Shown: positions 1 to 50,893 of the stretch, in pieces
Position numbering within the stretch: the first letter of the stretch is position 1
Layout of the letters: every line of letters begins with the position of its first letter
Assembly: GCA_036001065.1 (NCBI GenBank)
Contig: DASYUQ010000087.1
Location: 1 to 50,893 of the forward strand
Direction: 5' to 3'
Length of the DNA: 50,893 nucleotides
DNA from: Candidatus Methylomirabilota bacterium
GTDB lineage: Bacteria; Methylomirabilota; Methylomirabilia; Rokubacteriales; CSP1-6
Notes under the pieces: generated by a model
Seen by the model: only the letters and a program-made list of their open reading frames with translations
Told to the model about the DNA's origin: nothing
Databases searched by the model: none
Translations under genes and position numbers: made by a program

Positions 1-2041
<2,041 letters not shown>

Positions 2042-2114
2042 TGGTGGCCCCCGCCCCTTTTCAGTCGCGCCGGGTGCCGATTTCTCTTTCCCCGACGGCT
2101 AGTTAGTCGATTTC

Positions 2115-2120
2115 AGTATA
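2115..2120 (-). promoter_or_regulatory. possible -10 box for clpC
   Basis: In the 163-bp gap between lolD and clpC the minus strand reads TATACT, a good -10 hexamer. It would put a transcript start about 65 bases before the clpC GTG. I see no convincing -35 element at the right distance, so this is only a candidate. Confidence 0.3.
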
Positions 2121-2204
2121 GCCCACGCCCCCACCGGTCGCCAGCGTTTTTCTTCCTCCAATCACTAACCCTGCGAAACTCCAGCGGGAAACTCGCCGGC
2201 ACCG

Positions 2205-2898
<694 letters not shown>

Positions 2899-2906
<8 letters not shown>

Positions 2907-4128
2907 AGCGCAACACGTCGACCGGGATCAGCGCCCCCGCCCGGCGGGCGGGAAGGATCGTAGCCAGGAAGGACAGGAGCAGCGTGGACCCGACGATGAG
3001 CAGGAAGTCCGTGGGCGTCAGCTTCATCGGCAGGTAGTCGATCTGGTACACGTCGCCGGCCAGGCGGATGATCTTGTAGCTGTTCTGGACCCAGATCAGC
3101 AGGAGGCCGACCGCCGAGCCCGCCACGGTGCCCACGACGCCGATGGTCATGCCGACGGTGAAGAACACCGCGGTGATGCTGGAGGCCGAGGCCCCGAGGG
3201 CCTTGAGGATCCCGATCTCCTTGCGCTTCTCGGCGACCAGGAGGACCAGGTGGCCGATGATGGCGAAGGCGGCGACGAGGACGATGATCGTCACGATCAC
3301 GAAGAGGGCCAGCTTCTCGAGCTGGAGCGCCGCGAACAGGTTACGGTTCATGTCCATCCAGTCGCGCACCCAGTACCCGAATCCCAGCTGTCGGGCGATG
3401 GCGGCGCCCACGCGCTTGGCCTCGAACGGATCGGTCAGCTTCACCTCGATGCCGGTGACCCGCCGGGACAGCGCCGCGAACTCCTGGGCGGCCGCCAGCG
3501 TCAGGTAGGCGATCGACGAGTCGTACTCGTACATGCCGACCTCCACCGTGCCGGCCACGGTGAAGCGGCGCATGCGGGGCACCAGCCCTACCGCGGTGAC
3601 GGCGCCCTTGGGCGAGATGACGGTGACGCCGTCGCCCACGACCACCCCCAGAGTGCGCGCCAGCTCGACGCCCAGCAGGATCGCCGGCTGGCCGTCGAGG
3701 AGCAGGTCGAGGCGACCCGCGCGGAGCTGGGCGCGGAGGTCGGCGACCAGCGCGGGCGTGGCCAGATCCACCCCGCGGACCAACCCGCCGTGAGCCCCGC
3801 CGCCCTCGCTGGTGAAGAGCGCCTGCTGGAGCACGAAGGGCGTGGCCGACCGCACGCCGGCGACGGTCTTCACCCGACCGGCGATCGCCTCGGCGTCGGC
3901 GATACCGCCCCCGGCGCCGAAGATCAGCAGGTGCGGGTTCGCCGCGATGATCTTGTCGCGAATGCCGTCCTGGAAGCCGGTCATCACGGCCAGCACCACG
4001 ATGAGCGCGGCGACGCCCAGGAAGACGCCGCCGACGCCGATCCAGACAAAGAGCGACAGGTTCGTACGCTGGCCGGTAGCGCGCAGGTACCGAAGACCGA
4101 GGAACAGCTCGAAGGGTACCCGGCTCAC
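2899..4128 (-). CDS. lipoprotein-releasing permease, LolC/LolE family
   Basis: Integral membrane partner of LolD, 409 residues. It has the family plan: an N-terminal segment FELFLGLRYLRA with a first membrane helix (about residues 22-48), a large periplasmic domain (about 50-265) with the early motif MTGFQDGIRDKII, and three C-terminal helices ending in the FtsX-type domain, with the characteristic EKRKEIGILKALGAS between helices. Only one permease gene is present, so it may act as a LolF-like homodimer rather than a LolC/LolE heterodimer; this is inference. It overlaps lolD by 8 bases and the upstream lysS by 4, which implies translational coupling. Confidence 0.88.
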
Positions 4129-5645
4129 GGCTCGTCCCGTCCCTCGCCGCCGGGGCCGCCTTCCGGTCGAAGATGCGGGAACAGGATCACGTCCCGGATC
4201 GACGGTTGATTGGCCAAGAGCATCACCAGCCGGTCGATGCCGATGCCCTCGCCCGCCGCCGGGGGCATACCGTACTCCAGGGCCCGGATGTAGTCCTCAT
4301 CCAGCCAGTGAGCCTCCTCGTCACCCCGGGCGCGCGCCGCCGCCTGGTGCAGGAACCGCGCGCGCTGCTCCACGGGATCGTTGAGCTCGGTGTAAGCGTT
4401 GGCGAGCTCGCGCCGCCCCACGAACAACTCGAACCGGTTTACCAGTCGCACGTCGTCTCGTTTCGTCTTGGCCAGCGGCGACAGCTCCACCGGGAAATCG
4501 ATCACGAAGGTCGGCTGCACCAGCGTCGGCTCTACCAGCGACTCGAAGGCATCCTTCCACGACTCGTGACGGAGAGCCCCGGGTTTCGACTGGACCCCCC
4601 GGGCCGCGGCGGCTCCGGCGACGGCGCTGGCCTCGGTGTCAGGCGTGACCGTCATGCCGAGGGCCTCGGACAAGGCGTCGAAGAATCGCAGCCGCCGCCA
4701 CGGCTGCGCGAGATCGATCGTGTGGTCGCCCCAGGGGATCCGGAGCGCGCCGAGCAGCGTGGTGGCCAGATGGACGAAGAGCTCTTCGGTGAGCGCCATG
4801 AGATCCGTGTAGTCGGCGTAGGCCTGGTAGAACTCCAGCATCGTGAATTCGGGGTTGTGCTGGGTCGACACGCCCTCGTTGCGGAAGTTGCGGTTGACCT
4901 CGTAGACCCGCTCGAACCCGCCGACGACGAGGCGCTTGAGGTAGAGCTCAGGGGCGATCCGCAGATAGAGGTCCACCCCGAGGGCGTTGTGATGGGTGAC
5001 GAACGGCCGCGCCACCGCGCCCCCCGGGATCGGCTGCATCATGGGCGTTTCGACCTCCAGGAAGCCGCGCGCGTCCAGGAAGTCGCGGAGGGCCTTGATC
5101 ACGCGCGACCGGAGGACGAAGATCGCCCGAGTCTCCTGGTTGACGATGAGGTCCACGTAGCGCTGGCGGTAGCGCGTCTCGACGTCGCGGAGCCCGTGCC
5201 ACTTCTCGGGCAGCGGGCGGAGGGATTTCGCGAGGAACTGGAAGGAGCCGACCCCGATCGTCAGCTCGCCCGTGCGGGTGCGGAACACCTCCCCGGTCAC
5301 GCCGATGAAGTCTCCCGCGTCGAGGTCCGTGAAGAGCGCGTAGTGATCCCCGAGCTGGTCGGCGCGGGCATAGAGCTGGATGCGTCCGGTGCGGTCCATC
5401 AGGTGCGCGAAGCAGGTCTTGCCGTGATGACGCATGGCCACGATCCGCCCGGCGACGCTCACGGGGCCGAAGGCCTTGAGCTCGTCCTCCTTCGCCGGGG
5501 CCAGCTGGTCGAGCAGGAGCTGGGCGCCGTGGGTGACCGGGAAGCGGCTGCCGAACGGGTCGATGCCCCGCTTGCGCAGCGCCTCGAGCTTCTCGTACCG
5601 CTGGCGGATCAGCGGGGGCAGGGCCCCGGGGTCCGGCCCGGTCAC
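4125..5645 (-). CDS. lysS: lysyl-tRNA synthetase, class II
   Basis: Charges tRNA-Lys with lysine in the cytoplasm. The 506 residues match the bacterial class II length. The N-terminal OB-fold anticodon-binding domain contains [19 protein letters not shown]. It is followed by class II motif 1 ([15 protein letters not shown]), motif 2 (FRNEG ... [14 protein letters not shown]) and motif 3 ([13 protein letters not shown]) near the C-terminus. The frame is open further upstream, but the N-terminus fits a GTG start at 5645 that overlaps the prfB stop as GTGA. Downstream it overlaps the lolC/E-type gene by 4 bases. Confidence 0.94.
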
Positions 5646-6746
5646 GTCTGGCTCCCGCGCGCTCCGAGGAGGAACGCCTTGATGAACGGATCGATCTCGC
5701 CGTCCATGACGGCCTCGACGTTGCCGATTTCCACGCCGGTCCGGTGGTCTTTCACGAGCTGGTAAGGATGGAAGGTGTAGGAGCGGATCTGGCTGCCGAA
5801 GGCGATTCCCTTCTTCTCCCCCGTGAGCTCCGCCAGCTCCTCGCGCTGCTTCTTCTGCGCCTGCTCGTAGAGGCGCGCTTTTAAGATCCGCATCGCGGTG
5901 TCGCGGTTGCGCAGCTGCGAGCGCTCGTTCTGGCACTGCACGACGATCCCGGTGGGCAGATGCGTGATCCGCACGGCCGAATCGGCGGTGTTGACGCCCT
6001 GTCCGCCCGGGCCCGACGAGCGGAAGACGTCGACGCGGATCTCGTCCTCTCGCACGTTGACCTCGACGTCGTCGACCTCGGGAACGACGGCGACCGAGGC
6101 GAAGCTGGTCTGCCGCCGCCGGGACGCGTCGAAGGGCGAGATGCGCACCAGGCGATGCACGCCCCCCTCGCCGCGCAGGAAGCCGTAGGCGTACTCCCCG
6201 GTGACCTCGATCGTCGCCGACTTGATCCCGGCCTCCTCCCCCGGCAGCAGATCGACGACCTCGGCCTTGAAGCCGTTGCGCTCGCACCACCGGAGGTACA
6301 TGCGCATGAGCATCTGGGCCCAGTCCTGGGACTCGGTACCGCCGGCGCCGGGATGGATGCTGAGGATGGCCGCCTTGCTATCGTGCGGGCCCGAGAGCAT
6401 GACCTTGAGCTCGAACTCGTCGAGCTCCTTCCTGAGCCGGGCCACGCCGTCGGAGATCTCGGCGTCCAGGCTGCCGTCGTCGGCCTCCTGGGCCAGCTCG
6501 AGCATGACCCCGAGGTCTTGGGCCTGGCGGCCGAGCTCGCTGACCCGCGTGGTGACCCGGGTCAGCTCGGCGCGCTCCCGGATCAGCTCCTGGGCCCGGC
6601 GGTTGTCCTCCCAGAATGCGGGCGATCCCATGTCCGCGTCGATCGCGGCCAGCCGCTGCTCCTTGGCCGCGATGTCAAAGATGCCTCCGTAGGTCGTCGA
6701 CCCGGCGGGCCAGCTCCGCCACGTCCCGCTTCAGCTCGCCCGCCAT
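5642..6746 (-). CDS. prfB: peptide chain release factor 2 (programmed +1 frameshift)
   Basis: Recognises UAA and UGA stop codons and triggers peptide release. The gene is in two frames: a 23-codon leader (MAGELKRDVAEL...) from the ATG at 6746 ends in CTT TGA C, and a +1 shift that skips the base at 6677 opens the main frame, giving 367 residues in all. The tripeptide anticodon SPF lies in RISPFDASRRR and the catalytic GGQ in SSGPGGQGVN. An internal ATG at 6631 would give a 329-residue product, but the frameshift arrangement and the usual RF2 length favour the longer form. The start overlaps the lnt stop as TGATG. Confidence 0.95.
6674..6688 (-). promoter_or_regulatory. RF2 programmed frameshift signal
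   Basis: On the minus strand the bases read GGAGG CAT CTT TGA C. This is the classical RF2 autoregulation site: an internal Shine-Dalgarno-like GGAGG three bases before the slippery CTT, then a weak UGA stop followed by C. When RF2 is scarce the ribosome shifts +1 and makes more RF2. The layout matches the known mechanism base for base. Confidence 0.93.
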
Positions 6747-8302
6747 CACCGCGCCCCCCCGAGCGCCGCCGCGCCGAGCGCGCCGGCCGAGACGAGCAGC
6801 CCCAGATACGCGAACCAATCACCGAAACGGGTGTAGAGCGTCTCGCGCGTGCGCAGGGGAACCCGATCGATCAGGTTGTCCCGCTCGAAGAGGCTCAGCG
6901 ACTTCACGATCCGTCCGGTCGGCGCGATGAAAGCCGACACTCCCGTGTTCGCCGCCCGCACCACCGCGACTCGATGCTCGATTGCGCGGAAGGGATACAT
7001 CGCCAGGTGCTGCAGGGGACCGCTCGTCCGGCCGAACCACGCGTCATTCGTCATGTTCACCATCAGGCGCGCGCCATTCTTCACGAAGCGACGCACCAGC
7101 GCGGGGAAGATACCCTCGTAACAGATCACAACACCGAACGGGGCTGGCGGACCCGAGAAGACCACCGCGCGGGAGCCGGGCGTCAGCTCGGAGATGAACT
7201 CCGCCCAGCCCCGAACGAACCCGATCACTCCCGATAACGGCACGTACTCTCCGAACGGAACCAAGTGGATCTTATCATACCTGTTCACGATACCTCGTTC
7301 GGTCAGTAAAAATACGGTGTTACGAGCCTCCCGGCCCGCCCCCTCCCCGATGTCGATCGACCCGACGAGCAGCGCCACGTCGTACCTGGCCGCCACGTCC
7401 TGGAGGGCCTGGAGCAGGACGGGATCCTGTCTCAGGATCGTGGGCGAGGCCGTCTCCGGCCACACGATGAGGCGGGGATGCTCCCGCGCCGCCGCACGGG
7501 TCAAATCGCCGTAGATCCTCAGGGTTGCTGCCGTATGGCTGGCGTCCCACTTGAGGGGTTGCTCGATCGCGGGCTGCATCACGGCGACCGCGACCTCGCC
7601 GGCAGGCGATGCCTCCGTGAGGCGCGATGTCCCGAATCCGAGCGTTGCCCCCACCACCGCCATGGCGAGCGCCAGGCCGACCGCGGCCCGCCGCCATGGC
7701 AAGACCACGCAGGCGGCGATCGCAGCGTTGACGGCGAACACGACGAAGGAGATGGCATAGACCCCGGCCAGCTCCGCGATCTGGATGACCGCTAGCTGCC
7801 GGTACTGGGAATAGCCCAGGCTGCCCCATGGAAAGCCGCCCATCAGGTGGCCCCGCACCCACTCCGCGCCCACCCAGAGAAACGGCGCGATGAGCAGCGC
7901 CCAGCTCGCTCCCCGCCGGGCAGCGATCCAGGAGACGGCGCCGGCCACGAGACCGCAGTACAGGCCGCAGTACCCGGCCAGCAGCACCGTCGGCAGCCAT
8001 GTGAGCGGCCACGGGATCTCGCTGTAGACGCGGAAGGTGAAGTTCAGCCATTGAAGGAGCAGCAGAAAGAACACGAAGCCCGCGAGCCAGCCCCAACCCA
8101 GCGCCGGGCGCGGCGGTCGCGTGAGCGCCAGGAAGAGGACGGGACTGAGCGCGATCCAGGCGGCACCCGCCAAGTCGACGCGCGGATAGGCGAGCGCCAG
8201 CGCCGCGCCGGCCGCCACCGCCAGAGCGGCCGCTCCCACCGCCGCCGCGAGCGTGTCGCGCAGCTTGCGCCTCTCAGCGGCCCTCGGCCAGGCGATCGGC
8301 AA
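6746..8302 (-). CDS. lnt: apolipoprotein N-acyltransferase
   Basis: Inner-membrane enzyme that adds the third acyl chain to the N-terminal cysteine of lipoproteins, preparing them for the Lol exporter encoded close by. It has 518 residues, with about six hydrophobic helices in the first 220. The nitrilase-like domain carries the triad: Glu in LIVWPETASPTI, Lys in YDKIHLVPFGEYVPL and Cys in GVVICYEG. A final membrane helix (about 495-515) closes the protein. The start at 8302 overlaps the upstream phosphoesterase gene by 29 bases, so a somewhat later start is possible. Confidence 0.93.
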   Translation of the reverse strand: MPIAWPRAAERRKLRDTLAAAVGAAALAVAAGAALALAYPRVDLAGAAWIALSPVLFLALTRPPRPALGWGWLAGFVFFLLLLQWLNFTFRVYSEIPWPLTWLPTVLLAGYCGLYCGLVAGAVSWIAARRGASWALLIAPFLWVGAEWVRGHLMGGFPWGSLGYSQYRQLAVIQIAELAGVYAISFVVFAVNAAIAACVVLPWRRAAVGLALAMAVVGATLGFGTSRLTEASPAGEVAVAVMQPAIEQPLKWDASHTAATLRIYGDLTRAAAREHPRLIVWPETASPTILRQDPVLLQALQDVAARYDVALLVGSIDIGEGAGREARNTVFLLTERGIVNRYDKIHLVPFGEYVPLSGVIGFVRGWAEFISELTPGSRAVVFSGPPAPFGVVICYEGIFPALVRRFVKNGARLMVNMTNDAWFGRTSGPLQHLAMYPFRAIEHRVAVVRAANTGVSAFIAPTGRIVKSLSLFERDNLIDRVPLRTRETLYTRFGDWFAYLGLLVSAGALGAAALGGAR

Positions 8303-8999
8303 GAAACCTGGGCAGCCCGGCGGCGACGATCTTCGCGCGCGCCGCGGCCAGGTCGTAGGCCACGCGCTGGATCGCCAGGGTCCTGCCCTCGACGTCCCAC
8401 AGCGCGTACGCTGCGCGCGGGTCGTGGTCGCGAGGCTGGCCCACGCTGCCCACGTTGATGATGTAGCGGCAGCCGGGGTCGATCGAGACCTTCACGGCCC
8501 CGGCCTCGTGCTCCCGACCCCAGGATCCCTGCACCCACATGCCCGGCAGGTGTGAGTGGCCGACGAAGCACAGGCGCGTGGTGAACGCCCCCAAGGCCGC
8601 GAAGCCGTCCTCGGCTGAGACCAGGTACTCCCACTCCTCGGGATGCGCTGGCGAGGCGTGGACGAGCGTGGCGTCCCCCGCCTCGCTCACCAGCGGCAGC
8701 GACCCCAGCCACGCGCGTTGGTCGTCGTCGAGGCGATCGTGCGTCCACTCGGCGGCCGCTCGCGCGTAAGGGTTGAACCACTTGAGGTCGATCCGCCCGG
8801 CCACGGCGTGCTCGTGGTTGCCGCCGACGACGAGCTGACAGCGCTCGGCGACGAGCTCGATGCACGCCCCCGGATCGGCGCCGTAGCCGACGATGTCGCC
8901 CAGGCAGAGAAAAGCGTCAGCGCGGTCCCCGGCGTCGGCCAGGACGGCCCGCAAGGCCTCGAGGTTGCCGTGGATGTCGGACAGGATCGCGTACCGCAC
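8274..8999 (-). CDS. metallophosphoesterase, YfcE/ApaH-like
   Basis: Calcineurin-like phosphoesterase of 241 residues. The dinuclear-metal motifs are in order: DIHGN (residues 8-12), LGDIVGYGADP, GGNHEHAV, a histidine in LVHASP and the late GHSHLPG. The substrate cannot be read from sequence. Family members hydrolyse phosphodiesters or diadenosine polyphosphates, and many are uncharacterised. It lies between nusB and lnt with 8 bases to nusB, so it is probably cotranscribed. Confidence 0.8.
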   Translation of the reverse strand: MRYAILSDIHGNLEALRAVLADAGDRADAFLCLGDIVGYGADPGACIELVAERCQLVVGGNHEHAVAGRIDLKWFNPYARAAAEWTHDRLDDDQRAWLGSLPLVSEAGDATLVHASPAHPEEWEYLVSAEDGFAALGAFTTRLCFVGHSHLPGMWVQGSWGREHEAGAVKVSIDPGCRYIINVGSVGQPRDHDPRAAYALWDVEGRTLAIQRVAYDLAAARAKIVAAGLPRFLADRLAEGR

Positions 9000-9007
9000 G
9001 GTCCTGC

Positions 9008-9424
9008 TCAGGACGCCGGACGCAGCTCTTTGTGGATCCGGTCGAGAACTCCGTTGATGAAGCGGCTGGACTCTCCGGTGCCGAACTTTTTCGCGATCTC
9101 GATCGCCTCGTTGATGGCCACCTTGGGGGGCACGTCCTCGTGCCAGAGCAGCTCGTAGGCGGCCAGCCGGAGGATGTTCCGGTCGACCACCGCCATGCGT
9201 TCGAGGTCCCAGTGCTCCGCATACTGGCGGAGCAGCTCGTCCGTCTTGGCCTGGTGCTGCTTGGTGCCGCGCACGAGCGCGTCGGCGAAGGCGCGCGTCT
9301 CCGCGTCCACCGGATGGCGCGCCCAGAACTCCGCCGCGTGCGGCGCGGGGTCGTCGTCGCCGTGGAGATCGAGCTGGTAGAGGTACTGCAGCGCGACCTC
9401 GCGCGCCTTCCGCCGCTTACCCAC
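9008..9424 (-). CDS. nusB: transcription antitermination factor NusB
   Basis: Small all-helical RNA-binding protein that pairs with NusE (S10) on boxA RNA during rRNA transcription. The 138 residues begin KRRKAREVALQYLYQLD and contain the family core VVDRNILRLAAYELL, AINEAIEIAKKFG and FINGVLDRI. I chose the GTG at 9424, which overlaps the end of ribH by 8 bases and gives the canonical N-terminus; a GTG two codons upstream is equally possible. The ribH-nusB linkage is common in bacteria. Confidence 0.92.
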   Translation of the reverse strand: MGKRRKAREVALQYLYQLDLHGDDDPAPHAAEFWARHPVDAETRAFADALVRGTKQHQAKTDELLRQYAEHWDLERMAVVDRNILRLAAYELLWHEDVPPKVAINEAIEIAKKFGTGESSRFINGVLDRIHKELRPAS

Positions 9425-9938
9425 GGTCACGCACCTGGCGGACGAAGGTGGCCATCTCCAGCGCGGCGTCGGCCGCCTCCTCGCCGCGGTTGCCCACCTC
9501 ACCGCCGGCCCGCTCCCACGCCTGCTCCTCCGACAGCGCGGTGATGAGGCCGAACGTCGTCGGCACCCCCGTCGTCAGCGCCACTTGGCGGATGCCCGCG
9601 GCGGCCTCCCGCGCCACGTGCTCGAAGTGGGGCGTCTGCCCGCGGATGACGACGCCGACGCAGACGATCCCCGCGTAGCGCCCGGTCGCCGCCAGGTGCG
9701 CGGCGGCCTGAGGCAGCTCGAAGGAGCCCGGCACCCAGTGGACCTCGACGTCGCCCGGCGGGATCTTCGCGTCCGCGAACGCGTGGAGCGCGCCGTCGAC
9801 CAGACGTTTGGTGATCCGCTCGTTGAAGCGCGCCGCGACGATGGCGAACTTCGGGAGCCCGGCGCCCCCCCGCGGCGCGCGGGCGCCGCCCGCCACCGAC
9901 CGCTGCGGCCTGGGCGCGCGGCCGGCCATATCACTCAT
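9417..9938 (-). CDS. ribH: 6,7-dimethyl-8-ribityllumazine synthase
   Basis: Condenses the butanone phosphate made by RibB with the ribitylamino-uracil made via RibD to give the lumazine precursor of riboflavin. It has 173 residues with a roughly 25-residue Arg/Gly/Ala-rich N-terminal extension. The core shows FAIVAARFNERIT, the substrate loop VPGSFELPQAA, GVVIRGQTPHFEHV with the catalytic His, and the C-terminal NRGEEAADAALEM. A 176-bp repeat-bearing gap separates it from ribBA, unlike its otherwise tightly packed neighbours. Confidence 0.93.
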   Translation of the reverse strand: MSDMAGRAPRPQRSVAGGARAPRGGAGLPKFAIVAARFNERITKRLVDGALHAFADAKIPPGDVEVHWVPGSFELPQAAAHLAATGRYAGIVCVGVVIRGQTPHFEHVAREAAAGIRQVALTTGVPTTFGLITALSEEQAWERAGGEVGNRGEEAADAALEMATFVRQVRDRG

Positions 9939-9954
9939 CGGAGGGGGGCTTGAG

Positions 9955-10075
9955 CTCGGAGGGGGGCTTCGCCCCCCTTCCGAAGCCTCCCCCCAGGCCA
10001 GGATTGCGCCGGCAAAGCGGGCGCTCGGACAGGGGTTGCGCCGGCAAGGCGGGCGCTCGAAGGCAGGTTGCGGGA
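9955..10075. repeat. GC-rich intergenic repeat, copy A, with tandem units
   Basis: The ribH-ribBA gap begins with a strong hairpin (GGGGGGCTTCGCCCCCC). It continues with AGCCTCCCCCC...AGGATTGCGCCGGC...GGCGCTCG and then a second partial unit TTGCGCCGGCAAGGCGGGCGCTCG about 34 bases on. The same arrangement recurs near 27.1 kb on the other strand and near 36.8 kb. It looks like a REP-type extragenic palindrome. Confidence 0.6.
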
Positions 10076-10114
10076 GCTGCGGCGGTGCTCGATCGGGTCA
10101 CTTCGAGGCGCATG

Positions 10115-11326
10115 TCAGGGAAGCGAGGAGAACAGGTGCCCGAGCTTGTCACGCTTGGTGCTCAGGTACCTGCGGTTCTCGGGATTGGCCGGGATCTCGA
10201 TCGGTACGCGCTCGACGAAGTGCAGGCCGTAGCCCTCCAGGCCGACGATCTTCTTCGGGTTGTTCGTGAGCAGCCGGAGGTTCTTGAGCCCGAGGTCGAC
10301 GAGGATCTGCGCGCCGATGCCGTAGTCGCGCAGGTCGGCCTTGAAGCCGAGCGCATGGTTGGCCTCGACGGTGTCCTGGCCGAGGTCCTGCAGCTCGTAG
10401 GCGCGGATCTTGTTGTGCAGCCCGATGCCGCGTCCCTCCTGGCGCAGGTAGACGACGACGCCCCGGCCCTCCTGCTGGATCGTCGCCAGCGCCTTCTGGA
10501 GCTGCTCGCCGCAGTCGCAGCGGCGCGACTGGAAGACGTCGCCGGTCAGGCACTCGGAGTGCATGCGCACCAGCACCGGCGCGTCGCCGGCCACCTCGCC
10601 CATCACCAGCGCCAGGTGCACGCGGCTGTAGACGGTCGCCTCGTAGGCGATCGCGGTGAACTCGCCGAACTCGGTGGGCAGCCGCGTGGTCGCGATCCGC
10701 CGGACGAGCTTCTCCTTCTGCGTGCGGTACTCGATGAGGTCCTTGATCGTGATCATCTTGAGGCCGTGCCGCCGACCCAACTCTTGGAGCTGGGGCACGC
10801 GCGCCATGCCGCCTTCCTCGTCCATCACCTCGCAGATCACCCCGGCCGCGGTGCAGTCGGCCAGCCGGGCGAGATCGACCGCCGCCTCAGTATGGCCCGC
10901 CCGCCGCAGCACCCCGCCCGGCATCGCGCGCAGCGGCAGGATGTGGCCGGGACGCGTGAGGTCCTCGGCGCGCGCGTGGGGATCGACCAGCGTCCGGATC
11001 GTGACCGCGCGGTCGTAGGCCGACGTGCCGGTGGTGACGCCGCGCCGGGCGTCGACCGTGATGGTAAAGGCGGTCCCCAGCGGCGCCGTGTTGTCGGAGA
11101 CCATCATCGAGATCTTCAGCTCGTCCAGGCGCTCGCCCGTCATCGGCATACAGATGAGCCCCCGGCCGAACTTGGCCATGAAGTTCACCGCCTCCGGCGT
11201 GACCTTGTCGGCCGCCATCAGGAGGTCGCCTTCGTTCTCGCGGTCCTCGTCGTCGACGACGATGAGGATCCGGCCCTGCCGGATCTCCTCGATGGCCTCC
11301 TCGATCGTCGCGAACACGGCTATCAC
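10115..11326 (-). CDS. ribBA: bifunctional DHBP synthase / GTP cyclohydrolase II
   Basis: Supplies both starting compounds of riboflavin synthesis. It has 403 residues. Residues 1 to about 205 are dihydroxybutanone-phosphate synthase, with the acidic loop [15 protein letters not shown] and [13 protein letters not shown]. The rest is GTP cyclohydrolase II, with zinc ligands in [17 protein letters not shown], the arginine loop RQEGRGIGL and [17 protein letters not shown]. Both halves keep the residues expected of active enzymes. The start overlaps the ribE stop by 4 bases. I found no FMN riboswitch upstream. Confidence 0.95.
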
Positions 11327-11922
11327 GCCCCCTTGAGCGCGAGTGATCGGACCACGTACTTGCCGATCACGTCCGTTTCGATGTTCACCGCCTGCCCCAC
11401 CTCCAGCCGACCCAGCGTCGTCGCCTCCAGTGTGTACGGGATCAGCATCACCTCGAAGCTCGTCGGCCCCAGGGCCGCGATCGTGAGGCTCACGCCGTCC
11501 ACGGCCACCGACCCCTTGGGGACCAGGAACGGCTCCAGGTCGGGGCCCGCCAGGGCGATCCGCACCCGCGCCGTTGATTCTACACGGGTTATGCCCTCGA
11601 TGGTTCCCACCCCGTCCACGTGCCCCAGCACCAGGTGACCTCCCAGGGGGGCCCCCAGCCGGAGCGGCCGCTCCAGATTGACGTGGGCGCCCGAGACCAG
11701 CCGGCCGAGGGCGGTGCGCCCCAGCGTCTCGGGGCCGACGTCGAAGGCCAAGCCGTCGGGCCGGCGCTCGACCACCGTCAGGCAGGCGCCGTTCACCGCG
11801 ATGCTGGCGCCCACCTCGCTGCCCTCGAGCGTGGTCTTCGCCCGGATCTCGAGCCGCATCGTGGCGGCGCCCCGCGCGACGCGGGCGACCGCCCCCAGCT
11901 CCTCGACGATCCCGGTGAACAT
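11323..11922 (-). CDS. ribE: riboflavin synthase, alpha subunit
   Basis: Dismutates two lumazine molecules to riboflavin. The 199 residues show the duplicated lumazine-binding barrel. The N-half starts [12 protein letters not shown] and has [11 protein letters not shown]; the C-half has [11 protein letters not shown] and [14 protein letters not shown]. The family's N-terminal MFTG, which contributes to the active site, is intact, so the start is secure. It overlaps ribD by 1 base and ribBA by 4. Confidence 0.94.
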
Positions 11923-13034
11923 CAGGCGCGCTCGCGGAGGACCTCGGCCTCGATCAGGAGGTCGTCGCCCACCCTTCTGACCGCCAGCTCGCCGAGGCGC
12001 ACGGCGTCCTTCAGCGCGCGGCCGGCGCCGCCCACGGCCGAGGGGGCGTCACGGCCGCCCAGGAGGCGCGGCCCGATGAAGACCGCGACCCGGTCGACGA
12101 GGCCGGCGTCGAGAAAGGCCGCGTGCACCTCCGCCCCGCCCTCGACCAGCACGCTGCGGACCTCCCGCGCAAAGAGTTCCGCGAGCACGGCGCCGGGATC
12201 GACGCGGCCGTCGCGCGCGGGCAGGCGCACGACCGTCGCCCCCGCGGCCTCGAGCTGGCGCAGACGCGCGGCCGGCGCGCTCGCGGCGACGGCGATGAGG
12301 GCGCGCGCGGCCGTGCCCGCGGTGATCAAGCGCGCGGCGGGCGGGGTCCGGGCCTCTGTATCCAGCACCACGCGATACGGCTCCCGGGGCCACGCCCGCT
12401 CCAGGCGCACCGTCAGCCGCGGGTCGTCGCGCAGCACGGTCCCCAGCCCGACGACGATGGCGTCGCTCTCGCTGCGCAGCCGGTGGGCCTCCCGGCGCGC
12501 CGCCTGGCCCGTGATCCACTGCGAGGCGCCGTGCGGGTCGGCGATCTTCCCGTCCAGCGTCATCGCCGCCTTCAGCGTGACGTGCGGTCGCCGCTCCCGC
12601 ATCGCGGTGATGAAGACGCGGTTCTGCTGGGCGGCTTCCCGTTCGAGCAGGCCCACCGTCACCTCGAGGCCGGCGGCGCGCAGCGCTTCGAATCCCCGCC
12701 CGCTCACCAGGGGGTTCGGGTCGCCGATCGCCGTCACGACGCGCCGGATGCCGGCGGCGACGATGGCCGGCGCGCAGGGCGGGGTGCGCCCGTGGTGAGC
12801 GCAAGGCTCGAGGGTGACGTAGAGTGTGGCCCCTCGCGCGCGGTCCCCCGCCGCGGCCAGCGCCTCGATCTCGGCGTGGGGCCGCCCCGCCGCGGCGTGA
12901 AACCCCTCGCCCACGATCTGGCCCTCCCCGCTCACGACCACCGCCCCCACCAGTGGGTTGGGCGAGGTGAGCCCGCGGGCATCCTCGGCCAGCTCCAGCG
13001 CGCGACGCATCAAGCGCTCGTCGACCGCGCTCAC
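11922..13034 (-). CDS. ribD: bifunctional diaminohydroxyphosphoribosyl-aminopyrimidine deaminase / uracil reductase
   Basis: Carries out the second and third steps from GTP to riboflavin. It has 370 residues. The N-terminal deaminase (about 1-145) has the zinc site in HAEIEAL and [11 protein letters not shown]. The C-terminal NADPH-dependent reductase begins with [18 protein letters not shown] and has the late [14 protein letters not shown] motif. It is 2 bases from ftsY and overlaps ribE by 1 base, so it lies inside the larger minus-strand unit rather than starting a separate riboflavin operon. Confidence 0.94.
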
Positions 13035-13036
13035 GC

Positions 13037-13963
13037 TCAGGCCGCCGGTACCAGGGCGTCGATGAACCGCGGGGGATCGAAGGGCCCGAGGTCCTCGACC
13101 TTCTCGCCCACCCCCACGAGCTTGATGGGAAGCTTCAGCTCGCGCGCGATTCGCACCACGATGCCGCCCTTGGCGGTACCGTCGAGCTTGGTGAGCACCA
13201 CGCCACTCAGCCCGATCGCCTCGTTGAACATGCGCGCCTGGGCGAAGCCGTTCTGTCCGGTCGGCGCGTCGAGCACCATCAGGCTCTCGTGCGGCGCGCC
13301 GGGCAGCTGGCGCTCGATGACGCGCTTGAGCTTGACCAGCTCCATCATCAAGTTGGACTTCGTGTGTAACCGCCCCGCCGTGTCGATGATGAGCGCATCG
13401 AGGTTGCGCGCCGTGGCCGCCTTCACGGCATCGAAGACGACGGCCGCGGGATCCGAGCCCGGTTCCTGTCGGACGACCTCGACGCCGATCCGGTGACCCC
13501 AGGTCTCGAGCTGCTCGATGGCCGCCGCGCGGAACGTGTCGGCGGCGGCCAGCAGCACCTGCTTCTCCGATCGGGTGAGCGCCGCTGCCAGCTTGGCGCA
13601 GGTCGTCGTCTTGCCGGAGCCGTTGACGCCGAGCATCAGCACCACCGCCGGCCGGTGATCGAGGTCGAGGGGCTGCGCCGCGGGGGCCAGGATGTCGCCC
13701 AGGAAACGGCGGAACAGCGGCCGGAGCTGGTCGGCGCGGGTGACGGTACCGAACATCACCTCTTCACGGGCGCGGTTGGTGAAGTCGGCAGCCAGCGGCG
13801 CGCCCAGATCCGCGGCGACCAGGACCTCCTCCAGCTCCGTGTAGAGGATCTCGTCGATGGGGCGCTCGGGCGGGAGGACCGCCGCCAGCTCCGCAGCGAG
13901 ATATTCTCGCGACCGCCTGAGCCCCGCGCTCAGTCGGTCGCCCAGGGCGCCCAGGAACTTCAC
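13037..13963 (-). CDS. ftsY: signal recognition particle receptor FtsY
   Basis: SRP GTPase that docks ribosome-SRP complexes at the membrane and works upstream of SecYEG. The 308 residues comprise an N-domain helical bundle (about 1-95) and a G-domain with G1 GVNGSGKTTTCAKLA, ADTFRAAAIEQL, DTAGRLHTKSNLM, TKLDGTAKGG and the C-terminal GVGEKVEDLGPFDP. The acidic A-domain of E. coli FtsY is absent, as in many bacteria; membrane attachment would rely on the N-terminal amphipathic stretch. It overlaps the RodZ-like gene by 4 bases. Confidence 0.94.
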   Translation of the reverse strand: MKFLGALGDRLSAGLRRSREYLAAELAAVLPPERPIDEILYTELEEVLVAADLGAPLAADFTNRAREEVMFGTVTRADQLRPLFRRFLGDILAPAAQPLDLDHRPAVVLMLGVNGSGKTTTCAKLAAALTRSEKQVLLAAADTFRAAAIEQLETWGHRIGVEVVRQEPGSDPAAVVFDAVKAATARNLDALIIDTAGRLHTKSNLMMELVKLKRVIERQLPGAPHESLMVLDAPTGQNGFAQARMFNEAIGLSGVVLTKLDGTAKGGIVVRIARELKLPIKLVGVGEKVEDLGPFDPPRFIDALVPAA

Positions 13964-14820
13964 CGTCCTGCAGGCGGGATGACCAGCCGCGAGATGACGG
14001 CCCCCCGCGCGCCCAGCGGCGGCAGCGGGCGGCCATTCAGCTCCAGCGTCACGCCTCCGGCGTTACCGACAGTGAGGACGAAGGGAGCGTTGGACACCCA
14101 CTCGCGGACTTCGCCCGCAGGAATGGTCTCCTCGGTGGCGCGCCCGTCCGCCATCCGCACCCGGACCCACGTCGGCTCCGACACGCGCGCCACCAGGCGA
14201 TACGGCGACACCACGGGCCCGAGGACGGCCGCGAACTCCGGGCCCGGAGGCGTGACCGACCGCGACGGGGTCGCCTCGCTGGGCCGGGAGGGCTCCGGCG
14301 CGCTCGGGCGGATCTCGGGGACCCGCGCGGGCGGCGGAGCCAGGACCGACTCGGCCGGCACCGGCTCGAGGGAGTCCGGCGGCACCGGGGGCGGCTCGGC
14401 TGGAGCCCCCGCCTGACCCGCGAGCCGGTCCCCGCCCTCGCGCCCCGACTGGAGCGCGAGCGTCACCGCGAAGAGCGCGAGGCCCAACACGACGAGGAGG
14501 ACGAAGCTCACCAGCACCGTTCCGCGGCTTCGCGACTCCCCCCCGCCACGGCGTTCGACCACGGCGCGGACCGGTGGAGCCGGCGGCGCCCCAGGCCGCT
14601 GATGATAGAGGGCGAGCGCCTCGTCGGGCGTCACGTCGAGCGCCTGACAGTAGGCGCGGATGAACCCCTTGACGAAGACGGGCGCCGGCAGGACATCGAG
14701 GTTCTCCGTCTCCAGCGCCTCCAGGCAGGACGAGGCGACGCGCGTGGCGCGGGACAGCTCCTCCAGAGAGAGACCGCGCCGCTGACGGAGCTCGCGAAGA
14801 TACGGGCCGAGGGACGACAT
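13960..14820 (-). CDS. RodZ-like helix-turn-helix membrane protein
   Basis: A 286-residue protein with the RodZ plan: a cytoplasmic HTH domain (LRELRQRRGLSLEELSRATR to about residue 95), a single membrane helix (about 123-145, VSFVLLVVLGLALFAVTL), a Pro-rich linker and a C-terminal beta domain of the DUF4115 type (about 200-280) containing WVRVRMADG and LNGRPLPPLG. RodZ links MreB filaments to the elongation machinery. Here it sits between smc and ftsY, and mreB is not in the window, so a general HTH-membrane protein role remains possible. Confidence 0.75.
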   Translation of the reverse strand: MSSLGPYLRELRQRRGLSLEELSRATRVASSCLEALETENLDVLPAPVFVKGFIRAYCQALDVTPDEALALYHQRPGAPPAPPVRAVVERRGGGESRSRGTVLVSFVLLVVLGLALFAVTLALQSGREGGDRLAGQAGAPAEPPPVPPDSLEPVPAESVLAPPPARVPEIRPSAPEPSRPSEATPSRSVTPPGPEFAAVLGPVVSPYRLVARVSEPTWVRVRMADGRATEETIPAGEVREWVSNAPFVLTVGNAGGVTLELNGRPLPPLGARGAVISRLVIPPAGR

Positions 14821-14869
14821 ACCCGGTATCGGTGCGAGTCTAGCCTATCTCCGGGCTCTTTTCACGCGG

Positions 14870-17800
14870 TCAGGCGCTGAGCTTGACGGAGACGAGCTTC
14901 GAGAGGCCGGGCTCCTCCATCGTCACGCCGTAGAGGATGTCCGCCGCGTCCATGGTCCGGCGGTTGTGGGTGATGACGAGGAACTGGGTCTGGCTGGTCA
15001 GCTCGCGCAGCACGCGCAGAAAGCGGTGGATGTTGGCGTCGTCGAGGGGGGCGTCCACTTCGTCCAGCACGCAGAACGGGCTCGGGCGGTAATAGAAGAT
15101 GGCGAACAGCAGCGCGAGCCCTGTCAGCGCCCGTTCGCCGCCGGAGAGCAGCGTCACCGACTGCAGGCGCTTTCCGCGCGGCTGGGCCATCAACTCGACG
15201 CCGGTCTCCAGCGGGTCGCCGCCCTCCTCGGCCTCGACCAGGCGCAGCTCGGCGCGCCCGCCCTCGAAGAGCCGCTCGAAGAGGCGGGCGAACTCGCGGT
15301 TGACCTCGTGGAACGCCTGGGTGAAGCGCTCCTGGGCCGTGCGCGTCATCCCGCGGAGCGCCTTGTCCAGGTCCTTGATCGACGCGGTCAGGTCGTCGTG
15401 CTGGGTGCGCAGGAACGTCAGGCGCTCGTCCAGCTCGCGGTACTCCTCGTCGGCGACCAGGTTGACGGGACCGAGGGCAGCCAGGCGCTCGTCCAGCTCC
15501 GCCAGGCGCTGGCGCAGCTGGGTGAAGTCGCGGGAGGCGTCGTGTTGAGCCCGCAGCGCTGCCTCGTCGACTCCGTAGGTTCGCAACACCTCCTGAGCCA
15601 ACTCTTCACGGCGCACGCGCCGCTCCGTGGCCTGGAGCTCGATCTCGTGGATCGCGCTGACGAGCCGGTTCACGTCGCCCTCGAGGCCCCGCATCTCGTG
15701 CTCGAGCGTGCGCATCTCGGCCAGGAGGCCTTCGTGACGCTCGGCGACGGTCCGCGCCTCGCCTTCGACCCGGTCGCGCTCCCCGGCCACCTCGCGCGCC
15801 GCCGTATCCGTCCGCTCGCGCTCGTCGCCGAGCCACACCTGCCGCTCGCCGAGCTGGGCCTGCCGGACCCGGGCCTGCTCCAGGCGCTCGGTGAGGTCGG
15901 CCTCCATCTGGTCGATGCGCCCCAGCTCCCGCCCGAGCGCCTCGACCCGCTCGGCCACCGAGGCCACTTCCACGCGCTTGGCCGTGAGATGGGCGACCAG
16001 GGCCGTCTCCCGCGTCTGCGCCGCCTCGATCGCCTCGCGGATCCCGCCGATGGTCGCCTCGTGGGCGGCCTCGGCGTCGCGCGCGGCGGCGATGCGCTGC
16101 TCGAGACGCCCGAGCACGGCGGCCGTCTCCTCGGCCTCCTGGGCCACCTGTCGGGCCTCGAGCCGCACGGTCTCGGCGTGACGGTGCACGCGCTCGTGGT
16201 CGCGGAGCGCCTGCTCCAGGTCCTTCTCGCCCGCCAGCCGGTCCGCCTGGCGCGCGCCCACGGCCTGCTCGCACAGGGCAATGCGTGTCCGGAGGGTCGC
16301 CACGTCCTGGCCGAGCCGGGTCACGGTGCCTTGGGCAGCGTCGACTACGCCGGTGAGCCGGCGCACCTCGTCCTCGAGCTCGCGGAGCTGCCGCTTGCGC
16401 GCCAGCAGAGACCGTTCCGGCGCGCCGGCGCCGGCCCCGCCGCGCAGCCGTCCGGTGGGCGCGAGCACCTCGCCCTCCGGCGTGACGTAAGTCGCGACGA
16501 TCCCGTTGCGCCGCCAGAGGGCTTCGGCCTGGTCGAGGTGCTCGACCAGGGCGACGTGGCCGAGCAGGTAGTGCACCAGGCTCTTGGTCGGGCCCGTGAC
16601 GTGCCGCGCGACCCAGTCGAGCTCGGCCGGAGGCGAGGCGGCCGGCTCCCCGTTGCGACTCAGGTGCTCGAGCGGGAGGAAGGTCGCCGCGCCCACATTG
16701 TTCGCCTGCAGATAGGCCACGGCCGCGCGGGCCTGATCGAAGCGCTCGGTCACCACCCACTCCAGGCGCTCGCCCAGCACCGCTTCGACCGCGCGCTCCA
16801 GCCGCGGCGGCACCTCGAGCACGTCGGCCACCGTGCCGACGACGCCGGGGACGCGGGCGCCCCCGCCCTCCGCGAAGATCGCGCGCACCCCCGAGCCGTA
16901 TCCCTCCCGCGCGCGCTCCAATTCCCGCACCGCCTCGAGGCTGGAGGTCCGGGCGGCGAGAGACAAGCGCGCTTCGGCCAGGCGGGCGTCGGCCTCGGCC
17001 AGCTCGCGCTCGCGTGCGGCGAGCTCTCCGACGAGCCGCTCGCGCTCGTCCGTGAGCGAAGTCAGCTCCGCCACGGCCCGCTCGCGGGCCGTCTGGAGGG
17101 CGGCCCGACTGGCCGCCAGCCGCTGGGCTTCCGCCTCGGCCTCCGCCAGCTCGGCGGCGAGCCGCTCGGCGCGCCGCGCCAGCTGGCTCTCGCGTTCCCT
17201 CAGCTCGCCGGCCGAGCGCGTGAGATCGGTCCGCTCGGCCGCGATGCGGATCTGCTCGAGCCGCAGCCCCTCCAGGCGGTCGCGCTCCTCGGTCAGGCGC
17301 GCGCGCTGCTGTTCGACCAGCGCCTCCAGCTCCTGGGCGGCGCGCGTGTGCTCGGCCACGAGCCGCTGGGTGTCGGCCAGGGCGGCCCGCGTGGCCTCGC
17401 GCTCGCCGACGATCCCGGCCAGCCGCTCGGTCGTCACCCGGATCTCCTCGTCGAGCCGCACCTGCTCCTCGGCGGCTTCCCGCAGCTGCACGCCCATCTG
17501 CTCCCGGCGCTCCAGCAGCCGCTCCAGCTCCGCCTGCACCTTCTGGAGCGACTGCCGGAGGTCGGCCAGCCGGTGATCGCTCTCCTGGATCGCCTCCCGC
17601 TGCGTCGCCTCGCGGGCGGCCAGCTGGCTCAGGCGCACGCGCAGCGTCTGCTCGCGCTCCCGCCGGGCCGCGAGATCCGCCTCCAGCCGCTCGCCCTCGG
17701 CCCGGAGCGTCGCGTAGTCGGCGGCGACCAGGGCCAGGCGCAGATCGCGGCGCTCCTGCTCGAGCGCCTTGTACTGCTGGGCCTTCCGGGCCTGCCGCTC

Positions 17801-18412
17801 GAGGGAGCCGAGCTGCCGCTTCACCTCGTCCATCACGTCCTTGACGCGGAGCAGGTTCTGCCGGGCGGCGTCGAGCTTGCCCTGTGTCTCGTTCCGCTGC
17901 TGCTTGTAGCGCGCGATCCCGGCGGCCTCTTCGATGAAGATGCGCCGCTCGTGGGGCTTCGCGGTCAGCACGTGGTTCAGCTTGTCCTGGTCCATCACCG
18001 AGTAGGCCCGGGGGTTGGCGCCGGTCCCGGCGAACAGGTCCAGGATGTCGCGCAGCCGGGTGACCGTCTTGTTCAGGAGGTATTCGCTCTCGCCGGTGCG
18101 GTAGAGGCGGCGGCTGACGGCGATCTCGCTCCAGGGCACGGCCAGCTCGCCGTCGTTGCTGAACATCAGCTCGACCTCGGCCAGCCCCACGGGCTTGCGC
18201 GAAGCCGAGCCGTGGAAGATGACGTCTTCCATTCTCTGACCGCGCAAAGACTTTGCGCTCTGCTCGCCTAAGGCCCACTTGACGGCTTCAGCGCAATTTG
18301 TCTTCCCGCAGCCGTTCGGCCCCACGATGGCCGTGATGCCGGGCAGCACCCTGATCTCGGTGCGCTCGCCGAACGACTTGAAACCGTGCAGGGTGATCGA
18401 CTCGAGACGCAT
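14870..18412 (-). CDS. smc: chromosome segregation protein SMC
   Basis: Structural maintenance of chromosomes ATPase, 1180 residues, which compacts and segregates DNA with ScpA and ScpB. The N-terminal head has MRLESITLHGFKSF and Walker A GPNGCGKTN (Cys and Thr in place of the commoner Ser and Ser). Two long coiled coils flank a hinge at about 510-650 (GVVGTVADVLEVP). The C-terminal head has LLSGGERALTGLAL and Walker B FCVLDEVDAPLDD. The frame is open 63 codons further upstream, but the family N-terminus places the start at 18412. The scpA and scpB genes are not in the window. Confidence 0.95.
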   Translation of the reverse strand: MRLESITLHGFKSFGERTEIRVLPGITAIVGPNGCGKTNCAEAVKWALGEQSAKSLRGQRMEDVIFHGSASRKPVGLAEVELMFSNDGELAVPWSEIAVSRRLYRTGESEYLLNKTVTRLRDILDLFAGTGANPRAYSVMDQDKLNHVLTAKPHERRIFIEEAAGIARYKQQRNETQGKLDAARQNLLRVKDVMDEVKRQLGSLERQARKAQQYKALEQERRDLRLALVAADYATLRAEGERLEADLAARREREQTLRVRLSQLAAREATQREAIQESDHRLADLRQSLQKVQAELERLLERREQMGVQLREAAEEQVRLDEEIRVTTERLAGIVGEREATRAALADTQRLVAEHTRAAQELEALVEQQRARLTEERDRLEGLRLEQIRIAAERTDLTRSAGELRERESQLARRAERLAAELAEAEAEAQRLAASRAALQTARERAVAELTSLTDERERLVGELAARERELAEADARLAEARLSLAARTSSLEAVRELERAREGYGSGVRAIFAEGGGARVPGVVGTVADVLEVPPRLERAVEAVLGERLEWVVTERFDQARAAVAYLQANNVGAATFLPLEHLSRNGEPAASPPAELDWVARHVTGPTKSLVHYLLGHVALVEHLDQAEALWRRNGIVATYVTPEGEVLAPTGRLRGGAGAGAPERSLLARKRQLRELEDEVRRLTGVVDAAQGTVTRLGQDVATLRTRIALCEQAVGARQADRLAGEKDLEQALRDHERVHRHAETVRLEARQVAQEAEETAAVLGRLEQRIAAARDAEAAHEATIGGIREAIEAAQTRETALVAHLTAKRVEVASVAERVEALGRELGRIDQMEADLTERLEQARVRQAQLGERQVWLGDERERTDTAAREVAGERDRVEGEARTVAERHEGLLAEMRTLEHEMRGLEGDVNRLVSAIHEIELQATERRVRREELAQEVLRTYGVDEAALRAQHDASRDFTQLRQRLAELDERLAALGPVNLVADEEYRELDERLTFLRTQHDDLTASIKDLDKALRGMTRTAQERFTQAFHEVNREFARLFERLFEGGRAELRLVEAEEGGDPLETGVELMAQPRGKRLQSVTLLSGGERALTGLALLFAIFYYRPSPFCVLDEVDAPLDDANIHRFLRVLRELTSQTQFLVITHNRRTMDAADILYGVTMEEPGLSKLVSVKLSA

Positions 18413-19155
18413 AGAGTTTTGTAGCACGCGGAGTGGTCGGCGGCCAAAGAAAAAGTACCAGGGATTGGGGCGCGAACGAGCGACGAGCCCTAAATGTGGC
18501 GGCTGATCAGGCGCCCTTGAGGTAGCAGCACTTCCTGTACGAAGGGGCTGCGCTCGAAGTATTCGATATTTCGAGAGCGCGCCCCTGCCAAACACCGCCA
18601 TGCCACGCCTAAAGCGTCACCATACTATAGCGGGCCGTTCCTGCTGGACTGCCACCCAGCTCTGATCGCGTAGGGCGCGGTCATGATGGTCGTCCTTTAC
18701 TTGTGCTGGCACCCTGGGTCCGGCAGTACTGGGAGCCCATTCGACCTATGGTCGTCGCTGCCCTAAGGGCCGGACCCAGAGTGATCAGCGCGATAAGTAC
18801 CGGGATCACACTCGCGGGAGCACCGCATTACACTGATGCTGCGTCACACAATTTAGACTCGCAACCGAACAGGCACGACGTTTTAACTTAGATGGCGCGA
18901 TACGACGCTTGCGGGCTACGGGAGCGAGGAATATGCTCGCCGCATGGAGTTTGCGACTGTGAAAAAGCCAAGGGGTGAGGGAGCCTTTAGAAGCCTTTCC
19001 CTTCGATCGCTTCGCAGGGTTTCTGCTCGGCCGATGAGGCTTCGTTCCCACCTCATGGCGCTCGCCGCCGGCGCGCTCCTGCCCGTGGTCATCTTTCCTG
19101 CGATCATGATGCCGTGCGCCGAGTCGCTTCATGTGGATCGCTTGAAGATCCGCTG
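18413..19155. other. 743-bp gap, no convincing gene
   Basis: Region between the divergent smc and sensor genes. Short open frames on both strands show no recognisable protein and no good ribosome-binding sites. Around 18.63 kb the minus strand has TATAGT, which could be a -10 element for smc, without a matching -35. The composition is less GC-rich than the flanks, so the sensor gene to the right may have come in by transfer. Confidence 0.5.
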
Positions 19156-22100
19156 ATGGCACGAAAAGCTCCGCACAGAAAATCAGCGCCGAGGCGCTCG
19201 TCCGGGCGTGGGCACGATGCCGCCACGCCCAACCCTCCACACGCCGACCGTCCCTCGGACCTGTATCCCTCGGAGCCATCAGAGACGTTCCCGATCGTCG
19301 GCATCGGCGCCTCCGCCGGCGGGCTCGAGGCCTTCAGCCAACTCCTGAGAGAACTCCCCACCGACACCGGCATGGCGTTTGTGCTCGTTCAGCACCTGGA
19401 CCCCAAGCACGAGAGCCAGTTGCCCGAGGTCCTGTCCCGGACCACGGCGATGCCCGTCATGACCGTCACCAACGGCCTGCGCGTGGAGCCTGACCACGTC
19501 TACGTGATCCCCTCCAACGCTGACATGACAATCGGCGGCGGCGCTTTCTCGCTCACCTCCCGCGCCGCGGTCGATCGCCACACGCCGATCGACCACTTCT
19601 TCCGCTCGCTCGCGCAGGAGTTGGAAGGCCGCGCGATCGGCGTGGTCCTGTCGGGGACGGGTTCGGACGGCACGCTCGGCCTCCGGGCGATCAAGGCGGA
19701 GGGCGGCCTCGCGTTCGTCCAGGATGAGAAATCCGCGAAGCACCCCGGTATGCCCCAGAGCGCGCGCGCGATCGCCGACTTCGTCCTGCCCCCCGCAGGA
19801 ATCGCCCGCGAGGTGGCGAGGATCGGCCGCCACCCCTACCTGGACCATGCCGTGCCATCCCCCGCCGGCCCAAGCCAGCCGGAAGAAGGGGCTGACGTCA
19901 GCGCCGTCCTCCGTGTCCTGCGCACCGCCACCGGAGCCGATTTCACCCAGTACAAACCAGCCAGCGTCCGGCGCCGGATCGCCCGCCGCATGCTCTTGCA
20001 GAAGATCGACGACCTTGGGACGTATGTCCGGCACCTCCGGCAGACGCCCCATGAAGCGCAGGCCCTGCACGACGACATCCTCATCCAGGTGACAGAGTTC
20101 TTCCGCGACCCGGAAGGGTTCGAGAGCCTCAAGCGGAGCGTCTTCCCGAGCCTCGTGAAGGAGCGGGCCGCCGACGAGCCCATCCGGATCTGGGTACCGG
20201 GCTGCGCCACGGGCGAAGAGGCCTACTCGATCGTGATCTGCCTGCTGGAGTTTCTCGGGGAGCACGACAGCACCCTGTCGATCCAGATGTTCGCCACCGA
20301 CCTCAGCGCCGCCGCGGTCACCCAGGCCAGGGCCGGGAGGTTCCCCGCGAGCATCGAGAACGAGGTCTCGGCCGACCGGCTGCGACGGTTCTTCGTCAAG
20401 ACGGACGGGCGGTATCAGCTCGGCAAGGCGATCCGGGACGCTTGCGTCTTCGCGCAGCAGGACGTGACGCGGGACCCGCCGTTCTCGAAGCTCGACCTGA
20501 TCAGCTGCTCCAACGTGCTGATCTATCTCAGCGCCGCGTTGCAGGAGCGCGTCATCCCGGTCCTCCACTACGCGCTGAAGCCCACCGGCTTCCTGAAGCT
20601 CGGTCCCTCGGAAAGCGTGGGCCGGTTCACGAACCTCTTCTCCGTCCTCGACAAGAAGCACAAGATCTACGCGTGGAAACCTGGGCTGTCGGCCTACCTC
20701 CGCTTCGGCCTCACCGCCGGCGACCGGATCGCCGCGCCGGCCGGCGGGCAAGAGAAGGAGGCAGGCGGGAGCGCGCCGGCGATCGAGAAGGAGGCCGACC
20801 GTCTCATCCTTGGGCGGTATGCACCGGCTGGCGTCGTGGTGAACGCCGACATGGAGATCGTACAGTTCCGCGGGAAGACCGGCCCCTACCTCGAGGCGCC
20901 GCCGGGCGCGGCGAGCCTCAACCTCTTCAAGATGGCGCGGGAAGGCCTGGCCTCTGCACTCCGTCAGGCCGTCCACCGGGTGGCCAAAGGCGGTGGCCCG
21001 GTGAAGGTGGAGGGCCTGCGGGTCAAGGCGAACGGCGGGAGCCGCGAGGTCGGCCTCGAGGTGATCCCGATCGGGCCGGCGGAAGGGGTGAAGGGTCGCC
21101 ACCATCTCATCCTGTTCTTCGAGGAGCGCCACCGGCCCACCGGGCCCGCGCCGGGGAAACCGGCGCGGGAGCGCGAGTCTCGACCGAAGACGGCGGGCGA
21201 GCGCCGGGTGGCCCAGCTCACCCAGGAGCTCGCCGCCGCCCGCCAGCACCTCCAGGCCATCAGCGAAGAGCACGAGGCGGCCATGGAAGAGCTGCGCGCC
21301 GCCACCGAGGAGGCGCAATCGAGCAACGAGGAGCTGCTGAGCACGAACGAAGAGCTGGAGACCTCCAAGGAGGAGCTGCAGGCGACCAACGAAGAGCTGA
21401 CCACCGTGAACGACGAGCTGAACAGCCGGAACCTGGAGCTGGGCCAGGTCAGCAACGACCTCGCCAACCTCCTCACGAGCACCCAGGTCCCCATCATCAT
21501 GGTGGGGCCCGATCTCCGCGTCCGTCGCATGACGCCGATCTCGGAGCGGGTCCTCAACGTGGCCCCTGGCGACATCGGGCGGCCCATCGGGGATCTCAGG
21601 CTCAGCACCGCCATCCCTCATCTGGAGGCGCTCCTCAGGGAAGGGATGGAGACTCTGGCCGTCCAGGAACGCGAGGTCGAGGCCCGAGACGGCCGCTGGT
21701 ACTCGGTGCGAGTGCGGCCGTACCGGACCGCGGACAACAAGATCGACGGCGCGGTCATCTCGTTCGTCGACATCGACGTTCTCAAGCGCGGCTTCGAGCA
21801 GGCAAAGGAGGCGCGCGACCAGGCCCAGGCCATCATCGCGACGGTGCGCGAGCCGCTCGTGATCCTCGATGCCGACCTTCGCGTGGTGACGGCGAGCCGG
21901 TCATTCTACGAGACCTTCCAGGTGACTCCGCTGGAGACGGAGCGCCAACCTCTCTTCGACCTCGGGAACCGCCAGTGGGACATCCCGACGTTACAGACGC
22001 TGCTGGAGGAGGTCCTGCCGCGGGACAGCGTCGTCGAAGACTTCGAGGTCGAGCACGACTTCCCGACGATCGGGCCGCGGACGATGCACCTCAACGCCCG

Positions 22101-23379
22101 CCGTGTGCTCCCGGCGACCGGCCAGCCGGGCCTGATCTTTCTGGCCATCGAAGACATCACCGAGGCGAGGCGAGCGGACGCGACGCGTGTGGTGCTCGCC
22201 CACGAGCAGGCCGCGCGGGCAGAGGCGGAGGCGGCAACTCGCGCAAAGGATACATTTCTTGCGGTCCTCTCGCATGAGCTGCGCACGCCGCTGACCGCGA
22301 TGCTGGGGTGGACTCGGATGCTGCGCACCCAGAAGCTGGACAAGGCGACCGTCGCGCGGGCGCTGGAGGTGATCGAGCGCAATACCATGCTGCAGGCTCG
22401 GTTCATCGAGGATCTCCTCGATGTGTCACGCATCGTCGAGGGGCGCTTGCGCCTCGATGCTCGGCCCGTCATGGTGGCCCCGGCTGTTGAGGCGGCGCTG
22501 GCCGCCATGCGGGGGGCGGCGGAGGCCAAAGGGATCCGGCTGGAGAGCGCCCTCGACGAGAAAGCCGGCCCGGTCCATGGCGATCCAGCCCGCCTGCAAC
22601 AGATCGTCTGGAACCTCGTGTCAAACGCGATCAAGTTCACGCCGAGCGGAGGGCGGGTCGAGGTCCGCCTCGCGCGCCGGGGATCCGCCGTCGAGGTGAG
22701 CGTGCGCGACACCGGCAAAGGGATCGAGGCCGAGCTGCTCTCGCAGATCTTCACACGGGTCGGCGTTGCTGAGCACAGCAGCCGGAAGCCTCAGGAAGGC
22801 CTGGGGCTCGGGCTCGGCATCGTCCAACGTCTTGTGGAGCTCCACGGCGGGGCCGTCCACGCCGAGAGCGCTGGGCCTGGACAGGGGGCGACCTTCACCG
22901 TGACCCTCCCGCTCACGGACGAACATCCCGCTGGCGAGGCGGAGGCCGGCGGGATCGCGGCTAGAGCACTGGCGTCCAGTCGACTTCCAGCCCTCAGCGG
23001 CGTCCGGGTCCTTGTCGTGGACGACGAGGCGGACGGGCGAGAGCTGATGAGAGCGATCCTCGCGCAATGCGGGGCCGAGGTGACCGTTGCCGCGACGGCC
23101 CGGGCGGCGCTGGAGGCGCTCGAACAGGCGCCGTTCGATGTCGTGGTGAGCGACATCGCCATGCCGGAAGAAGACGGTTACGATCTCATTCGCAAAGTCA
23201 GGGCGCTCGACGCCGGGCGTGGCGGACGGATCCCCGCGCTCGCCCTCACCGCTTATGCCAGGATCGAAGATCGAGCAGCGGCGATCGCGGCCGGCTTTCA
23301 GCAGCACGCGGCCAAGCCGATCGAGCCGGCCGAGCTGGCGGCGGCGGTCGCCACCCTCGCCGGCCGCGCGGAACGGTAG
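19156..23379 (+). CDS. CheB-CheR-PAS-histidine kinase-receiver hybrid protein
   Basis: One polypeptide of about 1407 residues. A CheB methylesterase domain comes first (about 33-210) with triad Ser53 in GIGASAGG, His80 in VQHLDP and Asp171 in GTGSDGT. A CheR methyltransferase domain follows (about 250-510) with the SAM loop WVPGCATGEEAYS and CSNVLIYL. Next is a Glu-rich coiled coil (about 680-770, repeated NEELxxTNEEL), then two PAS-like domains. The kinase has H-box FLAVLSHELRTPL, N-box NLVSNAIKF and G-boxes DTGKGI and GLGLGLG. A C-terminal receiver domain carries Asp in VVSDIAMPEEDG and Lys in HAAKP. All catalytic residues are present. I chose ATG 19156 over an in-frame ATG at 19114 because the family starts near here. 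It stands alone, without chemoreceptor genes, so the signal it reads is unknown. Confidence 0.9.
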   Translation: MARKAPHRKSAPRRSSGRGHDAATPNPPHADRPSDLYPSEPSETFPIVGIGASAGGLEAFSQLLRELPTDTGMAFVLVQHLDPKHESQLPEVLSRTTAMPVMTVTNGLRVEPDHVYVIPSNADMTIGGGAFSLTSRAAVDRHTPIDHFFRSLAQELEGRAIGVVLSGTGSDGTLGLRAIKAEGGLAFVQDEKSAKHPGMPQSARAIADFVLPPAGIAREVARIGRHPYLDHAVPSPAGPSQPEEGADVSAVLRVLRTATGADFTQYKPASVRRRIARRMLLQKIDDLGTYVRHLRQTPHEAQALHDDILIQVTEFFRDPEGFESLKRSVFPSLVKERAADEPIRIWVPGCATGEEAYSIVICLLEFLGEHDSTLSIQMFATDLSAAAVTQARAGRFPASIENEVSADRLRRFFVKTDGRYQLGKAIRDACVFAQQDVTRDPPFSKLDLISCSNVLIYLSAALQERVIPVLHYALKPTGFLKLGPSESVGRFTNLFSVLDKKHKIYAWKPGLSAYLRFGLTAGDRIAAPAGGQEKEAGGSAPAIEKEADRLILGRYAPAGVVVNADMEIVQFRGKTGPYLEAPPGAASLNLFKMAREGLASALRQAVHRVAKGGGPVKVEGLRVKANGGSREVGLEVIPIGPAEGVKGRHHLILFFEERHRPTGPAPGKPARERESRPKTAGERRVAQLTQELAAARQHLQAISEEHEAAMEELRAATEEAQSSNEELLSTNEELETSKEELQATNEELTTVNDELNSRNLELGQVSNDLANLLTSTQVPIIMVGPDLRVRRMTPISERVLNVAPGDIGRPIGDLRLSTAIPHLEALLREGMETLAVQEREVEARDGRWYSVRVRPYRTADNKIDGAVISFVDIDVLKRGFEQAKEARDQAQAIIATVREPLVILDADLRVVTASRSFYETFQVTPLETERQPLFDLGNRQWDIPTLQTLLEEVLPRDSVVEDFEVEHDFPTIGPRTMHLNARRVLPATGQPGLIFLAIEDITEARRADATRVVLAHEQAARAEAEAATRAKDTFLAVLSHELRTPLTAMLGWTRMLRTQKLDKATVARALEVIERNTMLQARFIEDLLDVSRIVEGRLRLDARPVMVAPAVEAALAAMRGAAEAKGIRLESALDEKAGPVHGDPARLQQIVWNLVSNAIKFTPSGGRVEVRLARRGSAVEVSVRDTGKGIEAELLSQIFTRVGVAEHSSRKPQEGLGLGLGIVQRLVELHGGAVHAESAGPGQGATFTVTLPLTDEHPAGEAEAGGIAARALASSRLPALSGVRVLVVDDEADGRELMRAILAQCGAEVTVAATARAALEALEQAPFDVVVSDIAMPEEDGYDLIRKVRALDAGRGGRIPALALTAYARIEDRAAAIAAGFQQHAAKPIEPAELAAAVATLAGRAER

Positions 23380-23518
23380 CGCGGCGAGTAAGCTCGGTGA
23401 CCCGCTGGCGCCTCGGGTCGCTCCTGGGTGTCGGCGCCTCGCTCGCTGGCCCGCGCGGCTGCTTCGTCCTCTTCCGGATAATCGACCCACGACCGAGGAT
23501 CGGGAACGCGCGTGCAGG

Positions 23519-23608
23519 CTAGTGCCGTTCCAACTTGTTGATACTAAATCTGTCCACGAACGACGTACACGGTGCCTTCCTAGGCGCGAATAGTTGGAAC
23601 GGCACTAG
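23519..23608. mobile_element. 90-bp element with perfect 17-bp terminal inverted repeats (MITE-like)
   Basis: The left end CTAGTGCCGTTCCAACT (23519-23535) is the exact reverse complement of the right end (23592-23608). The 56 bases between are AT-richer than the surroundings and hold no open frame. The right end abuts the broken PIN-domain sequence. Size and structure fit a miniature inverted-repeat element or a short palindromic insertion. No second copy was noticed in this window. Confidence 0.6.
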
Positions 23609-23771
23609 CCGACCCGAAGGACGTGCCGATTCTCGCTGCGGCCATCGGGGCCGGCAGTCGGCTCCTCGTCACCCATAACGTCAGGCACGTCCGGTCGGGT
23701 GAGGGTGTCCGCGTCGTGCGACCTCGCTCATCGAGGAGGCGCGCGCGTGGATGGCGGCGTTTGGCCGGTAA
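23608..23771 (+). pseudogene. remnant: C-terminal part of a PIN-domain toxin (frameshifted)
   Basis: The frame reads ADPKDVPILAAAIGAGSRLLVTH...VRVVRP. After a one-base slip near 23722 it continues SLIEEARAWMAAFGR and stops at 23771. This is the typical C-terminal half of a VapC-like PIN nuclease (DPKDVPILAAA, a VTHN-type strand, then the terminal helix). The N-terminal half is absent; the 90-bp inverted-repeat element lies where it should be. No antitoxin gene is visible. Confidence 0.6.
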
Positions 23772-24201
23772 CCTTAGGATTGGCCTGGCGACTCTCATCT
23801 TGACCGGATGCGCAGCGAAGGGGACTCCTGGGATTCTCTCGTATTATGGAGACTTTTTCTTCATGGGGCAGCGGAGGACCGTCGGCGACGTACCCCATAG
23901 CGGCGTAGATTTTGACGGGCGGGTTGGTAGTCCAGTTCTTGCCGCAATAGATGGGTACGTGACGCGATTCTCCAACGAGGGATGCGGCCAAGGACTCATC
24001 GAACGCGTCCCAGCATTCGGATATGAGCTCGTCTACTGTCACTTCTCTGAATACACTCGGACGGAGTCAGAGGTGAACCGGTCGGTCAAACGAGGAGAAG
24101 TGATCGGGTATATCGGCACCACCGGCTACACCTTTGGCGTCTTAAAGGGTAGGAGTGCTGCCATGGCGAAATGCGATGCGTCACCAGGGCGTCACGAGTG
24201 A
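23761..24201 (+). CDS. truncated M23-type peptidase lipoprotein
   Basis: From a TTG at 23761 the frame gives 146 residues. A lipoprotein signal (RIGLATLILTGC, lipobox LTGC) is followed by a LytM/M23 fold segment with HSGVDFDG (first zinc ligands), a YCHFSEYTRT strand and GEVIGYIGTTGY. The protein then ends in unrelated sequence and lacks the terminal HxH that completes the M23 zinc site. It is probably an inactive or decaying gene. The start is uncertain; the open frame reaches further upstream through the PIN remnant, but that part is not likely to belong to it. Confidence 0.5.
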   Translation: MAGNLRIGLATLILTGCAAKGTPGILSYYGDFFFMGQRRTVGDVPHSGVDFDGRVGSPVLAAIDGYVTRFSNEGCGQGLIERVPAFGYELVYCHFSEYTRTESEVNRSVKRGEVIGYIGTTGYTFGVLKGRSAAMAKCDASPGRHE

Positions 24202-24234
24202 CGCAGGTCCGGCTTGCAAGTTCCCATCCTGCAA

Positions 24235-27009
<2,775 letters not shown>

Positions 27010-27105
27010 GACCAGTCCCCATTATACAGGGGCGGAACTCGACCCTTCGCGCTTCGGCCCCGCTAGCGGTCCGCCGGCGAATAGCACGAGGGCTGCGCCA
27101 TCGCT

Positions 27106-27172
27106 CGCCGTTTCGAGCGCCGGCTCCGCCGGCGCAATCCTTCCTGGGGGAGGCTTGGAAGGGGGCCGTCGC
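27106..27172. repeat. GC-rich intergenic repeat, copy B
   Basis: Read on the minus strand this matches copy A near 10 kb: CCCCCTTCC, AAGCCTCCCCCAGG, GGATTGCGCCGGC, then GCGCTCGAA. The core GCGCCGGC-GGA-GCCGGCGC is a perfect 8-bp stem with a 3-base loop. It lies between recN and secA. Confidence 0.6.
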
Positions 27173-27189
27173 GGCCCTCTCCCACTGTG

Positions 27190-28857
27190 CTAGCGCCCGG
27201 CCAGCAGCTCCCGGGCGTGGCGGCGCGCGGTGTCGGAGGGCGCGGCGCCGCCGAGCATTCGCGCAACCTCTTCGACCCGCGCGGCGCCCTCGAGCACGGT
27301 GACCGCCGCGCGCGTTCGCCGGCCGCTCACGCCCTTGACCACCAGGAGATGATGCTGCGCTCTGGCCGCGATCTGCGGCAGGTGCGTCACACACAGCACC
27401 TGGCGCCCGGCCGCCGCGGCCGCGAGCTTGTCGGCGACGACGCTGGCGACGTGGCCTCCGATGCCCGCGTCCACCTCGTCGAAGACCATCGTGGGAATGC
27501 GGTCGGCGGCGGCCAGAACCGCCTGCACCGCCAGCATCGTCCGCGACAGCTCGCCGCCCGAGCCGATCCGCGCCAGCGGCCGCAACTCCTCGCCGGGGTT
27601 CGCCGAGAAGCGGAGCTCGACGCGGTCGAGCCCGCGGGCGGTCACGTCGTCAGGCCCGGCGGGGTCGATCACGATCTCCAAGCGGGCGCGCTCCATGCCC
27701 AGCGCTCGGACCTCCCGCTGAATCAGGGGGGCCAGGCGCGCGCCGGCGGCCCGCCGGGCCTCGGAGAGCGCGCCGGCGCGCGCGAGCAGCTCGCTCCTGA
27801 GCTCGGCCACGCGCCGCTCCTCGGCGGCGAGAATCTCCTCGTGATGCTCCAGACGCTCGAGCTCGTGGGCCGCGGCCTCCCGGAAGGCCAGCATCGCGTC
27901 CTCGGTGTCGCCGTACTTGCGCCTCAGCCGGGTCAGCGCGTCCAGGCGGTCGTCGATCGTCTCCAGCCGCCCCGGCTCGGCGTCCACGCTCGCGCGCAGC
28001 GCGCGAATGGCGACCAGCGCGTCCTCGACCTGGGCCGCAGCCGCCTCCAGCAGCTCGGCCGGCGTCGCAAACCCGGGGTCGAGCCGGCCGAGATCCCGGA
28101 AGAGCCGGGCGGCCCGCGTCAGCCGGCTGGCCGCGGCATCCTGGTCGTCGACGAGCAGGGCGGACGCCTCGGCCAGCCCCTTGGCCAGCCGCTCGGAGTG
28201 CTGCAGCCGCTTCCGCTCGGCGCGCAGCTCTTCTTCCTCGCCGGGGCGGAGGCGCGCGGCGTCCAGCTCGGAGACCTGAAAGCGCAGGAGGTCCTGGCGC
28301 TGCGCCCGGTCGCGCTCGGCGGCGCGCATCCGCTCGACCTCTTCGCAGGCGGCCCGGTACTTCGCGAAGAGCCGGGCCACCTGCTCGCGCAGCCCCTCGG
28401 CACCGGCGAACCGGTCGAGCAGCTCGAGCTGGCGCGCCGGCTCGAGGAGCCTCTGGTGCTCGTGCTGGCCGTGAACCTCCACCAGGTGATCACCCAGCCG
28501 CTCGAGGAGCCCCACCGTCACCGGCGAATCGTTGACGAAGGCGCGGTGCCGGCCGGAACGCGCCAGCTCGCGCCGGATGACGAGTTGATCGTCCTCGGTC
28601 GCGAGCCCCGCCTCCTCGAGCCCGGCGGCCACCGCGCAATTGCCCTCCACGTCGAAGACCGCCTCGACGGTCGCCGTCTCGGCGTCGGTCCGGATGACGT
28701 CGGACTGGGCCCGCGCTCCCCGGATCAGGAGGAGGGCGTCGATGAGGATCGACTTGCCGGCGCCGGTCTCGCCCGTGAGGACGTTCAGGCCGGACGCGAA
28801 GGGGACGGTGACGGTTTCGATGACGGCGAAGTTCCGGATGCGGAGCTCGCGCAGCAT
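27190..28857 (-). CDS. recN: DNA repair protein RecN
   Basis: SMC-like ATPase of 555 residues that acts early in double-strand break repair. The N-terminal head has MLRELRIRNFAVIE and Walker A GETGAGKSILIDAL. Long coiled coils fill about 160-370. The C-terminal head has GSGGELSRTMLAV and the Walker B stretch VFDEVDAGIGG, followed by CVTHLPQIAARA. Length and motifs are standard. A 133-bp gap separates it from nadK, which reads in the same direction. Confidence 0.95.
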   Translation of the reverse strand: MLRELRIRNFAVIETVTVPFASGLNVLTGETGAGKSILIDALLLIRGARAQSDVIRTDAETATVEAVFDVEGNCAVAAGLEEAGLATEDDQLVIRRELARSGRHRAFVNDSPVTVGLLERLGDHLVEVHGQHEHQRLLEPARQLELLDRFAGAEGLREQVARLFAKYRAACEEVERMRAAERDRAQRQDLLRFQVSELDAARLRPGEEEELRAERKRLQHSERLAKGLAEASALLVDDQDAAASRLTRAARLFRDLGRLDPGFATPAELLEAAAAQVEDALVAIRALRASVDAEPGRLETIDDRLDALTRLRRKYGDTEDAMLAFREAAAHELERLEHHEEILAAEERRVAELRSELLARAGALSEARRAAGARLAPLIQREVRALGMERARLEIVIDPAGPDDVTARGLDRVELRFSANPGEELRPLARIGSGGELSRTMLAVQAVLAAADRIPTMVFDEVDAGIGGHVASVVADKLAAAAAGRQVLCVTHLPQIAARAQHHLLVVKGVSGRRTRAAVTVLEGAARVEEVARMLGGAAPSDTARRHARELLAGR

Positions 28858-28990
28858 GCTGCCCGGATGATGCTAGATCAGGCGCGGGCGCTCAAGCCGT
28901 ATCTGCTGGAACACGCGGGGACCGGAACCGGGCAGCCCTCGTCGACCACGCCAGCACCTCCGCTCCCCTGCGAGCTTCAGCGGATGCGGT

Positions 28991-29848
28991 TCAGCGTTCT
29001 CCCCATTTCAATTTGGTGCGGAGGACGGAGAAGAAATGCTTCTGCGGGAAGCGGACGAGGCGGATCCGGGAAGCGGCCCGCTGCACCTCGACGGTGTCGC
29101 GCTCCCGGAGCCCCACCCCCACCTGCCCGTCGATGGTGAGCATGACCTCCTGATTGCTGAGCAGCGTCACCTCGATGCGCTGGGTCCCGGGCAGCACGAC
29201 CGGCCGCGCGGTCAGCGTGTGCGAGCAGATCGGCGTGAGGACCACGGCGTCCATGGTCGGAAACAGGATGGGGCCGCCCGCGGAGAGCGAGTAGGCGGTG
29301 GAGCCCGTCGGCGTCGCGATGATCAGCCCGTCGGCCCGGTACGCCGTCGCCGACTGTCCCTCCACCGACACGCTCAGATCGATGATCCGGCTCATCGCGG
29401 ACTTCATGATCACGACGTCGTTGAGGGCCAGGAGCTCGCTCACCGATCGCTCGCTCCGGCGCACCCGGGCGGCGAGCATCATCCGCTCCTCGATGACCAT
29501 CTGTCCCTGGAGGAAGGCCTCCAGCGCCGGGATCATCTCATCCAGCGTCGTCGCGGTCAGGAAGCCGAGCCCGCCGAGATTGACCCCGAGGAGCGGGATG
29601 CCCAGGTCGCCGACCGCGCGGGCCACCGCCAGCAGCGTCCCGTCGCCCCCCAGGACGATGAGGAAGTCCACTTGACCGGGCAGGTCCGTCCGGCTCGCCT
29701 GGGAAACCGCGGCATCGGGGGCGAGAGTGGCCGTCTCCTTCTCGAGCAGGACTGTCAGGCCTCGCGCTCCCAACCACTCGATCAGCCGCCGAACGACCGC
29801 GCGCGCCTCGCCGGCGTCCGGCTTGGCGACGATGCCGACTTTTTTCAT
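28991..29848 (-). CDS. nadK: NAD kinase
   Basis: Phosphorylates NAD to NADP. The 285 residues include the GGDGT motif in LIVLGGDGTLLAVA, NLGGLGFLT, the NE/D motif as ALNDVVI, and the Gly-rich DGLIIATPTGSTAYSLSAGGP. The start MKKVGIVAKPD is typical. Neighbours recN and tlyA on the same strand form the common tlyA-nadK-recN order seen in many bacteria, though here a repeat-filled gap of 188 bp lies between nadK and tlyA. Confidence 0.94.
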   Translation of the reverse strand: MKKVGIVAKPDAGEARAVVRRLIEWLGARGLTVLLEKETATLAPDAAVSQASRTDLPGQVDFLIVLGGDGTLLAVARAVGDLGIPLLGVNLGGLGFLTATTLDEMIPALEAFLQGQMVIEERMMLAARVRRSERSVSELLALNDVVIMKSAMSRIIDLSVSVEGQSATAYRADGLIIATPTGSTAYSLSAGGPILFPTMDAVVLTPICSHTLTARPVVLPGTQRIEVTLLSNQEVMLTIDGQVGVGLRERDTVEVQRAASRIRLVRFPQKHFFSVLRTKLKWGER

Positions 29849-29851
29849 AGG

Positions 29852-30034
29852 CTCGCCTCGGACGGGCGGGGCTCCCTAGATTCGCTCGCCTCGGGCGCAG
29901 GGGCCCCAGCCCCTGGCCGCCCTGCGGCTCGCCCAGCGGCCCGCCGACGTCCTGCGGCTCGCACTGCCATCTTCATCGGCTCGCCTCGGACGCGGGGGCC
30001 CCAGCCCCCGGCCGTCCTGCGGCTCGCACTGCCG
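29852..30034. repeat. tandem imperfect repeats between nadK and tlyA
   Basis: The unit CTCGCCTCGG-CGC-GGGGCCCCAGCCCC-GGCCG..CTGCGGCTCGC occurs at about 29885 and again at about 29980, with a partial copy at about 29854. GGGGCCCCAGCCCC is self-complementary in part. No open frame with coding character crosses it. The family is unlike the REP-type copies A-C. Confidence 0.6.
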
Positions 30035-30036
30035 GT

Positions 30037-30828
30037 TCACGCAAGCGCCTCGACACTGCGGCTGATCATCGTCTCGATGTTGGCGGCGGTACGGCCGTGC
30101 GTGCAGAGATGGAGGAAGAACTCGCGGTTACCCTTGGGACCGCGCAGGGGCGAGGCGGTCACCCCGAGCACATGCCAGCCCCGCAGCACCGAGTACCGAG
30201 CCAGCCGGCCCACCACCTGCCGGTGCAGCGCGGGGTCGCGTACGACACCGCCCTTGCCCACCAGTTCACGCCCGACCTCGAACTGTGGCTTGACCAGGGT
30301 GATCACGTCGGCCCGGGGCGACAGGACCCCGAAGGCGGCCGGCAGGACCTTCTCCAGGGAGATGAAGGCCACGTCGATCACGGCCAGCGATGGGTGCTCG
30401 GGGAAGATCCGGGGGTCGAGCGCGCGGGCGTTGGTCTGCTCCATCACCACCACGCGCGGATCCCGCCGGAGGCGTGCGTCGAGCTGCCCGGTGCCGACGT
30501 CCACGGCGTAGACACGGGCGGCCCCGCGCTGCAGCAGACAGTCGGTGAATCCGCCCGTGGAGGCCCCGACGTCGATGCAGATCCGGCCCACCACGGGGAC
30601 GTTGAAGTGGTCGAGCGCGTGGACGAGCTTCTCGCCGCCACGGCTGACGTAGGGGGAGCGCCCGCGCAGCTCGAGCTCTACCTCCAGCGAGACCAGGGCC
30701 CCGGCCTTGTCTACCCGCTCGCCGTCGACGAAAACGTCCCCGGCGAGGATCAGCTTGGTCGCCTTCTCACGGCTCTCGACGAGCCCCCGCTCCACCAGCA
30801 GTCGGTCGATTCGAATTCGCGTCGCCAT
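30037..30828 (-). CDS. tlyA: TlyA family 23S/16S rRNA 2'-O-methyltransferase
   Basis: A 263-residue protein with an N-terminal S4 RNA-binding domain (IRIDRLLVERGLVESREKA to about 65) and an FtsJ-like methyltransferase with the SAM loop CIDVGASTGGFTDCLL and YAVDVGTGQLDARL. TlyA homologues methylate ribose in 16S and 23S rRNA; some were first described as haemolysins. The start at 30828 gives the normal N-terminus. It lies 9 bp from the rhomboid gene upstream on the same strand. Confidence 0.9.
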   Translation of the reverse strand: MATRIRIDRLLVERGLVESREKATKLILAGDVFVDGERVDKAGALVSLEVELELRGRSPYVSRGGEKLVHALDHFNVPVVGRICIDVGASTGGFTDCLLQRGAARVYAVDVGTGQLDARLRRDPRVVVMEQTNARALDPRIFPEHPSLAVIDVAFISLEKVLPAAFGVLSPRADVITLVKPQFEVGRELVGKGGVVRDPALHRQVVGRLARYSVLRGWHVLGVTASPLRGPKGNREFFLHLCTHGRTAANIETMISRSVEALA

Positions 30829-30837
30829 AGCCCCCGA

Positions 30838-31548
30838 TTATAGGCGAGTCGGCCGCCAGAGCCGGAGCAGAAAGACGACAGCCATCCCCGCCAGGAAGCC
30901 CCCGATGTGGGCGAACCACGCCACCCCGCCGCCGGCCTCGGGACCGGCCAGGCTGACCGTGAGAATCCCGTTCAGGAACTGCACGACGATCCAGAACCCC
31001 AGGACGATGACGGCGGGGATGTGGACGAACCGGATGAAGAAGCCGAAGGTGATCAGCGTCAGCACCCGCGCGTACGGGAAGAGCAGCAGATACGCGCCCA
31101 GCACCCCGGAGATGGCGCCGCTGGCCCCCACCATGGGGATCTTCGACGCGGGGTTCATGACGGTCTGGGCCAGCGCCGCGGCCACGCCGCAGAAGAGATA
31201 GAAGAGGAGGAAGCGCCCGTGTCCCAGCGTGTCCTCCACGTTGTTGCCGAAGATCCACAGGTAGAGCATGTTGCCGGCGATGTGGAAGAGACCGCCGTGG
31301 AGGAACATCGACGTGAAGATCGTCAGGGCCGGGTGCGGGAACTCGGCCGGCGCCCGGCAGGCGCCGGTGAGCCGGCAGGGGATGGCGCCGAACTCGAAGA
31401 CGAGCTCCTGCGCCGCCTGGAGCGCGCGAGGATCACCGCTCATCTCGAGCGACGCCTGGTAGAGGAACGCCACGACGTTGGCGGCGATCAGGCCCACCGT
31501 CATGAACGGCACCGTCCGGCTCGGGACGTCGTCCTTGAGCGGCAGCAT
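30838..31548 (-). CDS. rhomboid family intramembrane serine protease
   Basis: A 236-residue membrane protein with six to seven helices. The rhomboid landmarks are FTSMFLHGGLFHIAGNMLYL (helix 2), the catalytic Ser in VGASGAISGVLGAY (GASG, helix 4) and the catalytic His in WFAHIGGFLAGM (helix 6). The frame extends 39 codons further upstream, but MLPLKDDVPSRT is the usual start and overlaps the M16 gene stop as TGATG. Substrates are unknown. Confidence 0.9.
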   Translation of the reverse strand: MLPLKDDVPSRTVPFMTVGLIAANVVAFLYQASLEMSGDPRALQAAQELVFEFGAIPCRLTGACRAPAEFPHPALTIFTSMFLHGGLFHIAGNMLYLWIFGNNVEDTLGHGRFLLFYLFCGVAAALAQTVMNPASKIPMVGASGAISGVLGAYLLLFPYARVLTLITFGFFIRFVHIPAVIVLGFWIVVQFLNGILTVSLAGPEAGGGVAWFAHIGGFLAGMAVVFLLRLWRPTRL

Positions 31549-32846
31549 CAGCGAGGCTCCAGCACAACCGTGGTGGGCCGCCTGAGATACCGCCCCGCGA
31601 CCGCCCTGACATCCGCGGCGGTCACCGTCTCCACCGCGCGCGCGTAGCGCTCGGGGAAGTCCCACCCCGCCCCGACAATCTCGAAGAAGGCCAGATACCA
31701 GGCGTGGCGCGCGCTGGTCCGGCGGTCCATGGCGAGGCCGCCCAATACGCGCGCCTTGGCGCGGGCGACCTCCTCCTCGCCGACGCCCTCCAGGGGGATC
31801 CGTTCCAGTTCCCGCAGCATGCCCGCCTCCGCCGCCGGGATATTCTCGCGGGCGGTGCCCATGTAGGCCACGAGGAACCCCGGCCCGGCCCGCGGCGGGC
31901 TCAGCGCCGTGACCTGATACGCGAGGCCGCGATTGTCCCTCAGCTCGACGAAGAGCCGGCCCGACATGCCGCCGCCGAGCAGCGCCGCCAGCACCTTGAC
32001 GGCGGGATAATCCGGCTCGCCGAGCCCGGGCGCGAGGTAACCGACGAGGATCTGCGCCTGCTGCGCCGGCCTCTCCAGCACGCGCCGCGCCCCCGTGGGC
32101 GCCGGCGCGGGTGCAGCGTCGAGGCGGGGCTCGGCGACGACCCGCAGCCCTCCGAAGAGCTGCTCGGCCGCCCGCTTCACCCGGTCCCGCTCGATACGCC
32201 CACTGACGGCAAGCACGAGCCGGTCGGGTCGATAGATGGACCGGTGGTGAGTCAGGAGGTCCTCGCGCCCGAGCCCCGCCACGCTGTCGCGACGCCCCAG
32301 GCTCCTGAGCCCGTAGGGGTGCGGTCCATAGAGCTCGCGCAAGAGCGAATCGAAGGCGAGCGGAAATGGGTTGTCCTCGCGGGTCTGGATCTGGCTCAGG
32401 ATCAGCCGGCGCTCCTTCTCCACCTCGTCCGCCGGCAGGGTCGGCGTGAGCGCGACCTCGGCGACCAGGCCGAGCAGCGCCTCCCAGTGGCGGGCCAGCG
32501 CGCTACCGCGGACCTCCGCGTACTCGACCTCGCCGGAGGCGTCCAGGTTGCCGCCGAGCCTTTCGGCCGCCTCCACGAGCTGCTCTCCGGTCCGTCGACC
32601 CGTGCCGCGCAGCATCGCACGATGCAGGAAATTCGTGATTCCGGCGGTCTCCGCGGTCTCGAAGCGCGAGCCGGCTCGCACCTGGAGCGACACGGCCACC
32701 ACGCCGGCATCGCCGCTCTCGCGCACGAGCACGGGCATGCGGTTGGGGAGCACGTAGCGGGTCACGCCGGCGGGCTGGGCCTCTGCGATGGTCGGCAACG
32801 CCAGCGCCAGCGCGAGCCCGAAACCCAGCGCGCGCCGACCCCTCAT
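31548..32846 (-). CDS. M16 family peptidase-like protein, catalytically inactive subunit
   Basis: A 432-residue M16 fold with a signal peptide (LGFGLALALALPTIAEAQ). The zinc motif HxxEH is lost: the aligned region reads ITNFLHRAMLRGT instead of xxHxLEHMLFKGT. The substrate-binding R/Y region GGGMSGRLFVELRDNRGLAYQV is kept. This is the known arrangement in bacterial M16 heterodimers, where an inactive subunit supplies substrate-binding residues. The start overlaps the upstream active M16 gene by 4 bases, which supports a 1:1 complex in the periplasm. Confidence 0.88.
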   Translation of the reverse strand: MRGRRALGFGLALALALPTIAEAQPAGVTRYVLPNRMPVLVRESGDAGVVAVSLQVRAGSRFETAETAGITNFLHRAMLRGTGRRTGEQLVEAAERLGGNLDASGEVEYAEVRGSALARHWEALLGLVAEVALTPTLPADEVEKERRLILSQIQTREDNPFPLAFDSLLRELYGPHPYGLRSLGRRDSVAGLGREDLLTHHRSIYRPDRLVLAVSGRIERDRVKRAAEQLFGGLRVVAEPRLDAAPAPAPTGARRVLERPAQQAQILVGYLAPGLGEPDYPAVKVLAALLGGGMSGRLFVELRDNRGLAYQVTALSPPRAGPGFLVAYMGTARENIPAAEAGMLRELERIPLEGVGEEEVARAKARVLGGLAMDRRTSARHAWYLAFFEIVGAGWDFPERYARAVETVTAADVRAVAGRYLRRPTTVVLEPR

Positions 32847-34174
32847 CGAGGGCCGCTCGGTACGAACACGACCCTGGCGAAGCGCTCCGGATCGAGGTAG
32901 CGGCGCGCCGCCGCGTGGATCTGTTCGCGCGTCACCGAGCGCAGGCGGTCGGTATAGGCCAGCTCCTCTTCCAGGCGCCAGGTGGTCTCGGCGTGGCCCA
33001 GCACGAAGGCCCGCCCCTCGGCGGTCTCCGCCCGAAACTCCCGCCGAGCCTCTTCGGTCGTGAGGGCCCGCTCCACCTCCGCCCGCCCGACCCCGCTGTC
33101 GCGGAGGCGGCGGATCTCCTTCAGGATCTCGGCTTCGGCCCGCGAGAGGTTGGCCGGATCGAGCTGCGCGTTGAGCGTGACGACGCCGGCGCCTTCCAGC
33201 GCCGCGTAGCCCGTCGAGATGGTATTGACGAGCCCGAGCCGCTCACGCACCGTTCGCGTCAGTCGTGACGACCGGCTCTGCCCCAGGATGGCGACGAGGA
33301 GATCGACCGCCGGCGTGTCGGCGTGATCGAGCCGGGGGGCGGGCCAGGCCAGCCCCAGATAGGCGTACGTCCCCGGACGTACCAGCTCGACGTTCTTCGG
33401 GCGCGCCCCGGCTACCGACGACACCGGAAGGCGCCCGACACCGCTGCGGGGCAGGCGCCCGAACGTCCGCGCCGCGGCTTCCAGGACTTCCGGCGGACTC
33501 ACCGCGCCCACGACGACAAGGGTGAACGATTCCGGCACGTAGTGGTGCCGGTAGAAGCGCATGAGCTGGTCGCGGGTCAGCGCGCGGATCAGGTCGGCTC
33601 GGCCGATCACGGGCCGCCCGTACGGGTGGCCGTCGAAGAGGGCCTCGTAAAGCTGCCGGAAGAGGAAGCGCATCGGCGCGTCCTCGCCCAGGCGCATCTC
33701 CTCCAGTACGACGCGCTTCTCGCGCCCGAGCGGGCCGTCGTCGAGGCTGGCGTTCACGCTGACGTCGGCCAGAATGTCGATCCCGACGAGCGCGCGGCGC
33801 GCGGGCAGCAGCAAGTGGTAGTACGTGTAGTCGAGCGACGTCCCCGCGTTCATGCGGCCGCCGACGCCTTCCACCTCACGGTCGATGAAGCCGCCGGGCC
33901 GGGTCGTGGTGCCTTTGAACAGCATGTGCTCGAGGTAGTGCGCGAGCCCCAGCTCCGACGCCGTCTCGTCCCGTCCACCCGCCTGGACCCAGAGCTGCAG
34001 CGCCACCACGTCGCTGGCCTCATGCCGCTCCACCACGACGCGAACGCCGTTGGGCAAGACGTGGCGAGTGGGGCTGGCGGGTGCGCGGGCGACCGGGGTC
34101 GAACGACCGACCGCACATGCGCTGAAGACCAGGAGGACGAGCAACGCAAACGCGATGCGCGTCAGCCGAAGCAT
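32843..34174 (-). CDS. M16 family zinc peptidase, active subunit (lipoprotein)
   Basis: A 443-residue peptidase with intact zinc site LAHYLEHMLFKGT and the downstream glutamate in KRVVLEEMRLGE. The true start is the ATG at 34174: the next residues are a lipoprotein signal ending in VFSAC, so the mature protein would be lipid-anchored. An upstream in-frame ATG at 34333 gives a non-signal extension and is rejected. With the inactive partner it would form a clam-shell protease degrading peptides in the periplasm. It is transcribed divergently from the repeat protein gene. Confidence 0.88.
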   Translation of the reverse strand: MLRLTRIAFALLVLLVFSACAVGRSTPVARAPASPTRHVLPNGVRVVVERHEASDVVALQLWVQAGGRDETASELGLAHYLEHMLFKGTTTRPGGFIDREVEGVGGRMNAGTSLDYTYYHLLLPARRALVGIDILADVSVNASLDDGPLGREKRVVLEEMRLGEDAPMRFLFRQLYEALFDGHPYGRPVIGRADLIRALTRDQLMRFYRHHYVPESFTLVVVGAVSPPEVLEAAARTFGRLPRSGVGRLPVSSVAGARPKNVELVRPGTYAYLGLAWPAPRLDHADTPAVDLLVAILGQSRSSRLTRTVRERLGLVNTISTGYAALEGAGVVTLNAQLDPANLSRAEAEILKEIRRLRDSGVGRAEVERALTTEEARREFRAETAEGRAFVLGHAETTWRLEEELAYTDRLRSVTREQIHAAARRYLDPERFARVVFVPSGPR

Positions 34175-34313
34175 GAGGGTCCCAAGCCTACCACAGCAGG
34201 CAGGCAGAATGCCGGACGGGGGCGCGCGGCCTGGCCGGGCACAACGCCAGTCTCCCGTTCGTCCGGTCCTCGTAAGTATGTGAAAATCAATCCGCTCGCC
34301 GAATTGTGATCCC

Positions 34314-34328
34314 TGGCACCGCGCTTGC
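34314..34328 (+). promoter_or_regulatory. sigma-54-type promoter (-24/-12)
   Basis: TGGCAC-CGCGC-TTGC matches the sigma-54 consensus TGGCAC-N5-TTGC exactly, with the right 5-base spacing. It points at the repeat protein gene, with a predicted start about 34340 and a leader of about 120 bases. I did not identify an enhancer-binding site. Confidence 0.55.
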
Positions 34329-34461
34329 CTCATAGGGGGCCGAGCAGCACGGTCGCGCCGTGCGTACGACTCGACGGCGAAGGGGGTGGGACGGCCCGGA
34401 AGCGGCGGTTCGGAGTCGACGAAGCGAGGTCATACCAAATCCCGAAAGAAATGGGGAGATG

Positions 34462-35226
34462 ATGAAGAAACTGGTTGCGACGATCATGAGTGTGGTGGCG
34501 TTCATCGCCTTCGTTCCGATGGCCGACGCGGCGGCACCCTGCCCGCCCGAGGTCTCGAAAGCGAAGGAGTTGCTGAGCCAGAAGTCCGGTATGGCGCGCG
34601 GGCAGGACGCCCAGGCGCCGCGGTCTCTCGCCGGCGCGCGCGGTCAAGATGCTCAGGCGCCGCGCGGGCAGGACGCGCAAGCCCCGCGTGGCCAGGATGT
34701 CCAGGCGCCGCGGTCCCTCGCCGGCGCCCGGGGTCAGGATGCTCAGGCCCCGCGCGGCCAGGATGCACAAGCCACGCGCGGTCAGGACGCTCAGGCCCCG
34801 CGCGGGCAGGATGCTCAGGCTCCGCGCGGCCAGGATGCCCAGGCTCCGCGGGGGCAGGATGCCCAGGCTCCACGGGGGCAGCGTGGTCTGGATGCTCAGG
34901 CCCAGCGCGGCCAGGATGCTCAGGCTCCGCGGGGGCAGGACGCTCAGGCCCCGCGGGGGCAGCGCGGCCTGGATCCTCAGGCGCAGCGGGGGCAGGACGC
35001 GCAAGCCCCGCGCGGGCAGGACGCCCAGGCCCCGCGTGGTCAGCGTGGGCTGGATGCTGAGGCACAGCGGGGGGCCCAGGCGCCGCGGTCGCTCGCCGGC
35101 GCAAAGCCCTCGGGCGATATCTCCAAGGCGTCGACGCTGGTCAGGGAAGCCGAAGCGGCCTGCAAGGCCGGCGACATGAAGACGGCCAAGTCGAAGGCCG
35201 AAGCCGCTATCACCACGCTTAAGTAG
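34462..35226 (+). CDS. secreted octapeptide-repeat protein (GQDAQAPR)
   Basis: A 254-residue protein that I do not recognise. The signal peptide (MKKLVATIMSVVAFIAFVP...ADA) is followed by a short segment with CPPEVSKAKELLSQKSG. Then come about 14 copies of GQDAQAPR interrupted by three GQRGLDxxAQR units and three SLAGA spacers. A helical tail (ISKASTLVREAEAACKAGDMKTAKSKAEAAITTLK region) ends the protein. GGGGAG just before ATG 34462 is a good ribosome-binding site. The middle is certainly disordered and probably extracytoplasmic. Other frames are also open across the repeat, an effect of the repeated codons. Function unknown. Confidence 0.8.
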   Translation: MKKLVATIMSVVAFIAFVPMADAAAPCPPEVSKAKELLSQKSGMARGQDAQAPRSLAGARGQDAQAPRGQDAQAPRGQDVQAPRSLAGARGQDAQAPRGQDAQATRGQDAQAPRGQDAQAPRGQDAQAPRGQDAQAPRGQRGLDAQAQRGQDAQAPRGQDAQAPRGQRGLDPQAQRGQDAQAPRGQDAQAPRGQRGLDAEAQRGAQAPRSLAGAKPSGDISKASTLVREAEAACKAGDMKTAKSKAEAAITTLK

Positions 35227-35247
35227 TCGACATCGCGACAGACGCTC

Positions 35248-35283
35248 GGGCTCCAGGGCAACCCCCTGGAGCCCTTTTCTTTA
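35248..35283 (+). terminator. Rho-independent terminator
   Basis: Perfect 11-bp stem GGGCTCCAGGG / CCCTGGAGCCC with loop CAACC, followed by TTTTCTTT. It starts 22 bases after the stop of the repeat protein gene, so that gene is a single transcription unit. Confidence 0.92.
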
Positions 35284-35313
35284 GGATCGGGCTCTTGGCC
35301 GAGGTGTCCTAGA

Positions 35314-36780
35314 ATGCGCTCGATGCGTCGCGCGTTGCTCGCCGGCCTCGTAGGGCTGGCCTCGACGACGGCCAACGCCGCCGAGGTCTCGGTTCAGGAA
35401 GCGTTATTAAGCGCCAAGCCCGCCGTCGCCCTTGTCGTTGCGGAGGTCTCATCGGAGGTCCACCTCAGGTGTGCGAGCGGGGGCGACGTCAGGGTCACGC
35501 CGCCACCCTTCCGCGAGACGGGCACCGGGTGGTTCATCACCCCGAGCGGCTGGGTGATCACCAACGCGCATGTCGTCTCGCCGGCCTTCCGCCCACCCGA
35601 GTGGCTGCGGACGCAGCAAGCGCAGAAGGCCGCGCGCCCCGGCTGCCGCGTCGCCGACGTCAAGCTCGACCCCTCGATCTCCGTCATCCTCTCGAATGGG
35701 GTTCGGCTGTCCGCGACCGTCGCCAAGTACAGTCCGCCGGTCGCCGGCGAAGAGATGTCCGGTCAGGATCTCGCCCTCCTGAGGCTCGAGGCGGCCGACA
35801 TGCCGGCGCTCGCCCTGGGCGACTCGAATGCCCTCAAGATCGGCGACCGCGTCCACATCGTGGGCTTCCCGGGCATCGTGCTGACTCACGAGCTGCTCAA
35901 CGCCTCCGCCAAGATGGAAGCCTCGGTGACGAACGGCGCGGTCTCCGGCTTCAAGCAGGACCGCGCGGGCCAGCCCGTGATCCAGACGGACGCCCCCGCC
36001 GCCTGGGGCAACAGCGGCGGTCCGGCGGTCGACGACGCGGGGCGCGTCGTGGGCGTCCTCACGTTCGTCACGCTGGCAGCGGGCGCGGAGGGCGGTATCG
36101 TGCAGGGCTTCAACTTCGTGATCCCGTCTCAGGCCGTGCGAGCGTTCCTCGAAGGGACCGAAGTGAAGCTCGACGAGCCGAGCCGGTTCAACCAGGCTTG
36201 GCAGGCCGCCTTGCACGACTTCTTCTCCGGCAACCATCGCCGGGCGGAGCCGGCGTTCGCCGAGGCCAACCGGCTGCTGCCGGAGATGCCCGACGTCAGG
36301 CGGCTCAGCGCCGAGAACGCGGAGAAGATCAAAAACCCGCCGCCCGTGCCCTTCCCCTGGGCGCTGGTGGCGACGGGGGTGACCGTGGTGAGCCTCGGTG
36401 CCTACGGCGGCCTTCTCGGGCTCCGCTGGAAGCGCAACCGCTTCAGGATCCGGCCATCGGAGGTCATGAAGCTCATCGAGACGTCGCCTGAGCCGCCCGT
36501 GATTCTCGACGTGCGCGAGGCCACGACGTACGCCCAGAGCCCGGTCCGCATTCCCAACTCGCTCCACGTCGCGCCCCAGGCGCTGGAGTCGGGAAGCGCC
36601 CGGCTCCCGGTCGAGCCCGACCGCACGGTCGTCGCCTACTGTACCTGACCCGACGAGGCGACCAGCGCCCGGGTGGCGCACCTGCTGAGGCGGCTCGGCT
36701 ACCGGGACGTGCGGATTCTCAAGGGCGGGCTCGGCAGCTGGGCCAACGCCGGGCTTCCGCTGGAGTCGAAGGCGGGCTAG
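35314..36780 (+). CDS. S1C-type serine protease fused to a rhodanese domain, with in-frame TGA (possible selenoprotein)
   Basis: A signal peptide (ALLAGLVGLASTTANA) leads to a trypsin-like domain with His in VITNAHVVSP, Asp in SGQDLALLRLE and Ser in WGNSGGPAVDD. A helical linker and a membrane helix (about 349-370) follow, then a rhodanese domain (from about 385, VILDVREATTYAQ). The frame meets TGA at 36646-36648, inside the active-site loop YCT[TGA]PDEATSARVA, and stays open to TAG at 36780. The downstream part (LLRRLGYRDVRILKGGLGSWANAGLP) is a perfect rhodanese C-terminus. Related rhodaneses, as I recall, have Cys at this place, so TGA may encode selenocysteine or be a TGC-to-TGA mutation. 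If TGA stops translation, a 444-residue protein with a broken rhodanese results. GAGGTG before ATG 35314 supports that start. There is no PDZ domain. Confidence 0.8.
36646..36679 (+). promoter_or_regulatory. candidate bacterial SECIS hairpin after in-frame TGA
   Basis: A hairpin GCGCC-CGGGT-GGCGC (36665-36679) begins 16 bases after the TGA, and its loop starts 21 bases after it. Its 5-base loop has G at the second position. This fits the known bacterial SECIS rules (apical loop 16-37 bases after UGA, G among the first two loop bases). The stem is only 5 bp and GC-rich DNA forms such stems easily, so this is supportive but not decisive. Confidence 0.45.
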
Positions 36781-36787
36781 CTCGCTC

Positions 36788-36851
36788 GGAGGGGGCGGAA
36801 GTTACGGCCCCCTCCCCCAGAAAGGGATCGCGCGGGCGAAGCCCGCGCTCG
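36788..36851. repeat. intergenic hairpins and GC-rich repeat, copy C
   Basis: Two stems follow the protease-rhodanese gene: GGAGGGGGC / GCCCCCTCC (9 bp, 36788-36815) and CGCGGGC-GAA-GCCCGCG (36831-36847). The order CCCCCTCCCCCAG, GGATCGCGCGGGC, CCGCGCTCGAAC parallels copies A and B. The first stem may also end transcription of the protease-rhodanese gene, although no T-run follows. Confidence 0.55.
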
Positions 36852-36875
36852 AACGGTGATTACTCCGGCGCGTGG

Positions 36876-37211
36876 CTAGCTGCGGAGGCGCCCCGTGTCG
36901 CCGAGCACGCGGTCCACGAACGCTCCCGCCAGCCCCGTGTAGGCCGCGGGATCGAGCAGGCGGTCCAGCTCGGCGGTGGCGGCCAGGTCGCGCTTGACGG
37001 CGTCGAGGTCGAGCCGCTCGACGCGGGCACCGCGCGCGATGGCGTCGGCCGCCGCGGCGGGAATGATGCCGAGCTCGGCCTGGCCGGCGGCCAGCGCCGC
37101 CTCCACGTCGCGCCAGCGCTGGATCATCGCGCGCTCGTCGAAGAGAGCGCGCATCTTCGACGCCGCGAACTGACCGCCGAACAGCTCGAAGTCGATGACG
37201 TGGCTAGGCAC
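36876..37211 (-). pseudogene. adenylosuccinate lyase / carboxymuconate cycloisomerase family, internal deletion
   Basis: A 111-residue frame that joins the N-terminal about 75 residues of a class II fumarase-family lyase (VIDFELFGGQFAASKMRALF ... VKRDLAATA) directly to a C-terminal tail (LDRLLDPAAYTGLAGAFVDRVLG). The whole middle, about 350 residues including the catalytic helices and the GSSxMPxKxN loop, is missing, yet the frame is kept. The start GTG 37211 overlaps the HIT gene stop by 8 bases. It cannot be catalytically active. The tail resembles PcaB-type more than PurB, which is only a guess. Confidence 0.7.
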
Positions 37212-37539
37212 CCGAACGCCGCCCCGCCAGGAAGTGGAAGTGCACGTGGTAGACGTGCTGCCCGCCCTCGGGGCCACAGTTGACACCCACGCGGTAGCCG
37301 CGCTCGGCGAAGCCCTTGGCCTCGCCGAGCTTCCGCGCCGCCAGCAGACAGCGCCCGACCACCTCGACGTCGCCGGGCTCCATCGCCATGATGGAGGCGA
37401 TGTGGCGCTTGGGCACGATCAACAGGTGCACCGGCGCCTTGGGATAGATGTCCTTGAAGGCCAGCACGGCGTCGTCCTCGTACTCGATGTCGGCCGGGAT
37501 CTTCCGGTCGACGATCCGGCAGAACAGACAGTCGCTCAT
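37204..37539 (-). CDS. HIT family nucleotide hydrolase/transferase (HinT-like)
   Basis: A protein of 111 residues starting MSDCLFCRIVDRKIPADI. It has FKDIYPKAPVHLLIVPKRH and the histidine triad as HVYHVHFHFL near the C-terminus. HinT-like enzymes hydrolyse adenosine phosphoramidates. I chose the ATG at 37539; an ATG five codons upstream (37554) is also possible. It overlaps the lyase remnant by 8 bases. Its promoter probably shares the AT-rich spot at about 37.56 kb with the divergent small gene. Confidence 0.92.
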   Translation of the reverse strand: MSDCLFCRIVDRKIPADIEYEDDAVLAFKDIYPKAPVHLLIVPKRHIASIMAMEPGDVEVVGRCLLAARKLGEAKGFAERGYRVGVNCGPEGGQHVYHVHFHFLAGRRSGA

Positions 37540-37562
37540 GGGCTCGGGGGTCATGCGCTCTG

Positions 37563-37568
37563 TATAAT
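37563..37568 (+). promoter_or_regulatory. consensus -10 box, implies leaderless transcript
   Basis: TATAAT ends 7 bases before the ATG of the small gene at 37576, so transcription would start at or next to the ATG. No clear -35 hexamer is seen 17 bases upstream (the region is G-rich). The same AT-rich spot could serve the divergent HIT gene. Confidence 0.5.
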
Positions 37569-37575
37569 ACGGCGC

Positions 37576-37716
37576 ATGGGAACCTGTCCGAAGTGCAAGC
37601 TCCGCATCCGCCGCAACGGCAACCACATCAAGCTGGGCACCACCTGGTACCACAAGTTCTGCCCGCGGCGCCCGGTCGCGGCGAAGAAGCCGCCCGCCGC
37701 CGCCACGAAGACCTGA
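37576..37716 (+). CDS. 46-residue zinc-ribbon-like protein
   Basis: A small basic protein: MGTCPKCKLRIRRNGNHIK, then HKFCPRRP and a Lys/Ala/Pro-rich tail. The CPKC pair plus the downstream His and Cys could bind one zinc ion. It has a consensus -10 box directly upstream and a hairpin directly downstream, which is good evidence for a real gene. No family is recognised. Its charge suggests nucleic acid or ribosome binding, which is inference. Confidence 0.65.
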   Translation: MGTCPKCKLRIRRNGNHIKLGTTWYHKFCPRRPVAAKKPPAAATKT

Positions 37717-37736
37717 GGCGGGCGCGGGACGAGAAC

Positions 37737-37757
37737 GGGCCGGGGTTTTCCCGGCCC
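37737..37757 (+). terminator. terminator-like hairpin
   Basis: GGGCCGGG-GTTTT-CCCGGCCC, a perfect 8-bp stem, starts 20 bases after the stop of the 46-residue gene. No T-run follows on the plus strand, so efficiency is uncertain. Confidence 0.6.
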
Positions 37758-37903
37758 GCGTCGCGTCAACTGGTGGAGGGTAAGGGATTCGTAGGCCACG
37801 TCTTCAATAATCGCGCACTTCTGGAGCACACCCTTGTGCAAAATGCGGCAGAGCACGGCACTCCACGCAACCAGGCGCAACCGGGTTTCTGGTGCAGGCA
37901 GGG

Positions 37904-37945
37904 GGGCAGCTCAGGGACTCGATCCCTGGACTTCCTGATTAAAAG
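37904..37945 (-). pseudogene. 3' half of a tRNA-Lys(UUU)-like gene, probable attachment site
   Basis: On the minus strand the sequence runs from an anticodon loop CTTTTAA through the 3' anticodon stem TCAGG, a 5-base variable loop AAGTC, a T-arm CAGGG-ATCGAGT-CCCTG and a 7-base acceptor strand AGCTGCC. Every spacing is that of a class I tRNA. The 5' half is missing: upstream bases do not pair with the anticodon stem or acceptor and no D-arm is seen. No CCA is encoded. It stands exactly where core genes give way to accessory DNA. Confidence 0.6.
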
Positions 37946-37958
37946 ACGAGGGCCGCTG

Positions 37959-38483
37959 ATGAGCCGGCCCTCTCCTCTTTCCGCGATGTTTGCGACCCTA
38001 CGAGCCCGGATCGGCCCACCTAGGTTTGAGTTCGTGTTCGATCCAGAGTGTTCGAGTTGCGTCTGGAATCGTTTTGGTCGGCTGCCGTGGTTTCGGGTTG
38101 GAATTGTCAACTCCGGCGAGCGGACGATCGAAGATGCTGGCGTGTTTTTGATTGAGTTTGGTGGCTTCCCGATGCAATTGCCATCGCTACTCCGCTGGAT
38201 GGACGATCAGGCAGAGCCCGGCACAACCCGACCGCTACATCCAACCACCCATGGCACGCATCGACATGTTGATCTGGTCAACGAGACGGGACAGACGGGC
38301 TGGATGCATGTCTCTCTGGCCCGCGGACATTACCCGATCTTTTGGTGGTGGCGTAAATGCGAGTACCGCATCGTACTCTCCGTTGAAGGCGCGAACGCGG
38401 CACCGGTAGGTCGCGTCCTGACTCTATCATTTGATGATGCCGGTTGTCCGTTGTTGAGAGACGACGGCCCATTTAAACCATGA
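37959..38483 (+). CDS. hypothetical protein
   Basis: A frame of 174 residues from ATG 37959 (or 165 from ATG 37986); neither start has a clear ribosome-binding site. It contains FRVGIVNSGERTIEDAGVFLIEFGG, split by alternating hydrophobic strands, and ends SVEGANAAPVGRVLTLSFDDAGCPLL, suggesting a beta-sandwich. No family is recognised. The composition is less GC-rich than the core genes. It is the first gene right of the tRNA remnant. Confidence 0.5.
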   Translation: MSRPSPLSAMFATLRARIGPPRFEFVFDPECSSCVWNRFGRLPWFRVGIVNSGERTIEDAGVFLIEFGGFPMQLPSLLRWMDDQAEPGTTRPLHPTTHGTHRHVDLVNETGQTGWMHVSLARGHYPIFWWWRKCEYRIVLSVEGANAAPVGRVLTLSFDDAGCPLLRDDGPFKP

Positions 38484-38938
38484 TTGATGAAGGTCTTGAG
38501 CCTCCTCGTGCAGGGTTCATTGATTCTCCGATTGCCTCTCTGCCACGCCTCGTATGCGCCGAGGACTATCCACGTTCATAAACCTTTGACCTCCGGCGCC
38601 CGCGCCAAGCCCGAAACAACATGAGCTTCTCGAAACCAGGCTGAGCCGTCCCAGAATCACTTCTTTTATGCATGCTGCGCAAACTCGGGTCGGTACAAGC
38701 CTGGGAAGATCCTCACGGTCGGATCCCAAGTGGGGTCTTCCTGAGAATCAGCCGCCTTGGCCGCAGCGGCAAGAGCGCCGGGTAGGCACAGGTTGCGGTC
38801 CTCGTGGAGCTCAGCTTTGTGAACGGCCGACAGGCCGGACACAAAGCAGCTGGGGTATCAGCTAGACCACATCTTCAGGCAACGCGAACCCGTCTCGCCG
38901 CGCGCAGCCTGAGCAATATTTTGCAGAACCGCCCGGCA
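38484..38938. other. 455-bp gap, nothing recognised
   Basis: Short frames on both strands have no coding character. I see no strong promoter, terminator or repeat here. Confidence 0.5.
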
Positions 38939-40390
38939 TCAAAGCGAGGGCAGGCCGAGTAGGAAGGAAAGAAAACGGTCCTCCTCGCCCTCCTCGACGA
39001 GACGCCACGCCTTAGTGAGCTCATCGAGCGTCAGCAGGCAAACGCGACGAGCGAGGGCGCCCTCCCTCACGGCCGAATCACCTTCCTGTCCGGCAAAAAG
39101 CGCAGGAACTAGAATCACTTCGGTCATTTCGCCGAACTCCCGGCGGAGCAAGCTGGTGGCATGGAGGAGTTTCTCGTAATCCTCACCTCGCGGGACGTTG
39201 ATAGTGCACGCGCCGACGACCAGCACGCGACGCGGCGCGTGGTAAGCGAGCAGATCCGCGGTCGCGACTTGAACGCTGGTCTCGGGATGGCGCATCTGGT
39301 CGTCGCGCTCGAGGTCGATGGTCCGGAAGCCCGCAAGCGTCAAGAGGTGAGCAACGCTCGCCTGGAACGCCATCTGCGGGCTGCGATCGAGCTTGCGATG
39401 CGGCGTCTCGTACGGACGCTCGAGCCGTCGGCGCACCTCGGTGAGATCCCAGAATCGCGAGAGACAGACCAGGAGTGGGTTGCGCTCAGCGAGCGGCAGA
39501 AGATCGTGAACTCGCCGGCGCAGCTCGTCGAGCTCGGGGAGAGCAGGGTGCGTGAGCACGATGTCTATGAGTTCTTCTCGATCCGCCTTGAGCTCGGTCG
39601 ATCCGCGCTGGACTACAAAGTCCCCGCGCTCACCCGCAGCTCGAAGGAAGACCTCGCGGTGCTCCAGGACAGCCAGGCCATCTGGCGCGCGCTTCGTTAG
39701 GAAGCAGCGAAATCCGCCAAGGCTCTTGGCTGCTATCGCCTCAATGGCGAGAACAGTACCGTCGAAGCCGAGTTCGGTAATACTCGCTGGCATCAGGACT
39801 TCGGTGAATACGTTGCCGAAGCGGGTCGAGGTATCGCGCACTTCGAGGTATGCCCGCATCGCGGTCTCGCACGATGGGAGCCCGAGCTCTCGGCGGACCT
39901 CCGCATCGAGCACAGCGATATCGGTCGTCTTCGCGGGGAAAACCCCTCCGTTGGGGGTGTAGGAGAACTCGATACCCGGCCAAATTTCTTTACCAATAGG
40001 TTCGCAAGTATGTCGGTACCGCTCGATGCGCCCTTTCAGGTCGCCCGCATTAAGCGGAGCCGTCTCAAGGCTTAGCCCCTCAGGGGCGACGCGGGCGAGC
40101 AGCACGTGCCTTGGTGGTAGAGCCGGAAGCTGAGATAAGGGGACGACGGCATGGAAGATTGCGAAGCGATCCGTGCGCGGCCTCCCGAGTCGGCGCTCAA
40201 GCTCCAAGTACTTGCCGCGGATGGTTTCCTGGGAATGGAATGAGACCCGGATCACCGTCCGAAGGGGCAGCCACTCGCCTGCACTGACGCTGGTTGACTC
40301 CCGGCACGCCGCGACCCTGATATCGACGGTCTGCAGGGCGTCGGCAAGGCCGACGAGTACCTCCCCGAGGGACACCATTATGCTTCCCAC
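38939..40390 (-). CDS. uncharacterised 483-residue protein with a possible nuclease-like C-terminal domain
   Basis: No family is recognised. The N-terminal half (about 1-290) is mixed alpha/beta without clear motifs. The last third contains FQASVAHLLTLAGF, an acid in ATADLLAYHAPRRVLVVGACT and a helix with EDYEKLLHATSLLRR. This resembles the strand-acid-strand core of restriction-endonuclease-like folds, but the usual ExK is replaced by GACT, so activity is doubtful. An alternative start is Met5. It is a single gene facing leftward and is flanked by gaps. An accessory or defence role is inference from location only. Confidence 0.65.
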   Translation of the reverse strand: MGSIMVSLGEVLVGLADALQTVDIRVAACRESTSVSAGEWLPLRTVIRVSFHSQETIRGKYLELERRLGRPRTDRFAIFHAVVPLSQLPALPPRHVLLARVAPEGLSLETAPLNAGDLKGRIERYRHTCEPIGKEIWPGIEFSYTPNGGVFPAKTTDIAVLDAEVRRELGLPSCETAMRAYLEVRDTSTRFGNVFTEVLMPASITELGFDGTVLAIEAIAAKSLGGFRCFLTKRAPDGLAVLEHREVFLRAAGERGDFVVQRGSTELKADREELIDIVLTHPALPELDELRRRVHDLLPLAERNPLLVCLSRFWDLTEVRRRLERPYETPHRKLDRSPQMAFQASVAHLLTLAGFRTIDLERDDQMRHPETSVQVATADLLAYHAPRRVLVVGACTINVPRGEDYEKLLHATSLLRREFGEMTEVILVPALFAGQEGDSAVREGALARRVCLLTLDELTKAWRLVEEGEEDRFLSFLLGLPSL

Positions 40391-40677
40391 GAACTACGAT
40401 CCTAACCCATGCTGGCGGAAGCGCCACCGCGCCAGTCGAACGCCGGGCAAGCGTCCCGACGCCGCCCCTGGTCTAGGCGCTCGGCTCGAAGGAATCGGGT
40501 CCGCTGACGACCGCTAGGCGTAGTCGCCGCCAGATCCAGCGGTGGCCCATTGGCGGGGTGCGTGGCCTTCCCATGTGAGAGCGAGTGCTGTGAAGCCAGT
40601 TTCTTGAAGTCGCAGCCGGTCGTTGGGCCCGGCCTAAGATCCCCCGTGCGGGGGGTGGACCGAAAACCCCCTCAGAG

Positions 40678-41186
40678 ATGTGTCACGTAAGCCGGCGAAC
40701 GCCAGAAGACTTTCGGCTTACCGATCCTCGCCAGGCGAGGATCTACGAGCTCCTGCGGCTCGTCAGTCCTGGCGCCGCGGCCTTTTTCCGCGAGGCGTGC
40801 TTCCTCATGGCCTCGGGGGCCATGGCGAACACAACCCATCTCGTGGCCCATTTGCTCCGCGAGATCGAAAGCTCGCTGCTGCGCCGTCGTTCTCCCATCA
40901 GACTTCTCGCCGCAGAATCCCAATGAAGCCCATAAGCAGGAGATCCAAGCGACTCTCGCCGCCTACGACTTCAACGATGCCGACGCGATTGGTGCGATCT
41001 GGCTGAAGCTCGCGGGCCGGAGTACCGGGAGCCTCTTCGGCTTTGCACACCGAGATGCGCTGGGGCCGCCCCGGCAGGTTGACGAGGGATTCCGACGCTT
41101 CTGGGAGGAGATGCAGAGCCTGCTCGATGTCGTCCTCAAGACCTTCGAGCGGCGCTTTCTCGACTCCTTCCCGCGCCTGGACTAGC
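40678..41186 (+). pseudogene. frameshifted, truncated gene of unknown function
   Basis: Frame one gives PRQARIYELLRLVSPGAAAFF, then FFREACFLMASGAM and TTHLVAHLLREIESSL. It stops at 40924, but a one-base slip near 40880 leads into AVVLPSDFSPQNPNEAHKQE and FNDADAIGAIWLKLAGR, up to TAG at 41186. Similar residues (LLAKATPGERVRR) continue after that stop. It is the start of a larger, helical protein whose rest is lost. I recall a large unnamed family with the TTHLVAHLLREIES segment, of unknown function. Confidence 0.5.
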
Positions 41187-41623
41187 TCCTGGCCAAGGCG
41201 ACCCCCGGCGAGCGCGTCCGACGCATATCGCCGAGCGGGCTCCCAGCCGATGATTTCTGTACCAGGGGCATGGACATAGGCATCCGGACCAGTGGCTCCG
41301 CACGGCGACCGTGCATTCCGGCCATAGACAGGGCCCTCAAACTGCCTCTCCTGAGTTCGTCGGGCTGGCATGGAGGCAACCCCAACGAGTGGCAGGCTCA
41401 AAAACCTCTGGCAAGAGCGCCTCGGGAGAGCCGCGCCTTTAGCGGGCATTTGAGCGGCCGTCTCCTTGGTTCAAAAAGAAATGGTTCTGGCAAGGGGCGA
41501 GGGAAAAGGGTCCTGTGAGCCAGGAGGATAGCGACAGATGCTACAAAGGAGGACGCACGAGATGCCTTTCACGGGCACTGCGGCCATCAGGTACGGCATA
41601 GCATGCGCTGGACCGTAGGACAC
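41187..41623. other. 437-bp gap containing direct-repeat copy 1
   Basis: No convincing gene. The stretch holds a few codons that may continue the pseudogene to the left and one copy of an 18-bp direct repeat. Confidence 0.5.
41256..41273. repeat. 18-bp direct repeat, copy 1
   Basis: TCTGTACCAGGGGCATGG, identical to 49127-49144. The pair encloses 7.9 kb holding the two defence-like modules. Confidence 0.6.
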
Positions 41624-42016
41624 CTATCGGCTTACTGTCTTACCCTTGAATCGTTCCTTTCGATCGGGCGGCTCATTTTGACGAGATTTCGCGTAGGCTA
41701 GCGTGCGTTTGACTTGGTGCTCTGCAAAATATCGGAGAATCTCATCCTGCGTCTTGCCTGCGAGTTCCTCTTGTAGCCGACTGATTGCTGCCTGGATGAT
41801 GAGCGAACGACTAGCCTTCGGGTACCCGGCTTGGTGGAGTTGCTCGGTGGTTTGATCTACCGACGCTGCTTGGTCCGTGTGTAAGCTGATAGCGACCACC
41901 TTGTACGTCTTGGCGGACGTTTCAGAGCCACTCGCTCGCTTTCCCGGTCGGCGCTTTCTCATGACTCGCTGCTTCACATGCCCAGCTCTGCTCGCCATCC
42001 GCCGCATCTCCGACAT
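41624..42016 (-). CDS. small basic protein, ribbon-helix-helix-like
   Basis: A 130-residue protein rich in Arg and Lys. The middle (YKVVAISLHTDQAASVDQTT ... YPKASRSLIIQAAISRLQEEL) has a strand followed by two helices as in ribbon-helix-helix DNA-binding proteins, and the flanks are charged and disordered. It could be a regulator or an antitoxin; no toxin gene lies beside it. Translation may instead begin at Met19. It is transcribed away from the metallo-hydrolase gene 313 bp to its right, so it might control that cluster; this is inference. Confidence 0.5.
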   Translation of the reverse strand: MSEMRRMASRAGHVKQRVMRKRRPGKRASGSETSAKTYKVVAISLHTDQAASVDQTTEQLHQAGYPKASRSLIIQAAISRLQEELAGKTQDEILRYFAEHQVKRTLAYAKSRQNEPPDRKERFKGKTVSR

Positions 42017-42329
42017 TGGCGTAGGGACCTTGCGAATGTGGAGCCTAGCCTGCCGAAAGTATCCCCCAATGCCGCGATCACTATCGAATTAAAAAGAGCC
42101 GAGTCGAGGGCGGCTGATATTCAGCAGCTCATCGACCGGGGCCCCACAAAGTGCTCGGAAGAGCTTCATAAGTGCGTAATAATCCTGGCGTCGGCAGTTT
42201 CGGCTTGGTGAGTCTCGGGCTCGTCTGCTATGTTTCAAAATCTCCGGGCGGCAGGGGCGGTGCTGGAGCGACTCCCCGCCTTGCTTGACCCGCTGACGGC
42301 GTTCTAAACGGTAGGAACTGGAGGCGGAC
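42017..42329. other. 313-bp divergent promoter region
   Basis: No gene recognised. This is the space between the RHH-like gene and the defence-like cluster. GGAGG lies 6-7 bases before the ATG at 42330. No clear -35/-10 pair was found. Confidence 0.4.
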
Positions 42330-43493
42330 ATGCCCGATCACACGATCACCTACTTTCCCGTCGGCAATGGCGACACAATTCTCATTACTCTCGCCGACAA
42401 GACGACGTTCGTGATTGACCTTAACGTCACGGAAGCGTCGAGCGACAAGGACGATCCCTCGCGGTACGATGTCCACGGACATCTGCTGAGGGAGGCCCGT
42501 AGTGATGGCGCCGGCTATCAGCATCACGACGCCTTTCTCAATTCGCACCCCGACCAGGACCACATCCGTGGCTACAGGACGGTCTTTTACGCGGGAGATC
42601 CGACGAAGTACACCGACAAGGACAAAAGGGCCGGGCGCATTATCGCGGATGAGCTTTGGTTCGCGCCGCGCATCTTTTGGCCGTGGGCGGAGAGCGATCT
42701 CTGCGACGACGCCAAGGCCTTCAAGAAGGAGGTGGATCGGCGGATCGTTCTTTACCGAGTCGGGTCCGAGGCTCGGAACCTGCCCGGCAATCGGATTAGG
42801 ATCGTTGGCTACACCGATAACCCTGAGCTCAAAGGTCTTGAGGGCCTGGTCATCGTCCCGGGGAACGCGATTAACCTGGTGAACGGCAGCATCAAGAAAG
42901 ACTTTGCATTCTTCGTCCATGCCCCCGTCCGGAAGGATACCGATGCGGAATGGCAGAAGCGAAATGACACGAGCGTCGTCCTCCAGGCCCGGTTCGCCGT
43001 GGACGGCGTGGAGAACGCGGCCCTGGCGTTCTTCGGCGGCGACGCCGGATGCGCGATCTGGGAGGCCATCATCGATAAGAGCCGTGACGCGACGCTCGAC
43101 TGGGATCTCTTCCTTGCGCCTCACCACTGTTCGTGGACGTTCTTCAGCGAACTGCCATCCGAAGAGAACAAACCGAGCGAGAAGATCCGGGCCTTCCTCA
43201 AGAAGCACAAGCGGAAGGGCGCCTTCGTGATCGCCTCGTCGAAGCCGATCAAAGACGACGACGATGACCCGCCCCACTACCAGGCGGCTGTGCTCTACCG
43301 CAAGGAGGTCGGCGACGATCACTTCATCTGCACGTGCGAGCATCCTGATGCGAAGAAGCCGCTGCCGATCTACTTCCGTATGACGAAGAACGGGCCTCAA
43401 AAGGATGAATACTCAAAGGGAAGTCAGGTCGTCTCCTCCGCCGCGCTCGCGGCCACAGTAACGACGCCGAAGACGTATGGGTGGCGGGCCTGA
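42330..43493 (+). CDS. metallo-beta-lactamase-fold hydrolase, ComEC-like
   Basis: A 387-residue soluble protein. It starts with the typical first strands (TITYFPVGNGDTILITL, FVIDLN) and has the metal motif SHPDQDH (His73, Asp75, Asp77, His78). An acidic ligand follows in FFGGDAGCAIWE and a late histidine pair in FLAPHHCSWTFFSE. These are the features of the ComEC/Rec2-type branch of the fold. It lacks membrane segments, so it is a stand-alone enzyme of unknown substrate. It has a good ribosome-binding site and overlaps the next gene by 17 bases, so the two are coupled. In reported gene neighbourhoods of prokaryotic E1/E2/JAB proteins a hydrolase of this fold recurs, as I recall. Confidence 0.82.
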   Translation: MPDHTITYFPVGNGDTILITLADKTTFVIDLNVTEASSDKDDPSRYDVHGHLLREARSDGAGYQHHDAFLNSHPDQDHIRGYRTVFYAGDPTKYTDKDKRAGRIIADELWFAPRIFWPWAESDLCDDAKAFKKEVDRRIVLYRVGSEARNLPGNRIRIVGYTDNPELKGLEGLVIVPGNAINLVNGSIKKDFAFFVHAPVRKDTDAEWQKRNDTSVVLQARFAVDGVENAALAFFGGDAGCAIWEAIIDKSRDATLDWDLFLAPHHCSWTFFSELPSEENKPSEKIRAFLKKHKRKGAFVIASSKPIKDDDDDPPHYQAAVLYRKEVGDDHFICTCEHPDAKKPLPIYFRMTKNGPQKDEYSKGSQVVSSAALAATVTTPKTYGWRA

Positions 43494-45822
43494 GTATCAT
43501 TCCTCGGCCCGGCGGGAGCTCGCGCCCGCCGAGCTTTCGGCATCCATGCGTGCGGCGGTCGACGAGTTGCGGGCACGGTTTCCCGGAGCGGGCGTGCGCT
43601 GCCTCACGTGGAACGACGCTTATCACGCGATTGCGATGCAGGTTTTGGTCGACTTGCCATCGCGGGGGCCCGTAGACGATGTAGACATCCGCACCGTCGA
43701 GCCAATTCTGCTTCTTGTGCACCAAAAGCAGTTTCCTCGGAAAGCGCCGTTCGCTTACTCCGACCGGCTAGACTTCCCAAGCTCGAGGCTGCCACACCTC
43801 ATTCCGACCGGGCGTAAGGACTTGGCTTGCTTCTGTCTCCATCGTGGAAGCCTCGACGACTGGTTCGCGGAGCACAGCGTCACAGATCTCGTGCACCGCG
43901 TGCAGGGATGGCTCCGGGACGCGGCGAGCAACCGGCTGATCCGGGAGGAAGACCGCTTCGAGGGAACCCGCATCGACCACGCCGTCGGGATTATTGTCTA
44001 CCCTGCTCGCGACCTTACTGGTGCGGTCGAAGCCGGTTGGGCCAGTTCGGGCGGCTGCCAAGGCAGTTCATACCTTATGGCGACGCTGCTCAAGAATCAG
44101 GCCACTGGGGCATACTTTTCGGCTCGGATCTCCTATCGCATAGATTTCGTACTGCCTGAAACGCCGAGCGGGCGGCTGATCGACCTCTTCCGGAAGTACA
44201 ATCGTGTGATCGACGAGAAGGCCGATGAAGATCGGCTGCTCCTCGGCATGCTCGTTTGGGCATCAAAGACTGCGGTGACTCGATACTTCGGGACTCTTCC
44301 GGCCTCCTACGGCGACCTCCGCAACTTCTGCCGCGAAATCGACATAGACCTTGAGGCTGCAGCCGCGCCATATCGGGCCCTCGGTGCTCAGCTGCTTGGC
44401 GGTGTCCCGATGGTAGTCGCGCTCCTCCGTCCCCATGCGCTAATTGGGGAGGGGACGGCCGTAGAACTCCTCAACTTCGTGATCCTCGCATCCGAAGACC
44501 ATTCGAACGAGGACGGTACCTGGAAGGACGAGGCGCCGGTGATGGCGCTCAGTCACCGCTCTCCCCTGACCGCCTCTTTCGCTCGTGAGATGTCGCGCGA
44601 GTCGGCCGAGGCGCCGACACGTGTCGCGCTTGTGGGTTGCGGCGCCCTCGGCTCGAAGGTTAGCCTTCACCTCGCTCGGGCGGGGCATGTGAGCCAGAGC
44701 CTTGTCGACCTGGCGGATCTTGCGCCCCATCATCTCGTACGCCACGGCCTACCGCCGGAGGCCGTCGGCAAGAACAAGGCCGAAGGCCTCGCGGGCTACA
44801 TCAAGTCGATGTACCGCCTCGACGAGTCGCATGTAGATGTCCGCTCGTATCCAATATCGATTTATGACCTCCTAGAGCGCCCTGACGAATTTCTCGACAC
44901 TCCGTTTCTGATCGACGCAACGGCGTCGACCGCGGTCCTGAACGCGCTCGTCGACACGCACGACCTGCCGGCATCGCTTCACTTCTCGCGCTGCGAGATC
45001 GCGCACGCGGGGCGGTTGGGAATTCTTCTCTGGGAGGGGACGGCCCGGAATCCGAGACTCGATGATCTCCAGGCATATCTTTTTCATCTCGGACGCCACA
45101 ATAGGGCGATCGCGGAATGGCTCGCGGCGCATCGCCGGACGCAGCAAGAAGAGCGAGCCGAGGTTCTCGAAGAGATCGGGATCGGTATGAGCTGCAGTTC
45201 GACGACGATGCGTCTCTCGGACGACGTGATCGCCGTCCACGCAGCGCTAGTCGCTTCGGCCTACAAGCTCCGGGATAAGTGGGCGAGAGAGGGACTCGGC
45301 AGAATCCAGCTATCGCTCCTGGATGTGGGGAGCGGAGTGAACGCAGGTACTGAGACCCTGACAGTTCCGCCGGTCCTCATCCTCGACGCGCGCGATGCCG
45401 ACGCCTGGCAGGTGCGAATTCACGCCCATGTAGTGGATAAGCTTCGCATCTGGATGAAGCGGGCAGGGAGGAACGAGACAGGGGGGCTTCTCCTAGGCTT
45501 TGCTCACCGAAAGCGTAAAGTGATCTACATCACGGACGCCCTGCCGCCGTCGCCCGACTCGAAGGGAACTCCCTACGCCTTCAAACGCGGCGTAAAGGAC
45601 TACCCTGAGACCTTGGACGAGGTCGGAGGGAGGACCGGCAACCTCATCGGCTACGTTGGTGAGTGGCACTCGCATCCACAGGGACCCGCCGAGTTGAGCG
45701 AAAAAGACTTGCTGGCAGTGGCGGAGATCCGCGCTCATCTCGATAACGCGGGGCTGCCGACGCACATCATGGTCATTGCGCCGAAGGAAATCGCCTCCTT
45801 CGTCTTCACAACCGACTACTGA
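43477..45822 (+). CDS. E2-E1(ThiF)-JAB triple-domain protein of a ubiquitin-like conjugation system
   Basis: A 781-residue fusion. The first 165 residues look like a prokaryotic E2: hydrophobic strands, FPRKAPFAYSDRLDFPSSRL, then PHLIPTG (His107) and ACFCLHRGSL with Cys118/Cys120, one of which would be the catalytic cysteine. Residues about 170-375 are a linker domain that I cannot assign. The E1/ThiF domain follows, with VALVGCGALGSKV (Gly387, 389, 392), DLADLAPHHLVRHG, the conserved Lys in VGKNKAEGL, LIDATAS and a late cysteine in MSCSSTTMR (Cys573). The JAB peptidase (about 645-781) has Glu667 in NETGGLLLG and the full metal motif HSHPQGPAELSEKD (His731, His733, Ser741, Asp744). Activation, transfer and removal are thus all in one chain. 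It has no attached ubiquitin-like domain. Confidence 0.85.
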   Translation: MGGGPEYHSSARRELAPAELSASMRAAVDELRARFPGAGVRCLTWNDAYHAIAMQVLVDLPSRGPVDDVDIRTVEPILLLVHQKQFPRKAPFAYSDRLDFPSSRLPHLIPTGRKDLACFCLHRGSLDDWFAEHSVTDLVHRVQGWLRDAASNRLIREEDRFEGTRIDHAVGIIVYPARDLTGAVEAGWASSGGCQGSSYLMATLLKNQATGAYFSARISYRIDFVLPETPSGRLIDLFRKYNRVIDEKADEDRLLLGMLVWASKTAVTRYFGTLPASYGDLRNFCREIDIDLEAAAAPYRALGAQLLGGVPMVVALLRPHALIGEGTAVELLNFVILASEDHSNEDGTWKDEAPVMALSHRSPLTASFAREMSRESAEAPTRVALVGCGALGSKVSLHLARAGHVSQSLVDLADLAPHHLVRHGLPPEAVGKNKAEGLAGYIKSMYRLDESHVDVRSYPISIYDLLERPDEFLDTPFLIDATASTAVLNALVDTHDLPASLHFSRCEIAHAGRLGILLWEGTARNPRLDDLQAYLFHLGRHNRAIAEWLAAHRRTQQEERAEVLEEIGIGMSCSSTTMRLSDDVIAVHAALVASAYKLRDKWAREGLGRIQLSLLDVGSGVNAGTETLTVPPVLILDARDADAWQVRIHAHVVDKLRIWMKRAGRNETGGLLLGFAHRKRKVIYITDALPPSPDSKGTPYAFKRGVKDYPETLDEVGGRTGNLIGYVGEWHSHPQGPAELSEKDLLAVAEIRAHLDNAGLPTHIMVIAPKEIASFVFTTDY

Positions 45823-45857
45823 ACGGCGTCTAAGACGGAACTGCTCAATGACCGGCG

Positions 45858-46544
45858 ATGCTTGCCAAGTTTAATCTCTATGACTTCATCGGCGTTGTCG
45901 TCCCCGGGATCTTCTTCCTCTGGGCGCTCGGCGCGGTTTTGGACGTGAGCGCACTCCGCGAAGTACTACCGCTCGCCGGTGGCATCGCGGAAACGTCAGT
46001 AGTCATTGTCGTCGGATACGTAGTAGGTCTGTTGCTCCAAGGTATCAGTCAGCAGTTCACGGAGAGATTGTTGGTCTGGTGGTGGGGCGGCTTCCCGTCC
46101 GCGCGCTGGCTACTGCCCGAGGATCAACGGTTCACCAAGCGCTACCGCATCGAGGTTACGACCTCCTTACGCGCGAGATTTCAGATCAACCTTGCGGAGG
46201 AACGGCTCGGCGATATCCCCCGACCCGAGGCGCTCAAGCGAGCCCAGGAGATCTTCTATCGCTGCTATCGGGCTGTTGAGAAAGCGAGCGAGCTGCCCCA
46301 GACATTCAATGCGCAGTATGGCCTCTTTCGCGCCCTCCTCACAACGTTCGTGCTGCTCCTCATCGTGAGCTCATCGCGACTTGCCCTGACCTACAGGGAC
46401 GGGGCATTAAGTGCGCCAGGCTATCTTGCACTCGGCGTTGCCATCGTAGGCACTGTGGTGAGCTACTGGAGGGTGACGAAACGAGGCGAGGATTTCGCGA
46501 AAGCGGTCTACGACGTTTTGCTCGCGAGTGAGCCGCAACGATAA
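45858..46544 (+). CDS. multi-pass membrane protein linked to the E2-E1-JAB cluster
   Basis: A 228-residue protein with four predicted membrane helices: about 8-28 (DFIGVVVPGIFFLWALGAV), 40-65, 152-172 and 182-205. A charged cytoplasmic or periplasmic loop of about 85 residues lies between the second and third. The N-terminus FNLYDFIGVVVPG resembles small membrane proteins I associate with defence islands, but I cannot name the family. It begins 35 bases after the fusion gene on the same strand. Membrane proteins beside such systems often act as effectors or targets, so that role is the leading guess. Confidence 0.65.
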   Translation: MLAKFNLYDFIGVVVPGIFFLWALGAVLDVSALREVLPLAGGIAETSVVIVVGYVVGLLLQGISQQFTERLLVWWWGGFPSARWLLPEDQRFTKRYRIEVTTSLRARFQINLAEERLGDIPRPEALKRAQEIFYRCYRAVEKASELPQTFNAQYGLFRALLTTFVLLLIVSSSRLALTYRDGALSAPGYLALGVAIVGTVVSYWRVTKRGEDFAKAVYDVLLASEPQR

Positions 46545-46735
46545 GATCCGCCTGTCTCTACGCGAGGCCTCGCGACGTCGCGACTTCGAGGATTTTCCGT
46601 CGAGATTATCTTCGTGGGACCCCACTCGGCCTCGAACGGGCTTGCCCTACCCTGCCCGCTTCGGAGTCCGTCTTGTGGGCCGGCGGGGCTCCGGAGGACT
46701 TTGGGACGTCAGACCAACGTCACAGGTGATACGCG

Positions 46736-47368
46736 TCACTCGATGAACAATCGTCTAAACCAAGCCACAAAACCAATCGCCTCAGCCGCATCGTGCGCAA
46801 AAATCCGAGCCCGCAAAGCAGTTCCGAAGGGAAGACCTGGCGGATCCTGCCAGGCTAGCCAGGCATGTATCGCGCTCTTCTGTTCGTCTGTCGAGTTACA
46901 ACCTTGCGTCAGCGCCTCATGAGTTGCGCGCCTAGCGAAATCCCAGCAGCGGTCATCCACCGGTACGAGGCGTTGGAGAAATTCTTCCAGTCGTCCCCCC
47001 GCGCTATTGTCTGGCATGAGCCAGACCCCTACGCGCGATGTGGGTCTGATACCTTGCACAATAGTGCCTTGCAGAACCGGCGTCGCAGGAAGTACGACTC
47101 CGACCGGAGCAAGACCATTCCGCAAGCTGCTCCACCGGGCTTCAATGTCTACATCCGCGTCCAGCACGATGCCGACGCGCTCGTACCGTCCCTTAGCAGT
47201 GACGGGTGCGGACTCCAGCAGTTCGCCGACCCCTCCAGTCTCGTCGATGTACGGAGCGGCTTCCGCGTCCCAATTGAAGCCATGCCGCACCATAAGATGG
47301 ACAATTGAATGAAGATCGTCGGTACCCTCCACTAGGAGACGAGACAGACTCTTCTTGGAGGGAGGCAT
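46736..47368 (-). CDS. TOPRIM-like protein, DUF3226 type
   Basis: A 210-residue protein. The N-terminus LLVEGTDDLHSIVHLM carries the TOPRIM glutamate (Glu14), and YERVGIVLDADVDIE carries the DxD pair (Asp70, Asp72). The rest is helical with a GVWLMPDNSAGGRLEEFL segment typical of DUF3226. TOPRIM domains in such proteins are usually nucleases. It overlaps the ATPase gene by 1 base as TAATG, so they are cotranslated and most likely form one complex. Confidence 0.75.
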   Translation of the reverse strand: MPPSKKSLSRLLVEGTDDLHSIVHLMVRHGFNWDAEAAPYIDETGGVGELLESAPVTAKGRYERVGIVLDADVDIEARWSSLRNGLAPVGVVLPATPVLQGTIVQGIRPTSRVGVWLMPDNSAGGRLEEFLQRLVPVDDRCWDFARRATHEALTQGCNSTDEQKSAIHAWLAWQDPPGLPFGTALRARIFAHDAAEAIGFVAWFRRLFIE

Positions 47369-48447
47369 TAGCGCATTTCGACGTGACGCCTCGCTGCGAC
47401 AGTGATCTCCTGCACACTATAGCGAACTGTGTGATCAAGATCACGCTCTATCCGATGAAGTGCTACATCGATCTCGCTAATCTGCCGGTCTCCGTGAACA
47501 GAAGCAAGCGAGTTGACGCAGTCCAAGCTGTGAGTTGTTGCGAATACTTGCACATCTAATGCTTTGGCGGTTTCGATGACCAGGCGCCACATATTCTCCA
47601 TGACGGTAAAGTGAAGACCAGTGTCAATCTCGTCTACAAACAAGTAACCACCTCGAGCGGCAATTAGGTTCAGTGATAGCGCAAGCAGGCGCTTCAAGCC
47701 GTCGCCAACGTTTCCGATCGGCAGCCTTTGGTCGGAGTCCCTAAGCTTCAGAAAGACCCCGCGCCGAAGGCGTCGTTCTCCGAGAAACGCTATTCGCTCT
47801 ATGGACGGTTCGATGATCTGCAGTGCTTCAACAACTTTATTCTCCTCGGGCTTAAGAGCTATGCTGTCCCACAAGGCATTTAGGCGAGGCGTTTCTATCG
47901 ACTCGGGACGTAGAAAATTTGCGGCCGCAGAGCTCTCCACAGGTGCAAGCGAAATCCTCCGACGGGCTTCCGAAGAGATGGCACCAGTGGGAAGCAGCGG
48001 CAAAACGACAGGTCCGGGACTCGAACCGCTTAGGAAACTGATCGCTAGCGACGGGCCAAGCTGTGCAAGACCGAAAAGGTCGGGCTCTGCCACGCTACGC
48101 TCACTCGTAACTTCAATGATCTGGCACGTTACCGACTTAGGACCTGGCGTCCCGGAAATGGAGAAATGGGCGCCCTCAATCACGTGGCCGAAAAATTGAT
48201 GAGAAATGGCCAGATCACGCCGAACCATCTGTCTTTCTTCTTCATCGATCGATGGAGCCTCTTCGCCACGACGCATCGAGCTGCGAAACAGTGCCCATGC
48301 GTTACCGAGAACCAACAGCTCAATCGCGTCGAGAAGCGAGGTTTTACCCGCGTTATTCTTCCCGACAAATAAATTGACGCGGCTCAGGCCATCGACTCTA
48401 AGTTTTCTGAACGTTCGATAAGCGGTCAGCATCACGCTAGAAAGCAT
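47368..48447 (-). CDS. AAA/ABC-type ATPase, partner of the TOPRIM protein
   Basis: A 359-residue ATPase of the RecF/OLD type. It starts MLSSVMLTAYRTFRKLRVDGL and has Walker A GKNNAGKTS (29-37), a signature-like GNVGDGLKRLL (246-256), Walker B GYLFVDEIDTGLH (267-279) and an H-loop in ATTHSLDCV. It lacks its own TOPRIM domain, which is encoded by the next gene. This split arrangement is like PARIS (AriA with AriB) and class 2 OLD/Gabija systems, which block phage. The start at 48447 agrees with the family N-terminus. Anti-phage function is inference. Confidence 0.82.
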   Translation of the reverse strand: MLSSVMLTAYRTFRKLRVDGLSRVNLFVGKNNAGKTSLLDAIELLVLGNAWALFRSSMRRGEEAPSIDEEERQMVRRDLAISHQFFGHVIEGAHFSISGTPGPKSVTCQIIEVTSERSVAEPDLFGLAQLGPSLAISFLSGSSPGPVVLPLLPTGAISSEARRRISLAPVESSAAANFLRPESIETPRLNALWDSIALKPEENKVVEALQIIEPSIERIAFLGERRLRRGVFLKLRDSDQRLPIGNVGDGLKRLLALSLNLIAARGGYLFVDEIDTGLHFTVMENMWRLVIETAKALDVQVFATTHSLDCVNSLASVHGDRQISEIDVALHRIERDLDHTVRYSVQEITVAARRHVEMR

Positions 48448-48736
48448 CCCCTGCTCCTCTGGATCTCAAGCCCTAATTCTGGCATGCAGTCCGCCTGCTG
48501 CATCAGTATTGACCGCCCTTGACCTTGCCCTTTTGGCGTCAGGTGCTTGGGGGCAGATCGCGGACCCGTCGGCGGCGGGAGTTGCGAGGGCGCCCCGCCA
48601 GCCACGTTGGCGGGAGTGTACGCCCCTCGTCCTCGCTGAAGCAAGAATGTCATCGAAGCGATACGGCAGGTTAGCGACAGTCGCGCGGAGGGCACGAAAA
48701 CGAGATCCATCGACCCGCCCGACGGCGCTCCGGTGA

Positions 48737-48836
48737 CCGTTTGACCGCGCTTTCGCGTTGCGCTTCCGCGGTAGCGCCCCGGCCGACCGCCTTGAAGGCG
48801 GCCGGCGCCCGAACGCCCTTCGCGGAAGCGAAACGG
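48737..48836. repeat. 100-bp nested palindrome
   Basis: Three nested inverted repeats: CCGTTT / AAACGG at the ends, CGCTTCCGCG (48761-48770) / CGCGGAAGCG (48821-48830), and an inner stem GGCCGACCGCC-TTGA-AGGCGGCCGGC with one mismatch. It could fold as a long cruciform or a structured RNA. Confidence 0.6.
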
Positions 48837-49126
48837 ATTACTGAACCAGCCGCACGGCGCTCTGAGGGACACGGTTAGCCTAGAGTGTACGGCTCCCGTT
48901 GTCGATAGCATGCGTCGTTACGACGTGAGCGCGAGGACCTCCAGCGGGACTACGAGGGGGGAACAGCCGGTAGGACGAATCCCGTTCGGGGATTGAACCC
49001 GTGTTGCCCATTAGCGGAGTCGATCCGGCCCTTGAGCGGAGGGTCGCACGCGCGGAGGTCGCATGCTGGGATTGAAATGGGAGTATGTCGTCGGTGAAAT
49101 GCGCTGCTTTCGTGTCACTCGGTATC

Positions 49127-49144
49127 TCTGTACCAGGGGCATGG
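49127..49144. repeat. 18-bp direct repeat, copy 2
   Basis: TCTGTACCAGGGGCATGG, identical to 41256-41273. Here CCAGGG pairs with a CCCTGG just downstream to make a small hairpin, which copy 1 lacks. Confidence 0.6.
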
Positions 49145-49260
49145 TGTCCCTGGGCCGGGCCGTCAGCGGAGGGCACGGCGATCTCCAGGGGCGGGCGCTT
49201 CCGGACCGCTTCCGATAACGGCCGTTCTGTCGCCAACGCCCAACGCCCCTTTGTCCTTCC

Positions 49261-49665
49261 TACGCTCTCGGCCTGCACCGGCGACGTCTGGAGACGCTCG
49301 ACCTCGAGCAGCTCGACCGCGACGCCCGGGCGGTCATCGCCGCGGCGGGGCCTGAGGCGTTTCCCGAAGCCCGCTACGGCTCGCCGCTGGAAGATCTAAA
49401 ATCCACGCCGACAGCTGTGTATCTGACCGGCCTCCTCGCCGTGACGGCACCGCTGCCCGACTTCAGCGTCATCCGGGCGCCCGCGCTGGCGCTGCTCTCG
49501 CGCGGTGGGCGGTTCGGCGATCCCACGGTGACGGCCCGGATCCTCGCAAACCTCCCCCAGTGCACAACGCAGATGCTCGAGGCCCGGCACTGGATCCCTA
49601 CCGAGTGTCCGATCCAGATGCGCCAGGCGATCGAGGAGTGGTGCAGTAGGGCGACCTTGACGTAA
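49261..49665 (+). pseudogene. remnant: C-terminal part of an alpha/beta hydrolase
   Basis: The frame reads ALGLHRRRLETLDLEQLD, then VYLTGLLAVTAPLPDFSVIR, APALALLSRGGRF and finally EARHWIPTECPIQMRQAIEE. The strand before the acid (PALALLSRGGRF) and the histidine in ARHWIPTE fit the last two catalytic positions of an alpha/beta hydrolase. The nucleophile part is absent and no start signal is seen. A GTG at 49417 would give 82 residues. Confidence 0.55.
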
Positions 49666-49746
49666 TCCGTGATGCGCAGCCCGTTCTCGATCACGCCGGA
49701 AGACGAGCGGGGGTGAATGGACATCGCGACCGAGGTCTCCAACGCG

Positions 49747-49998
49747 TCACAGAATTCCCTTATCTCCCAGGAATCTATCCACGAGCGCCTCTAGCTTGAA
49801 CTGCTCCATTTCCTGTATAAGATTCGCGTGAACGATTCCCTTCCGCATCGCCGCGCCGATCAGCTTCACCATATCCTCTTTGCTGATTCTCTTTGCCATC
49901 CGCCCCAACGACGTTTTAATAGCCGGGAATTCGTCCAATGTCTTCCTTCTGACCAACGGCGCCGCATAATACTTTGGAAAGAATCCCTTGTCATGGGC
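49747..49998 (-). pseudogene. remnant: C-terminal end of an OpuAC-type substrate-binding protein
   Basis: On the minus strand the frame reads HDKGFFPKYYAAPLVRRKTL, EFPAIKTSLGRMAKRISKED and ends FKLEALVDRFLGDKGIL. The YYAAPLVRR-xLDEFPxIK pattern and the final L..KGLL-type ending fit the C-terminus of glycine-betaine/choline binding proteins of ABC importers. The remaining 200 or so residues are not found upstream. A TTG at 49956 could only start a 69-residue peptide. Confidence 0.5.
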
Positions 49999-50050
49999 TG
50001 CCGGACTGCTCGTCCTGGGTTTTCTCGCGATGTTCTCCTTTTTACCGGCG

Positions 50051-50359
50051 CTAGGGCTGCGGCGGAATCGCGTCCAGTTTCACGATGTCCTCGTTCTCGA
50101 CGCCTCGGAACCAGCCCGCTGGAATAAGCCCAGCCGGAGGGAGATCGCGCCTCCATCCTCGCGCTGTCATGCAAGCACGAAAGAAGACCGGCCTGACTAC
50201 GCCATAGTCGGGCGCGGCGCTCGTTGACACCGCGGCTTCCCGCGCGCATTCGCGATGATCGTGCGTAAACTCAACGATGCTCGCACCTGGCCTGGTCCAA
50301 TGGTAGATGCCACAGCCGGCGAGCCCGACGACGAGAACCGCCAGAACCGTCATTTTCAT
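50051..50359 (-). CDS. small lipoprotein, unknown function
   Basis: A 102-residue protein starting MKMTVLAVLVVGLAGCGIYH, with the lipobox LAGC at residues 13-16. The mature part has WTRPGASIVEFTHDHREC, two further cysteines (VFFRACMTARGW among them) and a Pro-rich end. GAGCGAGG a few bases upstream can serve as ribosome-binding site. Similar small WTRPG/C-containing lipoproteins occur in many soil bacteria, as I recall, without known role. The adjacent start codon at 50362 is also possible. Confidence 0.65.
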   Translation of the reverse strand: MKMTVLAVLVVGLAGCGIYHWTRPGASIVEFTHDHRECAREAAVSTSAAPDYGVVRPVFFRACMTARGWRRDLPPAGLIPAGWFRGVENEDIVKLDAIPPQP

Positions 50360-50867
50360 CACGTCCTCGCTCTCCCGTAGAGATGGAACTGGCGGAGCAG
50401 CTTAGCATGTCGCACAGGCCCCGATCGCTCGATCGTCAGCTCGGATCACGGCAGGGCCGGCTTGCGACAGACAGTTGGTCCCCCACCCCAAAGCGCCGTT
50501 GAATAACCGCGCGGTGCCCTTCATCGCTGAACATCTGGACGCGTACCGGATGTCATTCGCAAGTGATTGGGCCCTTCTACGTGTGCAGCCCGCTCAGTGT
50601 TCTGGTGTGATTTCAGCCGTGCCCAAAGTATGAGGATGTCCTACCAGGCTCATTCCAGATGATACGGAAGCATCTGTCTAGCCATGCGTCGAGACTTTGA
50701 GAGAAAAGGTTCAAACTCCTTGGGTGGAAGTAGAGTCTCTTGACCCTCTAGGCTGTCCCGAGTCGTAATAGTGTTGACACTTCAGACTCGAAACGAAGAG
50801 GGCCATCTGGCCTATCGTTCCCAGAGTGACAACCCCCTGCAAGGGACCACTTTGGGAGGATCGACCG
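50360..50867. other. 508-bp gap with possible insertion-sequence left end
   Basis: No gene is seen up to 50.77 kb. From about 50772 the sequence TGTTGACACTTCAG, the palindrome GGCCATCTGGCC and a ribosome-binding site before an ATG give the look of an IS left end (TGT-start inverted repeat containing a -35 box TTGACA at 50774-50779). The right end is outside the window. Confidence 0.35.
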
Positions 50868-50893
50868 ATGACCCTGGACGACAGCATACTCGG
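50868..50893 (+). CDS. start of a gene cut by the window edge (possible IS transposase)
   Basis: ATG at 50868 is preceded by GGGAGGA with 7 bases spacing; the visible residues are MTLDDSIL. The N-terminus resembles IS481-type helix-turn-helix transposases as I remember them, which is a weak basis. Confidence 0.35.

Follow-up and report, generated by a model that had tools for sequence, protein, structure and literature searches.

What does a bacterial conjugation machinery attach to its targets when its operon has no identified modifier? Two overlapping genes on the forward strand of a 50,893-nt stretch of DNA from a Candidatus Methylomirabilota bacterium (the window, to which all positions refer) raise this question. 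The first gene (42330..43493, + strand) encodes a 387-residue protein of the metallo-beta-lactamase (MBL) fold. The second gene (43477..45822, + strand, ATG start) encodes a 781-residue protein in which an E2 domain, an E1 domain, and a JAB domain follow one another in a single chain. Both open reading frames were confirmed at the coordinates given in an earlier reading of the letters alone (the sequence-only reading). Gene pairs of this kind have been on record since 2006 without a modifier being identified in the operon, and a glycine in the C-terminal tail of the MBL protein provides a directly testable answer. Comparison of relatives, together with an analogy to a known defense system, suggests that the MBL partner is itself the attached protein and that it is attached via this glycine.

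Identity, distribution, and surroundings of the gene pair

Judged by its profile matches, the operon is a member of the already named 6A-MBL system, which corresponds to operon type 6a of Iyer et al. The E2-E1-JAB protein scored 502.1 bits against NCBIfam model NF058523 (6A-MBL_cap2_3; cut-off 320), and the MBL protein scored 348.8 bits against NF058524 (6A-MBL_enzyme; cut-off 220). Both models carry the name "anti-phage 6A-MBL system", and both are also matched by distant relatives. A triple-module polypeptide of E2, E1, and JAB with a specialized MBL gene almost always adjacent is entered in row 6a of Table 1 of Iyer et al. 2006 (PMC1779556). According to the sequence-only reading, the bacterial systems known so far keep these functions in separate genes and have other partners. 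These two sources contradict it; the proposal that the architecture is new was rejected on the same grounds. In its core, the window's copy does not differ from 6A-MBL, as it has the same two genes, the same order of E2, E1, and JAB, and the same MBL partner. The searchable literature, outside of which most subscription papers and preprints lie, agrees with the remark that no biochemical role has been established for the arrangement. No experimental test of phage protection by 6A-MBL was found in that same literature.

The pairing of the two genes was examined in 91 loci (the window, 10 plasmid loci, and 80 genome loci) for which the E2-E1-JAB protein served as the query. Of 307 genome matches, the homologue set takes the best 80; chosen plasmid and viral loci complete the set, which is not a random sample. 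The MBL gene was located directly upstream of the E2-E1-JAB gene in 88 of the 91 loci, the genome loci among them being the best 80 of 307 matches. In other words, the two genes are conserved together. Two of the other three loci lie at contig edges and one (L080) has both genes in a single frame. The 1135-aa frame of L080 was set aside, since the neighboring frame runs on into an MPHG tail and the joined frame thus looks like a frame change rather than a true fusion.

Among the matches listed, loci were present across Bacteroidota, Bacillota, Chloroflexota, Cyanobacteriota, Acidobacteriota, many Pseudomonadota, and one Methanosaeta MAG. Plasmids of Actinomycetota also carry 6A-MBL loci. A phage collection that was searched for 6A-MBL relatives yielded no match. 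In the phylum of the window itself, the family was above cut-off in only one of 95 genomes, and the survey returned mostly ordinary ThiF proteins. At 38 kb the GC content of the window drops, with values of about 0.70 before this point and about 0.60 after it. The low GC content, taken together with the occurrence in one of 95 genomes, indicates that the segment carrying the operon was probably acquired.

Compared with the 6A-MBL core, the window's copy adds a downstream gene for a Csx27-like membrane protein, and third genes are found in many other loci as well. This probable third gene (45858..46544, + strand) is separated by 35 nt from the stop codon of the E2-E1-JAB gene and encodes a 228-aa membrane protein with four predicted transmembrane (TM) segments, a candidate effector. 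It matched Csx27 in PADLOC (9.7e-9) and reached 29 bits with the NCBIfam Csx27 model, below the cut-off of 65; it is therefore similar to Csx27, a type VI-B accessory protein, and not a member of that family. It also weakly resembles the TM proteins that third genes encode in other 6A-MBL loci. The downstream genes across loci encode membrane proteins, several of which match no family, patatin phospholipases, or a second MBL (PADLOC PDC-M48B), and some loci have none; this survey used a small seed set and undercounts third genes. No third gene was seen in many loci, for example in the E. coli, Klebsiella, Vibrio, and Xanthomonas plasmids (L130, L131, L136, L137), which indicates that an effector is not obligatory. 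Upstream, WYL-domain regulators were present in 43 of 106 loci, the genome loci in this set being the top 80 of 307 matches. None was recognized in the window.

Is the operon a defense operon at all? It could instead be a stress or housekeeping protein-modification system residing in a genomic island, as it is called anti-phage solely on the strength of the NCBIfam names. However, the distribution is patchy (the one of 95 phylum genomes above cut-off), relatives are carried on plasmids, and the low-GC segment adjoins an AbiL-like pair. The WYL regulators and patatin third genes of other loci argue in the same direction, and a role outside of defense is considered very unlikely.

Fold and conserved residues of the two proteins

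The E2-E1-JAB protein has three Pfam matches, all above the curated cut-offs and in the order E2, E1, JAB. The E2 core (Prok-E2_A, PF14457, 8e-16) covers residues 64-174 (43666..43998, + strand), the E1 (ThiF) adenylation core (PF00899, 1.3e-8) covers residues 381-473 (44617..44895, + strand) with a GxGxxG motif at 387-392, and the JAB/JAMM isopeptidase domain (PF14464, 1.3e-9) covers residues 650-760 (45424..45756, + strand). The predicted structure (pLDDT 90.7) has an E2-type alpha-beta4-alpha layout at its N-terminus. Further evidence comes from Foldseek, which matched the model to Cap2 of Enterobacter cloacae (7to3_A) with E=3.4e-26 over 669 columns, and the protein also gave a profile match to Cap2 chains. 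Because the Foldseek match extends along the chain, the region linking the E2 core to the E1 core (about 170-380) appears to be Cap2-like as well. The sequence-only reading had proposed that the three functions are fused in this one chain of 781 residues, starting with an E2 fold; the Pfam domains, the Cap2 match, and the predicted N-terminal layout all bear this out.

The same reading had named plausible catalytic residues in each domain, with two candidates (Cys118 and Cys120) in the E2. In an alignment of 106 E2-E1-JAB relatives, for which the top 80 of 307 matches in genomes were used, the catalytic Cys120 and His107 were each present in 106 of 106. G387, G389, and G392 of the nucleotide motif, as well as D411 and K434, were equally invariant (106 of 106). 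The E1 catalytic residue Cys573 (45193-45195, + strand), which lies downstream of the ThiF core, was found in 105 of the 106 with one gap, and the JAMM residues E667, H731, H733, S741, and D744 were found in 104-105 of them. Departures at Cys573 and the JAMM residues were confined to L128, which is very divergent, and L134, which ends at the record edge. Cys118 was rejected as the E2 catalytic residue because it varies across the 106 relatives, whereas Cys120 does not. Thus, the claim of intact catalytic residues stands for Cys120, the GxGxxG motif, Cys573, and the JAMM motif, and falls for Cys118.

The 387-residue MBL protein had no Pfam match. The best fold match of its model (pLDDT 88.7) in Foldseek was the beta-lactamase-like domain of ComEC (PDB 9ic4, E=1.3e-13), and the profile of the MBL family matched the ComEC MBL domain by sequence (1.4e-4). 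H73, D75, D77, H78, D238, H265, and H266 were invariant in 48 MBL sequences and represent a ComEC-type active-site motif. A ComEC-like hydrolase whose gene is overlapped by the second one is what had been described from the letters, and both parts of that description hold, the overlap measuring 17 nt (43477..43493, + strand). The ComEC-type fold and motif are shared with the MBL nuclease domain of ComEC and with the MBLs of Avs1a, LmuA-type systems, and HamM. These ComEC and defense MBLs are domains of DNA-uptake channels or protease-activated nucleases, whereas the MBL protein of the window has an E2-E1-JAB protein as its partner and a tail with an invariant glycine.

The glycine in the MBL tail

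The MBL protein terminates in a tail predicted to be disordered (residues 363-387, all with pLDDT below 50; 43416..43490, + strand) that ends in Y383-G384-WRA. One glycine near the C-terminus was invariant in an initial alignment of ten MBL proteins. The tail test covered all paired full-length MBL proteins, thinned to <70% identity (n=56), with the genome loci taken from the top 80 of 307 matches. A glycine followed by 0-4 residues formed the C-terminus in 56 of these 56 proteins, and in 29 of them the glycine was the last residue. Gly384 was 100% conserved in the alignment of 48 MBL sequences, whereas the surrounding tail columns were mostly 0.2-0.4 identical. The motif at the end varies by branch (Y/H-G, Q-G, R-A-G, F-G), with the glycine as its constant part. 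When the last 30 residues were shuffled, a glycine fell within the last six in 34.3 +/- 3.5 of 56 proteins, with a maximum of 47 in 2000 runs. Other proteins of the same loci had a glycine in their last five residues in 26 of 87 cases (second MBL 6/20, patatin 2/5, TM 10/43, WYL 8/19), and 19 of 55 E2-E1-JAB proteins had one within their last six.

Could the glycine be a side effect of the overlap rather than a residue that matters to the function of the MBL protein? In the window, the ATG with which the second gene begins (tATGGg) straddles the Tyr and Gly codons in the MBL tail, and an xATGG sequence spanning Tyr/His-Gly codons could fix a glycine there. Such an in-frame ATG across the glycine codon was present in 26 of the 56 dereplicated loci, the window included. 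However, the other 30 loci have no in-frame ATG at this place (they read, for example, CAC-GG, CAG-GG, GCN-GG, or TTC-GG), frequently because histidine is written CAC or because Gln, Ala, or Phe precedes the glycine, and the glycine was kept in 30 of 30. The tail glycine is therefore a feature of the protein, and the start-codon explanation, which now seems scarcely credible, was rejected.

The residues after the glycine also vary. In a maximum-likelihood phylogeny of the MBL core, the short extension was gained or lost at least 12 times, as expected of an extension that is either trimmed or irrelevant. An alternative is that the glycine is seen only by the JAB domain, marking a site of proteolytic maturation or auto-inhibition of the MBL protein, with no conjugation and with E1 and E2 acting elsewhere. 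In its favor, the MBL nuclease HamM is known to be activated by proteolysis (PMC12799240), and hardly any relative lacks an intact JAB domain. However, the 29 of 56 MBL proteins that end exactly in glycine offer nothing to cut, and the invariant E1 and E2 cysteines would be left without a substrate, making this explanation quite improbable.

The glycine bears on an older suggestion as well. Iyer, Burroughs, and Aravind identified no modifier within operon type 6a and suggested host ThiS or MoaD for operons that lack their own ubiquitin-like gene (PMC1779556). The E2-E1-JAB protein would then attach to its targets either ThiS/MoaD, beta-grasp proteins of the host, or a ubiquitin-like protein encoded at an unlinked site, and the MBL protein would merely be an effector or a regulator. 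In line with this, operon type 6a is without a recognized beta-grasp protein. No ubiquitin-like gene was found by Pfam match among the window neighbors scanned, and none is annotated beside the plasmid relatives, small unannotated open reading frames having been searched non-exhaustively. Yet the C-terminal glycine of the MBL protein is invariant inside an otherwise variable disordered tail, and the sister enzyme Cap2 uses a protein other than ubiquitin via a C-terminal Gly or Ala. A host or unlinked modifier of this kind is thus rather unlikely. Attachment of the MBL protein through its own tail glycine, the reading preferred here, may have been published already, since the literature search lacked most subscription papers and preprints.

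Likeness to type II CBASS and the proposed mechanism

Type II CBASS offers a precedent, in which Cap2 attaches CD-NTases by the Gly or Ala at their C-terminus and Cap3 takes them off again (PMC10097602, PMC11153139). Conjugation of the cyclase raised cyclic-nucleotide production in one study (PMC10097602), and an alternative proposal is that conjugation to PspA keeps the cyclase inactive until infection (PMC11153139). The 6A-MBL operon resembles this system in its Cap2-fold E1-E2, its JAB isopeptidase, a partner with a C-terminal glycine, and a downstream effector-like gene. A WYL regulator is present in many relatives, and WYL/CapW is linked to CBASS. The operon differs from type II CBASS in that the Cap2 and Cap3 functions are fused and that a short extension often follows the partner's glycine. 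Furthermore, unlike type II CBASS, no CD-NTase was present among the window neighbors scanned, and the MBL protein occupies that place.

Bil and Bub are likewise bacterial conjugation modules of the E1/E2/JAB type, and the Bub structures 9eav and 9eae appeared in the Foldseek list. However, the structural match to them was weaker than that to Cap2. Bil and Bub encode their own ubiquitin-like protein.

Comparison establishes a Cap2-type E2-E1-JAB protein with an intact set of catalytic residues, its consistent association with an MBL protein of the ComEC type, a tail glycine that does not vary, and variable effector-like third genes. From these we infer the anti-phage activity and the chemistry of the operon. 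By analogy, this 6A-MBL operon fairly likely serves anti-phage defense in the manner of the conjugation module of type II CBASS, with the MBL enzyme replacing the nucleotide cyclase. It is fairly likely that the ComEC-type MBL hydrolase acts as the ubiquitin-like modifier, which the E2-E1-JAB protein would trim at the tail glycine and conjugate to targets or to the MBL protein itself, switching on defense. How might this proceed? The JAB domain would trim the 0-4 residues after the glycine (WRA in the window's copy) and expose it. The E1 domain would adenylate the tail glycine and form a thioester at Cys573, and Cys120 of the E2 would hand the MBL protein to a lysine of a target or of another MBL protein. 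The JAB domain may also be able to undo this link. Conjugation would position or activate the MBL hydrolase, which may act on a nucleic acid or a nucleotide and stop infection alone or through the third-gene effector. Where such an effector is present (here the Csx27-like membrane protein), it would be triggered by the action of the MBL protein.

As a counterpoint, the MBL protein is without a ubiquitin fold. CD-NTases are likewise without one. If the proposed mechanism is true, CD-NTase conjugation in CBASS would exemplify a broader principle, with a defense enzyme standing in the place of ubiquitin, and the non-ubiquitin conjugation of CBASS would extend to a nuclease-like enzyme. Relatives of 6A-MBL are common on plasmids of Enterobacterales and Acinetobacter, and the system may therefore affect phage susceptibility there.

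Putative island carrying the 6A-MBL operon

From about position 38000 to the window end at 50893, the GC content drops from about 0.70 to about 0.57–0.62 without recovery, which is consistent with an acquired island. The 6A-MBL operon, consisting of the MBL gene and the E2-E1-JAB gene, is convergent with a minus-strand gene pair (46736-48447), of which one product is a DUF3226 protein and the other an ATPase of the AAA_15/AAA_21 type. The pair matches the PADLOC PDC-M38A/B and AbiLi models, and given this convergent placement, it appears that the pair and the operon together form a defence island.

The gene that immediately precedes the operon is oriented the other way (41624-42016, minus) and encodes a basic 130-aa protein without a family. 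As a guess, this protein may be a regulator that replaces the WYL-domain protein of other loci. A 483-aa protein (38939-40390, minus) had no match in Pfam or PADLOC and none convincing in NCBIfam; by eye, its C-terminal part looks like a nuclease-type domain. Near the island edge, a short ORF (36876-37286, minus) is weakly similar to the C-terminus of adenylosuccinate lyase and may be a gene fragment.

Third genes and candidate PDC-M48

Some of the genes downstream of the MBL/E2-E1-JAB pair (third genes) match PADLOC candidate families: PDC-M48A (membrane) at loci L045 and L050, and PDC-M48B (MBL) at L035 and L046. These matches suggest that 6A-MBL accessory genes may make up part of candidate PDC-M48.

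Single-frame locus and plasmid carriage

At L080:4876-8283, one 1135-aa frame spans MBL and E2-E1-JAB. A natural fusion is disfavoured, because the usual MPHG tail, the C-terminal end of the MBL protein, is encoded in the neighbouring frame. Thus, the coding sequence points to a likely frame change.

Hundreds of plasmid records contain 6A-MBL-like matches (e.g., L035, L130, L131, and L139). Many come from Klebsiella, E. coli, and Acinetobacter, and plasmids named for NDM-1 and IMP-4 are among them.

Follow-up and report, generated by a model that had tools for sequence, protein, structure and literature searches.

Two overlapping genes within the window (the whole stretch of 50,893 nucleotides of contig DASYUQ010000087.1 from a Candidatus Methylomirabilota bacterium) encode an ABC-type ATPase and a small protein of the DUF3226 family, and constitute a real, well conserved and very probably defensive module that is already catalogued as a candidate. 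In PADLOC-DB 2.0, the best model for the ATPase is PDC-M38A (2.5e-73, 246 bits), followed by AbiLi (PDLC02336) at 170 bits, and the DUF3226 protein is matched by PDC-M38B over residues 9-208 (5.2e-39), as are all 83 of its homologues. By these profile models the pair is the PADLOC phage defence candidate PDC-M38 (PDC-M38A + PDC-M38B), and nothing was found that separates it from PDC-M38. An earlier note on this DNA had proposed that the pair might be a distinct subtype, a reading to be refuted by an existing defence profile naming exactly this pair. The distinction from PARIS stood (DUF4435 is absent), whereas the pair is not unrecognised: PDC-M38A/B are already present in PADLOC-DB 2.0 and fit both proteins best, the outcome that the note had set as refuting. 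PDC-M38 is a bioinformatic candidate label, and in a literature search of partial coverage, which does not prove absence, neither DUF3226 nor PDC-M38 was named in any paper, and no experimental study of the candidate was found.

Locations of the two genes, of their conserved residues and of the neighbouring operon are presented in Table 1. The coordinates and the overlap of the two genes as TAATG, both described previously, were confirmed. No sigma-70-like promoter was found close to the pair, terminator-like matches were mostly intragenic and near chance level, and no tRNA genes or Rfam families were found within the window. GC content drops from ~70% to ~60% in the stretch around the pair. 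A tandem (RGQDAQAP)-like repeat protein is encoded at 34360-35226 (+) of the window.

Table 1. Features of the ATPase/DUF3226 pair and of its convergent neighbour (positions are those of the window; residue conservation is counted among 80 ATPase and 83 DUF3226 homologues).
Feature	Position	Strand	Basis
ABC-type ATPase (AAA_21/AAA_15, Rad50/SMC-head-like), PADLOC PDC-M38A	47368..48447	-	ORF, 359 aa
DUF3226 (PF11536) protein, predicted TOPRIM fold, PADLOC PDC-M38B	46736..47368	-	ORF, 210 aa
TAATG stop/start overlap, ATPase to DUF3226 gene	47366..47370	-	read directly from sequence
Walker A GKNNAGKT, ATPase residues 29-36	48340..48363	-	G29 and K35 in 80/80
Walker B YLFVDE, ATPase residues 268-273	47629..47646	-	D272 and E273 in 80/80
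H306, H-loop position of ATPase	47530..47532	-	80/80
E14, TOPRIM motif 1 glutamate	47327..47329	-	83/83
D18, probable counterpart of BpOLD E404 (metal B)	47315..47317	-	83/83; motif spacing compared with PMC6755086
D70-A71-D72, TOPRIM DxD motif	47153..47161	-	D70 83/83; position 72 D in 68, N in 15
E128, likely counterpart of BpOLD E508 (metal B)	46985..46987	-	81/83; start of helix 127-132
K164, likely counterpart of BpOLD K562	46877..46879	-	82/83; inside helix 162-172
6A-MBL anti-phage operon and Csx27-like protein, not part of pair	42330..46544	+	convergent neighbour
MBL-fold protein of 6A-MBL	42330-43493	+	NCBIfam NF058524, 349 bits, above cut-off
E2-E1-JAB fusion of 6A-MBL, overlaps MBL gene	43477-45822	+	NCBIfam NF058523, 502 bits, above cut-off
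Csx27-like predicted membrane protein, 228 aa	45858-46544	+	PADLOC 1e-8; NCBIfam 1e-6, below cut-off

The DUF3226 domain (PF11536, 3e-54) covers residues 10-208 of the 210-residue protein. Modelling with AlphaFold2, using the 83 homologues, resulted in a pLDDT of 95.7 and a pTM of 0.90, and the top five Foldseek matches of this model are C-terminal regions of class 2 OLD proteins (E ~0.01-0.03, probability 0.92-0.99). In VIA-align, the model was superposed on 2p62, a DUF3226-like hypothetical protein of Pyrococcus whose PDB entry states no function (Z 12.2, rmsd 3.6, 189 residues aligned), and on class 2 OLD nuclease domains at Z 9.7-10.6; values for 6nk8 were Z 10.6, rmsd 5.2 and 169 aligned, and for the Thermus OLD structure 6p74 Z 10.2, rmsd 3.1 and 133 aligned. 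Scores against retron Eco2 (Z 7.3) and AriB (Z 6.8) are both at noise level. According to the model, the DUF3226 protein is a TOPRIM-fold protein; the fold had been set beforehand as one of two refutation tests, and the assignment stands. Against the PDB, a single DUF3226 sequence matched only low-complexity-like repeats, and for the DUF3226 profile the matches to AriB and to a TOPRIM protein resembling RNase M5 were no better than E 0.15-0.4. The AriB match of the profile, aligned at LLVEGxxD, is not significant (E 0.3 to 0.4), and the AriB model is matched by one of the 83 homologues at E<=0.001.

A two-metal mechanism has been shown for BpOLD with the residues E400, E404, D455, D457, E508 and K562 (PMC6755086). 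Residues E14, D18, D70, D72, E128 and K164 of the DUF3226 protein follow these in order and spacing, the pairing of E128 with E508 and of K164 with K562 being based on order and helix position and not on residue-by-residue superposition. T506 of BpOLD has no conserved counterpart among the DUF3226 homologues. The choice of Glu14 and Asp70/72 as key residues was upheld, with Asn at position 72 in a minority of homologues (Table 1), and D18, E128 and K164 are to be added to them. The DUF3226 protein appears to carry a near-complete two-metal nuclease active site and is a predicted nuclease.

The ATPase scores above the Pfam cut-offs for AAA_21 (5e-22; 80 bits, cut-off 27) and AAA_15 (1e-21; 78 bits, cut-off 32.1). 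Residues K35 of the Walker A motif, D272 and E273 of the Walker B motif, H306 and D309 are unchanged in all 80 ATPase homologues. As the earlier note had supposed, key residues are thus kept in both proteins, being invariant or near-invariant across the homologues. The predicted structure (pLDDT 91.1) matches the heads of PtuA, SMC, Rad50, AriA and GajA at tied scores of Z 16-18 (AriA Z 16-17), and for the model such tied matches show an ABC/SMC-type head and nothing narrower. Loss of ATP hydrolysis has been reported for GajA (PMC12796447). In contrast, the catalytic glutamate E273 is invariant here and the motifs for ATP binding and hydrolysis are intact, and therefore ATP hydrolysis by the ATPase is plausible.

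The source genome (4.46 Mb, 239 contigs) contains one copy of the pair, and a DUF3226 match is present in two of the 99 nearest related genomes; this patchy presence marks the pair as accessory. Scanning one genome per species confirmed at least 568 relatives. We analysed 93 loci, namely the best 80 of these relatives, five loci on viral contigs, six on plasmids, one from a relative genome and the window copy; the phyla represented include Planctomycetota, Cyanobacteria, Bacteroidota, Chloroflexota and Acidobacteriota. Without exception in the 93 loci, the gene directly upstream of DUF3226 encodes an ATPase of this one family, and the two are separate genes with no true fusion. Junctions could be measured in 89 loci, where 37 are of the TAATG type and 17 are 4-base overlaps, and in all but two the DUF3226 start is no more than 7 bases away from the stop of the ATPase gene. 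Evolutionary distances of the two proteins are correlated at r = 0.84 over 79 loci (maximum of 2000 permutations, 0.13), a value which, for such sequence-derived distances, shows joint inheritance and not contact and to which shared organismal history could supply part. The ATPase and DUF3226 genes are a tightly linked unit and their linkage is near-obligatory. Neither protein was matched in annotated phage genomes.

One apparent ATPase-DUF3226 fusion (L016) was ruled out, as the frameshift lies inside the ATPase and the locus still has METR-stop at TAATG. Another locus (L020, 4114 bases) carries, downstream of its intact pair, a second ATPase-DUF3226 copy that is broken up into several short frames. 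The acidobacterial MAG G106, from which locus L041 comes, has seven DUF3226 matches, several of them partial, suggesting repeated acquisition and decay. Of 14 control genomes, that of Methanocaldococcus jannaschii alone has matches to both DUF3226 and PDLC02336; judged from these matches, the pair probably extends to archaea.

In the window, the pair lies tail to tail with a complete 6A-MBL operon, 36 bases after which the Csx27-like gene begins; the Csx27-like protein may belong to that operon as a third component. Around 66 homologous loci, 83 and 97 neighbouring ORFs match 72 and 38 PADLOC families, respectively (E<=1e-25), including BrxC, DrmA, DrmD, HmaA, HmaB, MTase_III (type III methyltransferase), NsnA, SoFic and ShosA, compared with three families matched by 92 control ORFs that were taken at fixed, arbitrary places from nine of these genomes. 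PADLOC families overlap and the control is small, and the difference should be read as an enrichment signal and not as a count of independent genes. BREX, DISARM, Hma and restriction genes are over-represented among the neighbours of the pair.

The pair is also the main cargo of tiny plasmids, mobile and self-contained. The Klebsiella ColRNAI plasmid L094 (NZ_CP076014.1, 4.1 kb) encodes an HTH protein, Rop and the pair; a Citrobacter ColE10 plasmid of 6.4 kb encodes replication and mobilisation functions, a GTPase-annotated gene and the pair; an E. coli plasmid of 3.8 kb and Acinetobacter plasmids of 9.7-40 kb, small ones of 9.7-13 kb among them, carry it as well. The ATPase is matched in 138 Klebsiella plasmid records (139 at a looser limit), the matches listed being mostly of ~4.17 kb, and the DUF3226 gene is present in both Klebsiella records inspected in detail (L006 and L094). 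On the ~4.1-kb ColRNAI plasmids, a diverged ATPase and DUF3226 pair is the only evident cargo.

It is probable, in our judgement, that the pair is a self-contained mobile anti-phage module working like PARIS and other ABC-ATPase/TOPRIM (OLD-type) systems, whether split or fused. We infer its defence activity, trigger and substrate along the following lines, which seem to us the most likely. An oligomer of the ATPase would bind the DUF3226 protein and hold it inactive or gate it, until a phage-induced signal or a change in nucleotide state releases or activates the nuclease. The nuclease would then use two Mg2+ ions to cleave DNA or RNA, and the cleavage would halt phage replication or the growth of the infected cell. 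OLD and Gabija systems cleave DNA under ATP control. In PARIS, an AriA hexamer sequesters AriB, whose release is followed by dimerisation and cleavage of tRNA-Lys (PMC11455837). PARIS and OLD/Gabija bracket the mechanistic possibilities for the pair, its architecture favouring the former and its active site slightly favouring the latter.

A DNA-targeting mode as in OLD and Gabija, where a constitutive ATPase-nuclease complex nicks or degrades phage DNA and ATP serves as the off-switch, with no release and no tRNA cleavage, is a serious possibility although we would not give it even chances. The nearest structures of known function are the C-terminal domains of class 2 OLD (GajA-type) proteins, at Z ~10 as against 6.8 for AriB, and E128 and K164 probably correspond to residues on which class 2 OLD proteins depend for cleaving DNA processively. 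However, the pair shares its two-gene layout with PARIS, and two-metal TOPRIM sites also serve RNases such as AriB and RNase M5 (PMC12409363), so that the substrate cannot be read from the active site. Slightly more doubtful, to our mind, is a release mode as in PARIS, in which the ATPase is a proteinaceous antitoxin sequestering a toxic nuclease, a phage protein triggers the release, and tRNA is cut with arrest of growth. Gene order and split as in AriA/AriB, the match of the ATPase model to AriA, the appearance of AriB among the PDB nuclease effectors touched by the DUF3226 profile, and the restriction and BREX neighbours, as predicted for a guard of restriction, are all consistent with it. 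On the other hand, the sequence match to AriB is not significant and is confined to a single homologue at the stricter limit, and ATPase matches of Z 16-18 are common to many SMC/Rad50-like heads.

Two further readings place the pair outside phage defence. The abundance of the pair on small ColE1-like plasmids (counting the 138 Klebsiella records that match the ATPase) could point to a plasmid maintenance or anti-plasmid module, and the anti-plasmid system Wadjet likewise combines an SMC-like ATPase with a TOPRIM nuclease. Wadjet needs JetA, JetB and JetC, but these partners do not adjoin the pairs, and most sampled copies lie on chromosomal contigs next to genes of phage defence; this reading seems improbable. 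Least probable of all, and already disfavoured, is a housekeeping DNA-repair pair of a RecF/Rad50-like ATPase and a TOPRIM processing nuclease. Its ATPase fold is indeed RecF/Rad50/SMC-like, and in an archaeon an ATPase of the OLD family acts in the cell cycle (PMC12796447), but the patchy distribution (2/99 relatives), plasmid carriage and defence neighbours are ill-suited to a core function.

If the anti-phage module that we favour is active, it would be a further branch, as yet unexplored by experiment, of the ATPase/TOPRIM systems to which PARIS and Gabija belong, and one that numbers hundreds of copies in various bacterial phyla (at least 568 confirmed). Comparison of its substrate with those of AriB (tRNA) and GajA (DNA) could then reveal what decides substrate choice in TOPRIM effectors.

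The architecture of the pair was previously likened to PARIS and OLD systems, with a nuclease of the DUF3226 and not the DUF4435 type, and our searches agree with this. PARIS (AriA + AriB, class 4 OLD) resembles the pair in that a TOPRIM gene of its own follows the gene for an ABC ATPase, and both folds are shared. The AAA_15 or AAA_21 ATPase above cut-off that PARIS calls for is present in the pair. The PARIS detection rule demands a DUF4435 (PF14491) partner at >=27 bits (PMC9122126). No DUF4435 was found in the small protein, DUF3226 being the only Pfam family at E<=1, and therefore the pair is not PARIS by the published rule. The AriB models in PADLOC likewise gave no match to the DUF3226 protein at E<=1; the PADLOC AriAB models PDLC02981/PDLC02982 are unfit for collecting AriB, as one matches any ABC ATPase head and the other nothing. 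The ATPase of the window scores 95 bits with AriA as against 246 with PDC-M38A, the PARIS nuclease has ~300-316 residues compared with 210 in the DUF3226 protein, and PARIS has fused forms whereas the DUF3226 pairs have none in 93 loci.

Class 1 and class 2 OLD proteins (GajA) share with the DUF3226 protein the TOPRIM domain with an active site of E...E/D and DxD, probably completed by E and K, and are its best structural matches of known function. However, OLD classes 1-3 have ATPase and TOPRIM in one polypeptide while the pair consists of two genes, and Gabija has the helicase GajB, whereas no helicase adjoins the pair in the window.

AbiL (AbiLi + AbiLii) and RloA-RloB resemble the pair in being two genes for an ATPase and a small nuclease-like protein. 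The AbiLi model PDLC02336 matches the ATPase of the window (2e-50), but it is non-discriminating, since it also marks other DUF3226-linked ATPases, and pipelines may therefore mislabel half of the pair as AbiL. The ATPases marked by PDLC02336 are DUF3226-linked ones (L071, 228 bits; L094, 198 bits; G104) and not the RloA-type ATPases beside AbiLii. AbiLii loci of Gammaproteobacteria have RloB (PF13707) or another short family, together with a different ATPase of the PDLC02335 type. The AbiLii models gave no match to the DUF3226 protein at E<=1, and similarity of DUF3226 to RloB was not significant (hhalign probability 0.3%). By these profile comparisons, the pair is not an AbiL of the RloAB type. 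We tentatively suggest, while holding the opposite to be somewhat likelier, that split ATPase/TOPRIM immunity has in the DUF3226 pairs a lineage of its own, distinct from PARIS and from RloAB. Its nuclease would have kept a two-metal site of the OLD type, and its two genes would be enough for immunity and compact enough to make up most of the cargo of 4-kb plasmids that circulate in Klebsiella and E. coli.
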